DNA of 64,000 nucleotides from an uncultured Myxococcales bacterium. GTDB taxonomy: Bacteria; Myxococcota_A; Bradymonadia; UBA7976; UBA1532. Location of the stretch: positions 1 to 64,000 of the forward strand of contig CAINDO010000565.1 in assembly GCA_903847385.1 (NCBI GenBank), given 5' to 3'. The position numbers and the translations under genes are program-made. How positions within the stretch are numbered: position 1 is the stretch's first letter; each line of letters opens with the position of its first letter. Shown one piece after another: positions 1 through 64,000 of this stretch. A model generated the notes under the pieces. That model was not told the origin of the DNA. It saw nothing but the letters and a program-made list of their open reading frames with translations, and did no database searches.

Positions 1-774
1 CCCACGGGGGACGCCCGCCCGCCCTCGACGGACGCGATCGCGGCACCCGCCGGGGACGCGGTCGTCGGACCTGCCGGGGACGCCGGAGAGCGCCCGGACG
101 CCGTCGGGCCCGCCGCGGATGTCGGCGCGCCCCCGGCCGACGCCGCCGCGCCCTGCACGCCGGAGGCTCCGTGCGAGGCCGCCTGCGACCGCGACCTGAC
201 CAACGCGGCCTGGGTGCACCTGGCCGCCGATCCGCTGATGAACGCCCGCCCCGAGGTCGTGACCGGCACGCTGCTCTCGGACGCGCGCATGCCCGGCGGC
301 GTGGGGCGGCGCTTCGAGCTCGCGCTGGACGACGGCACGGTGCGTGGTTTCGTGTACGTGATCCCGGCGCCGTCGACGCTGCCCTTCGCGCTCGGAGAGA
401 CCGTGCGCTTCGAGGCCACGGGGCTCCAGGAGCCGGGGATCGACGGCCACGCGACGCTCTCCGGGCCCGAGGGGGTGCGGCTGGCGGTGATCAACCGGCG
501 CGGCGGCGAGCCCACGACGACGCTCGGGCTGCCGCTGGACATCGAGGATCTGGGCTGCGGCCCCACGCTGGTGGGCAACTGTCTGCTGGCGATGCCGGCC
601 ACGCTGATCGTCCACGCGGCGGGGAGCCCGCCCGTCATCGCGCACACGGGCGACACCTTCGCGTTCGGGGGCTGGGACGTCCACGTGGCGCGGGTCTACC
701 GGGACGCCAACGCTTGCGAGCCGGCCCTCCACGACCTGTACGCCAACCTGCTGCTCACGCGGGGGCGACCGTGA
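1..774 (+). CDS. C-terminal part of a secreted/lipoprotein of unknown function with Asp/Ala/Pro-rich linker (5' truncated by window)
   Basis: Frame 1 is open from base 1 (PTGDARPPSTDAIAAPAGDA...) to TGA 772-774; PDA-type linker then a globular domain. Confidence 0.75.
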   Translation, partial: PTGDARPPSTDAIAAPAGDAVVGPAGDAGERPDAVGPAADVGAPPADAAAPCTPEAPCEAACDRDLTNAAWVHLAADPLMNARPEVVTGTLLSDARMPGGVGRRFELALDDGTVRGFVYVIPAPSTLPFALGETVRFEATGLQEPGIDGHATLSGPEGVRLAVINRRGGEPTTTLGLPLDIEDLGCGPTLVGNCLLAMPATLIVHAAGSPPVIAHTGDTFAFGGWDVHVARVYRDANACEPALHDLYANLLLTRGRP

Positions 775-841
775 GGCCGTCGGCGGGCCTCGTGTCGACG
801 ATCGTCTTCTCCTTGCCGCGCAAAGCGGCGGCCTGCCGCCT

Positions 842-1435
842 ATGAACCCGCAGAGCTCCGAGCCCGGGACGGACGAACCCGCGGCCCTGGTGCACGCCCA
901 CGCGGCCGAGGTGGTCCGCGTGCTGCGCGCGGGGTTCACCTGGCGGAAGAAGACGAATCAGGGTGTGCAGCATGCCGTACATCGCGTGGACAGCGTGTTC
1001 GAGGCCGAGGACGTGTGCCACGAGGCCATCGCCATCGTGCTCCGGCAGATGCGCAACGGGCGCTTCGACCGCACCCGGCCCGTGCGCCCGTATCTCATGC
1101 GCATCGCCACGAACCTGGCCCTGCGGCGGGCCCGCCTCGCCGCGCGCGAGGTCCCCACGGAGGTCGTTCTGCTCGAGGGGCGACCCGTCGAGAGCGGCCC
1201 GGCGCCCGATCCGCTGGTGGACGCCGAGCGGGACGCGCTGGTGCGCGACTTCGTCGGGCAGCTCGACACGGGGGAGCGCGCCGTGTTGCGGTTGACCTTC
1301 GAGGCGGGCGAGAGTCAGGCCGCGGCCGCGGGCGCGCTGGGCCTGTCGCGGGATCAGGTCTACCGCACGATGGTGCGCATCCGGACGGCCGCGCTGCGGT
1401 TCTTCCGGGAGCGGGGGCATCTCGATGACGCATGA
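842..1435 (+). CDS. RNA polymerase sigma-70 family (ECF-like) sigma factor
   Basis: 197 aa; region 2-like (FEAEDVCHEAIAIVLRQMRNGRFDRTRPVRPYLMRIATNLALRRAR) and region 4-like HTH (LDTGERAVLRLTFEAGESQAAAAGALGLSRDQVYRTMVRIR). Confidence 0.85.
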   Translation: MNPQSSEPGTDEPAALVHAHAAEVVRVLRAGFTWRKKTNQGVQHAVHRVDSVFEAEDVCHEAIAIVLRQMRNGRFDRTRPVRPYLMRIATNLALRRARLAAREVPTEVVLLEGRPVESGPAPDPLVDAERDALVRDFVGQLDTGERAVLRLTFEAGESQAAAAGALGLSRDQVYRTMVRIRTAALRFFRERGHLDDA

Positions 1436-2198
1436 CGACTGCCGGGCGCTGCTGGGGCGCCACTTCACCGAGGGCGACCTGTCGGGCCTGCAGCAGCAGG
1501 CGATGCGGAGCCACCTGCGCGGCTGTGGCGACTGCCGCACGGCGTTCGACGCCCACGCCGAGGCCGAGGCGAACCTGGGCCCCCACGCGGCGGCGGAGCG
1601 CATGGCCCGGGAGCATGCCCATTGGCGCCCCCCTGCCGAGCCCGGGCGGCTGAAGCGGCGCCTGCTCACCTTCGGGACCGCGGGTCTGCTGGCCGCGGGG
1701 CTGGCCTTCGCGCTGGGGCGGACCGCGAGCGCGCCGCCCCCTGCGGACGACGAGGTTCGGGCGCGGGGCGGCGTGAGCGGTCCGGACGCGATGGCCTGGG
1801 TGGCGCTCCACCGGCAGCGCGGCGACGCCATGGAGCCGCTCGGACGGACCATGGCGCCCGACGACGCCCTGCTCGTGGCCTACACCAACCGCGCCGAGAG
1901 CACGGCGACCTTCCTGGCCGTCGCCGCCCGCGACGCCGCCGGTCACATCCACTGGCTGTACCCGGCCTGGGAGGACCCCGCGGCCGCGCCCAAGAGCGTG
2001 TCCATCGCGCAGGGCGTGGCCGACGAGGAGCTGCCCGACGCCGTGATGCCCCGCCCCCCGGCCGGTCCCCTGGAGATCTGCGCGCTGTTCACCCGCGCGC
2101 CGCTGGACGTGCCCAAGGTCGACGCCGCGCTGGAGAAGGGCGGCGAGTGGCCCGCCGCCGAGGCCATCGACTGCCACATGGTCCGGGTGGAGCCGTGA
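1425..2198 (+). CDS. Anti-sigma factor: zf-HC2-like N-terminus, one TM helix, DUF4384-like C-terminal domain
   Basis: 257 aa; H-x3-C-x2-C motif (HLRGCGDCRTAF), TM GTAGLLAAGLAFALG, C-terminal DALLVAYTNRAESTATFLAVAARDAAGHIHWLYPAW typical of DUF4384-like domains; overlaps the sigma factor stop. Confidence 0.75.
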   Translation: MTHDDCRALLGRHFTEGDLSGLQQQAMRSHLRGCGDCRTAFDAHAEAEANLGPHAAAERMAREHAHWRPPAEPGRLKRRLLTFGTAGLLAAGLAFALGRTASAPPPADDEVRARGGVSGPDAMAWVALHRQRGDAMEPLGRTMAPDDALLVAYTNRAESTATFLAVAARDAAGHIHWLYPAWEDPAAAPKSVSIAQGVADEELPDAVMPRPPAGPLEICALFTRAPLDVPKVDAALEKGGEWPAAEAIDCHMVRVEP

Positions 2199-3667
2199 CG
2201 CGCACCCTCGCGTTCGCGCTGTCGACGCTGGCGCTCTCGGCCGGCGCCGCGCGGGCCGAGCCGGACGTGGCGCGGTTCGTCGTGGCGGTGGGCTTCAACG
2301 AGGCGCCGGAGCGGGACTCGCTGCGCTACGCGGACGACGACGCCGCCCGGGTCTTCGAGCTGCTGGGGCCCGGGGCCGAGGGCGCGGCCCTGCACGCGGC
2401 CTTCGACGCCGAGTCGCAGGCGCTGTTCGCCGGCATGACCGCCGAGGCGCGCCCGCCCACGCTGGCGGCGCTCACGGCCACGCTCGCGCAGATGAACGCG
2501 CGGGTGGCCGAGGCGCGAAGGGCCGGGCGCCGGACGGAGCTGTTCTTCTTCTACGCCGGCCACGGAGACGTCGACGACGGCCGCGGGCGCGTCTACCTGG
2601 CGGACGGCGCGCTCGACCGGGCGTTTCTCGAGCAGTCGCTGCTGGACGTGCCCGGGCGCGCGGACCGGGTGCACGTGGCCGTCGACGCCTGCAAGAGCTA
2701 CTTCCTGGTGGCGGGGCGCGGGCCCGGTGGCGCGCGGCGGCCCGTGGCGGGGCCCTTCGCCGGCCCCGTGCGGCGGCCGGGCGTGGGTTACCTGCTCTCG
2801 ACCTCGACGGACGCGGACGCCCACGAGTGGGGCGCCATCGGCGGCGGCGTGTTCTCGCACCTGCTGCGCTCGGCGATGCTGGGCGCCGCGGACATCGACA
2901 CGGACGGGCAGGTCACCTACGAGGAGGTCGGCGCGTTCATGGGCGCGGCGACGGAGGGGGTGACGGCGGGCCCGTTCCGGCCGAACGTGTTCGTGCGCGC
3001 CCCCCCGGAGGACGCCCGGGCCTCGCTGCTGCGGCTCGCCACGGTCGCGTTCACGCCGCTGCGCATCGAGTCCGCCAGCGCCGGCCGCCTGACCATCGTG
3101 GACCAGCGCGGGCTGCGCTGGGCCGAGGCGCACAAGGCCGGCGGCGCCCCCCTGGTGATGCACCTGCTCTCCGGGCGTCGGTACGAGGTCCGCATGCCCC
3201 CCCGGCGCGCCGAGGTCGAGGCCGCGGGCGCGCCCGTGGAGCTGGCCGCCCTGCCCGAGGCGGGCGCGACGCTGGTGGCCACGCGCGGCGAGGCCCACCG
3301 CGCGCTCGAGGGCCTGTATGGCGCGCCCTTCTCCCCGGACGTCGTGCGCGGGTATCGACTCGGCAACTCCGACGGCGCGCGGCTGGCGGCCGACGCCGTC
3401 GTGCCCGAGGGGCGCGGCGTTCCCCCGGACGAGACCCCCTGGATGAACCCGACGCTGCTCGGCGTGGGCGCGGCGGGCCTCGTGGCCGGCGGGGTGCTGG
3501 CCGTCTTCGCCGCCGATGCCCACGCCGACGCCGCGGACGCACCGCAGAACCGCCGCGCGGATCTGACCGACCGGGGCAACGCCCTGACCTACGGCGCGGG
3601 CGGGGCGTTCGCGGTCGGCGCCGCGGCGTTGGGCTGGGCGGCCGCGCGCCTGTGGACCGCGCCGTGA
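2195..3667 (+). CDS. Secreted, membrane-anchored caspase-family (peptidase C14) protein with EF-hand-like insert
   Basis: GTG start in a 4-nt GTGA overlap; signal peptide; catalytic motifs FFYAGHGD (His codon 2561-2563) and VDACKSYF (Cys codon 2690-2692); EF-hand-like DIDTDGQVTYEE; two C-terminal TM helices. Confidence 0.85.
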   Translation: MTRTLAFALSTLALSAGAARAEPDVARFVVAVGFNEAPERDSLRYADDDAARVFELLGPGAEGAALHAAFDAESQALFAGMTAEARPPTLAALTATLAQMNARVAEARRAGRRTELFFFYAGHGDVDDGRGRVYLADGALDRAFLEQSLLDVPGRADRVHVAVDACKSYFLVAGRGPGGARRPVAGPFAGPVRRPGVGYLLSTSTDADAHEWGAIGGGVFSHLLRSAMLGAADIDTDGQVTYEEVGAFMGAATEGVTAGPFRPNVFVRAPPEDARASLLRLATVAFTPLRIESASAGRLTIVDQRGLRWAEAHKAGGAPLVMHLLSGRRYEVRMPPRRAEVEAAGAPVELAALPEAGATLVATRGEAHRALEGLYGAPFSPDVVRGYRLGNSDGARLAADAVVPEGRGVPPDETPWMNPTLLGVGAAGLVAGGVLAVFAADAHADAADAPQNRRADLTDRGNALTYGAGGAFAVGAAALGWAAARLWTAP

Positions 3668-5712
3668 GGCGAGGCGGCTCGGCGCTCCTGCTCGTCGCGC
3701 TGGCGGTCCACGGCTGCATCCGTGGCACGCCCTCGCTCGACGCCGCGCCCTGCCCCTGCGTGGACGACTACGTGTGCTGCGAGGCGCTCGATCGCTGCCT
3801 GCGCGCGGACGAGGTCTGCCCGGGACTCGCGCCGGACGCGTCGCCCGACGCCTCGACGACGCGCGACGCTTCGCCGGCGCCGGACGCTGCGCCCCGCCCC
3901 GACGCCGCAGCCGCCCCGGACGCCGCCGACGCCGGCCTCGCGGTCGTCTCCCTGACCCCCGCCGAGGGGCCCCGCGAGGGCGGGACCACCGTCGACCTCG
4001 TCGGCGCGGGGTTCGGCGAGGCCCCCGAGGTCCGGTTCGGGCTGCGCCCGGCCGCCTCCGTGGAGCGCCTGGACGACCGCCGCCTGCGCGTCGTCACGCC
4101 CCCCGGCCCCTGGGACGTCTCCGCCGTCGACGTGGTCGTGATGCAGGGCGACGCGGCCGTCGTGGTGGCGGGCGCGTACCGCTACGTGCTGCCGGCGCTC
4201 GTCGACGCGACGGAGGCCAGCGGGCTGAGCGGCGGGCGGGGCATCTCCGTGACCGTGTTCGACGCCGACGGCGATGGTCACCGCGATCTGTTCACGGCGC
4301 GCACGACGCCGGACTCGCCGCCCGAGTGGCGGGGCGCGCCGGGGCTGAGCTTCACGCCCGCGGCGGAGGGCGCGGCCTGGGCGGCGGTGCCGTACTTCGA
4401 GTCCGCGGTGCCGGTGGATCTGGACGCGCGCGACCCCCTGGAGCTGGTGGTGCTGCGGGCCTGGACGCCGGTGCTGGAGCGCCCCTACGTGGTCGACCGT
4501 TTCGACGCCCCCGAGGCGAGCCTCACCTCGATGCCCGTGGTCGACGCGGCCTCGTCCTGGGACGGCCTCTGCCCCCTGGACCTGGACGGCGACGGCGACA
4601 CGGACCTGGCCGGCGTGCGCATCGCCCCGCTGGGCGAGGCGGTCGTGAAGACCTCGGCATCGGTTTTCCTGAATGAGAACGGTGATTTGCGGGCCGCGCC
4701 GCCAGGGTTCGATCTGGCGCTCCCCGGTGTGGCGACGGACGCACCGACCTCGGGGGCGCTGGCGGTCGACTTCGACGCCGACGGTTGGGTGGATCTGACC
4801 CTCGTCCTGGGGGGCGTGCCCTGGCTGTGGCGGGGCACCCCCGAGGGCCTGCGCCTGGTGCCGGACGCGTTCCCGACGCTGCCGCCGGGCGTCTTCTTCG
4901 GCGCTCCGCTGGCCGGCGACCTCGACGCCGACGGCGCCCTGGACCTCCTGTTCTGGAACGCCGCCGTCGGGCCCGAGTCGTGGTTCAGGGGCGGCACGTT
5001 CGTCTACCGCGGGCACGGCGCGCGCTTCACGCTCGAGGCCCCCTGGCGTTGGCCCGGACCGCCCACGGTCTGCCCGGACGAACTCGACCCGTCGGCGACG
5101 CTCCCCTCGGGTTTCGGTGGCGGGGCGCTGGCCGATCTGGACCTGGACGGAGACCTGGACCTCGTCCTGCCCGCGCCGAGCGATCCCTGCCCGGTACCCG
5201 CGCGCTGGGCGGAGAGCGGCCGGGTGGACACCGGCGAGGCCTTCGTCGCCGTCCACGACATCGGCGCCGACCTGCCGCGCCGAATGGCCGGCACCCTGGC
5301 CGACGACCTCGACGCGGACGGCGACGTGGACCTGGTCGCCAACGCCTGGTTCTACAGCGACCGCACCCGCCTGTACCGCAACAACACGGTCGAGAACCGG
5401 GGCACGACGGGGGCGGCGGCGGGGGGCTTTCTGCGGGTCACCGTGAAGAATCGGCAGGGCTTCGTGCCCTTCGGCGCGCGCGTGGAGCTGGATCTGGACG
5501 GCCCGGCCGACGCCCCCGATTGGGCGCCCGGGCCGGGCCGGCTGGCGGTGCGGGTGGTGGGCGGCGGGGGGAACGAGGCCTACGGCGACGGCGTCGTCAG
5601 CTTCGGCACGGGCACGGCGCGGGGGCCGTTCCATCTGCGCGTCCTGCTGCCGGACGGGCCCCTGGCGGTACGGGTCGAGGGATTCGACCGGACGGTCGCG
5701 CTCGGACCGTGA
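3664..5712 (+). CDS. Surface lipoprotein with IPT/TIG-like domain and FG-GAP/VCBS repeats
   Basis: GTG start in a 4-nt overlap; lipobox-like LAVHGC; PDA linker; LTPAEGPREGGTTVDLVGAGFG (IPT/TIG); multiple D-x-D-x-D-G motifs (FDADGDGHRDLF, LDLDGDGDTDLAG, LDADGALDLLFW). Confidence 0.8.
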   Translation: MRRGGSALLLVALAVHGCIRGTPSLDAAPCPCVDDYVCCEALDRCLRADEVCPGLAPDASPDASTTRDASPAPDAAPRPDAAAAPDAADAGLAVVSLTPAEGPREGGTTVDLVGAGFGEAPEVRFGLRPAASVERLDDRRLRVVTPPGPWDVSAVDVVVMQGDAAVVVAGAYRYVLPALVDATEASGLSGGRGISVTVFDADGDGHRDLFTARTTPDSPPEWRGAPGLSFTPAAEGAAWAAVPYFESAVPVDLDARDPLELVVLRAWTPVLERPYVVDRFDAPEASLTSMPVVDAASSWDGLCPLDLDGDGDTDLAGVRIAPLGEAVVKTSASVFLNENGDLRAAPPGFDLALPGVATDAPTSGALAVDFDADGWVDLTLVLGGVPWLWRGTPEGLRLVPDAFPTLPPGVFFGAPLAGDLDADGALDLLFWNAAVGPESWFRGGTFVYRGHGARFTLEAPWRWPGPPTVCPDELDPSATLPSGFGGGALADLDLDGDLDLVLPAPSDPCPVPARWAESGRVDTGEAFVAVHDIGADLPRRMAGTLADDLDADGDVDLVANAWFYSDRTRLYRNNTVENRGTTGAAAGGFLRVTVKNRQGFVPFGARVELDLDGPADAPDWAPGPGRLAVRVVGGGGNEAYGDGVVSFGTGTARGPFHLRVLLPDGPLAVRVEGFDRTVALGP

Positions 5713-5730
5713 GGCCGGCGCGACGCGGGC

Positions 5731-7452
5731 TCACCAGGTCGCCAGGGCGGCGCGGATCTGCTCGCGGAGCGTCTCCGAGCCGGCCGCGATGATGTCGTCC
5801 GGGTTGAGCGTCGTGGCCGAGTCGATGAACGCGCCGTGCACGTACTCCCGGGGGGTGACGACGCCGGCGACCTTGAAGGGCAGGCGGGTCTCGGCGAAGT
5901 AGCTGCGCCACTGGACACCGTTCCAGCCGTAGCTGCCGCCCTTCCAGGTGTTGCGGACCTGGGCGCGGAAGGCGTTGATCGTGGCGGCGGACTTGCCGAG
6001 CGCGGCGCCCTCGGCGTTGACGATGGCGGTGAACTGCGCGCTGCCGTTGGACATCAGGTTGTAGAACGTCGTCCGGTTGGCCGGGTTCAGCAGGCCGGCC
6101 GCGACGTCCTCGTGGAGCTCGCCGAGGTCCGAGAGGCTGGTGCGGTTGTGGTTGGCCACCATGTCCGCGCCGCAGCCGATGGTGTGCCGGATCGCCGTCG
6201 CGTCCAGGCCGAGGTCGGTCGCCGTGCCGTTGATGTTGGCCTGGCCGAGGAACTCGCGCATGGCCTGCGTGGCCCGGTTGTCCGATTGCTGCATCATGGG
6301 CTGGAGCACGGTCTGCAGCGTCTTGTTCTGGACGGTCGTGCAGGCCGCGATGGTGTTGGGGCAGCTCGTGGCCACGCCGTCCATGCACATGGGCACGATG
6401 CTGTTGAGGCCCAGCGTGCCGGCCTGGACGCGCTCCATGGCCGTCAGGTGATGGAGGACCTTGATGGAGCTGGCCGGCTCGAAGGCGAAGTTCTCGTTGA
6501 CGCCGCCGAGCACGGCGCCACCGACCTGCTTGGCGAACATGCCGAGCTGGCCGTTGGTCTGGGCGCGGAGCAGCGCGCTCACGCGCTTCTCCAGGGCGTT
6601 GCCGTTGTTCATCATCAGCGAGACGTAGCGGGTCGCGCCGTTGACCGTGTAGGGCTCGACGTCGAACACGCGGGCCTTGTTGCGCCCGGCCGTGAAGTTC
6701 ACGTCGTCCATGCTCTGGCCGTAGTACCACCACCAGGTCTCACCGGCGCTGGCGTTCATCACCACGGAGTAGGCGTCGTTGCCGAGGCGCTCGATGTCCG
6801 TGAGGCGGGCGCCGTTGGCCGTGAGCTGCTGGCCGATGAAGGCGGCGTTGACGTTGTAGTAGTGCCACCAGGCCTTCTGGTCGGCCCCGGCGTTGCGGAT
6901 CATGATGGCCGCGTACTTGCGCACGCCGCCTTCGACGTAGCTGCTGAGGTGCGTGACGCGCGCGCCGTTGGCGGTGGCGTTGGCGGCCACCTGGGCCGAG
7001 GTCAGGCCGTAGTACCACCACCAGGCCTTGGCCTGGGCGCCCGTGTTGGGGACCATCACGGCGGCGACCTTGCGCACGCCGTTGATGAAGTAGACCTCGA
7101 GGTCGACGAGGCGGGCGTTGTTGGCCGTCAGGAGCTGGCTGACCTCGGCCTCGGTCTTGCCGTAGTACCACCAGAAGCCGCTCTGGTAGACGCCGGCGTT
7201 GGACACGAAGGCCGCGGCGAAGCGGGCCGGCGACGCCTGCTCGACTTCGATGTCGACCAGGCGATAGCCCTGGTTGATCTTGGCGGTCACGGTGGCGGCG
7301 TCCACGCCGGTCAGCCAGTACCAGCCCGTGGTGGCGGTCTGGTCGCGCTCCTGGGCCTGGGCCTCGGAGGCCCCGGCGAAGGTGCACAGGGCGGCGGCGG
7401 TGGTGGCGACGGCGGCGGCGGCGTGGCGAACGATGCGGCTGAGGGTCTTCAT
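5731..7452 (-). CDS. Secreted beta-lactamase-fold serine hydrolase with about five N-terminal W/Y-rich tandem repeats (BTRD1 / polyglycine-hydrolase-like)
   Basis: 573 aa; signal peptide; about 50-aa repeats (AWWWYYGLTSAQVAANATANGARVTHLSSYVEGGVRKYAAIMI); SxxK-type motif ASSIKVLHHL; beta-lactamase-like C-terminus. Confidence 0.8.
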   Translation of the reverse strand: MKTLSRIVRHAAAAVATTAAALCTFAGASEAQAQERDQTATTGWYWLTGVDAATVTAKINQGYRLVDIEVEQASPARFAAAFVSNAGVYQSGFWWYYGKTEAEVSQLLTANNARLVDLEVYFINGVRKVAAVMVPNTGAQAKAWWWYYGLTSAQVAANATANGARVTHLSSYVEGGVRKYAAIMIRNAGADQKAWWHYYNVNAAFIGQQLTANGARLTDIERLGNDAYSVVMNASAGETWWWYYGQSMDDVNFTAGRNKARVFDVEPYTVNGATRYVSLMMNNGNALEKRVSALLRAQTNGQLGMFAKQVGGAVLGGVNENFAFEPASSIKVLHHLTAMERVQAGTLGLNSIVPMCMDGVATSCPNTIAACTTVQNKTLQTVLQPMMQQSDNRATQAMREFLGQANINGTATDLGLDATAIRHTIGCGADMVANHNRTSLSDLGELHEDVAAGLLNPANRTTFYNLMSNGSAQFTAIVNAEGAALGKSAATINAFRAQVRNTWKGGSYGWNGVQWRSYFAETRLPFKVAGVVTPREYVHGAFIDSATTLNPDDIIAAGSETLREQIRAALATW

Positions 7453-7595
7453 GGTCCTGCTCCTGAAGTGTCTCGGGTGGATTCCCGTTGCTTCAGTGAG
7501 GCGACGCCCCCGGGCCGGCCACGACAGGCGCTATCTTTTTTTTTTCGGGGCCCGCGGACGGCATACTGCGCGCCACCGATGTCCGTGCACGTGTC

Positions 7596-10505
7596 ATGTC
7601 CGTAACCCGCACGCTCTCTGCCGTGCTGGGGGTCTCGACCGAGGAGTGGCCGCTCGTGCGTTCGCTGGGCGGGCTGTTCCTGCTCGCGTCCGCCGCCGCG
7701 ACGCTCACGGCCAGCGCCTCGAAGGCCATGTTCCTCTCGGCCAACCCGCTCTCGGCCCTGGCCTGGGTGCTCATGGCGCAGGCGGCCTGGGGGCTCGGCA
7801 TCGCCCTGGTCTACGCCCGGGCCACGGCCCGCTACGACGTCACGCGGCGCTTTCTCACCCTCATCGGCCTGTCGCTCGTCTCGTTCACCGGCCTGTGGGC
7901 GCTCTTCGGCGTGGCGCCGGAGCCGGCCTCGCTGGTGGCGGCCATCTGGGCACCCGGGCTGGTGCAGCTCGTGACCATCCAGACGTGGAGCCTGCCGACG
8001 ACCTTCCTGCCCGGGCGCACGGCCAAGCGGCTGATCCCGGTGCTGGCGGCCATCGCCACGTTCGGTGCGGCCTTCGGCGGCGCGCTGACCCGCGTGACGG
8101 GCGAGATCGTCGACACCGAGGCGCTGCTGCTGCTCTCCGGCGGGCTGCTCGGGGGCATGGGCCTGTTCATGCCCGCGGTCGTCCGCAGCCTGCGGGACCA
8201 GGCGGGCGAGTCGCCGCCGCGCACCCGGCAGGCCGCGCGCTCCGTGCGCTCGGGCCTGTTCGACGTCGTCCACTCGCCCCTGCTCGGGCGCCTGGCCGCC
8301 GTGGTGTTCCTCACGCAGTTCGCGTCGGTGCTGGTGGAGTACCAGCTCAGCGGCGAGCTCAAGGCGCGCTACGACAAGGCGTCGATGAGCGCGTTTCTGG
8401 GCACGTTCTATACGGTGGGCAACCTGATGGTGCTCGGCGTGAGCCTGCTGGCGACGCAGCGGCTCGTGCGGTTCCTGGGCCTGGGCATCTGCGTGTCCGC
8501 CGTGGCGATGCTCGTGGGCGCCGGCAGCGGGGCGTACCTCTTCGGGGCGCTCTCGGGGGCGTTCCCGGCGTTCTATGCGCTGGTGGGCACCGCGGCGGCC
8601 GAGCGGGTGGGGCAGTTCGCGCTCTCGCGCAACGCCGCGCAGATGCTGCTGTCGCCCCTGGACTCGCGCACGGTCGAGCACGCCCGCACGCTCATCGACG
8701 GCGTCGTCTATCGCGGCGCCTCGCTGATCGCCTCCGTCGCGCTGCTCGGCGTGGCGGCCCTGCCGCTCTGGGGTCTGACCATTCCGGTGGTGCTGGGCTG
8801 CATCGCCGTGGTGATCATCGGCCTGAGCATCGAGCCCCACTACCGCCGCGCGCTCTACGAGTCGTTGGGCACGGGCGACGCGAAGGTCGGCGGTGCCGGC
8901 GGGCGCGTGGTGCTGGACGCCTCCGCCGAGGACGGGATCACGCGGGCCTTGGCCTCGGACGACGAGGCCGAGATCGTGCGCGGCCTGGAGCTGGTGCAGG
9001 CCGTGGGCGTCGCGCCGGACATCCGCCGCATCGAGGCCCTGGCGGCCGACGGCAACGAGGTCGTGTCGCCGGTGGCGCTGGAGACGCTCCGGGTGCTCGA
9101 GGTGCCCGTGTCCTGGGCGCTCCTGCAGGGGCTGCTGTCGCCGGATCGGCCCGCGCCGGTGCTGCGCGCGGCGCTCTCGGCGCTGGGCGGCACGGACCCG
9201 CCGGAGCTGGCGGCGGCGGTGCAGAGCCTGCGCAGCCACTCGGACGCCACGGTGGCCGCGTTGGCCCATGCGACTTCGCCCATCCCCGGCTTGGTGCCCG
9301 TGCCGCTGGTGCCCACCGCGCCCCTGGGTGACCTGGCCACGCTCATGAACAGCTCCGAGCTGGACGTGCGCCGCAGCCTGGTCGAGCTGTTGGGGCAGGG
9401 TGGCGTCGACGCGGGCCTGCCGCCGCTCTTGCGCTCGCTGGAGGATCATCAGGTGCGCGACCAGGCCGTGGTCTCGCTGTCCCGCTACGGCGCCCGCCTG
9501 GTGCCCGCCGCCGCGGAGGCCCTGGCCGCCAACCGGCTCAGCGAGACGGCGCAGGTGGCGCTGCTGCACGCCGTGGCCCGCACGCGCGCCCCCGCCGCCC
9601 GCGACCTGCTGATGAGCATGTCGCACATGCGGGCCTCGGCCCTGCGCAACGCCGCCGTCCGCGGGCTGTGGCGCATGGCCGCGGACGAGGAGCTCAAGCC
9701 CGATCCGGAGTGGCTCGTGGCCGTCGCCCGGCGTGAGATCGAGCTGGAGAGCGCGCTGATCGGCGCCGCCACGCTCGTCGAGGGCGACGACCGCCACGAG
9801 TTCCTGCGGTCGGAGCTGCGCGAGCAGGCCCGCATGGCCGAGCGGCGGGTGTTCGGGTTCCTGGGTCTGCTTTACGGGCGCGCCGAGCTGCACCGCACGC
9901 AGTGCCACCTGCGCAGCGAGAACCCCCGGTCGCGCTCCAACGCCATCGAGCTGCTCGACCAGAAGCTGCGCCACGCCGCGCTGCGCTCCTTCATCGACCT
10001 GGTCGAGGGCCGCGCGGCGCCCGCGTTGCCCGGTGGCTTCGACCTGCGGCGCGTGGACGCCTGCCCCATCATCCTGCTGCGCATGGAGCGGTGGCTGCAC
10101 GGCCGCGAGGACACGGCCCTCGACCGCGCGCACCAGCTCCGACGGGCGGACCTGTTCGCCGAGGCGTCGGCCGAGGCCATCACGGCGCTCGCCCGCGACA
10201 CCGTGCTGCAGACGCTGCCGGACGCCCGGCGCATCTCGCTGAACGGCACCGTGGTGGTGCTGCTGGCGGGGCAGGCGCGCGTGGTCTCCGACGGGCGGCT
10301 GATGCGGCTCGGCGACACGGCGGGCGCGCTCGAGGCCCTGGCCGGCGAGGTCCTCACGGACGCGCTCGAGGCCGTGGGGCCGGCGCGGGTGGCCTTGATG
10401 CCCGCCGCCACGCTGGAGGAACATCTGACCAACCACCCCGCGCTGGTGCGGGCGCTCTTGCGCAAGTTCGGGCGCAAGCTGCGCGACCTGAACCAGAGGA
10501 GCTGA
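7596..10505 (+). CDS. Npt1/Npt2-like nucleotide transporter (ADP/ATP translocase fold) fused to HEAT-like repeats and a C-terminal cNMP-binding-like domain
   Basis: 969 aa; about 12 hydrophobic segments in the first ~430 aa, then HEAT-like repeats (DVRRSLVELLGQGGVDAGLPPLLRSLEDHQVRDQAVVSL) and a cyclic-nucleotide-like tail. Confidence 0.75.
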   Translation: MSVTRTLSAVLGVSTEEWPLVRSLGGLFLLASAAATLTASASKAMFLSANPLSALAWVLMAQAAWGLGIALVYARATARYDVTRRFLTLIGLSLVSFTGLWALFGVAPEPASLVAAIWAPGLVQLVTIQTWSLPTTFLPGRTAKRLIPVLAAIATFGAAFGGALTRVTGEIVDTEALLLLSGGLLGGMGLFMPAVVRSLRDQAGESPPRTRQAARSVRSGLFDVVHSPLLGRLAAVVFLTQFASVLVEYQLSGELKARYDKASMSAFLGTFYTVGNLMVLGVSLLATQRLVRFLGLGICVSAVAMLVGAGSGAYLFGALSGAFPAFYALVGTAAAERVGQFALSRNAAQMLLSPLDSRTVEHARTLIDGVVYRGASLIASVALLGVAALPLWGLTIPVVLGCIAVVIIGLSIEPHYRRALYESLGTGDAKVGGAGGRVVLDASAEDGITRALASDDEAEIVRGLELVQAVGVAPDIRRIEALAADGNEVVSPVALETLRVLEVPVSWALLQGLLSPDRPAPVLRAALSALGGTDPPELAAAVQSLRSHSDATVAALAHATSPIPGLVPVPLVPTAPLGDLATLMNSSELDVRRSLVELLGQGGVDAGLPPLLRSLEDHQVRDQAVVSLSRYGARLVPAAAEALAANRLSETAQVALLHAVARTRAPAARDLLMSMSHMRASALRNAAVRGLWRMAADEELKPDPEWLVAVARREIELESALIGAATLVEGDDRHEFLRSELREQARMAERRVFGFLGLLYGRAELHRTQCHLRSENPRSRSNAIELLDQKLRHAALRSFIDLVEGRAAPALPGGFDLRRVDACPIILLRMERWLHGREDTALDRAHQLRRADLFAEASAEAITALARDTVLQTLPDARRISLNGTVVVLLAGQARVVSDGRLMRLGDTAGALEALAGEVLTDALEAVGPARVALMPAATLEEHLTNHPALVRALLRKFGRKLRDLNQRS

Positions 10506-10508
10506 GAC

Positions 10509-11006
10509 ATGGCCAAGTCGTCGCTGGCGTACGAGTACCACGGCGCCGTCATCGAGACGGCCCTGGCCATGACCCAGGTGCCCCTCTTCGCGGGCATGAC
10601 CGCCGAGGCCCTGCTGCCCCTGGCCAGCGTGGTGCAGAAGCGGGCGCTCCCCAAGGGCGAGATCCTCTGCGACGAGGGGGACGTGGGGCAGGCGCTCTAC
10701 GTGGTCATCCGCGGCCGGCTCGAGGTCATCGTGGGCGACGAGGTCCGCGGCCACATCGGCGCGGGCGAGGTGGCCGGCGAGATGGCCCTGCTCGACGGCG
10801 GGCCGCGCAGCGCCACGCTCCGCACCGCCGAGGCCATGGAGATCTACGAGATGGACCGCGAGGATCTGCTGGAGACGCTCGACGCCCACCCGCGCCTGGC
10901 CATGACGCTCCTGCGCACTCTGGCGCGGCGCATCCTGGCCGCGGAGAACCCGCGCCGCATCGACGGCGACCGCACGCCCGGGCGCGACCTGAAGTTCGTG
11001 TCCTAG
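10509..11006 (+). CDS. Cyclic nucleotide-binding domain protein
   Basis: 165 aa; VPLFAGMTAEALLPLASVVQKRALPKGEILCDEGDVGQALYVVIRGRLEVI...GEVAGEMALLDGGPRSATLRTAEAMEIYEM. Confidence 0.88.
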   Translation: MAKSSLAYEYHGAVIETALAMTQVPLFAGMTAEALLPLASVVQKRALPKGEILCDEGDVGQALYVVIRGRLEVIVGDEVRGHIGAGEVAGEMALLDGGPRSATLRTAEAMEIYEMDREDLLETLDAHPRLAMTLLRTLARRILAAENPRRIDGDRTPGRDLKFVS

Positions 11007-12397
11007 GCGGACCGGTTGCGGCGTCGGCGGCGGACGCCGGCCAGCGCGAGCGCCGCGACGACGCTCGGGAGCGCGCCGCCGGACGGACCGGGGACCGCGC
11101 TGCAGCCCGCGCTGCCCTGGTAGCTGACCTTGCGGGGCGTGGGGCCGAACGCCGTGGCGACGCTGGTCGGCACGCGCCCGCCGCCCGCGCCCTCGAAGCC
11201 GTCCTCGGCCGCGTCCGGGCCGTCGGGGGGCTCGACCGGATCGGCGCCACCGTCGCCGAGGCCGGGTTTGTCGCCGGCGTCGCCGAAACCGGGGGCGCCG
11301 GTCCCGTCCGGCGGATCGACCGCGGTGCCGGCGTCCGTCGGCGGCGCGGTGTCCGCGTCGGCCACGGGCGCGGCGTCGGGCTCCGGCGGCACGAAGGGGG
11401 TCAGCCGCACGGCGTCCGCCAGGATGTGCTGGTCGGCGGGCACGTCCCCGGCGAAGTCGTCGTACACGTCCACGAACTGGTCGCCGCCGGCCTCGAAGTG
11501 GAACACACCCAGGGACTGCCAGCCCTCGACGGCGGACTGGTCGACCATGATGGCCTCCGTCGCGCCGGCGTGGCCCACGCCGTAGCGGGTCTGCGACCAC
11601 AGGCCGTAGGGGCCGCCCGTGAGCACGGAGACCTCGTAGTCACCGGCGGCGGCGAGGTCGAGCTTCCAGCGCGCCCAGTTGTCCGGGTTGTCCGAGGTGA
11701 AGGCGTTGGTCCAGTGCAGGCCGCCCTCGTTGCCCTGGTCATTGACCTTGCGCCAGTACTGCGAGGGGCCGTGCATGCGGAAGCACGGCCCGCCGTCGTC
11801 CACCACGCCGCCCTCGGCGGGCAGCACGGGGCAGGGGATGCCCAGGCACGGTCCACCGCCGGGCCCGCCGCCCCACCACTCCCAGTGCCAGTCCTCGCTG
11901 GGCACCGTGCGCTCGAAGCCGTAGTCGCCGCCGTGGGCGTTGAGCCAGCGCAGCACGCCGCCGGCGGCGGTGTTCAGGTCCAGCGCGTGGCCGCTCTGGT
12001 GGTTGCTGTAGCCCGGGCGGGCCGCCAGGTTGCAGTTGTTGCAGTTGCAGTTGGTGTAGCAGGCGTAGAGCTCTTCCTGCTCGGCCATGGTGCGGAAGCC
12101 GCTGACGATGCGGATGCCCACGCCGTCGGCGGCCGCGGCGTCCTGCATCACGATGTAGGCGTTGGCCGTCTCGCGCTCCACGGGCTCGCCGTCCACCGTG
12201 ACCACGGTGATCGCGAACGGGTCGCCCTGCACGTAGCCGCGATCCTGCCGTTCGCTGCAGTCGTAGGCGGCCTGCTCGGCCCACTCCAGGGCCGGCGGAC
12301 CCTCGTCCGGTGCGGGGGCCTCGATCTGGCAGCCGGCGAGCGCCGCACCGATCAAGGCGACGTGGCCGGGGAGAATGCGCGCGACTTTGCGGGACAT
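11003..12397 (-). CDS. M15-family (VanY-like D,D-carboxypeptidase) lipoprotein with golvesin/CBM-like domain and MYXO-CTERM-like tail
   Basis: SGFRTMAEQEELY...NHQSGHALDLN...EDWHWEWW zinc/active-site motifs; C-terminal GCSAVPGPSGGALPSVVAALALAGVRRRRRNRSA. Confidence 0.82.
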   Translation of the reverse strand: MSRKVARILPGHVALIGAALAGCQIEAPAPDEGPPALEWAEQAAYDCSERQDRGYVQGDPFAITVVTVDGEPVERETANAYIVMQDAAAADGVGIRIVSGFRTMAEQEELYACYTNCNCNNCNLAARPGYSNHQSGHALDLNTAAGGVLRWLNAHGGDYGFERTVPSEDWHWEWWGGGPGGGPCLGIPCPVLPAEGGVVDDGGPCFRMHGPSQYWRKVNDQGNEGGLHWTNAFTSDNPDNWARWKLDLAAAGDYEVSVLTGGPYGLWSQTRYGVGHAGATEAIMVDQSAVEGWQSLGVFHFEAGGDQFVDVYDDFAGDVPADQHILADAVRLTPFVPPEPDAAPVADADTAPPTDAGTAVDPPDGTGAPGFGDAGDKPGLGDGGADPVEPPDGPDAAEDGFEGAGGGRVPTSVATAFGPTPRKVSYQGSAGCSAVPGPSGGALPSVVAALALAGVRRRRRNRSA

Positions 12398-12471
12398 GGG
12401 GTGAGAGCGTAGCAGAGGCGGGCCGCGGCGTCGCACACTGCGCGACCGGAGCGGTTCGAGCGGAGGGGACG

Positions 12472-12999
12472 ATGCGCGCGTTTTGTGGAACCTGGAGCCT
12501 GGCGGTGGCCGTGCAGTTTGCCGCCTGCGACGCGGACACGGCCACGACGCCGGACGCGTCTGCGCCGGACGCCGCCCCGGCGGACGCGATGCCGGTCGAC
12601 GCCGCGGCGGGCGGCGCGAGCGGGACCGGCGGGACCGCCGACCCCGGTGGGACTCCGGCTGCGCCCGGCGGCAGCTTCGGCGGCCTGGGCGGCTCGGTCA
12701 CGGGCGTCGAGCGCCCCGTCGGGGCCTGCGCGCTCGACTGCAGTTGCAGCACGTGGTTCGTCGCGCCGCCCTACCCGCCGGACCCGGTTCTGCTCTTCGA
12801 GACGGCCTGCGCCAACGAGGGCGGAACGCCCATCGACGCCTGCCCGGAGGCCGACCTGCGCGGCGTCTGCGAGCGGGCGGTCGAGTTCTTCGTCGTGCGG
12901 CGCGCGCACCCCGCCCGCGCCCAGGATGGCGCCCAGTGCCCCGCCTCGACGGAGGACCTGCGCGCCGCCTGCGAGGCCGAGGGCGGTGTTTGGGAGTGA
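12472..12999 (+). CDS. Small secreted protein of unknown function with PDA linker and Cys-containing C-terminal region
   Basis: 175 aa; hydrophobic N-terminus with FAACDAD lipobox-like site, DASAPDAAPADAMPVDAA linker. Confidence 0.6.
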   Translation: MRAFCGTWSLAVAVQFAACDADTATTPDASAPDAAPADAMPVDAAAGGASGTGGTADPGGTPAAPGGSFGGLGGSVTGVERPVGACALDCSCSTWFVAPPYPPDPVLLFETACANEGGTPIDACPEADLRGVCERAVEFFVVRRAHPARAQDGAQCPASTEDLRAACEAEGGVWE

Positions 13000-13017
13000 G
13001 CCGCGGGCCCGCCCCGG

Positions 13018-14061
13018 TCACTGCGCGGGCGGCGCCGCGACCTCGACGTGCCAGCGGCCGTCGCCCAGATCCCGCCGGCTCACGCGCGACCCCAACGAAG
13101 GGAAGAGCGTGAGCGTCTCGACCTGCGTGGTGAAGTGCAGGCTCGGCTCGGTGGTGGTGAACACGCCGCCCGCCCGCAGCGCCAGCGGCAGCAGGAGCTG
13201 ATCGGCCAGGTGCTCGCCCACGGCGGCGCCCGTGCGCTCGAACGCGGCGATCTGGTCGGCGAGCCGCGCGGCGACCTCCTCGGCGCGCACGCCCTTCTCG
13301 CCCAACGCGGTGAAGACCTCCGTGCCGTGCGTGTTCTCCAGGAACGCCGTCAGGGCGTTGCCCTGCCCGGGCCCGCCGAGCACCTGCACCTCGCCGGAGC
13401 CGTGCGGCCAGCCGAGCCGATCCGCGAGCGTGTCGACCTCGCGCCGACCGACGTGCTCGGGCACGTTGGCCACCAGCGCCCGCGCGCGCCGCCGGACGCT
13501 CGGCCCGGGCTCCGTCAGGTTCAGGGCGCTGGCCGGCCCGTGCGGCTCGATCTCGACCTCGACGCGACCGCCGCCCGCCGGGTAGAAGCCGGCGCGCAGC
13601 AGGCGGGCCTTCACGTGCAGGCCCAGGCGGGCGAGCAGGGGCAGGAACGCCGACTCGATGAATTCGAAGGGCGGCGCCATCGGGTTGTGGGTGCCGCCCA
13701 CGAGCGTGAGACGGGCCGTCGCGCCGGAGAGGGCCAGGGGCAGCAGCACGGTCTGCAGCACCAGCGAGGTGCTGCCGGCCGAGCCGATGTCGAACACGTG
13801 CTCGCCGCCCCGCAGCGCGCCGGGCGTGAACGTGAACGCCGTCGCGCCCACCCGCGCGCCCTCGACGTCGGCGTCGCAGATGGCCGCCGCGGCGGTCACG
13901 GCCATCAGGTGCTGCCGCTGCAGGCCCGGGCGGGCCCGGCCGGCGCGCACGTTCACGAACGACACGGGCTGGCCGGTCAGCACGGACAGCGTGAGCGAGG
14001 TGCGGAGGATCTGCCCCCCGCCCTCGCCGCGCGCGCCGTCGATCTGCATGAAATCACGCAT
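13018..14061 (-). CDS. rtcA: RNA 3'-terminal phosphate cyclase
   Basis: 347 aa; IDGARGEGGGQILRTSLTLSVLTGQPV...RARPGLQRQHLMAV; adjacent to rtcB. Confidence 0.92.
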   Translation of the reverse strand: MRDFMQIDGARGEGGGQILRTSLTLSVLTGQPVSFVNVRAGRARPGLQRQHLMAVTAAAAICDADVEGARVGATAFTFTPGALRGGEHVFDIGSAGSTSLVLQTVLLPLALSGATARLTLVGGTHNPMAPPFEFIESAFLPLLARLGLHVKARLLRAGFYPAGGGRVEVEIEPHGPASALNLTEPGPSVRRRARALVANVPEHVGRREVDTLADRLGWPHGSGEVQVLGGPGQGNALTAFLENTHGTEVFTALGEKGVRAEEVAARLADQIAAFERTGAAVGEHLADQLLLPLALRAGGVFTTTEPSLHFTTQVETLTLFPSLGSRVSRRDLGDGRWHVEVAAPPAQ

Positions 14062-14073
14062 GATTCACCCGTT

Positions 14074-15318
14074 TCACCCCTTCACGCACACGACCTGCTT
14101 GAGCTCGTACACGATCTCCACCAGGTCCTTCTGCGCTTCCATCACCGCGTCGATGGGCTTGTAGGCCGCCGGCGTCTCGTCGATCACGTCCGCGTCCTTG
14201 CGGCACTCCACGCCCTCGGTCGCCCGCGCGTGGTCCTCGAGCGTGAAGCGGCGCTTCGCCTCGGTGCGGCTCATCACGCGGCCCGCGCCGTGGCTGCACG
14301 AGTGGAACGACTCCTCGTTGCCCTTCCCGCGGACGATGTACGAACGCGCCCCCATGCTGCCGGGGATGATCCCCAGCTCACCGGGGCCCGCGCGCACGGC
14401 GCCCTTTCGGGTCACCCACACGCGCTCGCCGTAGTGCTTCTCCTTCGCGATGTAGTTGTGGTGACAGTTCACCGCCTCGAGGCGGGCCTCGAACGGGGGC
14501 AGCTCACCCTTCGCCACCAGGCCGCGCAGCGCGCCGAGCACCGCCTCCATCATCAGCTCGCGGTTCGTCGCCGCGAACTCCTGCGCCCACCCCACGGCCA
14601 CGCGGTAGTCGTCGAAGTGGGTGCTCCCCTCGGGCAGGTACGCCAGATCCTTCTCGGGCAGGTGCACGAACCAGCGCTCCATCTCGTACTTGGCCTTCTC
14701 GATGAAGTACGAGCCGATGCGGTTCCCCACCCCGCGCGACCCGGAGTGCAGCATCACCCACACGTGCTGCTCGGCGTCCAGGCAGACCTCGATGAAGTGG
14801 TTCCCCGTGCCGAGCGTCCCGAGGTGCTGCTCCGTGGACCCGCGCTTCAGCTTGGGGTGCTTCTCGCAGATCGCGTCGAAGGCGGGCAGCAGCGTGGTCC
14901 AGGCCGCGGCGTGGGGCTCGGGCAGCGTATCGAAGGCGCCCTTGTCGCCAGGGCGGCCGTCGTTCGTCCGCCCGTGGGGCACCGCCGCCTCGATGGCCGT
15001 ACGCACGCCGTGCAGGTCGTCGGGCAGGTCCGAGGCCTTCAGGCTCGTGCGCACCGCCATCATCCCGCAGCCGATGTCCACGCCCACCGCGGCCGGGATG
15101 ATCGCGCCCTTCGTCGGGATCACGCTCCCCACCGTCGCGCCGAGGCCGGCGTGCACGTCCGGCATCACGGCGACCCACTTGTAGATGAAGGGCATCGAGG
15201 CGGCGCGGCGCACCTGCTGCTTCGCCTTGTCGTCGAACGCGACGCCCCGCGTCCACGCCTTCACCAGGCCCTGGCCGGCGTCGCCCTGGAAGATCTCGAT
15301 GTCGTTGCGGGTCGTCAT
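14074..15318 (-). CDS. rtcB: RNA-splicing ligase RtcB
   Basis: 414 aa; MPDVHAGLGATVGSVIPTKGAIIPAAVGVDIGCGMMAVRT, GTGNHFIEVCLD, HSGSRGVGNRIG, NCHHNYIAKE, SMGARSYIVRGKGNEESFHSCSHGAGR. Confidence 0.96.
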   Translation of the reverse strand: MTTRNDIEIFQGDAGQGLVKAWTRGVAFDDKAKQQVRRAASMPFIYKWVAVMPDVHAGLGATVGSVIPTKGAIIPAAVGVDIGCGMMAVRTSLKASDLPDDLHGVRTAIEAAVPHGRTNDGRPGDKGAFDTLPEPHAAAWTTLLPAFDAICEKHPKLKRGSTEQHLGTLGTGNHFIEVCLDAEQHVWVMLHSGSRGVGNRIGSYFIEKAKYEMERWFVHLPEKDLAYLPEGSTHFDDYRVAVGWAQEFAATNRELMMEAVLGALRGLVAKGELPPFEARLEAVNCHHNYIAKEKHYGERVWVTRKGAVRAGPGELGIIPGSMGARSYIVRGKGNEESFHSCSHGAGRVMSRTEAKRRFTLEDHARATEGVECRKDADVIDETPAAYKPIDAVMEAQKDLVEIVYELKQVVCVKG

Positions 15319-15364
15319 GGATTCGCTCCCTTCGGTGTCTCGATGTCTGGTCACCGTGGGGTAT

Positions 15365-15380
15365 AGCAGGGGGCGTGCCA
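15365..15380 (-). promoter_or_regulatory. Putative sigma-54 (-24/-12) promoter of rtcBA
   Basis: Minus strand reads TTGGCACG-CCCC-CTGCTATA; compared with TGGCACG-N4-TTGCW it differs only by C for the first T of TTGC, with correct GG/GC spacing; 47 bp upstream of rtcB ATG. Confidence 0.65.
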
Positions 15381-15420
15381 ACCGCGCGGGCGCATGTCTC
15401 CGTGCGGTGTCCGTGCCATC

Positions 15421-15438
15421 ACGATACGTCTGTATCGT
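15421..15438. promoter_or_regulatory. Perfect inverted repeat upstream of the rtcBA promoter (possible activator/UAS site)
   Basis: ACGATAC-GTCT-GTATCGT (7-bp arms, 4-bp spacer), partly overlapped by palindrome TCGTCGACGA at 15435-15444. Confidence 0.4.
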
Positions 15439-15446
15439 CGACGAGA

Positions 15447-17042
15447 TCAGCGCGCGACGCGGTACAGCGTGGCGTCCGGCGCCTCGAACACGGGCACGAG
15501 CCAGTCCGGGGCGCCGTGTGCGTCCACGTCCAGCCAGAAGCGCGGGATGTGCGCGACGGGGGAGAGCCCGCGCACCCGCACCGCCCAGCGGACGTCGTAG
15601 TGCGCCAGCGCGGTGCGGACCTCGACGGCGTCCCAGGCGCGGCCGCTGTAGGCGGCGCCGATCGGCCCGAGGACCGGGTGGTCGAGCTCGAAGCCGAGCG
15701 CGTGGCCGGGCTCCGCGAGCAGGGGGGCGCCCGGGGGCACCTGCGCGGCGATCACCTGCCGCAGCGTGCGGCCGTCGGTGGCCGGGGCGTCCAGGTGGGC
15801 GGCGATGCGGCGGGCGGGGTTGCCCTCCAGGTAGGTCGCCCGCATGGCCGGCAGGTACGACCACCCGCCGGCGATCAGCCCGGTCAGCGTGGCGGCGCCG
15901 ACGAGCGCGCCGTGCCGGACGGGCAGGGCTCCGGCGGCGATCAGGCCCCCGAGCGCGCGCCCGGCGACGATCAGCAACGGCGGCAGAATCGGGAGCAGGT
16001 AGCGCGGCAACAGCACGATGGAGTTGCGCGTGTGGCTCAGATAGAGCAGCGACGCCAGATACAGGCCCATGAACACGACACACAGGCGCACCAGCGGGTC
16101 CGTCGCCCAGGCGCCCGCGGCGGCGCGGGTCGGCCCCGGCGCCCGCAGCACGGCGCGCGCCACGAGCCCGAGGGCCAGGACGAAGGCGCCGAGCTCGAGC
16201 CAGAACGCGGCGGTGTCGGGCGTGGCCACGCCGAAGAGCGTCACGCCGCCCCAGAAGAACTCCGAGAGCACGGCGGACCACGGCCGGACGAAGTCGTCCA
16301 GGGCGCCGCCGTCGGCGTCCCCGCTCAGCACCAGGTTGCGCAGGAACAGCGCCCCCATGACCACGGCGCCCGGCAGCCCGACGGCGACGGCGTCCAGAAA
16401 GTGCGCGCGCGTGCGGGCCCGCAGCCAGCGCACGCCGAAGTACACGCCCACCGCGCCGAGCAGGAACGTGCCGGCGAAGCGGCAGGCGAAGGCCGCGCCG
16501 GCCAGCGCGCCCCCTTGCCACAGCGCAGGCCGGTCGTTCGCGCCCAGCCCCGCCCCGAGCCGGACGAGCGCGCCCGTGGCCAGCGCCGTGAAGACGACGT
16601 CGCTCGCGATGACCGTGGTGAGGATGGTGCCGTGCAGGTTCAGCAGCACGAGCAGCGCCGCCCAGGCCCCCATCCACCCGCCGAGCGCGCGGAAGAGCAG
16701 CGCGGCCGTGCACAGGCCCCCGGCCAGCGAGACCAGCAGCCCGGCCAGCGGGGGCGAGCACCCCAGCGTGATCCCCAGGGCGATCAGCAGCGGGTAGCCT
16801 GGCGGGAACGTGGTCTGGCTCGTCGGCAGCGCGCCCGAGGTGAAGTTCGGGTCGTAGATCAGGATCGACGTGCCGAAGCCCTCGCCGCGGGCCAGCGTCC
16901 GCGCGCCCTCGAGGTACTGGATGCCGTCGTTCGACACGAGGTCCGGCGCGTGGGCGCTCCACGTATGGAAGACGTACACCGCGGCGCCGAGGAGCGCGGC
17001 CACCAGGGGGCCCAGACGTGCGCGGTTGCCGAGACCAGACAT
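15447..17042 (-). CDS. Polytopic membrane glycosyltransferase (GT39/PMT-like)
   Basis: 531 aa; NDGIQYLEGARTLARGEGF...TTFPPGYPLLIALG and about 10 TM helices typical of ArnT/PMT-like GT-C enzymes. Confidence 0.7.
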   Translation of the reverse strand: MSGLGNRARLGPLVAALLGAAVYVFHTWSAHAPDLVSNDGIQYLEGARTLARGEGFGTSILIYDPNFTSGALPTSQTTFPPGYPLLIALGITLGCSPPLAGLLVSLAGGLCTAALLFRALGGWMGAWAALLVLLNLHGTILTTVIASDVVFTALATGALVRLGAGLGANDRPALWQGGALAGAAFACRFAGTFLLGAVGVYFGVRWLRARTRAHFLDAVAVGLPGAVVMGALFLRNLVLSGDADGGALDDFVRPWSAVLSEFFWGGVTLFGVATPDTAAFWLELGAFVLALGLVARAVLRAPGPTRAAAGAWATDPLVRLCVVFMGLYLASLLYLSHTRNSIVLLPRYLLPILPPLLIVAGRALGGLIAAGALPVRHGALVGAATLTGLIAGGWSYLPAMRATYLEGNPARRIAAHLDAPATDGRTLRQVIAAQVPPGAPLLAEPGHALGFELDHPVLGPIGAAYSGRAWDAVEVRTALAHYDVRWAVRVRGLSPVAHIPRFWLDVDAHGAPDWLVPVFEAPDATLYRVAR

Positions 17043-17046
17043 GAGA

Positions 17047-17070
17047 CCCGCAACATCGACAGGTTGCGGG
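17047..17070. promoter_or_regulatory. Perfect hairpin immediately upstream of the GT-C start codon
   Basis: CCCGCAAC-ATCGACAG-GTTGCGGG (8-bp arms), 4 bp from the start codon at 17042. Confidence 0.4.
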
Positions 17071-17125
17071 CCAGGGTCAAGGTTTGCCGGACGCGGCGCA
17101 CGTCCCGGCGCGCTATGTTGGCCCC

Positions 17126-17644
17126 ATGAAGACCTGCCTCGCTCCGATCCTGGCCACGGCGGTGTGTGCTCTCACCGGCGCGGCCCACGCCGCCGACGCT
17201 CCGGCGCTCCACATGGCCGTGCTCTCGACCGGAGAGCCGCTGCCCTCCGAGGCCAAGGCGCTCACGCGGGTCGAGCAGGCCCTCGCGCGGCCGGGCAAAG
17301 GGCGGCGCTTCACGGTCACGCGCGGCCCGGCCACGGCCGACGAGCAGCGCCTGGCCGCGGCGTATCTGGGGCCCGTGCCGCCGGCGTCCCCACCGCCGCT
17401 GCCCGGGGACTGGAGCGGGCGGGCGGCGGTTCTGGTGCTCGAGCTTCGCCCGCCCACGAGCGCGGGAGATGCCCGCCTCAGCGGCGGGCTGGGCGCGGTG
17501 CTCGTGTTCCACCCGCCCGCGCCCGAGCCGACGCTGGTCTACGTGCCCGACGGCCTGCCCGGGGTGAGTCTGTCGCGCGCCTGGTCCGAGGCCGTGGGCC
17601 CCTGGCTGGTGCAGGCCCTCGCGCTGACGCCGGAGGCCCCGTGA
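17126..17644 (+). CDS. Secreted protein of unknown function
   Basis: Signal peptide MKTCLAPILATAVCALTGAAHAADAP; 172 aa; coupled to the next gene by TGATG overlap. Confidence 0.6.
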   Translation: MKTCLAPILATAVCALTGAAHAADAPALHMAVLSTGEPLPSEAKALTRVEQALARPGKGRRFTVTRGPATADEQRLAAAYLGPVPPASPPPLPGDWSGRAAVLVLELRPPTSAGDARLSGGLGAVLVFHPPAPEPTLVYVPDGLPGVSLSRAWSEAVGPWLVQALALTPEAP

Positions 17645-18123
17645 TGCGCCACGCCCCGCTCCTCGTGGCGTTGACGCTGGCGGCTGCCCGCGCCCAGGCC
17701 GGCGACCCCGGGCCGCTGCCCACGACCTTCACGAACATGACGCCCGACGCCGAGTCGACGCCGGCGTCGCGGGCCTGCGTGGCCGATCTGGCCGCCCGCC
17801 TCGCCGGCGCCTACACCGAGGTCCGCAAGCTCGGCGAGACGCCGCTGCGCGAGAAGGCCGGCATGACCGCCGGGCAGCCGTTCCTCTCCTGGCCGGTGGA
17901 GGCGCTGGACAAGGTGCGCCGGCAACCCGAGGCGCGGGACGGCGCCGTGGCGCTCGTGCTGGTGGATTGCCGCCCCCAGGCCCGCCGGCTGGACGTGCGC
18001 GTGCTCCCCAAGGCCGGCGGCTCGTTCCGCATCCAGTCCCGGGGCGTGCCCTTGAAGTCCCGGACCCTCGACTGGGTCTTCACGGGGCTGCTGCACCATC
18101 TCCACGACGGTCACGAGCCGTAG
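17644..18123 (+). CDS. Secreted protein of unknown function
   Basis: Signal peptide MRHAPLLVALTLAAARAQAG; 159 aa; overlaps the upstream stop codon by 1 nt. Confidence 0.6.
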   Translation: MRHAPLLVALTLAAARAQAGDPGPLPTTFTNMTPDAESTPASRACVADLAARLAGAYTEVRKLGETPLREKAGMTAGQPFLSWPVEALDKVRRQPEARDGAVALVLVDCRPQARRLDVRVLPKAGGSFRIQSRGVPLKSRTLDWVFTGLLHHLHDGHEP

Positions 18124-19390
18124 CCGGGACCACCACCCACTCCGGCGTGATGCGCCACAGGGTCGGGTCGTCCGGGGCGAACCAGCGGTGGTACACGCGG
18201 GGGCGCTCGGCCAGGTGGGCCAGGATCTCCGAGGGCGCAACCAGGGGCGCGTCCGGCGGGATCTGCGCGGCGGCGGCGCGGGCGGCCGCGGTGTCCGCGT
18301 CGGGGAAGAGCGCGCGCAGCCGCGTCCAGGGCCAGGGGCGGGCGCACAGCACGAACGCGAGCGCGAAGACCCAGGCGAGGCGGCGGGCCGCGCGGGGCGC
18401 CTCGGGCAGCGTGCCCGCGCCGACCACGGCGGCGGCGTAAAGGAACGGCGTCGCGGCCGTGAGGTAGTGGCTGTCCAGGTCGCGCACGCCGTCGAAACCC
18501 GAGAGCAGGTTCACGCCGATGATGGGCAGCGCGCCGCCGAGCAGGCGGGGGGCGCGCAGCGGCAGCAGGGCCGTGGTGGCCAGCAGGGCCGGCAGGTAGA
18601 GCAGGCGGTCGAGCGTGGCCAGGTGCCGCATGACCGCGCCGGGCTGCGCCGCCAGGCCGGCGAGCAGGGCGGGCAGGCCCGCGTCCACGGGCACGCCCAG
18701 CATGCCGAAGTGCTGCGCCAGGCTGCTGCGCGGGTGCCCATGGGCGAAGGCCGGCTGGATCAGGGCCGCGTAGGCGCCGAACCACAGGAGCCCCGCCCCG
18801 GCGAAGGCCAGCCGCGCCCGCAGCCCCAGACCGGGGAACAGCAGGGCCGCCGCCGCCCCCTGCAGGCCGACGTCCTCGCGACAGGTCAGCGCCAGGGCGA
18901 ACCACAGCGCCGCCGCGCGGGTGCGCCCCGCGTCCAGCGCGTTCACGAAGGCCAGCAGCGGCCAGACGGCCAGCGTGTTCGGGTGGAAGTCGAAGTCCAG
19001 GTTGCGGCCGAAGGCCGGCACCAGGAACACACACAGGGCCACGGGCAGGGCGTGCGCGGGCAGGTGGCGCCGGGCGAGGGCATGGGCCGGGAAGATCGCC
19101 GCCGCGCCGGCCAGCGCCTGCACGCACAGCAAAAGCGGCGTCGCGGGCAGTCCCAGTCGAGAGAGCGCGGCGAACGGCAGAAGAATCGGCTCGAAGTGAA
19201 GACCGAGCAGGTGGGGCGCGTCGATGACGGGCTGGCTCGGATCGCCGTGTCCGAGCCCCCACACCAGGCGGGCGTAGTAGGCCATGTCCAGCGTGTGGGC
19301 GTGCCAGGACACATGCCGGGAGAGGCCGATGACGGTGAACAGGGCGGCGAGCGCCGCGAAAGCGCGCCCGGTCGGCGAGTACGTGGGCAT
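18080..19390 (-). CDS. DUF2079-type polytopic membrane protein (GT-C-like)
   Basis: 436 aa; LDMAYYARLVWGLGHGDPSQPVIDAPHLLGLHFEPILLPFAALSRL is typical of DUF2079; multiple TM segments. Confidence 0.75.
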   Translation of the reverse strand: MPTYSPTGRAFAALAALFTVIGLSRHVSWHAHTLDMAYYARLVWGLGHGDPSQPVIDAPHLLGLHFEPILLPFAALSRLGLPATPLLLCVQALAGAAAIFPAHALARRHLPAHALPVALCVFLVPAFGRNLDFDFHPNTLAVWPLLAFVNALDAGRTRAAALWFALALTCREDVGLQGAAAALLFPGLGLRARLAFAGAGLLWFGAYAALIQPAFAHGHPRSSLAQHFGMLGVPVDAGLPALLAGLAAQPGAVMRHLATLDRLLYLPALLATTALLPLRAPRLLGGALPIIGVNLLSGFDGVRDLDSHYLTAATPFLYAAAVVGAGTLPEAPRAARRLAWVFALAFVLCARPWPWTRLRALFPDADTAAARAAAAQIPPDAPLVAPSEILAHLAERPRVYHRWFAPDDPTLWRITPEWVVVPATARDRRGDGAAAP

Positions 19391-19484
19391 TCACCGCATC
19401 TTGCCCGCGGCGAAATGCGGTGGCCACCGCGCGCTGGATCTGCTACGGCCGCGGCAATCATCGTCCGACCTCTGGAGACGCCCC

Positions 19485-21575
19485 TTGCGCCCTGCCTACC
19501 GGAAGCTGCCCCTCGCCCTGCTGACCCTGCTCGCCGCCTGCGGTGGCGCCCCGGAGACCACCCCGGGCCCGGTCGTCGCCGCGCCCGCCGCGGTGCAGCG
19601 CATCGACCCGCCGGATCTCGTGACGACCTGGGCCCCCGAGGCCCTGACCACCGCCTGCGACCAGGCCGAGAAGGACCTGGACGCCGCGCTGGCCCGGGTC
19701 GTGGCGACGCCCCCCGCGCAGATGACCTTCGCCAACACGTTCGGCCTCTGCGAGGACGCGTCCACGGTCTACACCGAGGTCGTGTCCCGGCTGCACTTCA
19801 TGAAGGACGTGCACCAGGACCCCAAGGTGCGCGAGGTCTCGGCCGCCTGCGAGGAGCGCTCCGGCAAGTACGTGGTGGCCGTCGGCGCCCGCAAGGATCT
19901 GTACGACGCGATGAAGGCGTACCTGGCGAACGCCGGCAAGACGGAGACCCTGGACGCCGAGCAGAAGCGCCTGATCGACATCACGATGCGCGACTTTCAG
20001 CGCAACGGCCTGGACCTGCCCGAGGCCCAGCGCGAGAAGCTCGTCGAGATCCGCAAGCGCCTGGCCGAGCTCGAGACCCGCTATCACCAGCGCATGGGCG
20101 AGGACAAAACGAAGTTCGAGGTGGCCATCGCCGATCTCGAGGGCCTGCCCGCCGACTTCATCGCCCGCCACGAGAAGTCCGCCGACGGCACGAAGATCAC
20201 GCTGACGGTGCAGTACCCCGACTACTTCCCGGTCATGGAGAACTGCAAGAAGGAGTCGGTGCGGCGCCAGATGCTGCACGCCTTCAACAACCGCGGCGGC
20301 ATCGAGAACGTCAAGCTGCTGGACGAGGCCACCAAGCTGCGCGCCGAGGCCGCCCGCATGCTCGGCTTCGCCACCCACTCGGACTACGTGGCGCAGCCCA
20401 ACATGGCCAGGTCGGCCAAGACGATCCGCGACTTCCTGACGCGCATGCAGACGGGCCTGAAGCCCGGCCTCGAGGCCTTCAAACAGAAGATGCTCGCGCT
20501 CAAGCAGGCGGACACTAAGGACGCCAAGACCGTCGTGAACGCCTGGGACACGCGCTACTACCTCAACGAGATCCGCAAGCGCGAGTTCGCCGTGGACGAC
20601 GAGGCCGTGCGCGCCTACTTCCCGGCACCGAAGGTGCTCGAGGGCCTGTTCGGCGTGTACGCGCGCATCTTCGACGTGAAATTCACCGAGGTCGTCGGCG
20701 CCAAGGTCTGGGCCGAGGGCGTGAAGCTCTACGAGGTGCGCGACGGGCAGACCAACGCGCTGACGGCCCGGTTCTACGTGGACATGTACCCCCGCGAGGG
20801 CAAGTACGGCCACGCCGCCGAGTTCAACATGGCCGCCGGCCACGCCGTGCCCGAGGGCTACCGCGTGCCGCTGTCCGTGCTGGTGGTGAACTTCGAGCCC
20901 CCCGCCGGTGGCAAGGTCGCCCACCTGTCCGTGGACGAGATCGAGACGCTCTTCCACGAGTTCGGCCACGTGATGCACGAGTCGCTGACCACGGCCCGCT
21001 ACGCCTCGCTGGCCGGCACCAACACCGCCCGGGACTTCGTCGAGGCGCCGTCGCAGATGCTGGAGAACTGGGTCTACCGGCCCGAGGTGCTCGAGCTGCT
21101 CTCCGAGGACCCGGCCAAGCCGGGCTCGCCCATGCCCCGCGAGCTGATGGACAAGATCATCCACGCCCGCAACTACGACGCCGGCGTGGCCTACACCCGG
21201 CAGGTCTACCTGGGCCTTTTCGACCAGACCATCCACACCGAGGACGCCGCCGACGCGGACGCCACGGCCAAGCGCCTGTGGACCGAGATCGCCGGTTTCC
21301 CCGAGGACCAGGACACGCACTTCGCCGCGGCCTTCGGTCACATGATGGGCGGCTACGACGGCGGCTACTACGGCTACCTGTGGAGCCTCGTCTTCGCGGC
21401 GGACATGTTCACGCGTTTCCAGACCGAGGGCGTGCTCAACCCGACGACGGGTCGGGCCTACCGCGAGCAGGTGCTCGCCCGCGGCCGCACCGAGGACGCC
21501 GACGTGCTCCTGCGCAATTTCCTGGGACGCGAACCCAACGAGAAGGCGTTCCTGGAGCAACTCGGCATTCGATGA
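19485..21575 (+). CDS. M3-family metallopeptidase, predicted lipoprotein
   Basis: TTG start; lipobox LLAAC; zinc motif HEFGHVMHE; M3 oligopeptidase signatures (YVDMYPREGKYGHAAEF; AAFGHMMGGYDGGYYGYLWS). Confidence 0.88.
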   Translation: MRPAYRKLPLALLTLLAACGGAPETTPGPVVAAPAAVQRIDPPDLVTTWAPEALTTACDQAEKDLDAALARVVATPPAQMTFANTFGLCEDASTVYTEVVSRLHFMKDVHQDPKVREVSAACEERSGKYVVAVGARKDLYDAMKAYLANAGKTETLDAEQKRLIDITMRDFQRNGLDLPEAQREKLVEIRKRLAELETRYHQRMGEDKTKFEVAIADLEGLPADFIARHEKSADGTKITLTVQYPDYFPVMENCKKESVRRQMLHAFNNRGGIENVKLLDEATKLRAEAARMLGFATHSDYVAQPNMARSAKTIRDFLTRMQTGLKPGLEAFKQKMLALKQADTKDAKTVVNAWDTRYYLNEIRKREFAVDDEAVRAYFPAPKVLEGLFGVYARIFDVKFTEVVGAKVWAEGVKLYEVRDGQTNALTARFYVDMYPREGKYGHAAEFNMAAGHAVPEGYRVPLSVLVVNFEPPAGGKVAHLSVDEIETLFHEFGHVMHESLTTARYASLAGTNTARDFVEAPSQMLENWVYRPEVLELLSEDPAKPGSPMPRELMDKIIHARNYDAGVAYTRQVYLGLFDQTIHTEDAADADATAKRLWTEIAGFPEDQDTHFAAAFGHMMGGYDGGYYGYLWSLVFAADMFTRFQTEGVLNPTTGRAYREQVLARGRTEDADVLLRNFLGREPNEKAFLEQLGIR

Positions 21576-21624
21576 GCCGGTAAATGTCGAACGCTCGAGC
21601 CGGACGGCGTAAAACCCGAGGACG

Positions 21625-24600
21625 ATGTCCGTGAGCCTACCCCCCTTCGACGAGAACGATCCCCCGCCCCCGACCGACGACGCGCCGGTGCCGGCCCCGC
21701 GCAAGAAGCGCAAGTGGCTGCGACGCCTCGTCAAGTGGAGCCTCGGGGGCATCTTCGGCCTCATCGGCCTCGTGCTGCTGCTGCTGATCTTCCTGCCGCT
21801 CGACTGGGCGGTGCACAGCATCGCGCTGCCCAAGGCGCGCGAGATGTTCGATCAGGAGAACATCGAGGTCGGCGACGTCCAGTGGTCGCTGACGGGCGGC
21901 TTCGAGTTCCACGACATCCGCGTGGGGCCGCCGAAGGGCTACACGAAGGACATCCTCACGCTGAAGCGCATGGCCGTTCACTACGACCTCTTCAGCATCG
22001 TGGGCGGCGACTTCCAGCTGCGCGAGGTCTCCCTCGACGCGCCGCACGTGTTCATGGAGCTCAAGGACGGCAAACCCGCCGTCGTGGCCATGCTGGAGAA
22101 GCTGCCCCCGTCCGAGCCCCCGCCCCCCGAGGAGCCCGCCGGCCCGCCGCCCAAGATCAACGTGATCCTCCACAAGATCGCGGTCACGGACTTCCGCGCC
22201 GGCTTCGACGACGGCAACGCCAAGGCCGAGTTCGGCGCCGTGGACGTGGGCATCGACGGCAACTTCAGCTTCGAGAAGAGCCACATTCGCCTGAAAGTGG
22301 GCGTGGGCGGCACGCCGGACGGTCAGCCCAACATCCACGTGAAGCTGGCGCAGCCCAACCCGACGACCGCCGAGCTCGAGATGAAGACGGCGCTCGAGGT
22401 CAACGTGGACATCGGCGCCGAGCTGGACAAGCCGAAGGTCGACATCGACCTGAACCTGTTCATGGTCTCGACGAAGCTGGACGCGCCGGGCCTGGACCTG
22501 CCGCCCATCAAGCTCACCGCCCGCACGACCGCCCAGGCGGACGTGAAGGCCGACACCGCGGGCATCAAGCTCCTGACCGCCGAGTTCAACGGCGAGGAGA
22601 TCCTGCGGATGAAGGCCAACCTCGAGGGCCTGAAGAAGCAGAACATCGTCGCGCAGATCGAGAAGGTCCGCCTCCCGTTCCCCGCCTTCGTACCCTACGT
22701 GCGGCCGTTCCTCCCGCCGGGCAGCAAGTTCGAGCTGTTCGGCGAGGCGGGGCTCGAGAACTTCCTGATCGAGGGCGACGGCGAGAAGCTCGCCGCGGAC
22801 GGCCTGCCGAGCGTGACCGGGCGCCTGTTCGTGCGCGGCTTCGGCGTGGACGTGGACACCACGCAGGCCCCCGCGCCGGGCCCGGACGCGCCCAAGCCCC
22901 TCGTGGTCATCCCGCCCATCGCCGCGTTGGTGAAGGACATCGGCGTCGAGATCGACGTGGGCGTGAACCCCGCGGCCCCGGCGTTGGACGCCGCCGGCCT
23001 GCAGACGGCCTTCACGGCCGGCTTCACCGCCCCGCCCGAGGGTCGGCCGTCGGCGATGCTCAAGGGCACGGTGGGTGTGGGCCTGGTCGATGGCTTCGGC
23101 GCCAAGGTCGAGCGCCTGGCCCTGAACCTGGCCGCCGGCGCCACGCTGAGCGGCCGCGCCCCCACGGACGTCGGCGCCGCGCTGGACCTGCAGATCCCGG
23201 TGATCCAGGCGGACGTGCCCGGCCAGGGCAAGGTCGCGATGTCCTTCGGCACGGCGCTGCAGGCCGGCGGCAACCTGCGCGAGAACAGCTTCTCGCTGGA
23301 CCGGCTGACGGTGAACGTGTCCGACACGATCAAGGTCGGCGTGGACGCCTTCGTGAAGAACATGGGGCAGGGCGGCTTCGCCTTCAACACGCGGGTCGAG
23401 CCCATCTCCATCCCCCGCGCGCTCGGCCTGGCGCCCCCCGGCGCCCGCGCCAAGATGCCCGCCGGCATGGCGCTCGGCGGCAGCGTGGACACGACGATTC
23501 ACGTGTCCGGCGAGCTGCCCCCGCTCGAAGAGCTGAAGACCCTCGGGGGCGATCTGGCCAAGGTCTTCGCGCTCCCGGTGAAGTTCGAGATCACGCAGGG
23601 CTTCAACGGGCTGTCCGTCGGCATGCCCGGCGCGCGCCTGGGCGTGGCCGGGCTGGACGGCGCCGTGCGCGTGTCCGGCACCCCCGCCGACATCCTGATC
23701 GAAGCCCCCGCGAACCGGCCCCTGGGCATCGGGCGCATCAGCAAGGACGACCTGGGGGTGGTCATCAAGAACCTGGCCATCCCGCTGAAGCTGCGCTTCC
23801 AGCCGGGCGTGGCGGGGCAGTCTCTGGAGCTGGACACGGGGCTGCGCATGGCCTTCGAGCCCGGTGGCGCCAAGGGCCCCAAGGCGATGAACCTGCTGGG
23901 TGGCATGACCACCGCGCTGCACGTGCAGGGCCGCCTGCCGGCGCTCGACCGCCTGGGCAGCCTGGGCGGCGACATGGGGCGGCTGTTGGCGCTGCCGGTG
24001 AACTTCGACCTCACGCAGCGGTTCCAGGGCATGTCCGTGGGCATGCCGGCCAAGGGCCTGAAGATCGAGAACCTCAACGGCACCGTGCGGGTCTCCGGGC
24101 GGCCGTCGGACATCACCATCGAGTCGCCCGCGGATGCCGCGCTGGGCATCGGGCGCATCGTGGCCGAGGAGGCCGGCGCCGTGGTCGAGAAGCTCGGCGT
24201 GCCCATGAAGCTGCGGCTGCTGCCCGGCGGCGGCGGCCCCGCGGTGGATGGCCACGCCGGCGTGACCGTGGGCCGCGTGACGCAGAAGGCCAAGGGCGTG
24301 CGCGTCGAGGGCATCGCCGCGAAGCTCACCCCCCAGATCAAGCTCCCCGTGGCCCGCGCGCTCGGCGGCGGCGCCTTCGACATCGAGAAGATCGACGTCG
24401 GCGTGCAGTTCGGCCTCGAGGCCCTGTCGCTGCGGCAGCCGGGCAAGACCATCCGCATCGCCAACAAGGAGAAGGGCGCCCCGGGCACCCGCACCAAGGT
24501 CGTGCAGGACCAGCTCCGGCTGACCTACGACCCGGGCGTGGCCGCGGCGGCGGACGGCAACAAGTACCCCCTCTCCATCGGTCACACGATCAAGCTCGGC

Positions 24601-26283
24601 AACCTGAACATGCGGGAGAGCCGGCTGGACCTGCAGAACCTGGTCGTGGAGCAGCGCATCGACGTCGCCGGCCTGCAGCTCACGGGCCTGAAGCTCTCGC
24701 AGCCCGTGCCCGCCTCGAAGCCGCGCTTCGTGCACTTCACCACCCACCTGGTCCCCAACCGGGACGCGGACGCCGAGGGCACGGACGAGCAGCGCCGACT
24801 CTCCATCAACGTGGGCGGCACGCCCCTCGACCGCGCCATCGCCGAGAACGAGCTGGAGATCGACATCAAGGCGTCGCTCCCCCGGCTGCGCTACCCGCCC
24901 ATCGACTCCGAGGTCTACGCCGAGCTCGACCGCCTCGACGTGAAGCGGCTGGAGTTCTTCAACCACTCCCACGGCGTGCACTTCTCGGCCAACGGCGTGG
25001 TGAAGAACTTCGTGCTCAACGGCACGGCGATGCCGGCGGTCGACCTGTCCATGTTCGCCGGCATCGACCTGCCCGCCGCGCTGGAGAAGGCCCAGGCCAA
25101 ACACATGGTCACCCTGGGCAGCGTCGAGACGCACGACAAGCTGTCCGTCTCCATGGCCGGCAAGGTCGGCGTCGAGGCCCGCGTGCGCAACCTGGACGCC
25201 CAGTCGCTGGAGCTCAAGGGTGTGCTGGTCGGCGAGAACTGCCACATCTGGTCCGAGAAACACGGCCAGGATCCCAGCCTGCCCGACGGCACCCAGCTCT
25301 ACACGGTGCAGAACGTGCACCTGAAGAACCTGACGATGCACTCGCCCATGGTGCAGCGCGTCGACCTGGACATGCTCGCGGCCATCGCCGTGGACAAGAA
25401 CCGCGCCCGCGCGTTCTTCCGCGACGTGACGAAGCTGTGGCCCGCCGCCCGGGACGTCATCGCCGCCGAGCAGAGCCCCCTGCACCACACGATGCAGAGC
25501 TACTCCAACGCGGCGGCCAACGTGACCATCGACGGCGTGGACGTCGACAAAGAGGTCACCTACGTCAAGTCCGGGCGCGTGCTGGAGAAGGCACACAGCC
25601 CGCTGACCGTCGACCGCGTGGCCCTGAACATGGGCTACGAGAACTGGGTCTTCGACATCGAGCGCCTGTACATCCAGATGATGGGCGGCGACATCGGCGG
25701 GCGCGTAGGGCTGCAGCTCAAGGGCCTCGCACCGCCCGACCTGAACCTGGTGATGGAGATGCAGATCGGCGGCATCAACCTGGCCGCCCTGAACCCCCGC
25801 CGCGACGTGAAGAAGAAGTACAGCGCCGCGACGGAGGTGAAGGTCGACGCCGACCTGGCCTTCGGCTGGAAGAACCGCGACGTGGACGGCGGGATCAAGA
25901 TCTCCAAGCTCTCGCTGCGCCAGCTCGACGAGCTCTTGAAGTTCTCCGATCCGGGCGGCCGCAATCAGCAGATCCAGGACCAGCGCACGCTGTTCCAGCG
26001 GGTCTCGTTCCTGAACCCATCGGTCCAGTACGTGAACCTCGAGTTCGAGTACGCGAACATGGACCTCGAGACCAAACTCGACGCCATCCCCGGCGTACGC
26101 GGCGCCCTGAACGCGTACCTGGACGGCATCAAGGTCGAGGGCCTCGACGCACGTCAGGTCGTCGAGAACTTCATCGCCGAGCTGAACTTCATCCCGCCCG
26201 TGCGCGAGCCCCCGGAAATCGGCCCCGCCCCGGACGAGGAAGGCGAGACCGCCGCCGCGGCCGCCGACGGCCCGGCCCCCTGA
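21625..26283 (+). CDS. Giant AsmA/YdbH-like (repeating beta-groove, inter-membrane bridge) protein
   Basis: 1552 aa; one N-terminal TM helix then long beta-rich repetitive sequence (LPLDWAVHSIALPKAREMFDQENIEVGDVQWSLTGGFEFHDIRVGPPKG). Confidence 0.7.
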   Translation: MSVSLPPFDENDPPPPTDDAPVPAPRKKRKWLRRLVKWSLGGIFGLIGLVLLLLIFLPLDWAVHSIALPKAREMFDQENIEVGDVQWSLTGGFEFHDIRVGPPKGYTKDILTLKRMAVHYDLFSIVGGDFQLREVSLDAPHVFMELKDGKPAVVAMLEKLPPSEPPPPEEPAGPPPKINVILHKIAVTDFRAGFDDGNAKAEFGAVDVGIDGNFSFEKSHIRLKVGVGGTPDGQPNIHVKLAQPNPTTAELEMKTALEVNVDIGAELDKPKVDIDLNLFMVSTKLDAPGLDLPPIKLTARTTAQADVKADTAGIKLLTAEFNGEEILRMKANLEGLKKQNIVAQIEKVRLPFPAFVPYVRPFLPPGSKFELFGEAGLENFLIEGDGEKLAADGLPSVTGRLFVRGFGVDVDTTQAPAPGPDAPKPLVVIPPIAALVKDIGVEIDVGVNPAAPALDAAGLQTAFTAGFTAPPEGRPSAMLKGTVGVGLVDGFGAKVERLALNLAAGATLSGRAPTDVGAALDLQIPVIQADVPGQGKVAMSFGTALQAGGNLRENSFSLDRLTVNVSDTIKVGVDAFVKNMGQGGFAFNTRVEPISIPRALGLAPPGARAKMPAGMALGGSVDTTIHVSGELPPLEELKTLGGDLAKVFALPVKFEITQGFNGLSVGMPGARLGVAGLDGAVRVSGTPADILIEAPANRPLGIGRISKDDLGVVIKNLAIPLKLRFQPGVAGQSLELDTGLRMAFEPGGAKGPKAMNLLGGMTTALHVQGRLPALDRLGSLGGDMGRLLALPVNFDLTQRFQGMSVGMPAKGLKIENLNGTVRVSGRPSDITIESPADAALGIGRIVAEEAGAVVEKLGVPMKLRLLPGGGGPAVDGHAGVTVGRVTQKAKGVRVEGIAAKLTPQIKLPVARALGGGAFDIEKIDVGVQFGLEALSLRQPGKTIRIANKEKGAPGTRTKVVQDQLRLTYDPGVAAAADGNKYPLSIGHTIKLGNLNMRESRLDLQNLVVEQRIDVAGLQLTGLKLSQPVPASKPRFVHFTTHLVPNRDADAEGTDEQRRLSINVGGTPLDRAIAENELEIDIKASLPRLRYPPIDSEVYAELDRLDVKRLEFFNHSHGVHFSANGVVKNFVLNGTAMPAVDLSMFAGIDLPAALEKAQAKHMVTLGSVETHDKLSVSMAGKVGVEARVRNLDAQSLELKGVLVGENCHIWSEKHGQDPSLPDGTQLYTVQNVHLKNLTMHSPMVQRVDLDMLAAIAVDKNRARAFFRDVTKLWPAARDVIAAEQSPLHHTMQSYSNAAANVTIDGVDVDKEVTYVKSGRVLEKAHSPLTVDRVALNMGYENWVFDIERLYIQMMGGDIGGRVGLQLKGLAPPDLNLVMEMQIGGINLAALNPRRDVKKKYSAATEVKVDADLAFGWKNRDVDGGIKISKLSLRQLDELLKFSDPGGRNQQIQDQRTLFQRVSFLNPSVQYVNLEFEYANMDLETKLDAIPGVRGALNAYLDGIKVEGLDARQVVENFIAELNFIPPVREPPEIGPAPDEEGETAAAAADGPAP

Positions 26284-26315
26284 ACCCCCCGAGAACACTC
26301 GAGAACAGGTGACGT

Positions 26316-26924
26316 ATGAACGCCTGGAAGCCCCTGCTCCCCGCCCTCTTCGGTCTGGTCGCCGCCCTCGTGGCGCCCGGCTGCGTGAGCGTCCGCCCCA
26401 AGGTCGTGTCCGAGAAGACGCAGCTGGAAAACCAGATCCTGGGCAACTTCGACAAGCTGGAGAACGACCTCATCCTGGCGTCGTCCGTGCGCAGCATGGG
26501 CGCGCCCGGCACGGAGCTGAGCCCGGCCCATCGCGAGGCGCTCATCGCCGTGATGAACCGGCAGTTCCGCCGCGACGACGTCGAGGAGCTCAAGGGCAAG
26601 AAGATCGCCGGTGAGAGCCTGCAGGGCACGCTCGCGCTGCGCGACACGCCCGAGCTGAAGGAGAACGCCCAGCTCAAGCTCCAGGCCACCAAAGTGATCG
26701 CCGAGGAGAACCGCGATCGCGACGTGATCATGAAGCGCGTGCTGGACATGTACTCGGGCCTCGGCCCGGAGGACCTGCCCGAGGTGCGCAAGATGATGCA
26801 CGAGCTCGCGGTCACCCAGAGCCTGCCCGGGACCCCCATCGAGGACCCGGACCAGGGCTGGATCGAGAAGCCCGATCCCAAGCTCGACGAGGCCCGCCGG
26901 CAGGCCGAAGCGGAGGCCGAGTAA
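26316..26924 (+). CDS. DUF1318-like (YdbL-like) lipoprotein
   Basis: 202 aa; lipobox VAPGC; VEELKGKKIAGESLQGTLALRD...KVIAEENRDRDVIMKRVLDM resembles the DUF1318 pattern (gly-rich turn then A-x-E-N-x-D-R). Confidence 0.6.
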   Translation: MNAWKPLLPALFGLVAALVAPGCVSVRPKVVSEKTQLENQILGNFDKLENDLILASSVRSMGAPGTELSPAHREALIAVMNRQFRRDDVEELKGKKIAGESLQGTLALRDTPELKENAQLKLQATKVIAEENRDRDVIMKRVLDMYSGLGPEDLPEVRKMMHELAVTQSLPGTPIEDPDQGWIEKPDPKLDEARRQAEAEAE

Positions 26925-26930
26925 GGGCCC

Positions 26931-29900
26931 ATGCGAAAACCCGCCCGCACATCGGCCTGGCTCTCCGCCCTGGCGCTCGTGACCGCAGCGGGTTGCGCCA
27001 GCCGCCCGCGCGGAGGCGGACCGCCGGCCCCAGAGCTCATCCTCCCGGCGTTTCGCGCGCCGGCCCCCGCCGCCGCCCCCGTCGCCCCCACGACGCTCAC
27101 GGGTTTCACCGATCACGAGGTCTACGGCCGCCTGAGCCCCTCGGGCGAGATGCTGGCCTACAGCGTCGACGCCGCGGACGACTTCGACATCTGGATGCGC
27201 AGCCTGCGCACGGGCGAGCGCACGCAGATCAGCACCCACCCGGCCATGGACACCATGCCGGTCTGGTCGCCGGACGGCGAGTCGCTGGTCTTCGTCTCCA
27301 TGCGCGACGACGTGAAGGGCGACCTGTACCTGTGGAAGGGCGACCTGGACGAGGACCGCGAGTCCAGCGAGCAGCTCACGGGCCGCAAGCTCGGCGAGCT
27401 GTTCCCGGTGTTCTCGCCGGACGGCCGCTTCGTCTACTTCGCGCAGGGCCCCGAGGGTCAGTACCGCATCGCCCGCCTGGACCTCTCGAAGGTCGAGGAC
27501 AAGAAGGACCGCGACGACCCCGTCGCCGAGACCGTGGTCACGGAGTGGGGCTACTCGCACCCGGCGGTGTCGCCGGACGGCTCGCTCCTGGCGGTCACGC
27601 GCTTCAAGAACGGTGAGCCGGCCCAGGTCGCGGTGATCCCCATCGACGATCCCAAGGGCACGCCCAAGTACGGCAAGCCGCGCATCGTCACCCTGGGGCC
27701 GTACAGCAAGGGCTTCCCGACGTTCAGCCCGGACGGAAAGACCTTGTATTTCATGGTCTTCCACCACGGCGCGCCGGCGCAGACGGTCACCGGCGACGCC
27801 GAGGGCTCCATCTGGAGCATGCCGACGGAGGCCCTGAAGACGGCCACGCCCGCGGACCTGATGGCCCAATCGCGGCAGCTCACGCCCGATCGCGCCGTGT
27901 CCATCCTGAGCCAGGCCCACGAATCGGGTCTGGTCTACAGCGGCCTGCGCGGCAACAACTTCGACGTCTTCCTGATGCCGGCCGAGGGCCTGCTGCCTCG
28001 CGCGGCGACCGTCGCGGCGCAGATCGCGCTCGCCGACAGCTACGAGGACACCTACGGCAAGGCCTTCGCCCTCAAGGGCCTCGCGGCGTTCCCGCCGACC
28101 CCCGAGAGCCAGCGCGGGCTGTACGAGGCGCTGGAGCTCTACGCCGACGCCGGCGAGTTCGAGAAGGCCGCCGAGATCGGCGAGATCCTGGCCGCCCAGA
28201 GCGGCGGCGGACCGCTGACGGACGTCGGTCGCTGCCGGGCGGCGTCGGCCTACGCCGAAGCGCTGAAGGCCCGCGAGGCCGAGTCCGGCGTGATCTTCGA
28301 GGAGGCCGACGCCCGCGCCGCGCTCGAGCGCGTGCAGGCCGCCGGCGAGGCCGCCCGCTCCCCGGAGGGCAAGGCGCAGTGCCGCGTGCAGGCCGGCGAG
28401 GTCCACTTGCTGGCGGGCGACTGGCAGGCGGCGGCGGCGGCGTTCCGCGGCGTGCTCGCCGAGCGGGACGCCACCCCGGCGCAGGCGGCCGCGGCCTACC
28501 TGGGCCAGGGGCGCGTGCTCGCGCGCATGCCCGGCGGCGGCGAGAGCGGCGCCGAGTACTTCCTGGGCACCTGGGACCGCTGGCCCGGCGAGACGCGCGC
28601 CCACCTGCGGGCCACCCGCGAGGCCCTGCGCGTCGTGGCCGCCGCGTCGCCGGATCCGGCGCTCGAGATCGAGACGCTGCGGTTCCTGATCGACCGCCAC
28701 GCGAAGAAGTCCGCCTTCGCGGCCAAGGCCCAGTACCGCATGGGCGAGCTCTACGCGGTCTCGGGCCAGAACGCCCTGGCGGCGCAGGCGATGGAGACCC
28801 TGCTCGACCGCTGGCCGAACGCCCAGCCCGAGGCCACGCGCGCCGGCTTCAAGGCCGGCCAGTTCGCGGCCTCGCTGGCCGCCGAGCTGCGGGCGCAGGG
28901 CCGGTTCAACGAGGCCAGCGCCTACTACGACCGCGCGCTGACCAGCTACGCCGCGGTGATGAAGGCCCACCCGCCGCTCAACCCGCTCCACCGCGAGGCG
29001 CGGTCGCACACGGTCGCGCTCTCGCTCCAGCGGGCTTTCCAGGCCGAGCAGGACGGCGACACCGAGAAGGCCCACGGCCTCTACACCCGCCTGCTCGAGT
29101 TCGAGCCCGAGGCCGTCGCCGCGCTGCGCAAGGTCATCCAGCACGACCTCAACCAGGGCGTGCCGCCGCCCCCCAACGACGGCATGGACGCCGCCGGCGT
29201 CAAGGCGCGCCGCGAGGAGATCCAGGACAAACTCGAAGCGAACTGGAAGGCCCTGCGCGACGACTTCGAAGGGCGCCTCGAGGAGAACGAGGGCGACTTC
29301 GGGGCCATGTACGGCCTGGGCTACCTGTGGACCTACGACCCGGACCTGCGCCTGAAGAGCCTGGACGAGGCCGAGGAGTACCTCGAGGCCGCGGCGGACC
29401 TGCGCCCGGAGAGCCCGTTCCCGCACATGACCCTGGGCTGGGTCAACCTGATGCGCGAGCAGTACTTCGACAAGGTCAAGGACGCCTTCGTCATCCAGGC
29501 CCTGGACCAGTACATGATCGCCGACGGCCTGAACGACCGCGGCATCGACCTGCAGACCGAGGCCGACCTGCTGGTGAGCCACGGCAACGCCTGGGCCGCC
29601 CTGGGCAACGGCTGGGCCTACGCCTACGAGAAGTACCAGGCCCGCGAGGCCCTGGTGGCGCTGGGCGCGGGGTTCACCAACCCCGAACAGAAGGCGATGT
29701 TCTATTTCAACTTCGCCCAGGCCGCCTACATGACGGACCACTTCCGCGAGGCCGAGGACCACTACGAGACCGCGCGGGCCATCGTGCACGCCCGCGCCGC
29801 GATGGTGGATCCCATCCTGGCGGACGGCTACCGCGAGATGGACGCGCAGATCATCGCCCACCTGGCCCTCGTGAATCACTTCATGGGGGACTACGAGGCG

Positions 29901-32900
29901 TCCAACCGCTACTTCGACCAGACCATCAAGCTCTACACGACGCGGGGCAAGACGCACCTGCTGTCGGCCCTGACGCGCTCGGTGGCCTACAACCTGATCC
30001 TGATGGGCGAGTACGGCGAGGCCATCGCCAAGCTCGAAGAGGCGCGCGTGCTCTACGGTCAGCACGGCGGCATGAAGAGCGAGGAGAGCACGCGCATCGC
30101 GCTGACGCCCGAGGGGTCGCTGTTCTTCGGCGGCTTCGCCGGCGACGCCGAGCGGCACGTGCAGACGGCCCTCGCCGACCTGATCTACCGGGACAACCAC
30201 GCGCTCTGGTACGCGTCGCAGCAGGCGGCCCGGCAGCTCGAGCAGCGCGAGGACCTCTACAAAGAGAACGAGAACCCGGACTTCGCGCGGGCCATGTGGA
30301 TCCTCAAGGGGCGCGTGGCCGCCTCGGCGCTGAAGGCGGGGGACCGGGCCACCTTCGCGCGGGAGCTCGACGCGATCTTCGACGACGCCGTCGAGCTTCA
30401 GTGGGACGACGCGCAGGCCGACGGCGAGGAGTTCCAGGGCCGCCCCGAGCTCTTCGTGTTCATGGCCACGGCCATGGTCAACCGCGCCGAGCAGATGCTC
30501 GCCGATCTCGCCGTGGGGCGCCGCCTGGAGCCCGACGAGCTGTCGACGCTGGCCAAGCGCCTGCGCAAGATGGAGGACTGGCGGCAGCGCATCGAGGTCA
30601 CCAACGGCGGCAACCTGATCGCCGACGAGGAGCTCCGCCTCAAGTACCTGAACGCCACGGCGCTGCTGTTCCTGAACTACGGCCGCTCGCTGGCCGCGGA
30701 CACCGGCCCGGCGGCCTCGGGCGAGGGCAAGAAGAAGACCGGCTGGGGCACCTACTCTCTCTCCGGCAAGTTCGACGCCTGGATGCTGCAGGCGAGCTTC
30801 TTCTCGGACGCGGCGGGGCTGCTGCTGCAGGCGGTCACCCGCACGGCGCCGGAGCCCGGACCCTCGGCCCGCCCTGCGCCGGATCTGGGCCGGACCTTCA
30901 TCGTCGACCGGCTGCGGTGGCACGTCGAGAGCCTGATGAACCTGGCCGAGGTGGCCTCGTACTTCACGGCGCCCGATGCCCTGACGACGGATCGCGGCAT
31001 GGCCTACCTCGAGCAGGCGCGGCGCATCTGCAACGTGCAGGAGGCCCTCGCCCGCAACGAGGAGCGCGCCGCGGCCGCCGCCGCCGCCGCACAGGCCCAG
31101 CCCGAGCCGGAGCCCGAGACGGACGAGGCCCCCGAGGCGCCCCCGGCCCCGCCGACGGCGGCGCTCGGTGACGTCGAGGAGACGCCCATCCCCGTGGTGC
31201 TCGACCTCGGCGAGGCCTGCCCCCTGCTCGACATGGAGTTCGCCAGCCGCAAGAACGACCTGGAAGCCGCCCGCGCCGCCGTGAACGCGCTGCCGCCGGC
31301 CGGGTTCCTGGGCGAGCGCTACCGCACCCACGGCGCCACCGTGCGCCACCGGATGTTCGGGCGGGCGCGCGAGGTGGCCCTGCGCGTCGGCGACATGCGC
31401 GCCGTGCTCGACTTCGCCGAGGATGAAGACCGCCGGATGGTCGCGGACGAGCTCGCGGCGTTCGGTTACGTGTCGCCCTCGGGCCCGCTGCAGGCGGCGC
31501 TCGACCCGATCCGGCAGTGGTACGCCTTCTACCAGCGCGCCTGGGCCAACCAGACCATCGAGCCCAAGGGGCGCGAGACCCACGAGGCCGCGCTGGCCGC
31601 CATGGCGCGCGCCCGGAACGACGGACTGTGGCGCGACCTCTTCGCCGCCGTGGACCGCCAGAGCGCCGCCGTCGCCGATCTCATCTTCGGCACGCGCGTC
31701 GCCGACCAGGGGCTGGCCGAGGCGCTCGGCGACAAGGCCTCCATCGTGTCCGCCGTGGTCGTCGGGCAGGAGGTCGTGTTCTTCAACCTCCGCCGCGATG
31801 GCGACCGGCTGGCCGTCAAACACGCGCTCGCCAAGGGGCGCCTCCCGGCGATCCGCGAGGCGGCGTTCTACGGTGAGCAGAACCTGCCCGCCCTGCTGGC
31901 GCTCCTGCCGGACGTCGTCGGCAAGTGGGTGGCCAGCGACAAGACCGTGTACTTCGACCTGCTGCGCCTGGGCGCGGAGTTCCCCGTGGACGCCGTGGCG
32001 GCGCGGTGGGCGCCGGACGCGCTCCCCGTGCACCTGGCCGGGGTGCTGGAGCTCGGCGACGCCTTCCGCGCGCGCAACCTGTACGTGACGGACGGCCTGG
32101 TGCTCTCGTCCGACGCCGTGGAGGGCAACGCCTTCCCCCGCGCCGACATCGAGCGGACGGTCTCCGGCCTCGAGGGCTGGCGGGTGCTGGAAGAAGAGAA
32201 GCTGAGCCTGACGCGCACCGCCGGCCACATGATCCAGTCGGGCATGCAGCTCTGGACGCTGCCGCTGCGCGTGGAGGAGGACTCCCTGGCCAACGTGCGC
32301 CTCGGCCTCAAGGGTGAGGTCCGCGGCCTGGAGGACTACCGGTTCCCGCTGCGGCTCGGCGACCGGCTCAAGACGAGCTTCGTGGCGGCGGTGGGCGTGA
32401 ACGATGGCCTGCGCGGCCGCGACGGCCTGGTGATGACCACCCGCTACCTGCACGCGCTGGGCGTGCCGACCATCGCGCTGGCGCCCCAGGGGAACCTGAC
32501 GTCCGAGGCGATGACGAAGTGGTTCGGCGAGCTGGCCCGCCGCCTCGGCAAGGAGAGCGCGGGTGATGCGTTCCACCGGGTCCCGGTGCCCGCCGCCCGA
32601 GTGCCCCTGCGCAAGGGCGAGACGGACGAGGACCCGGAGGGCCGCGACATCGAGCGCTTCGACCGGGTGCGGCTGTACGGCTCGCCCGGGCTCTCCCCGA
32701 GCGACGCCGGCGTGGCCGGGCTCGAGGCCGAGCGCATGTTCACCGCCGGCAAGGCCGCCTGGGACGTGGCGCAGTACCGCGTCACGGCGACCAACCTGGA
32801 GCCGGCGCTGGCCCTGTGGCGCGCCGCCGGCGACACCGACAGCGCCAAGGTGATCGAGGCCCAGGAGATCCTGGCCCGTGCGCACTTCAACCTGGGGGAC

Positions 32901-35819
32901 ACCCGCAGCGCCGTGATCACGCAGCTCTCCACCGTGGAGAAGCTGGAGAAGACCGGCCAGCCGATGACGCGGGTCTACGACGCCTGGCTGCGGGTGCCCG
33001 AGTGGCAGACGGCCGGCGGACGCGGGGCGGACGCGATCGAGTCCGTCGCCGCGATCAAGGCCCGCCTGGACAAGGACCTGCCCGCCGCACGCGGGGCGGA
33101 CGCCGCGGCCCTCACGGGCTTCTCGGCGGCGGCCTGGGGGATCGAGGCGATGGGCCTGGAGTCGCTCCACAAGTACCCCGAGGCCGTGCAGGGCTACGAG
33201 AAGGCCGCCGAGCTGGCCAAGAAGAGCCTGTCCGAGGGCGGCGACGCGGCGGCGCAGGCCCGGCGCATCGCGGAGTTCTCGGCGCTGGGCGCCCGGGTGG
33301 CGCGCCTGCACCTGTCGGACTCGGCGCGGGCCAAGCGCGGCCTGACGCTCGCCCTGGGCGCCATGCCCAAGGTCGATCGGGCCGAGTACACCGGCCTGGA
33401 GGCGACCTACGCCGAGTACGTGAAGCGGCTGGCGGACGCCCCGGGCGACGAGGAGGTCGCGCTCTACTCGAAGGGTGTGCACGACCACACCGTGCAGCTC
33501 ACCGAGAAGCGGCAGGACGTCCACGCCGCCGCGGTGGTGCTCCGTGAGCTGGCCTACGTGAAGCTCAGCCGCGCCGACGCGGCCGGCGCCGCGGTGGACG
33601 CCGAGCAGGCGCTCGCGCTCTCCACGCCGCTCGCCGATCAGTCGCTGGCCCACAGCTGCCGCATCGTGCTCTCCATGGCCCGCCTGGAGCTGGGGGACGC
33701 CGTGGACGCCCTGGCGCTCGCCGACGCCGGCCTGAAGGTCTCGCACCTGCTGCCCCAGTGGCACGCGCGCTTCCACGCGGCCCGGGGCCGGGCGCTCACC
33801 CACCTCGGCCGGCTGGACGAGGCCCGCACCGCGCTCACCGAGGGCGTGCGGCTCGCCCGCGAGTCCCGGGACGACGAGGGGTACGCCGACACGCTGCGCG
33901 ACCTCGGCCGCCTGGAGCTCGAGGCCGGGAACCCCGGCAAGGCGGCGACGCAGTTCCGCAGCGCCGAGCTCGAGGACCGCGAGAAGGGCGATCCCGTGCG
34001 GATCGCCGACGACCTGGTCAACGCCGGCAAGGTGCTGCGCGTGATGGCGCGGTACGACGACGCCCGCGACCGTTTGAAAGAGGCCCGCGAGCTGGCCAAA
34101 CCCGCGGATGCCTGGGAGGTCCTGGTGCGGGTCGGTCTGGAGAGCGGGCGCGTGCTCGCCGCCCAGGACGACCACGAGGGCGCGCTGGCGGCCTTCCGCG
34201 CGGGCCTGGACGCCGAGCAGCACCTGAGCCTGCCCGGCGTGCGCTGGATGCTGCAGCTCGGCGAGGCGACGGCCCTGGCCGCGCTGCACCGGGAGGCGGA
34301 CGCCGAGAAGGCGCTGCTCGAGGCGGCGAGCGCCGTGGAGTTGCTGCCCGCGCGGCCGCGGCGGGCGCCGGGTGCTGCGCGGATCGACTTCGAGTTCAAG
34401 GACGTCTACGACCAGCTCGTGAAGCTCTACGCCACGCAGAACCGGGCCGCCGACGCCTTCGACGCGGCCGAGCGGTGGCGCAGCCGCGGCTTCGTGGACA
34501 TGACCGCCCGGAGCGCGGGTGTGTTCAAGCGCGGCAAGGACGCCGTCGCGCGGTACACCGAGCGCCTCAGCGCGCTGCGCGAGGCCGAGGCCGAGGCCGG
34601 TGAGGCCGCCCCGGACGACCGGGCCCGGGCCCGCAAGGCCGCCGACGCCGCCCGGACCGCCGCTGACGAGGCCCGCCGCGCGCTCGCCGCCGTGGACGCG
34701 CAGCTCCCGGCCTACTTCGCCGTGGACACGGAGCCCTTCGCCACGCTGCAGAAGCGCATCCCCGCGCAGACCACGCTGCTGACCTACTACACCGCGCCCT
34801 GGGGCGCCGTGGCCTTCGTGGCCGACGCGCAGGGCCTGAGCCTGCACACGCTGGCCACGGACGCCGCCGCCCTGACCACGGAGATCCGGAACTACCGGCG
34901 ACACACGGCCGCCTTCGACGCCCTCGAGGTCGACTCGAAGCGGCTGTTCGACGCGCTGCTCGGCCCGGTGCAGGACAAGCTGGCCGCCCGGGTGCTCGTG
35001 GTGCCCGAGGGGCCCCTGAACGTGCTGCCCTTCGCCGGCCTCTGGACGGGCAAGGGCTGGGCGGTGGAGCGCTGGAACATCGCGTACCTGCCCTCGGCCA
35101 GTCACCTGCGTACGCTCACGGCGCTCGGCGCCCAGAGCCCCCGCGCGCCGATGGCCTTCAACTGGGCGGGCATGGGTCCGGACACCGAGCCGAAGGCCGG
35201 GACCAAGAAGTACTTCCGGCGCCTCGAGGAGTGGCGCGGCCTGCGGACGCAATGGCCGCACCTGCCCTTCACCGAGAAGGAGACCTCGGCGTTCAAGGAG
35301 AGTTTCCCCGCGGCCACCGTCTTCGCCGGCCGCGAGGCCACCCGCGAGGCGTTCCTGGAGAAGGCGGGCAAGGCCGACCTGCTCGAGATCGCCGCGCACG
35401 CGGTCTACGTGCCCGAGAACCCCATGCTGAGCTACCTGCAGTTCGGCGGCATCCCCGCGGGCGACCTTTTCCCGGCCTTCGCCGAGCAGCGGGTCACGCT
35501 GTACGACATCCTGGGCCTGGACCTGAGCGCCGCGGTGGCCACGCTCTCGGCCTGCGAGACCGGCCTGGCCGATCCCGAGGGCGGCGACGGCCTGGCGGGC
35601 ATGCACCGCGCGTTCCTCACGGCCGGCGCCAAGAGTGTCGTGTCGAGCCTTTGGCGCGTGTCGGACCTGACCTCGGGTGTCCTGATGAAGAACTTCCACC
35701 GCAACTTGAAGACGCACGACCCGGCGACGGCCCTGCGGGACGCGCAGCTCAAGGTGATGAAGTACTTCCCGCACCCGGCCTACTGGGCGGGCTTCCGGCT
35801 GGACGGCGTGGGCCGCTGA
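26931..35819 (+). CDS. Giant lipoprotein: TolB-like PD40 propeller, TPR arrays, central degenerate CHAT domain, second TPR array, C-terminal CHAT peptidase domain
   Basis: 2962 aa; signal peptide with lipobox TAAGC; PD40 repeats (SPDGESLVFVSM, SPDGRFVYFAQ, SPDGSLLAVTRF, SPDGKTLYFMVF); C-terminal CHAT with EIAAHAVYVPENPMLSYLQF (His codon 35397-35399) and ATLSACETGLADPEGGDGLAGMHRAFLTAGAKSVVSSLWRVSDLTSGVLM (Cys codon 35553-35555). Confidence 0.88.
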   Translation: MRKPARTSAWLSALALVTAAGCASRPRGGGPPAPELILPAFRAPAPAAAPVAPTTLTGFTDHEVYGRLSPSGEMLAYSVDAADDFDIWMRSLRTGERTQISTHPAMDTMPVWSPDGESLVFVSMRDDVKGDLYLWKGDLDEDRESSEQLTGRKLGELFPVFSPDGRFVYFAQGPEGQYRIARLDLSKVEDKKDRDDPVAETVVTEWGYSHPAVSPDGSLLAVTRFKNGEPAQVAVIPIDDPKGTPKYGKPRIVTLGPYSKGFPTFSPDGKTLYFMVFHHGAPAQTVTGDAEGSIWSMPTEALKTATPADLMAQSRQLTPDRAVSILSQAHESGLVYSGLRGNNFDVFLMPAEGLLPRAATVAAQIALADSYEDTYGKAFALKGLAAFPPTPESQRGLYEALELYADAGEFEKAAEIGEILAAQSGGGPLTDVGRCRAASAYAEALKAREAESGVIFEEADARAALERVQAAGEAARSPEGKAQCRVQAGEVHLLAGDWQAAAAAFRGVLAERDATPAQAAAAYLGQGRVLARMPGGGESGAEYFLGTWDRWPGETRAHLRATREALRVVAAASPDPALEIETLRFLIDRHAKKSAFAAKAQYRMGELYAVSGQNALAAQAMETLLDRWPNAQPEATRAGFKAGQFAASLAAELRAQGRFNEASAYYDRALTSYAAVMKAHPPLNPLHREARSHTVALSLQRAFQAEQDGDTEKAHGLYTRLLEFEPEAVAALRKVIQHDLNQGVPPPPNDGMDAAGVKARREEIQDKLEANWKALRDDFEGRLEENEGDFGAMYGLGYLWTYDPDLRLKSLDEAEEYLEAAADLRPESPFPHMTLGWVNLMREQYFDKVKDAFVIQALDQYMIADGLNDRGIDLQTEADLLVSHGNAWAALGNGWAYAYEKYQAREALVALGAGFTNPEQKAMFYFNFAQAAYMTDHFREAEDHYETARAIVHARAAMVDPILADGYREMDAQIIAHLALVNHFMGDYEASNRYFDQTIKLYTTRGKTHLLSALTRSVAYNLILMGEYGEAIAKLEEARVLYGQHGGMKSEESTRIALTPEGSLFFGGFAGDAERHVQTALADLIYRDNHALWYASQQAARQLEQREDLYKENENPDFARAMWILKGRVAASALKAGDRATFARELDAIFDDAVELQWDDAQADGEEFQGRPELFVFMATAMVNRAEQMLADLAVGRRLEPDELSTLAKRLRKMEDWRQRIEVTNGGNLIADEELRLKYLNATALLFLNYGRSLAADTGPAASGEGKKKTGWGTYSLSGKFDAWMLQASFFSDAAGLLLQAVTRTAPEPGPSARPAPDLGRTFIVDRLRWHVESLMNLAEVASYFTAPDALTTDRGMAYLEQARRICNVQEALARNEERAAAAAAAAQAQPEPEPETDEAPEAPPAPPTAALGDVEETPIPVVLDLGEACPLLDMEFASRKNDLEAARAAVNALPPAGFLGERYRTHGATVRHRMFGRAREVALRVGDMRAVLDFAEDEDRRMVADELAAFGYVSPSGPLQAALDPIRQWYAFYQRAWANQTIEPKGRETHEAALAAMARARNDGLWRDLFAAVDRQSAAVADLIFGTRVADQGLAEALGDKASIVSAVVVGQEVVFFNLRRDGDRLAVKHALAKGRLPAIREAAFYGEQNLPALLALLPDVVGKWVASDKTVYFDLLRLGAEFPVDAVAARWAPDALPVHLAGVLELGDAFRARNLYVTDGLVLSSDAVEGNAFPRADIERTVSGLEGWRVLEEEKLSLTRTAGHMIQSGMQLWTLPLRVEEDSLANVRLGLKGEVRGLEDYRFPLRLGDRLKTSFVAAVGVNDGLRGRDGLVMTTRYLHALGVPTIALAPQGNLTSEAMTKWFGELARRLGKESAGDAFHRVPVPAARVPLRKGETDEDPEGRDIERFDRVRLYGSPGLSPSDAGVAGLEAERMFTAGKAAWDVAQYRVTATNLEPALALWRAAGDTDSAKVIEAQEILARAHFNLGDTRSAVITQLSTVEKLEKTGQPMTRVYDAWLRVPEWQTAGGRGADAIESVAAIKARLDKDLPAARGADAAALTGFSAAAWGIEAMGLESLHKYPEAVQGYEKAAELAKKSLSEGGDAAAQARRIAEFSALGARVARLHLSDSARAKRGLTLALGAMPKVDRAEYTGLEATYAEYVKRLADAPGDEEVALYSKGVHDHTVQLTEKRQDVHAAAVVLRELAYVKLSRADAAGAAVDAEQALALSTPLADQSLAHSCRIVLSMARLELGDAVDALALADAGLKVSHLLPQWHARFHAARGRALTHLGRLDEARTALTEGVRLARESRDDEGYADTLRDLGRLELEAGNPGKAATQFRSAELEDREKGDPVRIADDLVNAGKVLRVMARYDDARDRLKEARELAKPADAWEVLVRVGLESGRVLAAQDDHEGALAAFRAGLDAEQHLSLPGVRWMLQLGEATALAALHREADAEKALLEAASAVELLPARPRRAPGAARIDFEFKDVYDQLVKLYATQNRAADAFDAAERWRSRGFVDMTARSAGVFKRGKDAVARYTERLSALREAEAEAGEAAPDDRARARKAADAARTAADEARRALAAVDAQLPAYFAVDTEPFATLQKRIPAQTTLLTYYTAPWGAVAFVADAQGLSLHTLATDAAALTTEIRNYRRHTAAFDALEVDSKRLFDALLGPVQDKLAARVLVVPEGPLNVLPFAGLWTGKGWAVERWNIAYLPSASHLRTLTALGAQSPRAPMAFNWAGMGPDTEPKAGTKKYFRRLEEWRGLRTQWPHLPFTEKETSAFKESFPAATVFAGREATREAFLEKAGKADLLEIAAHAVYVPENPMLSYLQFGGIPAGDLFPAFAEQRVTLYDILGLDLSAAVATLSACETGLADPEGGDGLAGMHRAFLTAGAKSVVSSLWRVSDLTSGVLMKNFHRNLKTHDPATALRDAQLKVMKYFPHPAYWAGFRLDGVGR

Positions 35820-35864
35820 GCCCGGGACTATCCCCGGACGCGGCCGTCGACGTAGGGTAGGGCC

Positions 35865-37058
35865 ATGCTTGGCCTCGCCCGTACCGCGCCCCTCGTCGCC
35901 GCCGCCCTGCTCGGTCTGTCGGCGTGCGACGCCGCCTCGTCGGACCCGGCCGCGGACGCCTCGACCGCGCCGGACGCTGCGGCGCAACGCCCGGACCGCG
36001 TGTGCGAGCCCCCGCCCCCGCGGGATGCCCAGCCTGCGTCGGACGCCCGACCGGCGACCCCGGACGCCCGACCGCCGACGCCGGACGCGGCGACGACCCC
36101 CGACGCCGTGCTCTCCGACGCCGTGCTCTCCGACGCCGTGCTCTCCGACGCCGCGCCCCCCGCCGACGCCGCCGCCGTCGAGGCCGACTGCCCCGCGCTC
36201 GCCGACGCCGCGATCGGGCCGGACGTGGCCGCCGCCGACGCCGCCCTGCCCCGCGTCTGGAACGTGCGGCGCCTGTTCTCCGACGCCGACGGCCTCTCCG
36301 CGCCGGACGGCCTGCACCGCATGGCCGACGGCCGCGTGCTGGTGGCCAACCAGGTCACGGGCGACCTGCAGGTCATCGACCCCGTGGCCAACACCGTGTC
36401 GCTGTTCTTCGAGCACTTTCCCGGGCTCTCCAAACCCGAGGAGACGGCCGACGGCCCCGGCGGCGTGGTCTACGTGTCGGACAACGTGTCGCGCGCGGTG
36501 CACCGCCTGAACCCGGACGGCACCCACGAGACGGTCCTGCGCCCGGCGGACGGCCTGGTCGAGCCCAAGGGCCTGGCCGTACGGCCGGACGGCACGCTGG
36601 TGGTGGCCGACGAAGGGGGCAGCCGCATCGTGGAGTACCCCGCCGGCGCCGAGCCCGTGGTGCTCGTGGACGCGGACACGGGCGCGTCGAGCCCCGAGAG
36701 CCTCCAGCTCGCCGCGGACGGCACGCTCTACTGCACGGACGACCACGCGGGCGGGGTGTTGCGCATCGCGCCGGACCGCACCGTGTCTCAGTTCCTGACG
36801 CCCCAGCAGGTGCGCTGGGCGGACGCCGTGAGCCTCGCCCCCAATGGCGAGCTCTGGTTCAGCGAGGCCAACCCGAACACCGGCCCGCGGCTTTTGCACT
36901 ACAACGCCGCGGGCGATCTGCTGGACACCATCCCCGTGCCCGGCCCCGGTCGCATGCTCGGCGTCGCGGCGCTGGCGGACGGCCGCGTGCTCACGGCCTT
37001 CTACCAGGCGCCCTACATCGCCAGCGAGATCTGGGTGGCCGAGCCGCCGGCGCCCTGA
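35865..37058 (+). CDS. NHL/SMP-30-like beta-propeller lipoprotein
   Basis: 397 aa; lipobox LSAC; long PDA linker; repeats GLHRMADGRVLVANQVTGDLQVIDP, GLAVRPDGTLVVADEGGSRIVEYP. Confidence 0.78.
   Translation: MLGLARTAPLVAAALLGLSACDAASSDPAADASTAPDAAAQRPDRVCEPPPPRDAQPASDARPATPDARPPTPDAATTPDAVLSDAVLSDAVLSDAAPPADAAAVEADCPALADAAIGPDVAAADAALPRVWNVRRLFSDADGLSAPDGLHRMADGRVLVANQVTGDLQVIDPVANTVSLFFEHFPGLSKPEETADGPGGVVYVSDNVSRAVHRLNPDGTHETVLRPADGLVEPKGLAVRPDGTLVVADEGGSRIVEYPAGAEPVVLVDADTGASSPESLQLAADGTLYCTDDHAGGVLRIAPDRTVSQFLTPQQVRWADAVSLAPNGELWFSEANPNTGPRLLHYNAAGDLLDTIPVPGPGRMLGVAALADGRVLTAFYQAPYIASEIWVAEPPAP
36102..36146. repeat. 15-bp tandem repeat x3 (GACGCCGTGCTCTCC) inside the linker of the propeller lipoprotein
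   Basis: Three exact consecutive copies encoding DAVLS; read directly. Confidence 0.9.
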
Positions 37059-37065
37059 CCGGGCC

Positions 37066-38334
37066 TCAGGGGAGGTCGGCGTCGGGGCCGGGACTGGCCG
37101 CGGGCCAGCAGGGATGGGTGTCCGGGTGGGTCTGCACCCAGGCGGAGATCCGCGCGGCCGCGTCGAGGAGCGGGCGGTCGTCGGGCGGGACGCCGACGTA
37201 GGCCAGGGCGGAGAACACGGTGGGCAGCGACACGATCTTCGCCTCCCCCAGGAACGACTCGCCGCCGCCGCAGGTTCGCGTATTGCCGCTGGAGTCCAGG
37301 CGCCCCTCGGCGTCGATGCGCGCCGCGAGCCAGTGGGCGGCCGTCCGCAGCCTCTGCGTTGTTGCCGCGTCCGGATCGGCGCCGCCCGCGAGGAGGAAGT
37401 TCACGGCCTGCGAGATCCCGACGGCCTGGTAGCTCGTGTCGTGACCACCCCCCTCGATGAAGTACCCGGCCGGGTCGAAGCGGGCGAAGGCGCGCGCGGC
37501 GAAGTCCGCCCCGAGGGACCTCCACGCCGGCGTGGCGCCCAGGACGCCGCACGCCTGAAACGTGACGGCGTCGAAGAGCAGGCGGTTCGGGGCGGCGGCG
37601 TCCGCGCCCCGGAGGAGGTCGGCCTGGGTGGCGAGCCACCCCGTGGCCCGCACGGCGCGGGAAACGACCTCCGCGCGCTCGGCCGGTGGAACCACGGTGT
37701 CCGCGTCGGGGCTGGCCTCGAGCGCCAGCAGGCCCAGGCAGGCGTCGCCCAGGAAGAAGGCGCCCCCGCTCGCCACGTCCGCCGGCGACAGGACCGCCCC
37801 CGGGAACTCGGCCTCGGGCAGGCGCTCGGGCAGGTAGCCGTCCTCCGCGACCTCGGACAGTCACGCTCGGATGGCCGCGAAGGCGAGGGACGCCTCGCGC
37901 GGGCGTTCGGCGGCCAGCGAAATCCGCAGCGCCGAACCCGCGCCGAGCTGGAATCGTGGGGCGTACATGGCGCCCCAGCGCCGATTGCGACCGATCAGCC
38001 CGCCGTTGTCGCTCGGCAGACCGGCGGCGGCGAGGGCCCGGAACTCGGCCGGGAAACGCTGCAGCACCGCCCGGTCGACCGGGGTCGGCGACACGGACGC
38101 GGGCCCGGGCACCGTGGCGAAGTCCTCTTCGCGGCGACCATCGCGCAGGGCGTCGGCGGGCAGGGCGTCGGCGGGCAGGGCGTCGGCCAGCGCGGCGTCG
38201 ACCGCCGCCGACTCACGACCCCCTGCAGCGTCGTCGCACGCCACGAGCGCCGCGACCATGAGGCGCAGGCCAAGGGCGACGCCCCCAGGAATGGGCGAGA
38301 GGAGCCGGAGGCGAGCCGGCGGGAGCGTGGACAT
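37066..38334 (-). pseudogene. Secreted lipoprotein of unknown function, interrupted by an in-frame TGA (37861-37863)
   Basis: 38334-37864 encodes MSTLPPARLR...VAALVACDDAA...FAAIRA; stop TGA; the same frame continues as LSEVAEDGYLPERLPEAEFPGAVLSPADVASGGAFFLGDACLGLLALEASPD... to TGA at 37066, with no ATG near the break. Confidence 0.6.
38146..38188. repeat. 15-bp tandem repeat (CAGGGCGTCGGCGGG), 2.9 copies, encoding ADALP on the minus strand
   Basis: Read directly; lies in the linker of the interrupted lipoprotein gene. Confidence 0.85.
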
Positions 38335-38403
38335 GCCGGTCAATTTAGGCCGTTCGACCGGAGCCGATCAACGCGCCGGCGCCCTGAACCCCTCGGACCG
38401 CCC

Positions 38404-40755
38404 TCAGGCGCGTCGGGCCAGGAACCGCAGCACGTCCACGATGAACACCGGCTTGCCCACGGGGTCGATCGTGACGCCGAGCAGGCCGTCGATGCGCTCG
38501 AGCAGCGGGCCGAGGGGCTTCATCACGGCGTCCTGTTGGCCGACCACGCGGTCGACGGCGAGCACGAACTGGCCCTCCTCGCCGTGGCAGACCACGCCGG
38601 GGAACGCGGCCTCGGGGCGGTCACCCGCCTCGGCCCCGGGCAGGCCCAGCAGGTGTCGCAGCGGGAAGAGGCGCAGGCGCGAGCCCTGGTGATCGACGAG
38701 GGTCATGCCCCGCTCCTCGGTCCGGGCCGCGGGTTCGAACATCTCGGTGTTGAGGACGCGGGCGAGCGGCAGGCCGAACACCTGGTCGTCCGCCTCCACG
38801 AGCAGCAGCTTGCTGATGCCCGGCGTGCGCGGGAGCCGGAGCCGAATGGTGGTGCCGACGCCGGCCTCGCTCTGCATCTCCAGCGTGCCGCCCAGGCCGC
38901 TGACCATCTCGCGCACGGCGTCCAGGCCCACGCCGCGGCCGGCGTTCTCGCCCGGCTCGTCCCGACTGGTCAGCCCGGGCAGGCACATCAGCCGCGCCAG
39001 ATCCCGCTCGGCGAGCTGTTCGGCCCGACCGCGCGTCAGCAGGCCCATCTCCACGGCCCGGTTGGCCAGCTTCTCGCGGTCCACGCCGCCGCCGTCGTCG
39101 GAGACCTCGACCACGATCTCGTCGCGCACGCGGGTGCACATCAGCTGAATCGTCCCGCCCGGCCGCTTGCCCCGCGCCTCCCGAATCTCGGGCAGCTCGA
39201 TGCCGTGTTCCACCGCGTTCGAGAGCAGGTGGGTCAGCGGGGCGTCCAGGCCCTCGATGATGGCGCGGTCCAGGTGCTGATCGTCCCCGCGCGTCACCAG
39301 CACGGCGCGTTTGCCCGAGCGGCGGGCCATGTCGCGCACCGCGCGGGGCAGGCGCACGGTCAGCACGGAGAGGGGCGTCATGCGCACGGAGAGCGCGTCC
39401 TGGTGCAGGGCGCTGAGCACCCGCGAGAGCTCCGAGAGCGCCTCGGTCATCACCGGATCCGGGCTGTTCTGGTTCCGGTTCCACAGGCGCTGCGCGATGA
39501 TCAGCAGGTCGCCCGTGCGGTTGAGCACGGCGTCCAGCCAGTCGGTGCGCACGCGCACGGAGCGGGCGGCCCGCGGCGCGCGCACGATGGCGGCCTCGGC
39601 CACGCCGGGGGACTCGTCCGGCTCGGGGGCCAGCGCCGGATCGCGGCCCAGGGCGGCCAGATCCGGAGCCTCGAAGGGGGGCAGCGTGGGCGTGTGGGTG
39701 GGGGTCGGCAGCGAGAGCACGCCGGACGGCCGCTCCTCGCGGGGGGCCTCGCGGATCGTGTCGCCGAGCAGGTCCTCGAAGTCGAACTCGCTGAAACCGG
39801 CCGGGTGCGGGGTGGCGCTCGGCCGCGAGAAGCCGTTGCGGTCCCCGCTGTCCGACTCGGCGATGGACACCGGCGGCTGCTCGCCGAAGTCCTCGGAGAA
39901 CAACAGCATGGGCTCGTCCGCAACGGGCGGCGACACCTCGGGGGGGAGCGTCGGCGGGTCGACGTGTTCGACCGCGTGCTGGGCCTTCGGCGGGTCCTCG
40001 CGGCGCACGTGGACCTGTCGGAGGTCGGGCACCAGGCTCAGGTAACCCTCGATCTGCGACACGTCCAGGCTGCTCGTCAGCACGATCTGCACGGGGCCGT
40101 CCAGGCGGCCCTGGCGCAGCTCCGAGGGGTCCGGCCGGGCCGCGCGGATGCGACCCAGGTCGCCGAGCTTCTTGTGCAGCAGGAAACCGCGCAGGCCGGG
40201 ATCCGGCACGCCGGGGTCCATCTCGGCGGTGATCACGATGTCGCCGGGCTCCACGGCCAGGCCGGTCGTGGGCGGGGCGGCCGGCGGCGACGAGGGCACC
40301 GGCGAGAGCGTGTCCGGCAGGCGCCGGCCCGAGGTCGGGGGCGGCGGGGCGACCGGCGCCTCCAGGCGGCCCTCCAGCATCTCCTGAATCCGCCGGTGCA
40401 GCGTGGTCGCGGCCACGTCGTTGCGCAGGGGGAGCTGCTCGGCCTCCACGTCCGTCAGCCACTGCCCGATGCGGTCCGCGCCGGCCAGGATCACGTCGAT
40501 GGCGGCGGTGTGCATGGGCACCTGGAGCCGCCGGAAGCGGTCCATCAGGTCTTCCAGGTGGTGGGCCAGCTCGAACACGGGCGTGTAGCCCATGGTGCCG
40601 CTCATGCCCTTGATCGAGTGCACCAGCCGAAAGACCGTGTCGATGGCGCGCCGATCGTTCGGTTTCGTCTCGAGTTCGACCAGGAGCTGGGAGATCTTCT
40701 CCAGGTTCTCCTGCGTCTCGCTCACATAGAGCTGCCGATATTTGGAGAGGTCCAT
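38404..40755 (-). CDS. cheA: Chemotaxis histidine kinase CheA
   Basis: 783 aa; Hpt VHSIKGMSGTMGY; dimerisation/HATPase (DAPLTHLLSNAVEHGIELPEIREARGKRPGGTIQL, GRGVGLDAVREMVSGLGGTLEMQSEAGVGTTIRLRLP) and CheW-like C-terminus. Confidence 0.92.
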   Translation of the reverse strand: MDLSKYRQLYVSETQENLEKISQLLVELETKPNDRRAIDTVFRLVHSIKGMSGTMGYTPVFELAHHLEDLMDRFRRLQVPMHTAAIDVILAGADRIGQWLTDVEAEQLPLRNDVAATTLHRRIQEMLEGRLEAPVAPPPPTSGRRLPDTLSPVPSSPPAAPPTTGLAVEPGDIVITAEMDPGVPDPGLRGFLLHKKLGDLGRIRAARPDPSELRQGRLDGPVQIVLTSSLDVSQIEGYLSLVPDLRQVHVRREDPPKAQHAVEHVDPPTLPPEVSPPVADEPMLLFSEDFGEQPPVSIAESDSGDRNGFSRPSATPHPAGFSEFDFEDLLGDTIREAPREERPSGVLSLPTPTHTPTLPPFEAPDLAALGRDPALAPEPDESPGVAEAAIVRAPRAARSVRVRTDWLDAVLNRTGDLLIIAQRLWNRNQNSPDPVMTEALSELSRVLSALHQDALSVRMTPLSVLTVRLPRAVRDMARRSGKRAVLVTRGDDQHLDRAIIEGLDAPLTHLLSNAVEHGIELPEIREARGKRPGGTIQLMCTRVRDEIVVEVSDDGGGVDREKLANRAVEMGLLTRGRAEQLAERDLARLMCLPGLTSRDEPGENAGRGVGLDAVREMVSGLGGTLEMQSEAGVGTTIRLRLPRTPGISKLLLVEADDQVFGLPLARVLNTEMFEPAARTEERGMTLVDHQGSRLRLFPLRHLLGLPGAEAGDRPEAAFPGVVCHGEEGQFVLAVDRVVGQQDAVMKPLGPLLERIDGLLGVTIDPVGKPVFIVDVLRFLARRA

Positions 40756-41213
40756 CAAAAGGCCTCTTCGATGGCGTCGATGACCCGCTGCAGGTCCAGA
40801 TGCTGAAACGACAGCTCCGGCGTGCTCAGGGCCTCGGTGATCCAGCTCGCCTGGGCCAGGAACTGCTTGATCTGACCCACCTGGACGGCGTCGCGCGCCT
40901 CGACGATGGCCACCTCGCACACACACAGCGCCAGGTTCAGGTCCGCCCGGTCGATGATCACGGCGACGGCGGGCGGCGCCGGGTCGCTGAGCTCCAGGAA
41001 CCGCCCCAGGTCCACGAGCGTGAGCAGGCGGCCCTGGTGGTTCATCACGCCGCAGACCCAGCGCGGGGCCCAGGGCACCCGCGCCACGGCGGTCATGGGG
41101 AGCACCTCGGTGACCTGCGACACGTCGAAGCCGCAGCGCACGGGGTCCTCGGCGGGGGTGGCGCCGCGGCGGTCCGTGGGCCCGAAGGCGGTGACGAGGA
41201 AGCGTTCGCGCAC
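40755..41213 (-). CDS. CheW-like scaffold protein
   Basis: 152 aa; CGFDVSQVTEVLPMTAVARVPWAPRWVCGVMNHQGRLLTLVDLGRFL; overlaps cheA by 1 nt. Confidence 0.85.
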   Translation of the reverse strand: MRERFLVTAFGPTDRRGATPAEDPVRCGFDVSQVTEVLPMTAVARVPWAPRWVCGVMNHQGRLLTLVDLGRFLELSDPAPPAVAVIIDRADLNLALCVCEVAIVEARDAVQVGQIKQFLAQASWITEALSTPELSFQHLDLQRVIDAIEEAF

Positions 41214-41224
41214 GGCAGCGTCGC

Positions 41225-42535
41225 TCAGAGCCGGAACCGGCGCGTGACCTGCGCCAGCTCGCCCGCCAGCACCGCCAACTGACGCGAAGACGACTCCAGC
41301 GCCTGCCCGCGCCGCCGCTGCTCGCCGAACGAGGACTCGACGGAGCGGGTGGACTCTGCGTTGTGGTCGGCGACCCGGCGCACCTCGCCGGCGGCCTGCA
41401 CGACCTCCTCGGCGAGCTTCAGCTGTCCCACGGCCAGGGTGCTCAGGTCGGCCACCCGGGCGGCCTCGCGGCGCGTGACTTCGACGATCGTATCCAGGGC
41501 GTGCGAGATCTCGTCCATGTCGCGGCGGCCGTCGCCCAGGTCGCGGGTCGACTCGCGCATGATGTCCACCACGCTGCGGGTGTGTTCATCGATGCCCTGC
41601 ACGATGAGCCGGATCTGGGCGGCGCTGCGGGCGCTGGAGTCGGCCAGGCGCCGGATCTCCTCGGCCACCACGGCGAAGCCGCGGCCGGCATCCCCGGCGC
41701 GGGCCGCCTCGATGCTGGCGTTCACGCTGAGCAGGTGGGTCTGCTGGGCGATGCGGGTGATGGCCTCGACGATGTCGTGGATCTCGCCGGCGCTCTCCGA
41801 GAGTTTGAACACGGCGCCGCCGCTGGCCTCGACGCGCTCGAAGGCGCTGCGCACGCGGCCGAGGGCGTGGCGGGTGGACTCGTTGCCCTGGGCGGCCGCG
41901 GTGCTCGTCTCCTGGGTGGAGCGGGCCGTCTCCGTGGCGATGTCCGCCGAGCGCCGCAGGTCGCGTACCATGCGGGTCAGCGCGTCGCTCTGCTCCTCGA
42001 CCTTGCCCGACTGCAGGTCCGCGCGGCGGGCGATGCCGCCCACCTGCTGCACCACGACCTCGTTCTGGGCGCTCAGGTGGCCGGCCGTCTCGACCAGCTC
42101 GCTCGACGAGCGCGCCAGCTTCTCCGAGGCCGACTGCAGGTGCTCCACGAGCACGCGCAGGTTGTCGACCATGATGCCCGTGGACTCGGCCATCACGTCG
42201 ATCTCGTCCGGGAACAGCGCCGGCCCGGGCATGGGCAGCCGCTCGCTCAGGTCGCCCGTGCCGATGGCCCGCGCCGTGACCGAGAGTGCCCGCAGGTTGC
42301 GCGTCAGCCGGTGCGAGATGAGCCAGGCCATGACCATCGCGGGCAGGAACACGGCGATGGAGAGGGCGGTGCGGCTCTCGAACGCGAGCGGCCCGCTGTC
42401 CGCCTGCTCCATGTAGAGGACGAGGGCGATCGTGCCGACCACGGTGGCCAGGTGACCCAGGAAAATCTTGGTGGCCAGCGTGAGGCGAACCTCGGACGTG
42501 GGGCGGATTCGGTCCTCGGGGGGGCGCGTAGGCAT
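41225..42535 (-). CDS. Methyl-accepting chemotaxis protein with minimal periplasmic loop
   Basis: 436 aa; two TM helices separated by about 18 residues, HAMP-like segment, MCP hairpin [50 protein letters not shown]. Confidence 0.9.
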
Positions 42536-42561
42536 GGCTCGGGCATGGTAATCCGAAACTG

Positions 42562-42590
42562 TTGACAGGCCCAGTAAAGTGGCTTAGGAC
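42562..42590 (+). promoter_or_regulatory. Putative sigma-70-type promoter upstream of rho
   Basis: Exact TTGACA, 17-bp spacer, TAGGAC; about 100 bp upstream of rho ATG. Confidence 0.4.
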
Positions 42591-42689
42591 CGCGAGACCC
42601 TTCAGACCGCCTGCAACCGCGCCGAACATCGGCCGCGGTCATCAGGTCCCTCCGGGCCCCTCCCCGTCGTCAAGCTCAGGAAAAGCCGA

Positions 42690-43937
42690 ATGAATCTGAA
42701 AGAGCTCAAGCAGTTGAAGATCGCCGATCTCGCGGCGATGGCTCGGGACATGAACGTCGAGAACTCGGCCGGCCTGCGCAAGCAGGAGCTGATCTTCGCG
42801 ATGCTCAACGCCCAGGCGGCGAAGAACGAGCCCATCTTCGGCGAGGGCGTGCTCGAAATACTGCCCGACGGCTTCGGTTTCCTCCGGGCCCCCGACTACA
42901 ACTACATGCCCGGGCCGGACGACATCTATGTGTCTCCGAGCCAGATCCGCCGCTTCGGCCTGCGCACGGGCGACACGATCACCGGTCAGATCCGGCCCCC
43001 CAAGGAGTCGGAGCGCTACTTCGCGCTGCTCAAGGTCGAGACGATCAACTTCGAGGAGCCCGAGGCCGCGAAGAACAAGATCCTCTTCGACAACCTGACG
43101 CCGCTCTACCCGGACCGGAAGCTCAACCTCGAGTACCACCCGAAGAACTACAGCACGCGCATCGTGGATCTGCTCTGCCCCATCGGCATGGGCCAGCGCG
43201 CGCTCATCGTCTCGCCGCCCCGCGCCGGCAAGACGGTGCTGATGCAGAACATCGCCAACGCGATCGTGCACAACCACCCGGACGTCTACCTGATCGTGCT
43301 GCTCATCGACGAGCGCCCGGAAGAGGTCACGGACATGGAGCGCTCGGTGCAGGGCGAGGTGGTCAGCTCCACCTTCGACGAGCCCGCCCAGCGCCACGTG
43401 CAGGTCGCCGAGATGGTCATCGAGAAGGCCAAGCGCCTCGTCGAGCACAAGCGCGACGTGGTCATCCTCCTCGACTCGATCACCCGCCTCGCCCGCGCCT
43501 ACAACACGGTCGTGCCCCCCTCGGGCAAGATCCTGAGCGGCGGTGTCGACTCGAACGCGCTGCACAAGCCCAAGCGGTTCTTCGGCGCCGCCCGCAACAT
43601 CGAAGAGGGTGGCTCGCTCACGATCATCGCCACGGCGCTGATCGACACCGGCAGCCGCATGGACGAGGTCATCTTCGAGGAGTTCAAGGGCACCGGCAAC
43701 GCCGAGCTCCACCTCGACCGCAAGCTCATGGAGAAGCGCATCTTCCCCTGCCTGGACATCAACAAGTCCGGCACCCGCAAGGAGGAGATGCTCATGCCCG
43801 CCAGCACGCTCAACCGCGTGTGGATCCTTCGCCAGCTGCTGCACCCCCTCAACGTGGTCGACTCCATCGAGTTCATGCTCGACAAGATCGCCAAGACGGG
43901 GTCCAACGCAGAATTCCTGGACAGCATGGGCGGTTGA
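42690..43937 (+). CDS. rho: Transcription termination factor Rho
   Basis: 415 aa; [18 protein letters not shown]...[14 protein letters not shown]...[29 protein letters not shown]...[17 protein letters not shown]. Confidence 0.98.
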
Positions 43938-43951
43938 CGCTAATTTGCTGC

Positions 43952-43969
43952 GCCCGTTTTCCAACGGGC
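43952..43969 (+). promoter_or_regulatory. Hairpin between rho and rpmE (attenuator, leader or terminator-like without U-tract)
   Basis: GCCCGTT-TTCC-AACGGGC perfect 7-bp stem; further stems CCCGGC-CCTGC-GCCGGG (43982-43998) and CCGC...GCGG (44013-44027) before rpmE. Confidence 0.4.
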
Positions 43970-44048
43970 TGACATGACCGTCCCGGCCCTGCGCCGGGCA
44001 TACGCGCGGCAGCCGCTGAATTTGCGGTATGTGCGTCGGAGGTTCGAC

Positions 44049-44246
44049 ATGAAAGACGGCATCCACCCCAACTACCGCGAAGCCACGATCACCTGCGCCT
44101 GCGGGTCCGCCATCCCGACCAAGTCGGTGAACGGCTCCTACAGCGTGGAAATCTGCTCGCAGTGCCACCCGTTCTTCACCGGCAAGAACAAGCTGATGGA
44201 CACGGCCGGCCGCGTCGAGCGCTTCAACAAGAAGTACGGCCGCTGA
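44049..44246 (+). CDS. rpmE: 50S ribosomal protein L31 (zinc-binding type)
   Basis: [65 protein letters not shown]. Confidence 0.97.
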
Positions 44247-44296
44247 ACGCGGTCGACTCCCGCACCCGGCGCGCCGCGCGCCGACGGGTCTGACCC

Positions 44297-45370
44297 ATGC
44301 ACGACCGTCTGGAAGACATCGCGCGCCGCTTCGACGAGATGGCCGCGCGGATGGGCGACCCGGCGGTCTACGCCCAGCCCGGCGAGTTCCAGAAACTCGC
44401 CAAGGAAGTCGGGCAGCTCGAGCCGCTGGTGAAGGCCTTCCGAGCCCTTCAGCAGTGTGATCAGGGCATCGCGGACGCCCGCGAGATGGCGGACGCCGAG
44501 CGCGATCCGGAGCTGCGCGAGCTGGCCCGGGCCGAGGTCGACGCCCTCACGGCGCAGCGCGTGGAGCTGGCCGAGCGGCTGAAGATCCTGCTGTTGCCCA
44601 AGGATCCCAACGACGACAAGAACGTCCTGCTGGAGATCCGGGCCGGCACCGGCGGCGAGGAGGCCTCGCTGTTTGCGGCGGACCTTTTCCGCATGTACGG
44701 CCGCTATGCCGAGCGCAAGGGCTGGCGGCTCGAGGTGATGGACGCCTCGGAGTCCGAGAGCCGCGGCTTCAAAGAGGTCATCGCGCTGGTGAGCGGGCAG
44801 AGCGTGTTCAGCACGCTGAAGTTCGAGGGCGGCGTGCACCGCGTGCAGCGTGTGCCCGAGACGGAGAGCCAGGGGCGGATCCACACCTCGGCCTGCACCG
44901 TGGCCATCATGCCCGAGGCCGAGGACGTCGAGCTCGACATCCCGGACAAGGACCTGCGCATCGACGTGTATCGTTCGAGCGGCAACGGCGGGCAGAGCGT
45001 GAACACCACGGACAGCGCCGTGCGCATCACCCACCTGCCCACGAACACCGTGGTCTGTTGCCAGGACGAGAAGAGCCAGCACAAGAACAAGGCCAAGGCC
45101 ATGAAGGTGCTGCGCTCGCGGCTGCTGGACGCCATGCAGGCCGCGCAGCACGCCGAGCGGGCGGACGCGCGGCGGGTCATGGTCGGCAGCGGCGACCGCT
45201 CCGAGCGCATCCGCACGTACAACTTCCCGCAGAACCGGGTCACGGACCACCGCATCGGCCTGACGCTCTACGCGCTCGACCAGTTCGTGGCCGGGGACAT
45301 CGACCCCATCCTGGATCCGCTGCGGGCCGCGCACCAGGCCGAGCTGCTGCAAGCGCAGCAGGGCGAGTGA
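44297..45370 (+). CDS. prfA: Peptide chain release factor 1
   Basis: 357 aa; [52 protein letters not shown] (GGQ motif). Confidence 0.95.
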
Positions 45371-46233
45371 TGCGCCGCGCGGCGCTGCTGCTCTTGCTGT
45401 GTTGGGCGCCCCTCGCGTGTGAGGAGGCCGCCCCCGTGCTGCCCACCCCCGGCGCGCCCCCCGCGGCTCCGGATCGGATGCCGCAGCTCGAGGCCCTCTG
45501 GCGCGAGAGCGTGCAGCACCGCAGCGCCCACCGGGCCATGGCGGACAACGCCGCCAGCCTGGCCCACGACGTGGAGCGCAGCGCGCGCATGCTGGACACG
45601 GTCGAGGCGTTCCGGCGCGTGCCCGTGGTGGCCGCCGCGGACGCCGAGAAAGACGCCGCCGCCGTTCAGGCCGCGGTGCTGGCCTACGCGAAGCGCCTCG
45701 GCCTGAAGGTCGAGGTCGAGGTCCGCGTGGCGCCCGCGACAGCCGCCCCCCCCGCCGAGGTCGACGCCGCCGAGGGCCTGCGCTACGAGATCCCGCAGGT
45801 GCTCGGCACGCACGGCGTCGAGGTCCGGTTCGGTCAGGGGCTGGAATCCGGCCCCAAGTTCGTCGGCGACCTCAACGCCCTCGGGCGTCTGTTCGAGCCC
45901 ACGGGCGCGCGCATCGGCAAGGATGGCGAGGGCGTGCTCCGCGGGCAGGTCTACTTCTTCCGGGACCTGCAGCCCGTGAAGTTCGTACGCAAGCCGCCCG
46001 CCTTCGCGGCGAAGCTGTCTGAATTCACCGCCCCGACACCCGCCGAGTCGGCCCGGCTGAGCCAGATCCAGGACAACCTCGCCCAGGTCGAGGCCGTCTC
46101 GGCCCAGATCGAGCAGGCCTTCGCCCACCAGGCGGTGATGAAGATCTCCACGGCCCGCTTCCGCGCCTACGGCGAGGCCATCGAGCGCTACAACAAGGCC
46201 ACCTGGGCCACCGCGCTCGCCCGCGGCCTCTGA
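45370..46233 (+). CDS. Lipoprotein of unknown function (coiled-coil/PilO-like features)
   Basis: 287 aa; lipobox APLAC; ATG overlaps prfA stop (GTGATGC). Confidence 0.65.
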   Translation: MRRAALLLLLCWAPLACEEAAPVLPTPGAPPAAPDRMPQLEALWRESVQHRSAHRAMADNAASLAHDVERSARMLDTVEAFRRVPVVAAADAEKDAAAVQAAVLAYAKRLGLKVEVEVRVAPATAAPPAEVDAAEGLRYEIPQVLGTHGVEVRFGQGLESGPKFVGDLNALGRLFEPTGARIGKDGEGVLRGQVYFFRDLQPVKFVRKPPAFAAKLSEFTAPTPAESARLSQIQDNLAQVEAVSAQIEQAFAHQAVMKISTARFRAYGEAIERYNKATWATALARGL

Positions 46234-46244
46234 GCGGGCCGGCC

Positions 46245-47270
46245 ATGCGCTCCCACCCGAGCCCCTGGTACCGCGACGGGCGGTTCCGCAACCTGGACGG
46301 CCTGGACGTGCCCGGAGACATGGGCCCCGGCGCCGTGCTGAAGTGGAAGCTGAGCCGCCGCGCCCCGGCCGAGGATCCGCTGGCCCGCGACGTGCCGGCC
46401 CTGCCGATCACGCCGGATGCGGCTGCGCTCGCCGCACCGCCGCCATTCCAGATCACCTGGCTCGGCCACGCCACGCTGCTCTGGCAGGTCGACGGCGTGA
46501 ACCTGGTCACGGACCCGACCTTCGGGCGCATCGGGCACGGCACCACGCCGCGTCTGGCCCCCCCGCCGCTCGCGCCGGACGCGCTGCCGCCCCTGGACGC
46601 GCTGCTGGTCACCCACGATCACTACGATCACTGCGACCTGCCCTCGCTCCGCGCGCTGCGCGGCCGCAACCCGCAGGCGCCGCTCATCGTGCCCGAGGGC
46701 CTCGGTCCCTGGGGGCGGCGCAACGTGGGCGGGCCGGTGGTCGAGCTGCCCTGGTACGAGGCGCTCGCCGTGGGTCCCGTGCGCGTGACCGCGCTGCCGG
46801 CCCAGCACTGGTCCATCCGCGGCCCGCTCGACCGCCACCAGAGCCACTGGGTCGGTTACCACGTGGCCGGGCCGTCGGGGTCGACGCTCTTCTCCGGCGA
46901 TACGGGCTTCGGGCCGCACTTCGCGCACATCGCCGAGCGGCTGCCCCCGGTGGACGTCGCCTGCCTGCCCGTGGGCGCCTACGCGCCGCGCTGGTTCATG
47001 CAGCGGCAGCACATGGGCCCGCAGGAGGCCGTCGACGCGGCGCGGATCCTGGGCGCGCGCGTGCTGCTGCCGGTGCACTGGGGCACCTACCGCCTCACGG
47101 ACGAGCCGCTGGACGAGCCGCCCCGCCTGACGCTGGCCGCGGCGGCCGAGGTCGGGCTCGATGTGTGCCCGCTGCACCCCGGGGGGCGCTACACGCGGGC
47201 CGGGCGCCACGGTCTGTGGCAGCCGCCGGACGGCGTTACCGCCAGGCCAGATCCAGCGTCCAACCGTTGA
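46245..47270 (+). CDS. MBL-fold metal-dependent hydrolase (NAPE-PLD/UlaG-like)
   Basis: 341 aa; WLGHATLLWQVDGVNLVTDPTF, THDHYDHCD, SGDTGFGPHF, VHWGTYRL. Confidence 0.9.
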   Translation: MRSHPSPWYRDGRFRNLDGLDVPGDMGPGAVLKWKLSRRAPAEDPLARDVPALPITPDAAALAAPPPFQITWLGHATLLWQVDGVNLVTDPTFGRIGHGTTPRLAPPPLAPDALPPLDALLVTHDHYDHCDLPSLRALRGRNPQAPLIVPEGLGPWGRRNVGGPVVELPWYEALAVGPVRVTALPAQHWSIRGPLDRHQSHWVGYHVAGPSGSTLFSGDTGFGPHFAHIAERLPPVDVACLPVGAYAPRWFMQRQHMGPQEAVDAARILGARVLLPVHWGTYRLTDEPLDEPPRLTLAAAAEVGLDVCPLHPGGRYTRAGRHGLWQPPDGVTARPDPASNR

Positions 47271-49431
47271 GCGTGCCGACGTCGGCCTTGGCGAGGTCCT
47301 GGACCTTCAGGGTCCATTCGCCGCCGGCGGGCTTGCCGGCCAGCGAGGGCACGTCGAAGGACTTCTTGATGTCGTCCGCGCCGCCGCCGACCTTGTTCTG
47401 CAGCACGATGGACTCGCCGTTGCGCACGAGGGTGACGACCACGTCCCCGCTGTAGGGGTGCGTGATGTCCACGGTGACCTTGACGCTCGTGAGCGCGCCG
47501 GTGCCGGTCGAGGTCGCCAGGCTGGTGATGCCCGCCCGCTTGTTGTCCGGGATGGCGATGGGCGTGCCCGCGCCGGTGAACTTGCCGGTGGTGGGGGCGG
47601 CCGGGGCCGGGGGCGGCATGGCGGCGCCCTCGGTCACGAGCTCCACGGACCAGCCGTTGATCTTGCCCACGTCCTGCGCGGCGCCGTCGAACACGGACAG
47701 CGTCCACTCGCCCGTCGAGGCCAGGCCCGCGAGCTGAGGCGCGTCGAAGCTGCGCTTGAGGTCGTCGGCGCTGCCGCCGGCGCGGTCGTGCAGCACGATG
47801 CTCTGGCCGGCGTGCTGGAGCACGACGCGCAGATCGCCCACGTAGGGGTGGGTGATGTCGACCTTGACCACGGCGGTCAGGATCTTGCCGCCCTCGGCCA
47901 CCGTGAGCGTGCTGCTCACGCCGGCGGCGACGTTGTCCGGGATGTCCTTGGGCAGGTCTTTCGCGGTCGTCTCCGTGGAGCCCATGCCCGCCGGGGCGGG
48001 AGTGTCGAGAGTCGCCGGGAGGATCTTGCTCTCGACGAGCGCGGCGTACTCGATGTTGGGGTTCTCGTACTTGCGCACGGACGGGCCCTGGCTGAGGGGC
48101 TGCCAGGCGAAGTCCGGCCAGGCGTGGTCGTCCTTGGCCATCGCGTTGGACCACACGCCGTCGCCCACCACGCGCGCGGCGGGGTCGTCCGCCGGCTTGT
48201 CCAGGTAGAGCGTGTAGGTCAGCGTCCGCATCTCGATCTGGCTGCCCCAGAGGCGGTGCGCCTCGTTCGTGGAGGTGGGGTAGACGTCGTCGAGCACGTT
48301 GGCGACCGTGAGCTCCTCGTGGGGCAGGCCGTCCGTGACCCAGTGGAAGCTCGTCGTGACCTGGATGGGGTAGACGTCGATCTCACCGAGGTCGCGCTGC
48401 GTGGCGTTGCCCGTGCGGCGGTCGTACTCGGTCTGGGCGACCTTCGTCTTCACGGCGGCGTCCGTGTAGAGCTTCTCGAAGCGCGACACGTAGCTGCGCA
48501 CGGGCTGGTTCCAGACCTCGCTCCCCGTGAAGCGGTCGATCACGAAGCCCTTGTGCTGCAGGCCGAGCTGCGTGGCGAAGTAGATGTGGAACGCCGCCGG
48601 CGTGAGGTCCGCGTAGGCGCTGCCGGTGTTGTCCGGCTCCTCGCTGCGGCTGCCGAAGAAGCTGCTGGCGTGCTCCATCCAGGCCTCGGTCAAGAGGGCC
48701 TTGACCTCGCCGGGGGTGAACTCGACCGTCACGCCGTTCTCGGTGACGCTGCCGCGCTTGCGGGGCTCGGCCTCCATGAGCGAGGCGGCGGACCAGGCGT
48801 TGCAGTGGCCCCACCAGCCCTGCACGCCGGGCACGCCCTTGCCGTGCTCGAGCTGCTCGAACTCCGTGGCGGTGTCCACCGTGATGGCCGGCAGGCTGGT
48901 CTTGGCCATGTCCAGCTCGGTGTTCAGCGCGACGTAGGCCTTGCCGTCGTCCGTCTCGCGCCAGTCCTTGTCCGGGTTGTCGGCGATGTACTTGTTGAGC
49001 TTGCGCACCAGCGTGCGGAGCTGGTCCTGCTTGGGGCCGAGCTGCGCCTCGGTGACCTCGTGGTAGGTCTTGATGGCGTCCCACTCGATGCTGGCGGCGC
49101 GGCCCTTGAGGACGTCGATCTTCTCGGCGGCGGAAAGGCAGAACGACTTGCCCTGGTCGACGAGGGCCTGCGTGGTCGCGTTGGCGTCCACCCCGCGGCA
49201 CTCGGGGGCGCTGCTGAGCTTGTGGCGGTGGCTGATGCCGTTGCGGGTGTAGGCCCACCACGAGCCCACCCAGGGGGCGTGGGCCATCTTGCCCTGCAGC
49301 GGGAGCTGACCGAAGCGGACCTCGCCGTACACGGTGTTGTCGGCGGCGTGCGCAGTGGAAAAGGAGGACGTGAGGCCCGCGGCGCCGAGGGCGAGCAGGC
49401 CGGCGAGGGCGGTCGTGTGTCGGTTCTTCAT
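47236..49431 (-). CDS. Secreted transglutaminase-elicitor-type protein with two C-terminal proprotein-convertase P-domains
   Basis: 731 aa; signal peptide; GVQGWWGHCNAWSAASLMEAEPRK (putative catalytic Cys, TGase_elicitor-like); two P-domains with DITHPYVGDLRVVLQHAGQSIVLHDRAGGSADDLKRSFD and DITHPYSGDVVVTLVRNGESIVLQNKVGGGADDIKKSFD. Confidence 0.8.
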   Translation of the reverse strand: MKNRHTTALAGLLALGAAGLTSSFSTAHAADNTVYGEVRFGQLPLQGKMAHAPWVGSWWAYTRNGISHRHKLSSAPECRGVDANATTQALVDQGKSFCLSAAEKIDVLKGRAASIEWDAIKTYHEVTEAQLGPKQDQLRTLVRKLNKYIADNPDKDWRETDDGKAYVALNTELDMAKTSLPAITVDTATEFEQLEHGKGVPGVQGWWGHCNAWSAASLMEAEPRKRGSVTENGVTVEFTPGEVKALLTEAWMEHASSFFGSRSEEPDNTGSAYADLTPAAFHIYFATQLGLQHKGFVIDRFTGSEVWNQPVRSYVSRFEKLYTDAAVKTKVAQTEYDRRTGNATQRDLGEIDVYPIQVTTSFHWVTDGLPHEELTVANVLDDVYPTSTNEAHRLWGSQIEMRTLTYTLYLDKPADDPAARVVGDGVWSNAMAKDDHAWPDFAWQPLSQGPSVRKYENPNIEYAALVESKILPATLDTPAPAGMGSTETTAKDLPKDIPDNVAAGVSSTLTVAEGGKILTAVVKVDITHPYVGDLRVVLQHAGQSIVLHDRAGGSADDLKRSFDAPQLAGLASTGEWTLSVFDGAAQDVGKINGWSVELVTEGAAMPPPAPAAPTTGKFTGAGTPIAIPDNKRAGITSLATSTGTGALTSVKVTVDITHPYSGDVVVTLVRNGESIVLQNKVGGGADDIKKSFDVPSLAGKPAGGEWTLKVQDLAKADVGTLNGWTLDLAWR

Positions 49432-49436
49432 GGTCT

Positions 49437-50327
49437 TCACCGCGCCACCAGCACGCCGAGGGCGTTGGGGGTCTCGACGAGGAACGGCCACGGATCACCC
49501 GCGGCCCAGTAGACCTGCTCGGACGAGTCCGTGCCGCGGCCGTCGAGGTCGAAGTGGTAGTACTGGACATCGCGGTAGCCAGGGCGGGTGGCCTGCGCGA
49601 TGGCCGCCAGGGCCTCGGGCAGCTCGGGCAGGGGCTTCTTCTCGGCGTGCAGATAGGCGTTGGGCACGACGTAGGGGAAGCTCGGCTCCAGGCTGCGCAC
49701 GACCTGCCGCGGGTCGAGCTGCATGGTCAGACCGTTGGGGAAGTCCCCGCGCGGGCCGCTGTACGAGGTCACGCTGACGGGGCGCAGCAGGTCGTCCAGC
49801 ACCAGCTCCATGCGCTCCACGACCTCGCTCACGGCGAGCTCGTTCTCGGCGGTGATGAGCCGCGAGACGCTGCCCTGGGCGCGGCCCTGCGTGATGGCCA
49901 GCGTGGCGGTCTCGCGCTCGCGGCCGCCGATCGACGCCGTGCCGCGGGCCTGCACCTTGAAGTCGAGGACCACGAAGCCCGCGTCCGCGAGCGTGCCCGG
50001 GACCTCGGCCTGCAGCGGCAGGTCCTGCATCTGCACGCGGGTGTCCGAGCGCATCAGGTAGGCCACCTGCCAGCGGTCGTTCACTTTCCAGAACTCGCCC
50101 CGCAGGCCGAGCTGAGTCAGGGCGTTGGGGCCGTCCGGGTCGCAGTCGATGCAGTCGGCCTTGTAGCCGGCCGAGGAGAGCAGGTCCTTCGAGCCGGGAT
50201 CGGCGGCTTCGCCGGCGGCCTTGTCGTCGCCGGCGGGGGTGCCGCCGGTGCTCTCGGCGGTCGTCGGGGTGGCCTCGTCGCAGGCGAAGAGCGCGGCGGC
50301 GAGAAACAGCGGTCCGAGGGGACGCAT
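49437..50327 (-). CDS. Lipoprotein of unknown function, immediately upstream of the transglutaminase-like gene
   Basis: 296 aa; lipobox AALFAC; 5-nt gap to the downstream gene. Confidence 0.68.
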   Translation of the reverse strand: MRPLGPLFLAAALFACDEATPTTAESTGGTPAGDDKAAGEAADPGSKDLLSSAGYKADCIDCDPDGPNALTQLGLRGEFWKVNDRWQVAYLMRSDTRVQMQDLPLQAEVPGTLADAGFVVLDFKVQARGTASIGGRERETATLAITQGRAQGSVSRLITAENELAVSEVVERMELVLDDLLRPVSVTSYSGPRGDFPNGLTMQLDPRQVVRSLEPSFPYVVPNAYLHAEKKPLPELPEALAAIAQATRPGYRDVQYYHFDLDGRGTDSSEQVYWAAGDPWPFLVETPNALGVLVAR

Positions 50328-50339
50328 GGGGGGCTCCTG

Positions 50340-50379
50340 TCGAGGTTCGCGCGGCGCTCATGCAAGCGGCGCGCCTCGA
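50340..50379. promoter_or_regulatory. Interrupted inverted repeat/hairpin between 50429 and 50327 minus-strand genes
   Basis: TCGAGG(TT)CGCG...CGCG-CCTCGA arms read directly. Confidence 0.35.
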
Positions 50380-50428
50380 CTTTGGCAAGTGGATCTGCCC
50401 CCAAAAGCGCCGAACGCGGAATCGTCCG

Positions 50429-53400
50429 TCAGGGAAGACCCCGAACCGTGAACGACGGGCGGGCCCGATAGCCCCCCTGCGCCGTCAGGAAGTACCGATG
50501 ATCCACGTACACGAGCAGGCCCGAGGTGTTGGCCCCGGGCTGCACCTGCACGGCCTCGTCGTTCGTCAGGCGTTCGAGGGTGCCCTCGACCACGTTCAGG
50601 CGCATGATCTCGGCCTGCAGCGCCAACAGCGTGTCCGCGAAGACGAGCCGATTGGGCGGCGACAGCACGGTGCGGCCGAGCCCGAGGCCGGCGACGTCGC
50701 CGCGCTGGTAGAGCAGGGTGTACTCGTCGGCCCCGCCGCCCAGCACGTTGCCCGGGGGCGTGCTCAGGCGCAGGAGCGGCTGGGTCAGGCCGGCGCCGCC
50801 GCCGAGGGCCGACTCGAGCACCACCGTGCGCTCGTCGATCAGGAACACCTCGCTGGCCGTGCCGTTTCCGAGCAGGCCCAGCCGGGCCGCCGCGTTGTCG
50901 GCGAAGAGCGTGGGGGTGATCGCCGCGCTGTTCCAGTTCGTCGCCTGACTGGCCCGGACCAGCAGACGGAACTCCCAGGTGGCGTTCGCGAGGCGGTTCA
51001 GGCAGCCGATCCGGTCCTCCACGGCGTTGCCGACGACTCGGCTCGCGAAGCCGACCGCGTCGCACTGGGTCAGTCGGTTGCTGGCGGCCCCGGCGCCCAG
51101 GAGCTGCGTCTCCGAGTCCACGCTGGAGTGGGTGCGGTTGTTGGCGAAGTCGCGCAGGAAGTACTGCAAGGCCGTTCCGCCCAGGGCGCGGGTCGCGTGG
51201 AGCATGACTTGCGAGCCGTTCACGGCGACGTCGACCGGGGTGCGCCCGGCGATCATCGCCTGGGGCGCGCCGCCCAGGGCGATGGTCTCCGCCGAGATTT
51301 GCTTGAAGTCGCGGCAGGTCAGGTTGTCCGCAGTGCAGGCCCGGTAGGGCGTGCAGGCGGCATCCCCGGCGGCGCAGAGCACGCCCGTGTCGATCACCGT
51401 CAGCCGGAAGCGGGGCGCGTTGTTCGCCGCGGCCGTAAGCACCTCGACCCAGGCCAGGACGGTGCCGAACGTCGCGAAGCCCCGGCCCTCGGTCCAGGGC
51501 TGCACGTCGCCGGCGTGGGCCTGGGCGTGGGCGGGCAGGGCGAGCGCGAAGGTCACGGGGCTGCCGGCCACGTCGTTGCCGAACAGCGCCAGACCGGGGC
51601 GCCCGTTGGCCCGCGGGGCGACGTGGGCCGTCCAGCCGCCCAGGGGCCGCGGGTGGTTGCGCTCGGCGAGCACCTCGGGATCCAGGCCGCGCCAGGTCAG
51701 GTCCGTGGGGTCGATGCGCAGCAGCCGGGGCGTGCCGCTCGTCTCGTCCACCGTCATGAGGCGGTCGAAGTTCACGATGGTATCGTGCAGGGGGCCGGGG
51801 CGCTCCACGAGGCGCCGCGGCGAGGTGCCGGGCCCGGTGGAGAGCAGGACCCGGTCGTAATCCAGGCCCTCCCGGGTCGTCGTCACGACCGCCGCAAGCA
51901 GGCCGCCGTCCGTCGTCAACGCCTTGGGCGTGCCGCAGTGCTGGTCGTTCGGCTCGGTGCAGACCAGGTTCGGCAAGCCGCCCGCGGGGCGCACCAGGTC
52001 GAAACACACGCCCTTGAAACAGCCTTGCTGGGCGTTGCACGTGTTGGCCGCGCACACCCCCGCCGCCTGGGCGCTCCGGAAGTCGAGGCTGTTGACCTGG
52101 AACAGGCGCCGCTCCGAGGGCGCGGCGGTGGGCGTCAGGATGCCGGCGAGGCCGGTGCTGGTCGCCGTCAGGAAGGGCACCGAGCCGGCGAAGTCGGCGG
52201 GCAGCGTGATGTTCGCCAGGATCGCGCCTGCGCCCGACAGGAGCTTCACCCACGCCCGCGGGGCGGCGTTCGCGGTGAAGAGCAGGGTGTCGCCCGCCAG
52301 CGAGAAGTTCGCGGCCACGTCTGCGGGCGCGCCGGACAGATTGGCGTTCTGATACAGCGTCTGGGTGGTCACCGACTGCGCGGGGCTGTTCGGGCCCGAG
52401 ACCTGGTCGACGTTCAGCGGCAGGGCGTAGGCCTTCCAGGTGCCGACGTTGTTGGACACGGAGAACCGGACCCACACGACCATCCGGTCGCTCGCCCCGA
52501 GCCAGACCACCGCGGTGTTCGTGTCCACGGCCTGACCGGGCAGCGCGCAGCAGTCGTCGGCGAGGTCGGCGTCGTCCGCGGTCCCGGGCTCGCCGTCCGC
52601 TCCCGAGGGCAGTGCCCGGATCTCATGGGTGCCGCGGGGGTTCTGCGCCGTCGCCTCCTGGTACTGCGTGTAGAACAGCCCGAAGCTCGACTGCACCATC
52701 AGGGGCGCGACCCCGGCCCCGGGCAGGCAGTCGCGGAAGCAGCCCTCGGCGGTGCCGATCTGATGGGTCCCCTCGTGCTGCGAGCCGTCGTCCTGCGCCA
52801 TCAGATTGTAATGGCAGCGCCGCCCCTGCCCGAGCGCGTCGCAGCCCCGGGGGTTGGCCCAGGTGGTGCGCCCGCCGGCGAAGTCCGCCGAGTAGGCGAT
52901 GCCGGCCGGCGTCTCGTCCACGGCGCCGTAGCTCGTCTCGTCCATGTAGACGGTGCTGGCCTCGCTCGTGTTGCCGGCGTAGTCCACCGCGCGCAGGGAG
53001 AGCCCGTTCTCCTGTCCGGGCGCGAGGTCGAACGCGAAGCTGCCGGCGGCCGCTTCCTCGGGACGCGCGCGGGTCCACTGCGCGTTCACGCCGGCCAGCT
53101 TCTTCTCGAAGTGGGAGATGTTGGCGTCGAACCTCTCCATGGCCTGGAGCGTGAAGATCGTCACGCTGTCCGCGCGGACCTCGATCTCGTTGGGGAAGAG
53201 ATCCGGGGCGGTGGGCTGCACGGAGTCCTCTTCGATCAGCATGCAGGTCGGGGCCGAGGCCAGGCCGCCCCGGTCGTAGGTCCGAACGCAGTGGAACGTC
53301 TTGCTGTTCTCGTCGGGGAACACGGTCACGTACTGCGTGGCCGAGGGATAGCAGTCGGCGGAGCCCGGCGACCACGCCAGGGCCGCGGTGTCCAGGCAGA

Positions 53401-56400
53401 ACCCGGCGTGGCAGGTGCCCCGCCCCGCGCAGTCCCCGTCGGCGGTGCAGGTCTGCGCCGGGGCGTTCACGCTCTGCACGAAGTAGCACCCGAAGCTCTT
53501 GTCGGCGAGGCCCGCCGGCTGGATGGGGATGTTCACGGCGTCCGCGTTGACCACGCAGCGGCGGGTCCCGGGCAGCGCGCTCGTCGCGAAGCAGCCCGTG
53601 ATGGGCTCGCGCAGCGTCGGCGCGCTCGGTGGCACGTCGTCGATGGCCATCACCGCCAGCTCCGCGGCCTCGCCCGCATTGCCCTCGGCGTCCACCGCGC
53701 GCAAGGCGATGGTCGTCACCTTGTCGATCAGCACGGGGATGGAGAACGGGGGGGTCGGCGCGGCGAGGGGCACCCAGTCGGCCACGGCCGAGGTGCGCAT
53801 CTGCCACTGCCCCAGGCCGCGCTCGGGGTCGAAGTTCGCGTCCGTGTCCCGGGGGTCCACGCCCTCGGCGTCGAAGCCGATCTGCACGCGGCCGCCCCGA
53901 AGGCCGGGCGCGGCCTCGGGGTTGAGCACCGCGACGGCCTGCACCGCCGGCACCTCCGGCAGGCCCGAGAGGGGGCTGAACGCCGGCACCAGGGCCAGCG
54001 TGGGGGCGGCCGGGGCCTTCAGGTCGGTCAGGACGACGTCCCCCGCGTCGGCGTCGCCGCCCGCGCCGACCACGAGCCCCTGCACCTGCGCCGGGGCGTA
54101 GTCCGCGAGGGTCACCGAGAGGCTGTAGACGCCGGCCTTGAGGCCATCGAGCGCGAAGGTGCCGTCCTCGGAGGGGTTCACCTGGGCGGTGCCCGCGGGC
54201 AGGATCTCCACCAGGGCCGTCGTCGTCGAGACCGAGGGATCGTGATCGCCCAGCACGATCCGACCCACGATGCGGCCCGGGTTCACCGCGAGCCGGAGCG
54301 TGCCGACGTCCGTCTCGGCGTCCTCGGACACGACGGCGTTGGTGTCCTCGCTCGCGTAGGCCTCGCGCTCTGCGGTCACGAGCCAGTTTCCGGCCCGGAC
54401 CTCCGCCAACTGCCAGGCGCCGGCCGCGTCCGTCACGGTCGTCTCGACCACGCCGCTCTCGTGCGCCGCGGTCACGACCACCCCGGCCGGGCTCGCGCCG
54501 TCCCCCAGCTCGACCACGCCGTACAGCCCGCCCGTGGCGTAGGCGAGCGCGATGGTCCCGATGTCCGTCGTGAGGCCGGCCGTCACGCCGATGCTCGGCA
54601 GCGTCGTGGCGGCGTAACCGGCGCGGGTGAAGGTCACGGCGTAGCTGCCCTCGCGCAGCCCGCCCGCCAGGAAGGCACCCACGGGCGCGGCGGCGTTCGT
54701 CGTCGTCGGCGCGCCGCCGGCGGGGGTCACGGTCACGCCGGCGAGGGGCGCGGCGTCCGGCCCGACGACCGTGCCGGCGATCTGACCGGGCAGGATGGCC
54801 AGCAGCACGGAGTCCACGGCCACGGCGTCGCCGTCCACGTCCAGCGTGACCTCCTGTGCGCTCGGGGCGTAGTCCTCGCGCTCGACGGTCAGCGTGTAGG
54901 CGTCCACCGGGACCGAGGGGAACTCGATGCGGGCGCAGGGCCGCCCCCCGGGGAGGCAGTCGGGCACCAGGTAGGCGTTGGCCTCGAGCCGCGTGCTCTC
55001 GCCGGGCGTGCGCGAGCCGAGCCGGCCCACGACCGCGCCGTAGACGAGCGCCAGGGCCTCGGCGTCCAGCCGGGCGGCGTCCTCCACCGTCACGTCGACC
55101 GTCACGGCGCCCGTCGCCCGCGAGAGCTCGACGGTGCCCACGTCCACGTCGCCGCCGGCGGGCACGAGCACGTTGGGCACCGAGCCCACGCGGAACCGCG
55201 CGTCGCCGGGGCGGGAGACCTCCAGCGCGTAGGTGCCCGCCCGGATGTTCTCCAGCGCGAACGTCCCGGGCAGGACGACGGGCTCCACGCCCGGCGCGGA
55301 GCCCTCGTCCGTGGTGTCCTCGATGGCCGTGCCGGCGATGCTGACCCGCGTCCCCGCCGCCGTGCCGCCGCCCTCGGGCAGCACGCGGCCGCGCACCCGG
55401 CCGGGGAAGAGCGCGAGCCGGAGGTCCTCGACGGGCGAGACCCGGTCGCGCAGGATCGCCACGGTCCGCTGCTGGGACTCGAAGCCGGGCAGCGAGGCCG
55501 TCAGGACCGCCGTGGGATCCGCGCGCACGCCGAAGAAGCTGTAGCTGCCGTCCGCGCCGGTGTAGGCGACGGCCGAAGACCGGCCCGCCAGCGTGATGAT
55601 CGCGTTCTCCGGCGACTCGCCCTCGGGCACCAGGATCCGGCCCGTGAGCCCGCCCGTGGCGTAGGGCAGCGACTGCTCGCCCAGCTCCACGGCGCCGCCG
55701 GGGGAGAGCGTGACCGTGGGCACGATGAGCACGCCGTAGTCGTCGCCGCCGGAGAGCCGCAGCGCGTAGGTGCCCGGCCGCAGGCCGCTCAGCACGACCT
55801 CGCCGTGGCAGTCGGGGTGCCCGACGCCCTCCGTCCCCAGCAGCGCCGCCTCCAGCGAGGCGAAGGGCGCGCCGTTCTGCGCGTCACACGGCGAATCGGC
55901 GTCCACGGGCACCAGGCCCTCGGCGCTGAGCGTGAGGCGCAGCGTCGCCGGGTTCACGGCGAGCGCGATCTCCAGCGCGGGCGCGCCGACCGCCGCGGGC
56001 ACCGTGACCCGCTCGGTCTGCGCGATGTAGTCGTCGGACGTGACGAAGAGATCGTAGTCGCCCACGGGCAGCGCCGGGAAGTCGAACACACCCGCGCGCT
56101 CGCAGCGCCCGTCCGGCTGGGCGCCGGGCACGTTGGCGATGACGAGCTGCGTCCCGTGGGGCCCCGTGGCCACCACGGAGACGAGCACGGGGTGGGGCGG
56201 ACAGTCGGCGAGCACCACGCTCCCCGAGAGGGCGGCGCGGGCGTAGTCCAGACGCAGCTCGCCCAGATCCGTCGGGGTCGCCGCGTCGTCGGAGACGCTC
56301 ACGTTGAACCGCTGCAGCGTCTCGTACCCCGGGCGCACGACCTCGACGCTGTGGAAACCCGCCCGGGGCTCGACGCGGAAGTAGCCGTCGGCCTGGAGCG

Positions 56401-57706
56401 TAGCCTCGAGCGCGCCGCTGGTGGGCACGCGGACGTGGGCGTCGGGCAGAGTGCCGGCGGCGGGGTCCAGGGGCGGGCAGCCGGCCGTGTCCGGTGTCGG
56501 GGCGGGCGCCTCCCCGGGCTCCGGGGGGAACGAGACGCGGCCGCAGAGCACGCCGGGGCGCACCGCCAGTGCGAGGCTCAGGTCCGTCACGGGGGCGCCG
56601 TCGGCGACGACGACCTCGGGCGGGGCGCCGACCTGCGTGTAGCCGAACGCCGTCGCGCTCAGGGTGTAGGTGCCGGCGCGCACGGCCGCGAACTCGAACT
56701 CGCCCGTGGCCGAGGCCAGGGCGGGGTACTGGCGGTCGGCGTTGCCCAGGGCGAGCCGCACGGCGGCGGCGTCCCCGCCGTCGGCCAGGGTGACCCGCCC
56801 GGCGACGCGCTCGAAGGCCCAGGCCAGCGGCACGTCGCCCAGGTCGGCGACGACCGTGTCGTCCGCCGAGGGTGGCACCGTGAGCGGCGTGGTCACGGTC
56901 CGGTAGCCGGGCACGGCGGCCACGAAGGTCGCCGGCCCCTGGGGCACCGCCAGCGAGAACGCGCCGTCGGCCGCGGTGCGGGCCTCGACGACCTCGCCCC
57001 CGAAGGCCCGCACGGTCACGCCCAGGCCCTCCACGGGCCCCGGATCACCGGCGGGCAGCGCGAGCCTTCCGGCGACGCGGCCCGGCAGCGGCACGAGCAC
57101 CAGCGGCTCGGGCAGGTCGAGGGCCTCGCCGGCGCGGACCTCGAGGCCCGTCGCGGTGGCGGGCGTGTAGCCATAGGCCACGGCCGTCACGGTCTGCCCG
57201 GCGCAGGCGCGGGCGTCCGTGAGGGTGAAGTGCCCGGCATCGTCGGGCCGCGTACCGGCGCCGCCCCCGGGCTGGAAAACGGAGACCTCGGCCAGGCGCC
57301 CCCCGGGGCCGCCGGCGAAGCTCACCGTGCCGCGGAGCGTGCCCGTGGCCACCTCGAGCTGAAGGTCCGGCTGGGTGTGTTCGTCGCCGATCCCGAAGGC
57401 CGCCGTCGCGACGGCGACGCTCCGATGGCAGTCCAGGGCCACCGTCAGCAGGTGCGACCCTTCGGGGACCTCGGTGAGCGTGAACCGCCCCTCGGCGTCC
57501 GTCGTCGCCGAGACGGAGGTGTCCGCGAGGCCCACGGCCGCGCCCGCCGCCGGCGAGGCGTCCGGCCGCAGCACCCGCCCGTGCAGTGTGCCCAGCGCCT
57601 TGACGCTCGCCGGGGCGCCCGGGTCGTAGGGGTTGGTGGCCTCGACGTCCGTGCAGGCCTGGAGGGCCAGCAGAAGCAGTGCAAAGTACGACGGCAAGCG
57701 GCGCAT
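50429..57706 (-). CDS. Giant surface lipoprotein with about 15 carboxypeptidase-regulatory-like beta-sandwich repeats and a C-terminal propeller-like region
   Basis: 2425 aa; lipobox LQAC; repeats such as GRVLRPDASPAAGAAVGLADTSVSATTDAEGRFTLTEVPEGSHLLTV and GVVELGDGASPAGVVVTAAHESGVVETTVTDAAGAWQLAEVRAGNWLVTAER. Confidence 0.82.
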   Translation of the reverse strand: MRRLPSYFALLLLALQACTDVEATNPYDPGAPASVKALGTLHGRVLRPDASPAAGAAVGLADTSVSATTDAEGRFTLTEVPEGSHLLTVALDCHRSVAVATAAFGIGDEHTQPDLQLEVATGTLRGTVSFAGGPGGRLAEVSVFQPGGGAGTRPDDAGHFTLTDARACAGQTVTAVAYGYTPATATGLEVRAGEALDLPEPLVLVPLPGRVAGRLALPAGDPGPVEGLGVTVRAFGGEVVEARTAADGAFSLAVPQGPATFVAAVPGYRTVTTPLTVPPSADDTVVADLGDVPLAWAFERVAGRVTLADGGDAAAVRLALGNADRQYPALASATGEFEFAAVRAGTYTLSATAFGYTQVGAPPEVVVADGAPVTDLSLALAVRPGVLCGRVSFPPEPGEAPAPTPDTAGCPPLDPAAGTLPDAHVRVPTSGALEATLQADGYFRVEPRAGFHSVEVVRPGYETLQRFNVSVSDDAATPTDLGELRLDYARAALSGSVVLADCPPHPVLVSVVATGPHGTQLVIANVPGAQPDGRCERAGVFDFPALPVGDYDLFVTSDDYIAQTERVTVPAAVGAPALEIALAVNPATLRLTLSAEGLVPVDADSPCDAQNGAPFASLEAALLGTEGVGHPDCHGEVVLSGLRPGTYALRLSGGDDYGVLIVPTVTLSPGGAVELGEQSLPYATGGLTGRILVPEGESPENAIITLAGRSSAVAYTGADGSYSFFGVRADPTAVLTASLPGFESQQRTVAILRDRVSPVEDLRLALFPGRVRGRVLPEGGGTAAGTRVSIAGTAIEDTTDEGSAPGVEPVVLPGTFALENIRAGTYALEVSRPGDARFRVGSVPNVLVPAGGDVDVGTVELSRATGAVTVDVTVEDAARLDAEALALVYGAVVGRLGSRTPGESTRLEANAYLVPDCLPGGRPCARIEFPSVPVDAYTLTVEREDYAPSAQEVTLDVDGDAVAVDSVLLAILPGQIAGTVVGPDAAPLAGVTVTPAGGAPTTTNAAAPVGAFLAGGLREGSYAVTFTRAGYAATTLPSIGVTAGLTTDIGTIALAYATGGLYGVVELGDGASPAGVVVTAAHESGVVETTVTDAAGAWQLAEVRAGNWLVTAEREAYASEDTNAVVSEDAETDVGTLRLAVNPGRIVGRIVLGDHDPSVSTTTALVEILPAGTAQVNPSEDGTFALDGLKAGVYSLSVTLADYAPAQVQGLVVGAGGDADAGDVVLTDLKAPAAPTLALVPAFSPLSGLPEVPAVQAVAVLNPEAAPGLRGGRVQIGFDAEGVDPRDTDANFDPERGLGQWQMRTSAVADWVPLAAPTPPFSIPVLIDKVTTIALRAVDAEGNAGEAAELAVMAIDDVPPSAPTLREPITGCFATSALPGTRRCVVNADAVNIPIQPAGLADKSFGCYFVQSVNAPAQTCTADGDCAGRGTCHAGFCLDTAALAWSPGSADCYPSATQYVTVFPDENSKTFHCVRTYDRGGLASAPTCMLIEEDSVQPTAPDLFPNEIEVRADSVTIFTLQAMERFDANISHFEKKLAGVNAQWTRARPEEAAAGSFAFDLAPGQENGLSLRAVDYAGNTSEASTVYMDETSYGAVDETPAGIAYSADFAGGRTTWANPRGCDALGQGRRCHYNLMAQDDGSQHEGTHQIGTAEGCFRDCLPGAGVAPLMVQSSFGLFYTQYQEATAQNPRGTHEIRALPSGADGEPGTADDADLADDCCALPGQAVDTNTAVVWLGASDRMVVWVRFSVSNNVGTWKAYALPLNVDQVSGPNSPAQSVTTQTLYQNANLSGAPADVAANFSLAGDTLLFTANAAPRAWVKLLSGAGAILANITLPADFAGSVPFLTATSTGLAGILTPTAAPSERRLFQVNSLDFRSAQAAGVCAANTCNAQQGCFKGVCFDLVRPAGGLPNLVCTEPNDQHCGTPKALTTDGGLLAAVVTTTREGLDYDRVLLSTGPGTSPRRLVERPGPLHDTIVNFDRLMTVDETSGTPRLLRIDPTDLTWRGLDPEVLAERNHPRPLGGWTAHVAPRANGRPGLALFGNDVAGSPVTFALALPAHAQAHAGDVQPWTEGRGFATFGTVLAWVEVLTAAANNAPRFRLTVIDTGVLCAAGDAACTPYRACTADNLTCRDFKQISAETIALGGAPQAMIAGRTPVDVAVNGSQVMLHATRALGGTALQYFLRDFANNRTHSSVDSETQLLGAGAASNRLTQCDAVGFASRVVGNAVEDRIGCLNRLANATWEFRLLVRASQATNWNSAAITPTLFADNAAARLGLLGNGTASEVFLIDERTVVLESALGGGAGLTQPLLRLSTPPGNVLGGGADEYTLLYQRGDVAGLGLGRTVLSPPNRLVFADTLLALQAEIMRLNVVEGTLERLTNDEAVQVQPGANTSGLLVYVDHRYFLTAQGGYRARPSFTVRGLP

Positions 57707-57819
57707 ACGATCCCCCGAAAGACACGACCTGTCTGTAGTCGGCATACGCCGCGCGCCGCTCCAGTCTGACGCCGGCGAGGGAGATTGATGCCGGCCGAGC
57801 GTGGGTGTAGACCCTGCCC

Positions 57820-59022
57820 ATGCGCATCTTCATCGCCGACAAACTCGCCAGTTTCGCCGCCGGACGCCTTCAGGACCTCGGCGGCACGATCACCACCGAG
57901 ACGGGCCTCGCGGGCCCGGCCCTGACCGCGCGCCTGGCGGCCCTCGACCCCGAGGTCCTGGTCGTGCGCAGCACCAAGGTCACCGCCGCGGACATCGCCG
58001 CCGCGCCCTCGCTCGCCCTGGTCATCCGCGCGGGCTCCGGCGTGAACACCATCGACCTCGCCGCCGCCAGCGCGCGGGGTGTGTACGTGACCAACTGCCC
58101 GGGCAAGAACGCCGCCGCGGTGGCCGAGCTCGCGCTGGCCCACCTGCTGAACCTGGACCGCCGCGTCTCGGACAACGTGCAGTCGCTGCGCAGCGGGCGC
58201 TGGAACAAGAAGGAGCTCGGCGCCGGCCGGGGCCTGCGCGACCGCCGCCTGGCCATCATCGGCCTGGGACAGATCGGCGGCGAGGTCGCCCGCCTGGCCC
58301 AGGCCTTCGGCATGCACATCACCGCCAGCTCCTACGAGCTCACGCCCGAGAGCGCCGAGGCCCAGGGCGTGACCTACGCCGCCACGCCGGAGCAGGCCGT
58401 GGTGGGCGCGGACGCCGTGAGCGTGCACCTGGCCCTGGTGCCCGAGACGAAGCGCCGCATCGGCGCGAGCGTGTTCGAGGCCATGAAGAACGGCGCATAC
58501 TTCATCAACACCTCGCGCGCCGAGGTCGTGGACCACGAGGCGCTCGCCCGGGCCATCGCGGAGAAGAACCTGCGCGCCGGCCTGGACGTGTTCGACGCCG
58601 AGCCCTCGAGCGGGCAGGCCGAGTTCACGGACGCCCTGAAGGACAACCCGGGCGTGTACGGCACCTGCCACGTGGGCGCCAGCACGCAGCAGGCCGAGGA
58701 CGCCGTGGCCGAGGAGGTCGTGCGCATCGTGGCCGCCTACCGCGCCGGGCAGCCCATCCCCAACTGCGTGAACCTGGCCACCCGCACGCAGGCCACGCAT
58801 GTGATGGTCGTGCGCCACGCCGACCGCGTGGGGGTCCTCGCCGGTGTGTTCGGCGTGCTGCGGCAGGCCGGCATCAACGTGCAGGACATGCAGAACATCA
58901 TCTTCGATGGCTCCAGGGCGGCCTGCGCTCGCATCCACGTGGTCGGCGAGCCGACCCGCGAGACGCTCGACCAGATCGCCCACGACGAGGCCGTGTACGC
59001 CGTGACGGTCACGCCCGTTTGA
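57820..59022 (+). CDS. D-3-phosphoglycerate dehydrogenase-like 2-hydroxyacid dehydrogenase with C-terminal ACT domain
   Basis: 400 aa; IRAGSGVNTID, RLAIIGLGQIGGEVARLAQAFGM, NTSRAEVVDHEALARAI, ACT tail DRVGVLAGVFGVLRQAGINVQDMQN. Confidence 0.9.
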   Translation: MRIFIADKLASFAAGRLQDLGGTITTETGLAGPALTARLAALDPEVLVVRSTKVTAADIAAAPSLALVIRAGSGVNTIDLAAASARGVYVTNCPGKNAAAVAELALAHLLNLDRRVSDNVQSLRSGRWNKKELGAGRGLRDRRLAIIGLGQIGGEVARLAQAFGMHITASSYELTPESAEAQGVTYAATPEQAVVGADAVSVHLALVPETKRRIGASVFEAMKNGAYFINTSRAEVVDHEALARAIAEKNLRAGLDVFDAEPSSGQAEFTDALKDNPGVYGTCHVGASTQQAEDAVAEEVVRIVAAYRAGQPIPNCVNLATRTQATHVMVVRHADRVGVLAGVFGVLRQAGINVQDMQNIIFDGSRAACARIHVVGEPTRETLDQIAHDEAVYAVTVTPV

Positions 59023-60560
59023 CCGGCCGGCGGCCCAGACTCGGCGCGACCGCGGCGGCGCTCATCATCGGCGCGGCCCTGGCCCCCGGCGCCGCCGCGC
59101 AGACGTGTTACATCCGGCCCTTCGACCGGGTGGGCGACCCCTGGCACTGCAAGGAGGCCTGCGGGCGCAGCATCCCCCACGCCGGCGTGGATTTTCCCGT
59201 GGGGCTCGGCAGCGCCGTGCCGGCCATCGCCGACGGCGTGGCCTCGGTGCCCCCGCGCAGCGACTGTCTGGGCAACGTGCTCGTCATCGCCCACCCGGAC
59301 GGCATGTTCTCGGGCTACGCGCACCTGCAGGCCATCCACGTGGCGAACGGCCAGAGCGTCGCGCGCGGGCAGCACGTGGCCGACTCGGGGGACACGGGCC
59401 GCTACCCGGACTGTGTCACCGGGCCGCACCTGCACCTGACGCTGGGAGATCACTTCGAGAGCTACAGCGATCGCCAGACTGTCGATCCGCTGGCCTACAT
59501 CGACGCCCACGCCGACTGCTCGTGCCGACACACGGCGGGGCGCCTCACCTTCAGCTGCGACGGCCCCCCGGAGGGCCAGACCTGTGTGTCGCTGAACGAG
59601 GCCGAGGACCCCGGCTCCTGGACGGACAACGTGCTCTGCACGCCGGCGCCCGAGGGCCTGGTGTTCAGCACCACCGGCGAGGTCGAGGGCCTGGACTGCG
59701 TGGCCATCACCGAGCCCTCGGACCCGCAGACGGCGGCCTGGGAGAACAACTTCGTGTGTCTGCCGCACGACGCGCTCTTCGACCTTGCCTGGAGTTTCGC
59801 CGGGCCGCTGGACGGCTGGTCCTGTGTGAAGTTCGACGAGCCCTCCGAGGACCCGACCTGGCGCGACAACTACCTGTGCGAGCGCGACCGCATGTGTTTC
59901 GAGGGCGGGGGCCTGAGCTTCTGCCAGCGGGGCGTGGTCGAGGGGCAGCACTGCCTGCCCGTGAACGAGCCCGGGGACGATCAGGCCATCTGGGCGGACG
60001 ACGCGCTGTGTGTCTCCGAGGCCCTGGGCGGCGCCGCGCTCGGCCTGCGCTGGAGCGACGCGGGGCCGCTCGCGGGCATGGACTGCACGGCCATCGCCGA
60101 GCCCGAGGAGACCGAGGCCGCGGCGTGGTCGGACAACTACCTGTGTCTGCCGCCCGGCGCGCCGATCCGCCTCGCCTGGAGCGCGCAGGGGCCCCTGCCG
60201 GACGCCGTCGGCTGTGCGCGGTTCTACGAGGCCGCGGACCTGGGCGACGGCTGGGCGGACAACTACCTGTGCGTGCTGCCGGCGCTCCCGCCGCCCGACG
60301 AACGGGACACCGCCCCGGCGCCGACCCCCGGGACGCCGGACGCCGCAATCGACCGCCCGGACGCAGGGGTCCTCGCCTCCACCGGAGACGCCGCCGTGCT
60401 GCCCGAGGCCTGGAACGCCGAGGCCCGCGGTGTGTTCGGCGAGTCCTCGGGGTGTGATTGCGCGACGACCGGCGGCCCCGGCTCGGCCGCCGGGCCCCTG
60501 GGTCTGCTGCTGGTCGGCCTCGCCCGGCGGCGCCGCGCGAAGAACGGCCGGCGCCCGTGA
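59019..60560 (+). CDS. Secreted M23-type peptidase with six C-rich W-x-DNYLC repeats and MYXO-CTERM-like tail
   Basis: TTG start overlapping the upstream TGA; HAGVDFPVGLGSAVPAIADGVAS...HLHLTLGD; six about 40-aa repeats; GCDCATTGGPGSAAGPLGLLLVGLARRRRA tail. Confidence 0.78.
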   Translation: MTGRRPRLGATAAALIIGAALAPGAAAQTCYIRPFDRVGDPWHCKEACGRSIPHAGVDFPVGLGSAVPAIADGVASVPPRSDCLGNVLVIAHPDGMFSGYAHLQAIHVANGQSVARGQHVADSGDTGRYPDCVTGPHLHLTLGDHFESYSDRQTVDPLAYIDAHADCSCRHTAGRLTFSCDGPPEGQTCVSLNEAEDPGSWTDNVLCTPAPEGLVFSTTGEVEGLDCVAITEPSDPQTAAWENNFVCLPHDALFDLAWSFAGPLDGWSCVKFDEPSEDPTWRDNYLCERDRMCFEGGGLSFCQRGVVEGQHCLPVNEPGDDQAIWADDALCVSEALGGAALGLRWSDAGPLAGMDCTAIAEPEETEAAAWSDNYLCLPPGAPIRLAWSAQGPLPDAVGCARFYEAADLGDGWADNYLCVLPALPPPDERDTAPAPTPGTPDAAIDRPDAGVLASTGDAAVLPEAWNAEARGVFGESSGCDCATTGGPGSAAGPLGLLLVGLARRRRAKNGRRP

Positions 60561-62908
60561 GGCCGGCGCGTTGGCTCCCGGCGGCGCTCCTGTGCCTCGG
60601 CGTGGCCCACGCGGACCCTGCCCCGGCCCCCTGGGATTCGGACGCCACCCTGCGCGAGAGCGCGGCCTGGTTCGGGGCGGCCGCGCTGGCCGAGCCCGAG
60701 GGCGGCGAATCGCAGGCGCCCCTGGCCCCCTGGGCGGCGGACCTGCTCTGGGGCCGCCTGACGACCCTCGCCGCGGACGTGCCCCGCACGGGCCTGGACC
60801 CTTTGATCGCCGCCGTGGCCGAGGCGCAGCGCCTGCCCCCGCCCCTGGCCCGGCGGGTGCTCGCGATGGCCTTCGCCGTGTTCCGGGCGCGGCCCGGGGC
60901 GGCGCCCTTGTGTTCCACCGAGGCCGGTCTGGAGGCTTGCAAGGTCCGCCTGCGCGCGCTCCTGCCGGACGCCGAGCGGCTGTACTTCGAGTCCGGGCGC
61001 TCGGCGCTGGCGCTGTTCGCGCTCTACCACACCCACGTGGGGCTCTCGTTCACGGCGCATCGGAAAACACACGCCGCCACCGAGGACCTCCCGGCGACCT
61101 TCGTGGCGTTCCTGGACACCCTCGACCCGGCGGAGGGGCCGCCGCTGCTCAATCTCCTGCTGCGCGACGCCTTCTGGTCGCTGCACCGGCACCTGGGGCC
61201 CTTCGTCGCGCGCGTCGAGGCCGCCGCGCCCCTGCCGCCGGGCACGCGGCTGCTCTGGGCCATGGTGACCGCCGAGAACGGGCAGGACCCGATCCCGGCG
61301 CTGCGCGCTGTGTGGGCAGCGCTCCCGGCTTCCGGCGCGTCGGACACGACGCGGCGGGCCGTGGCGGCGGAGATCCTGGCGGCGGCCGGCGACCGGCAGG
61401 GCGACGCGGACGCCTTCGCCGCGTTCGCCGCCGCGCTCCCGGCCGCCCTGCGCGCCGAGTTCGAGGCCGGGCCCCGGCCCGCCGGTCGTCTCGTCCTGGA
61501 CACGGTCGAGCTCGACACCGAGGCGCTCGACCTGCGCCCGGCCCTGGCCGTCGCGCGCGCCCTGGCCGGGGACGCGAAGGCCGCCCTGCACCTCGCCGAG
61601 CAGCCCGTCGCGCGCCCGCCGGGCGGGGCGTTCGTCCGCGTGCCCGCCGCCGGGGGGCCGGCCCTGGTGCGCGCGCGTTTCGGTCGCGACGCCCGGAGCG
61701 CCTGGGACCGCGCCGTCGGCCTGACCCGATACGGCGGCGGCGACTCGCCCTCGCTGGAGGGCCGGCTGAAGCGCGAGATCATCACCCGCGCGGGGTTCCT
61801 GCCCGGGCCGGGTCGCTGGGCCGCGCCGCCGGGCCCGCCGGACGCGCTCACGGCCGCGCTCGCCGAGCGCCTCGCCGCGCCCGCGCTCACGGTCTTCCGT
61901 GAGGTCGAGCCCCCCACGCCCGCCGCCGACGCGACGCTCACCGACGCCGCCGGCCTCACGCTGCCGCCCGGCTTCCGCGCGCTGTTCGCCGAGTCTCGCG
62001 GCGCTGCGCAAACGGGCGTGGCCGTCGTCGCGACCTCCCGCGCGCTGGACCCCACCGGCGAGGTCACCTTCGGTGGTTACTGGCGGCTGGAGAGCGCGGA
62101 CGCCGGCCAGCACTGGGCGCCGCCGCTGTATCTCGGCCTGCGCGAGGTGCGGCCCTACGCGCTCGGGCTCCACGGCGCCTCGCCCCAGCCCGCCCCGGCC
62201 GCGGGCGACGCGATCGTCGTGCCGGCCCGCGCTCTTCCGCTCGAAGAGGCCTCGATCCGCTTGCCGCCCGTGGATCTGCGCTTCGGACCCGAGCGCCCGG
62301 GCTTGTGGTTGTCCGCGCGCCGCGAGGACGCCGCCCGCGACACGGACGCCGACGGCCTGACCGATCTGTTCGAGGACCGCCTGGGCACCGACCCGCGCGC
62401 CGCCGACACGGACGGCGACCGCCTGGGCGACGCCGAGGATCCCTCGCCCCTGGTCGCCCGGGCGCCGGCCCGGGGCTTCGACGACGTCGTGCGTGTCGAG
62501 GTCCTGCGCTGGCTGGATGCCGACCGCTCCGAGGGGGTGGTGCCCGGCCCCGGCCACGACGTGCGCGGGGTCTTCCAGGGGTCCGACGCCTTCGCCGGGG
62601 CGCACTTCCTTCGGGCCGATCGCGCGGCCTGGCGCGGCGTCTCGCTGCCCGGCCGGCGCGTCGTCCTGCTCTCCGCGGACGAGGTCGCCGCGATGGACCG
62701 ACGCTTCGGCCGGAGTTTCGTCGTGACCTTCGAGCCCATCCTGCTCGACCCCCGCGGGCAGCGTGCGCTGGTGCGGGTCGACCAGGGCTGGACGATGTCC
62801 ACGCTGGAGCTGAAGCGCGTGCGCGGGCGCTGGGTCGTGCAGGTCCAGGCCAAGTTGATCACAGGCAAGCCCGATGGATTCAAATCGCCGCGAAAGGCGT
62901 TAGGGTAG
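60557..62908 (+). CDS. Secreted protein of unknown function with C-terminal thrombospondin-type-3-like Ca-binding repeats
   Basis: GTG start in 4-nt overlap; signal peptide RPARWLPAALLCLGVAHADP; DTDADGLTDLFEDRLGTDPRAADTDGDRLGDAEDPSPL. Confidence 0.72.
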   Translation: MRPARWLPAALLCLGVAHADPAPAPWDSDATLRESAAWFGAAALAEPEGGESQAPLAPWAADLLWGRLTTLAADVPRTGLDPLIAAVAEAQRLPPPLARRVLAMAFAVFRARPGAAPLCSTEAGLEACKVRLRALLPDAERLYFESGRSALALFALYHTHVGLSFTAHRKTHAATEDLPATFVAFLDTLDPAEGPPLLNLLLRDAFWSLHRHLGPFVARVEAAAPLPPGTRLLWAMVTAENGQDPIPALRAVWAALPASGASDTTRRAVAAEILAAAGDRQGDADAFAAFAAALPAALRAEFEAGPRPAGRLVLDTVELDTEALDLRPALAVARALAGDAKAALHLAEQPVARPPGGAFVRVPAAGGPALVRARFGRDARSAWDRAVGLTRYGGGDSPSLEGRLKREIITRAGFLPGPGRWAAPPGPPDALTAALAERLAAPALTVFREVEPPTPAADATLTDAAGLTLPPGFRALFAESRGAAQTGVAVVATSRALDPTGEVTFGGYWRLESADAGQHWAPPLYLGLREVRPYALGLHGASPQPAPAAGDAIVVPARALPLEEASIRLPPVDLRFGPERPGLWLSARREDAARDTDADGLTDLFEDRLGTDPRAADTDGDRLGDAEDPSPLVARAPARGFDDVVRVEVLRWLDADRSEGVVPGPGHDVRGVFQGSDAFAGAHFLRADRAAWRGVSLPGRRVVLLSADEVAAMDRRFGRSFVVTFEPILLDPRGQRALVRVDQGWTMSTLELKRVRGRWVVQVQAKLITGKPDGFKSPRKALG

Positions 62909-62939
62909 GCAATCCACGACCACGCTCCGGAGCCCGACC

Positions 62940-64000
62940 GTGTCCGATTCGCCGCTCAGTGTGTACCCCGTCAAACCGCAGATTCAGGCCACCGCCCACG
63001 TCCGCTCCATGGCCGAGTACGAGCGCCTGTACCGGCTCTCCCTGGACAACCCGGAGTGGTTCTGGGGCGAGCAGGCCAAGACCCTCTCGTGGTTTCACCC
63101 CTGGACGCAGGTCTTCGACGCCGACTACGACGCCGTGGACTTCGCCTGGTACTCCGGCGGCCGCCTGAACGCCTGCTACAACTGCGTCGACCGCCACCTG
63201 CCCACGCGCGGCGATCAGACGGCGATCATCTGGGCCGCGGACGAGCCCGGTGTGTACAAACACATCACCTACCGCGAGCTGAAGCACGATGTGTGTCGCA
63301 TCGCCAACGTGCTGATCGCCCACGGCGTCCGCAAGGGCGACCGCGTGTGCATCTACATGCCGATGATCCCCGAGACCGTGGCCACCATGCTGGCCTGCGC
63401 GCGCATCGGCGCCGTGCACTCGGTCGTCTTCGGCGGCTTCTCGGCGGAGTCCCTGCGCGACCGCATCATCGACGCCGGCTGCAAGGTCGTCGTCACGGCC
63501 AACGTAGGCATGCGCGGCGGCCGCGAGATCCCGCTGAAGACCATCACGGACCGCGCCGTGGACGGTCTGTCCCTCGTCGAGTCGGTGCTGGTGGCGCGGC
63601 GCACGGACAAAGAGGTCCCCATGCGCCAGGGCCGGGATCACTGGCTGGACGACGAGATGCGCAAGCAGCGGTCGACCTGCACCGTGGAGTGGATGGGCAG
63701 CGAGGATCCACTGTTCATTCTGTATACCAGCGGCTCGACCGGCAAACCGAAGGGTGTGTTGCACACGACCGCCGGCTACATGGTCTACGCGGCGTTCACC
63801 CACAAGACCGTGTTCGACTACCGCGACGGCGACGTGTATTGCTGCGCCGCGGACGTGGGCTGGATCACCGGGCACAGCTACATCGTCTACGGCCCGCTGG
63901 CCAACGGCGCGACGACCGTGCTCTTCGAGTCGGTGCCGACCTACCCCAACGCCGGCCGCTATTGGCAGGTCGTCGACGACCTGGGCATCAACATCTTCTA
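62940..64000 (+). CDS. acs: Acetyl-CoA synthetase (3' truncated by window)
   Basis: GTG start; WYSGGRLNACYNCVDRHL, ITYRELKHDVCRIANVL, IGAVHSVVFGGFSAESLRDRI, FILYTSGSTGKPKGVLHTTAGYMV; open to end of window. Confidence 0.93.
   Translation, partial: MSDSPLSVYPVKPQIQATAHVRSMAEYERLYRLSLDNPEWFWGEQAKTLSWFHPWTQVFDADYDAVDFAWYSGGRLNACYNCVDRHLPTRGDQTAIIWAADEPGVYKHITYRELKHDVCRIANVLIAHGVRKGDRVCIYMPMIPETVATMLACARIGAVHSVVFGGFSAESLRDRIIDAGCKVVVTANVGMRGGREIPLKTITDRAVDGLSLVESVLVARRTDKEVPMRQGRDHWLDDEMRKQRSTCTVEWMGSEDPLFILYTSGSTGKPKGVLHTTAGYMVYAAFTHKTVFDYRDGDVYCCAADVGWITGHSYIVYGPLANGATTVLFESVPTYPNAGRYWQVVDDLGINIF

Follow-up and report, generated by a model that had tools for sequence, protein, structure and literature searches.

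Why should a secreted caspase-family protease be encoded directly behind an ECF-type sigma factor and its anti-sigma factor? The question is raised by the left end of the 64,000-nucleotide stretch of DNA analysed here (the window). Caspases of bacteria, plentiful in myxobacteria, are mostly regarded as possible cell-death enzymes; to our knowledge, most of them have no known substrate. The preliminary description had read the four genes at 842–5712, chained by stop-start overlaps, as a transmembrane signalling relay. All four open reading frames were present as described, with an 11-nt overlap between the sigma and anti-sigma genes (842–1435 and 1425–2198) and GTGA overlaps between the anti-sigma and caspase genes (2195–2198) and between the caspase and FG-GAP genes (3664–3667). 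The features of the locus are the following.

1–774, + strand: 3' portion of a gene for a secreted protein, upstream of the sigma gene (phmmer 1.3e-75 to L048_5)
842–1435, + strand: ECF-type sigma-70 factor of 197 aa (P0001; Pfam Sigma70_r2 3.5e-7, NCBIfam TIGR02937 above cut-off)
1425–2198, + strand: anti-sigma factor (P0002) with zf-HC2, one transmembrane (TM) helix and a DUF4384-like ectodomain (Pfam, homologue comparison, hydropathy)
1764–1769, + strand: R114-G115 codons, predicted caspase site VRAR|GG between TM helix and ectodomain (anti-sigma alignment)
2195–3667, + strand: secreted caspase-family (C14) protease with signal peptide, caspase domain, beta-rich segment and C-terminal TM hairpin
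2339–2341, + strand: D49, predicted S1-pocket acid equivalent to TbMCA2 Asp95 (D in 99/101, E in 2/101)
2561–2563, + strand: catalytic H123 (101/101 aligned cassette caspases)
2684–2692, + strand: D164-A-C166, S1 acid equivalent to TbMCA2 Asp211 and catalytic Cys (D in 100/101, C in 101/101)
2717–2722, + strand: post-Cys loop residues R175-G176, an [RK]-G pair like that of the anti-sigma site
2891–2926, + strand: EF-hand-like loop DIDTDGQVTYEE, residues 233–244 (acidic positions 1, 5 and 12 conserved)
3449–3655, + strand: putative C-terminal TM hairpin anchoring the caspase (hydropathy)
3664–5712, + strand: FG-GAP/TIG lipoprotein, clade-specific fourth gene (Pfam; alternative GTG start at 3652)

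The start codon of the sigma gene may lie further downstream than 842. The upstream secreted-protein gene had a syntenic orthologue in L048, a genome of the same genus, and, being separated from the sigma gene by a 67-bp gap, may share one transcript with the cassette. Among the 110 anti-sigma reading frames of the fetched loci, 101 had a caspase within 400 nt downstream, and 93 combined an upstream sigma gene with a caspase directly downstream. Many of these loci had been fetched via the caspase; an independent pair of searches in 142 Myxococcota genomes agreed. The ectodomain anti-sigma factor accompanied the cassette-type caspase (E<1e-60) in each of the 50 genomes that had one, and the ectodomain was absent from 57 of the 59 genomes devoid of any caspase match, the two others containing poor anti-sigma candidates. 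The arrangement of anti-sigma and caspase is far beyond chance, and the conserved core is sigma/anti-sigma/caspase. The cassette was found in dozens of Myxococcota genomes, with many copies per genome, and in five genomes of the second sampled phylum, Acidobacteriota (the phylum of L043), where the K-G pair was kept in 5/5. The order, anti-sigma then caspase, was preserved at most loci of both phyla. Two plasmid searches for the caspase returned one distant match (Runella) and zero, respectively.

The synteny was very strong for the first three genes, whereas the fourth did not follow. The FG-GAP gene was present in three cassettes only (the window, L048 and L049), the other cassettes having unrelated downstream genes, and it was rejected as a core component. 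Cleavage of the lipoprotein by the caspase, which had also been proposed, is unsupported given this distribution. The FG-GAP protein (P0004) matched FG-GAP_3 (2e-14) and TIG (1e-6) in Pfam; its lipobox, AVHGC, is atypical, but those of the two orthologues (QAGC and VAGC) are good.

The gene association itself has been known since 2012. In M. xanthus, four of five metacaspases are located in operons with sigma factors, and sigma-70/metacaspase operons exist likewise in Anaeromyxobacter, Haliangium, Sorangium, Ralstonia and Fibrobacter (Asplund-Samuelsson et al. 2012, PMC3501461). These operons correspond to the same association as the cassette; the text of that report contains no anti-sigma factor, cleavage site or mechanism, and no reading as a relay. 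We found no paper proposing caspase cleavage of an anti-sigma factor or an outer-membrane caspase.

The anti-sigma factor showed the zf-HC2 domain (Pfam 2.7e-5) and the single TM helix (approximately residues 79–99, positions 1659–1721) that had been described. With an HxxxCxxC motif at residue 30 in a domain preceding the single TM helix, and a gene overlapping that of an ECF sigma factor, it has the features of a class I anti-sigma factor and is predicted to inhibit its cognate sigma factor via zf-HC2. A zf-HC2 domain was recognisable in only 13/39 homologues, many divergent relatives having no recognisable zinc finger. As for the DUF4384-like ectodomain, P0002 itself had no significant match to DUF4384 (PF14326), but 8/39 homologues did, with a best E-value of 6e-5. 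The AlphaFold prediction for the window's anti-sigma factor (5 sequences) covered the zf-HC2 and TM part and not the ectodomain.

In the caspase, the signal peptide was present and the His/Cys dyad was intact, H123 and C166 being invariant in 101/101 sequences. The protein scored under the Pfam C14 cut-off (E 0.17), and C14 (PF00656) was matched by 32/41 members of the homologue alignment. The predicted structure of homologue L038 matched metacaspase, legumain and caspase structures. The S1 residues of TbMCA2 are Cys92, Asp95, Ser156 and Asp211 (PMC4357240), and D49 and D164, which align with two of them, also align with metacaspase-4 (AtMC4) positions. The caspase-fold dyad and the acidic S1 pocket are both those of family C14 of the metacaspase/orthocaspase type. 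Orthocaspases are reported to cleave after basic residues (PMC6426788), and the cassette caspase is likewise predicted to cleave after Arg or Lys. The cassette caspases also have an [RK]-G pair in the post-Cys loop; that of the window, R175-G176, is likely an autoprocessing or substrate-like site.

The window caspase was described as having two C-terminal TM helices. The first (residues 419–444) exceeded a simple hydropathy threshold, while the second (approximately 464–486) was visible by eye only; the inner loop of the hairpin was positively charged. Many relatives have in its place a beta-barrel-like C-terminal domain, by which they probably sit in the outer membrane. By the topology deduced from sequence, the ectodomain of the anti-sigma factor and the caspase both lie on the periplasmic side of the membrane, and together with the synteny this argues for the transmembrane relay. 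Neither of the two outcomes that the preliminary description had named as refuting it, opposite membrane sides and a lack of conserved synteny, was seen.

Just outside the membrane, the aligned caspase-linked anti-sigma factors showed a basic residue followed by a small one (R/K in 94/94, next column G/S/A), in an alignment helped by gap placement, with R-I and R-M in L050 and L057. Counted free of alignment, [RK]G occurred in 86/95 anti-sigma factors compared to 45±4 in shuffled sequences. The position of the pair was fixed relative to the ectodomain and variable relative to the membrane (0–35 residues from the TM helix), so it could be structural. The basic site was absent from two orphan anti-sigma-like proteins, L108 from a genome with no caspase match and L109 from a genome with no cassette-type caspase. 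It was retained in four anti-sigma factors with no adjoining caspase (L110, L114, L115 and L116), whose genomes carry other caspases, and lost in L111, whose genome has cassettes. L107, at a contig edge, and L113, a lipoprotein devoid of anti-sigma features, were dropped as controls. Because the candidate site fits the specificity predicted for the caspase, it suggests that the anti-sigma factor is cut by this enzyme.

Evolutionary distances of anti-sigma and caspase were correlated over the 93 cassettes (0.76–0.84, permuted maximum 0.13) and also within genomes (0.77–0.89). A covariation of R/K in the anti-sigma factor with the caspase (Fisher 3e-13) was given little weight because, placed on the tree, it comes down largely to a single deep split and the tip L165. 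Several matches to the site-2 protease family M50 (PF02163) were present in the window's genome (G000); these are uninformative, such a match being present in each of the 14 control genomes.

A search for an autoregulated ECF promoter upstream of 842 had been suggested. In Myxococcaceae, the cassette promoter was evident in orthologues and recurs ahead of lipoprotein genes, with sites of the form TGTCCY-N13-GGCATA, but none was demonstrable for the window's sigma gene. An upstream element, GCGCAA-N16-CTATG, was common to the window and L048; the sole further site of this element in the window's genome precedes no long reading frame, and we therefore do not propose a promoter for the window.

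We consider it fairly probable that the caspase is the periplasmic site-1 protease of the co-encoded anti-sigma factor. The model starts from the observed linkage, co-inheritance, co-occurrence, topology, catalytic and S1 residues, basic site and promoter reuse in Myxococcaceae. In it, the zf-HC2 domain would tether the ECF sigma factor to the inner membrane, and the caspase would be exported and then anchored, through the TM hairpin in the window and, in many relatives, through a barrel predicted to sit in the outer membrane. Upon an envelope cue, it would cut the anti-sigma factor at R114|G115, after the basic residue of [RK]-G; that the cut occurs, its position and its trigger are predictions. 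The cut would strip off the bulky ectodomain, and a site-2 protease such as RseP could therefore complete the release of the sigma factor, which would turn on surface lipoproteins and the cassette that encodes it. A broader proposal, which we put forward tentatively and hold to be doubtful, is that of a widespread outer-to-inner-membrane relay: held by its own 8-stranded outer-membrane barrel, or by an inner-membrane hairpin as in the window, the caspase would sense the envelope state, act as the dedicated site-1 protease of the co-encoded anti-sigma factor and recognise there a copy of the sequence at which it processes itself, the released sigma factor resetting surface lipoproteins.

ECF operons often include target genes, and the caspase could be an output of the sigma factor, in a regulon that includes a protease for other envelope proteins; [RK]-G would then be the structural start of the ectodomain. 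The tie of the basic pair to the ectodomain, not to membrane distance, and its retention in the four orphans agree with this. We nevertheless find it unlikely, as it is the ectodomain and not the sigma factor alone that tracks the caspase across genomes, the near-universal basic residue fits the predicted specificity, and the gene order is kept at most loci of two phyla.

The ectodomain might otherwise be a substrate-like inhibitor, its [RK]-G filling the active site of the caspase until signal-induced dissociation, not cleavage, frees both proteins. In the largest subclade the site in the anti-sigma factor imitates the loop of the caspase, R-x-K-G being present in both, and the correlated evolution is as this would predict. 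A basic-Gly pair in a linker resembles a substrate more, and we know of no precedent for a caspase inhibitor within an anti-sigma factor, which makes this improbable. The cassette caspases might also execute autolysis in programmed cell death or development, as has been proposed in general terms for M. xanthus metacaspases (PMC3501461), the sigma/anti-sigma pair then setting only their dose. This appears very improbable for caspases that seem exported and anchored, exist in many cassettes per genome and, in Myxococcaceae, share promoter sites pointing to lipoproteins.

If site-1 cleavage by the caspase holds, the cassette resembles RseA/DegS/RseP and RsiW/PrsW (PMC8844934) in its one-TM anti-sigma factor, an ectodomain cut near the membrane and a site-2 step. 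It differs in its predicted site-1 protease, a cysteine protease of the caspase family whose gene lies beside that of each anti-sigma factor and which probably resides in the outer membrane in many cases; this protease takes the place of the DegS-type PDZ serine protease of the RseA system. In type III-E CRISPR (Csx29/Csx30/CASP-sigma, PMC10028731), a caspase-fold protease also cuts an ECF sigma inhibitor, but that protease is RNA-guided and of CHAT type and the inhibitor is soluble and intracellular, whereas the cassette has an exported protease, a TM anti-sigma factor and no CRISPR. For ECF54, found with CHAT-domain proteins (PMC8999054), proteolytic control was proposed with a caspase-like protein in the gene context, as in the cassette; there, no anti-sigma factor exists and the protease family is another. 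The C14B metacaspases and orthocaspases (TbMCA2, AtMC4, GSU0716) have in common with the cassette caspase the dyad, the S1 acids and the predicted Arg/Lys specificity; the cassette caspase adds a signal peptide, a TM hairpin or beta-barrel-like anchor and a dedicated anti-sigma partner.

Dozens of bacterial caspases thereby gain a specific candidate substrate and cut site, and caspase chemistry is tied to the envelope-based control of ECF sigma factors. M. xanthus, with its four reported sigma-metacaspase operons, is a cultivable organism for the question. If true, the model would describe a new class of site-1 protease and a system that mirrors, with an exported enzyme, the control of a sigma inhibitor by a caspase-like protein in type III-E CRISPR; were the outer-to-inner-membrane relay also true, caspase-type proteases would be ordinary signal transducers in bacteria.

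The EF-hand-like loop of the caspase was conserved at its acidic positions D1, D5 and E12 (94–100% of cassette caspases), but the full canonical loop was present in 56/96 only, and the window caspase scored 13.8 bits against EF-hand PF00036, compared to a cut-off of 25.4. Segments of a similar kind (D..DG.V...E) occur in several unlinked bacterial caspases; the loop is therefore not special to the operon, and it was rejected as specific evidence for Ca2+ sensing. Calcium control of the caspase, though possible, is unsupported.

The four genes of the preliminary description, with their overlaps and main domains, were all recovered in the gene and domain checks of the window, and the caspase dyad (H123/C166) was indeed intact:

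842–1435, + strand, sigma factor
1425–2198, + strand, anti-sigma factor
2195–3667, + strand, caspase
3664–5712, + strand, FG-GAP lipoprotein

The window caspase scored below the Pfam cut-off, most homologues above it. The window opens C565, a contig of 74 kb, in a genome of 9.5 Mb. The gene upstream of the sigma gene (1–774) has a syntenic counterpart in a same-genus genome and may be part of the cassette transcript. Convergent with the cassette, 5731–7452 (− strand) encodes a protein with a beta-lactamase fold and, at its N terminus, Trp/Tyr-rich repeats of the BTRD1 type.

The caspase was used as a query in 58 genomes (its own and relatives), which yielded many loci, and gene calling and profile searches were run on the fetched DNA. 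The order and strand sigma, anti-sigma, caspase were kept for 39 of the 65 first caspases; those outside cassettes were mostly expansions within one genus. The two genomes of this genus, G012 (loci L068–L077) and G009 (L067, L074, L083), hold a large set of secreted caspases without an anti-sigma factor. A 635–645 aa protein is often encoded next to them in the opposite orientation, and some of the caspases form tandem pairs. The two profiles were also searched separately in 142 Myxococcota genomes, and comparison of match positions by eye showed that nearly all anti-sigma matches that include the ectodomain directly precede a caspase match. Myxococcaceae MAGs contain about eight such anti-sigma factors each. 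In the enlarged set (the window plus 130 related loci), a caspase lay within 400 nt of the anti-sigma ORF in 101 of 110 cases, 93 of them with the sigma gene too. A second phylum sample, centred on a Bryobacteraceae (Acidobacteriota) MAG (L043), gave five caspases at E<1e-109, all adjoined by sigma and anti-sigma genes. One of these five, locus L211 (genome G197), has the permuted order caspase, sigma, anti-sigma. L057 carries two divergent cassettes, with about 215 bp separating the two outward-reading sigma genes. The described four-gene order held for three genes; the gene just downstream is FG-GAP in the window clade and belongs elsewhere to three larger, unrelated families.

The distance matrices of the three cassette proteins were correlated (0.76–0.84), and remained so (0.77–0.89) for within-genome pairs only, which removes species history. 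Cassette-type caspases (E<1e-60) occurred in 50 sample genomes, all 50 with an ectodomain anti-sigma match. In the 59 genomes where the caspase had no match at all, the ectodomain was matched in only two (G116, G118); the ectodomain thus tracks the caspase across genomes. The G116 protein (L108) has lost the basic site described below, no sigma gene was detected upstream, and it looks like a relic. The G118 match is a lipoprotein without TM or zinc-finger features. Taken alone, the linkage and co-evolution of the cassette proteins are near certain.

The window caspase has a signal peptide (ARA|EP) and a C-terminal hydrophobic hairpin with an Arg-rich inner loop; the anti-sigma factor has its zinc finger before the single TM and its ectodomain after it. 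Both functional domains are therefore predicted to be periplasmic, on the same membrane side as initially described.

The linker from the TM to the first ectodomain strand contains a basic residue in every aligned caspase-linked anti-sigma factor (K 54, R 40); the next residue is G (87), S (6) or A (2), and this pair is the ectodomain's most constrained spot. Since the alignment may favour such columns (L050 reads PRIG, L057 PRMG), the motif was counted without an alignment: 86 of 95 proteins had [RK]G no more than 45 residues past the TM, against 45±4 for shuffled linkers. The candidate site in the window is VRAR114-G115, and K-G is retained in five acidobacterial cassettes. Of seven anti-sigma-like proteins that have no caspase next to them, three lack the pair, and four, in genomes holding other caspases, keep it.

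H123, C166 and E211 are invariant among aligned cassette caspases. D164 (100 of 101) and D49 (99 of 101, the remainder E) are equivalents of Asp211 and Asp95 of the metacaspase TbMCA2, which belong to the S1 pocket proposed for that enzyme (PMC4357240). A second [RK]-G lies about 10 residues past the catalytic Cys (R175-G176 in the window), the R-G being invariant across 12 diverse aligned bacterial caspases. In the largest subclade both proteins share R-x-K-G (caspase TRxKGG, anti-sigma VRxKG), and the natural reading is that the linker would copy the caspase's own predicted processing sequence. Only this shared pattern was used; R versus K covariation between the two proteins was set aside because it mostly reflects one old split.

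The best-supported reading, which we consider somewhat probable, is that the caspase acts as the site-1 protease making the first, periplasmic cut in the anti-sigma factor. Sigma–metacaspase operons have been known since 2012 in M. xanthus and others, with no mention of the anti-sigma factor (PMC3501461). In type III-E CRISPR, a sigma inhibitor is cut by a caspase-like protease (PMC10028731), and for ECF54 proteolytic control was proposed, with CHAT proteins in the genetic context (PMC8999054). The literature searched, which covered few subscription papers, yielded no paper proposing that site-1 cleavage is carried out by an exported caspase, nor one proposing a fusion between a caspase and an outer-membrane barrel.

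Many relatives have no C-terminal TM helices, showing instead alternating strands, the last residue often Phe or Trp; a crude classifier gave 56 beta-like, 17 helical, 22 unclear and 5 truncated C-termini. In the AlphaFold model of the L038 protein, the caspase core had pLDDT mostly 70–90 and eight long strands (405–556) about 45–66. Foldseek matched its first part to legumain, metacaspase and caspase structures, with OmpW and the OprF N-terminal barrel lower in the list, and one homologue matched a Pfam OMP barrel family. A C-terminal barrel is therefore likely, with modest confidence. Such beta-barrel-like fusions, found among L037–L106 (e.g., L037–L040, L064, L066, L071, L080), are probably located in the outer membrane.

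Lipoboxes were present in 19 of 50 immediately downstream genes versus 86 of 727 other genes. A promoter of the autoregulated kind to be sought upstream of 842 is suggested in Myxococcaceae orthologues, where TGTCCY-N13-GGCATA, with an unconserved spacer, precedes the sigma gene; none was demonstrable for the window. This element occurred 14 times in four genomes (G178–G181), against once for the reversed control. Four occurrences are at cassettes; of the remaining ten, eight are 8–9 nt ahead of the start codon of a gene (among L217–L230) with a product that has a lipoprotein-like N terminus. So short a distance implies that these eight genes would have very short or leaderless transcripts. 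The occurrence of the element at both cassettes and lipoprotein-like genes suggests that the Myxococcaceae sigma factor is autoregulated and drives lipoproteins. In the window, the sigma start codon (842) overlaps GCGCAA-N16-CTATG, an element common to the same-genus locus L048; if this is a promoter, the true start would lie downstream, e.g., at the GTG at 890.
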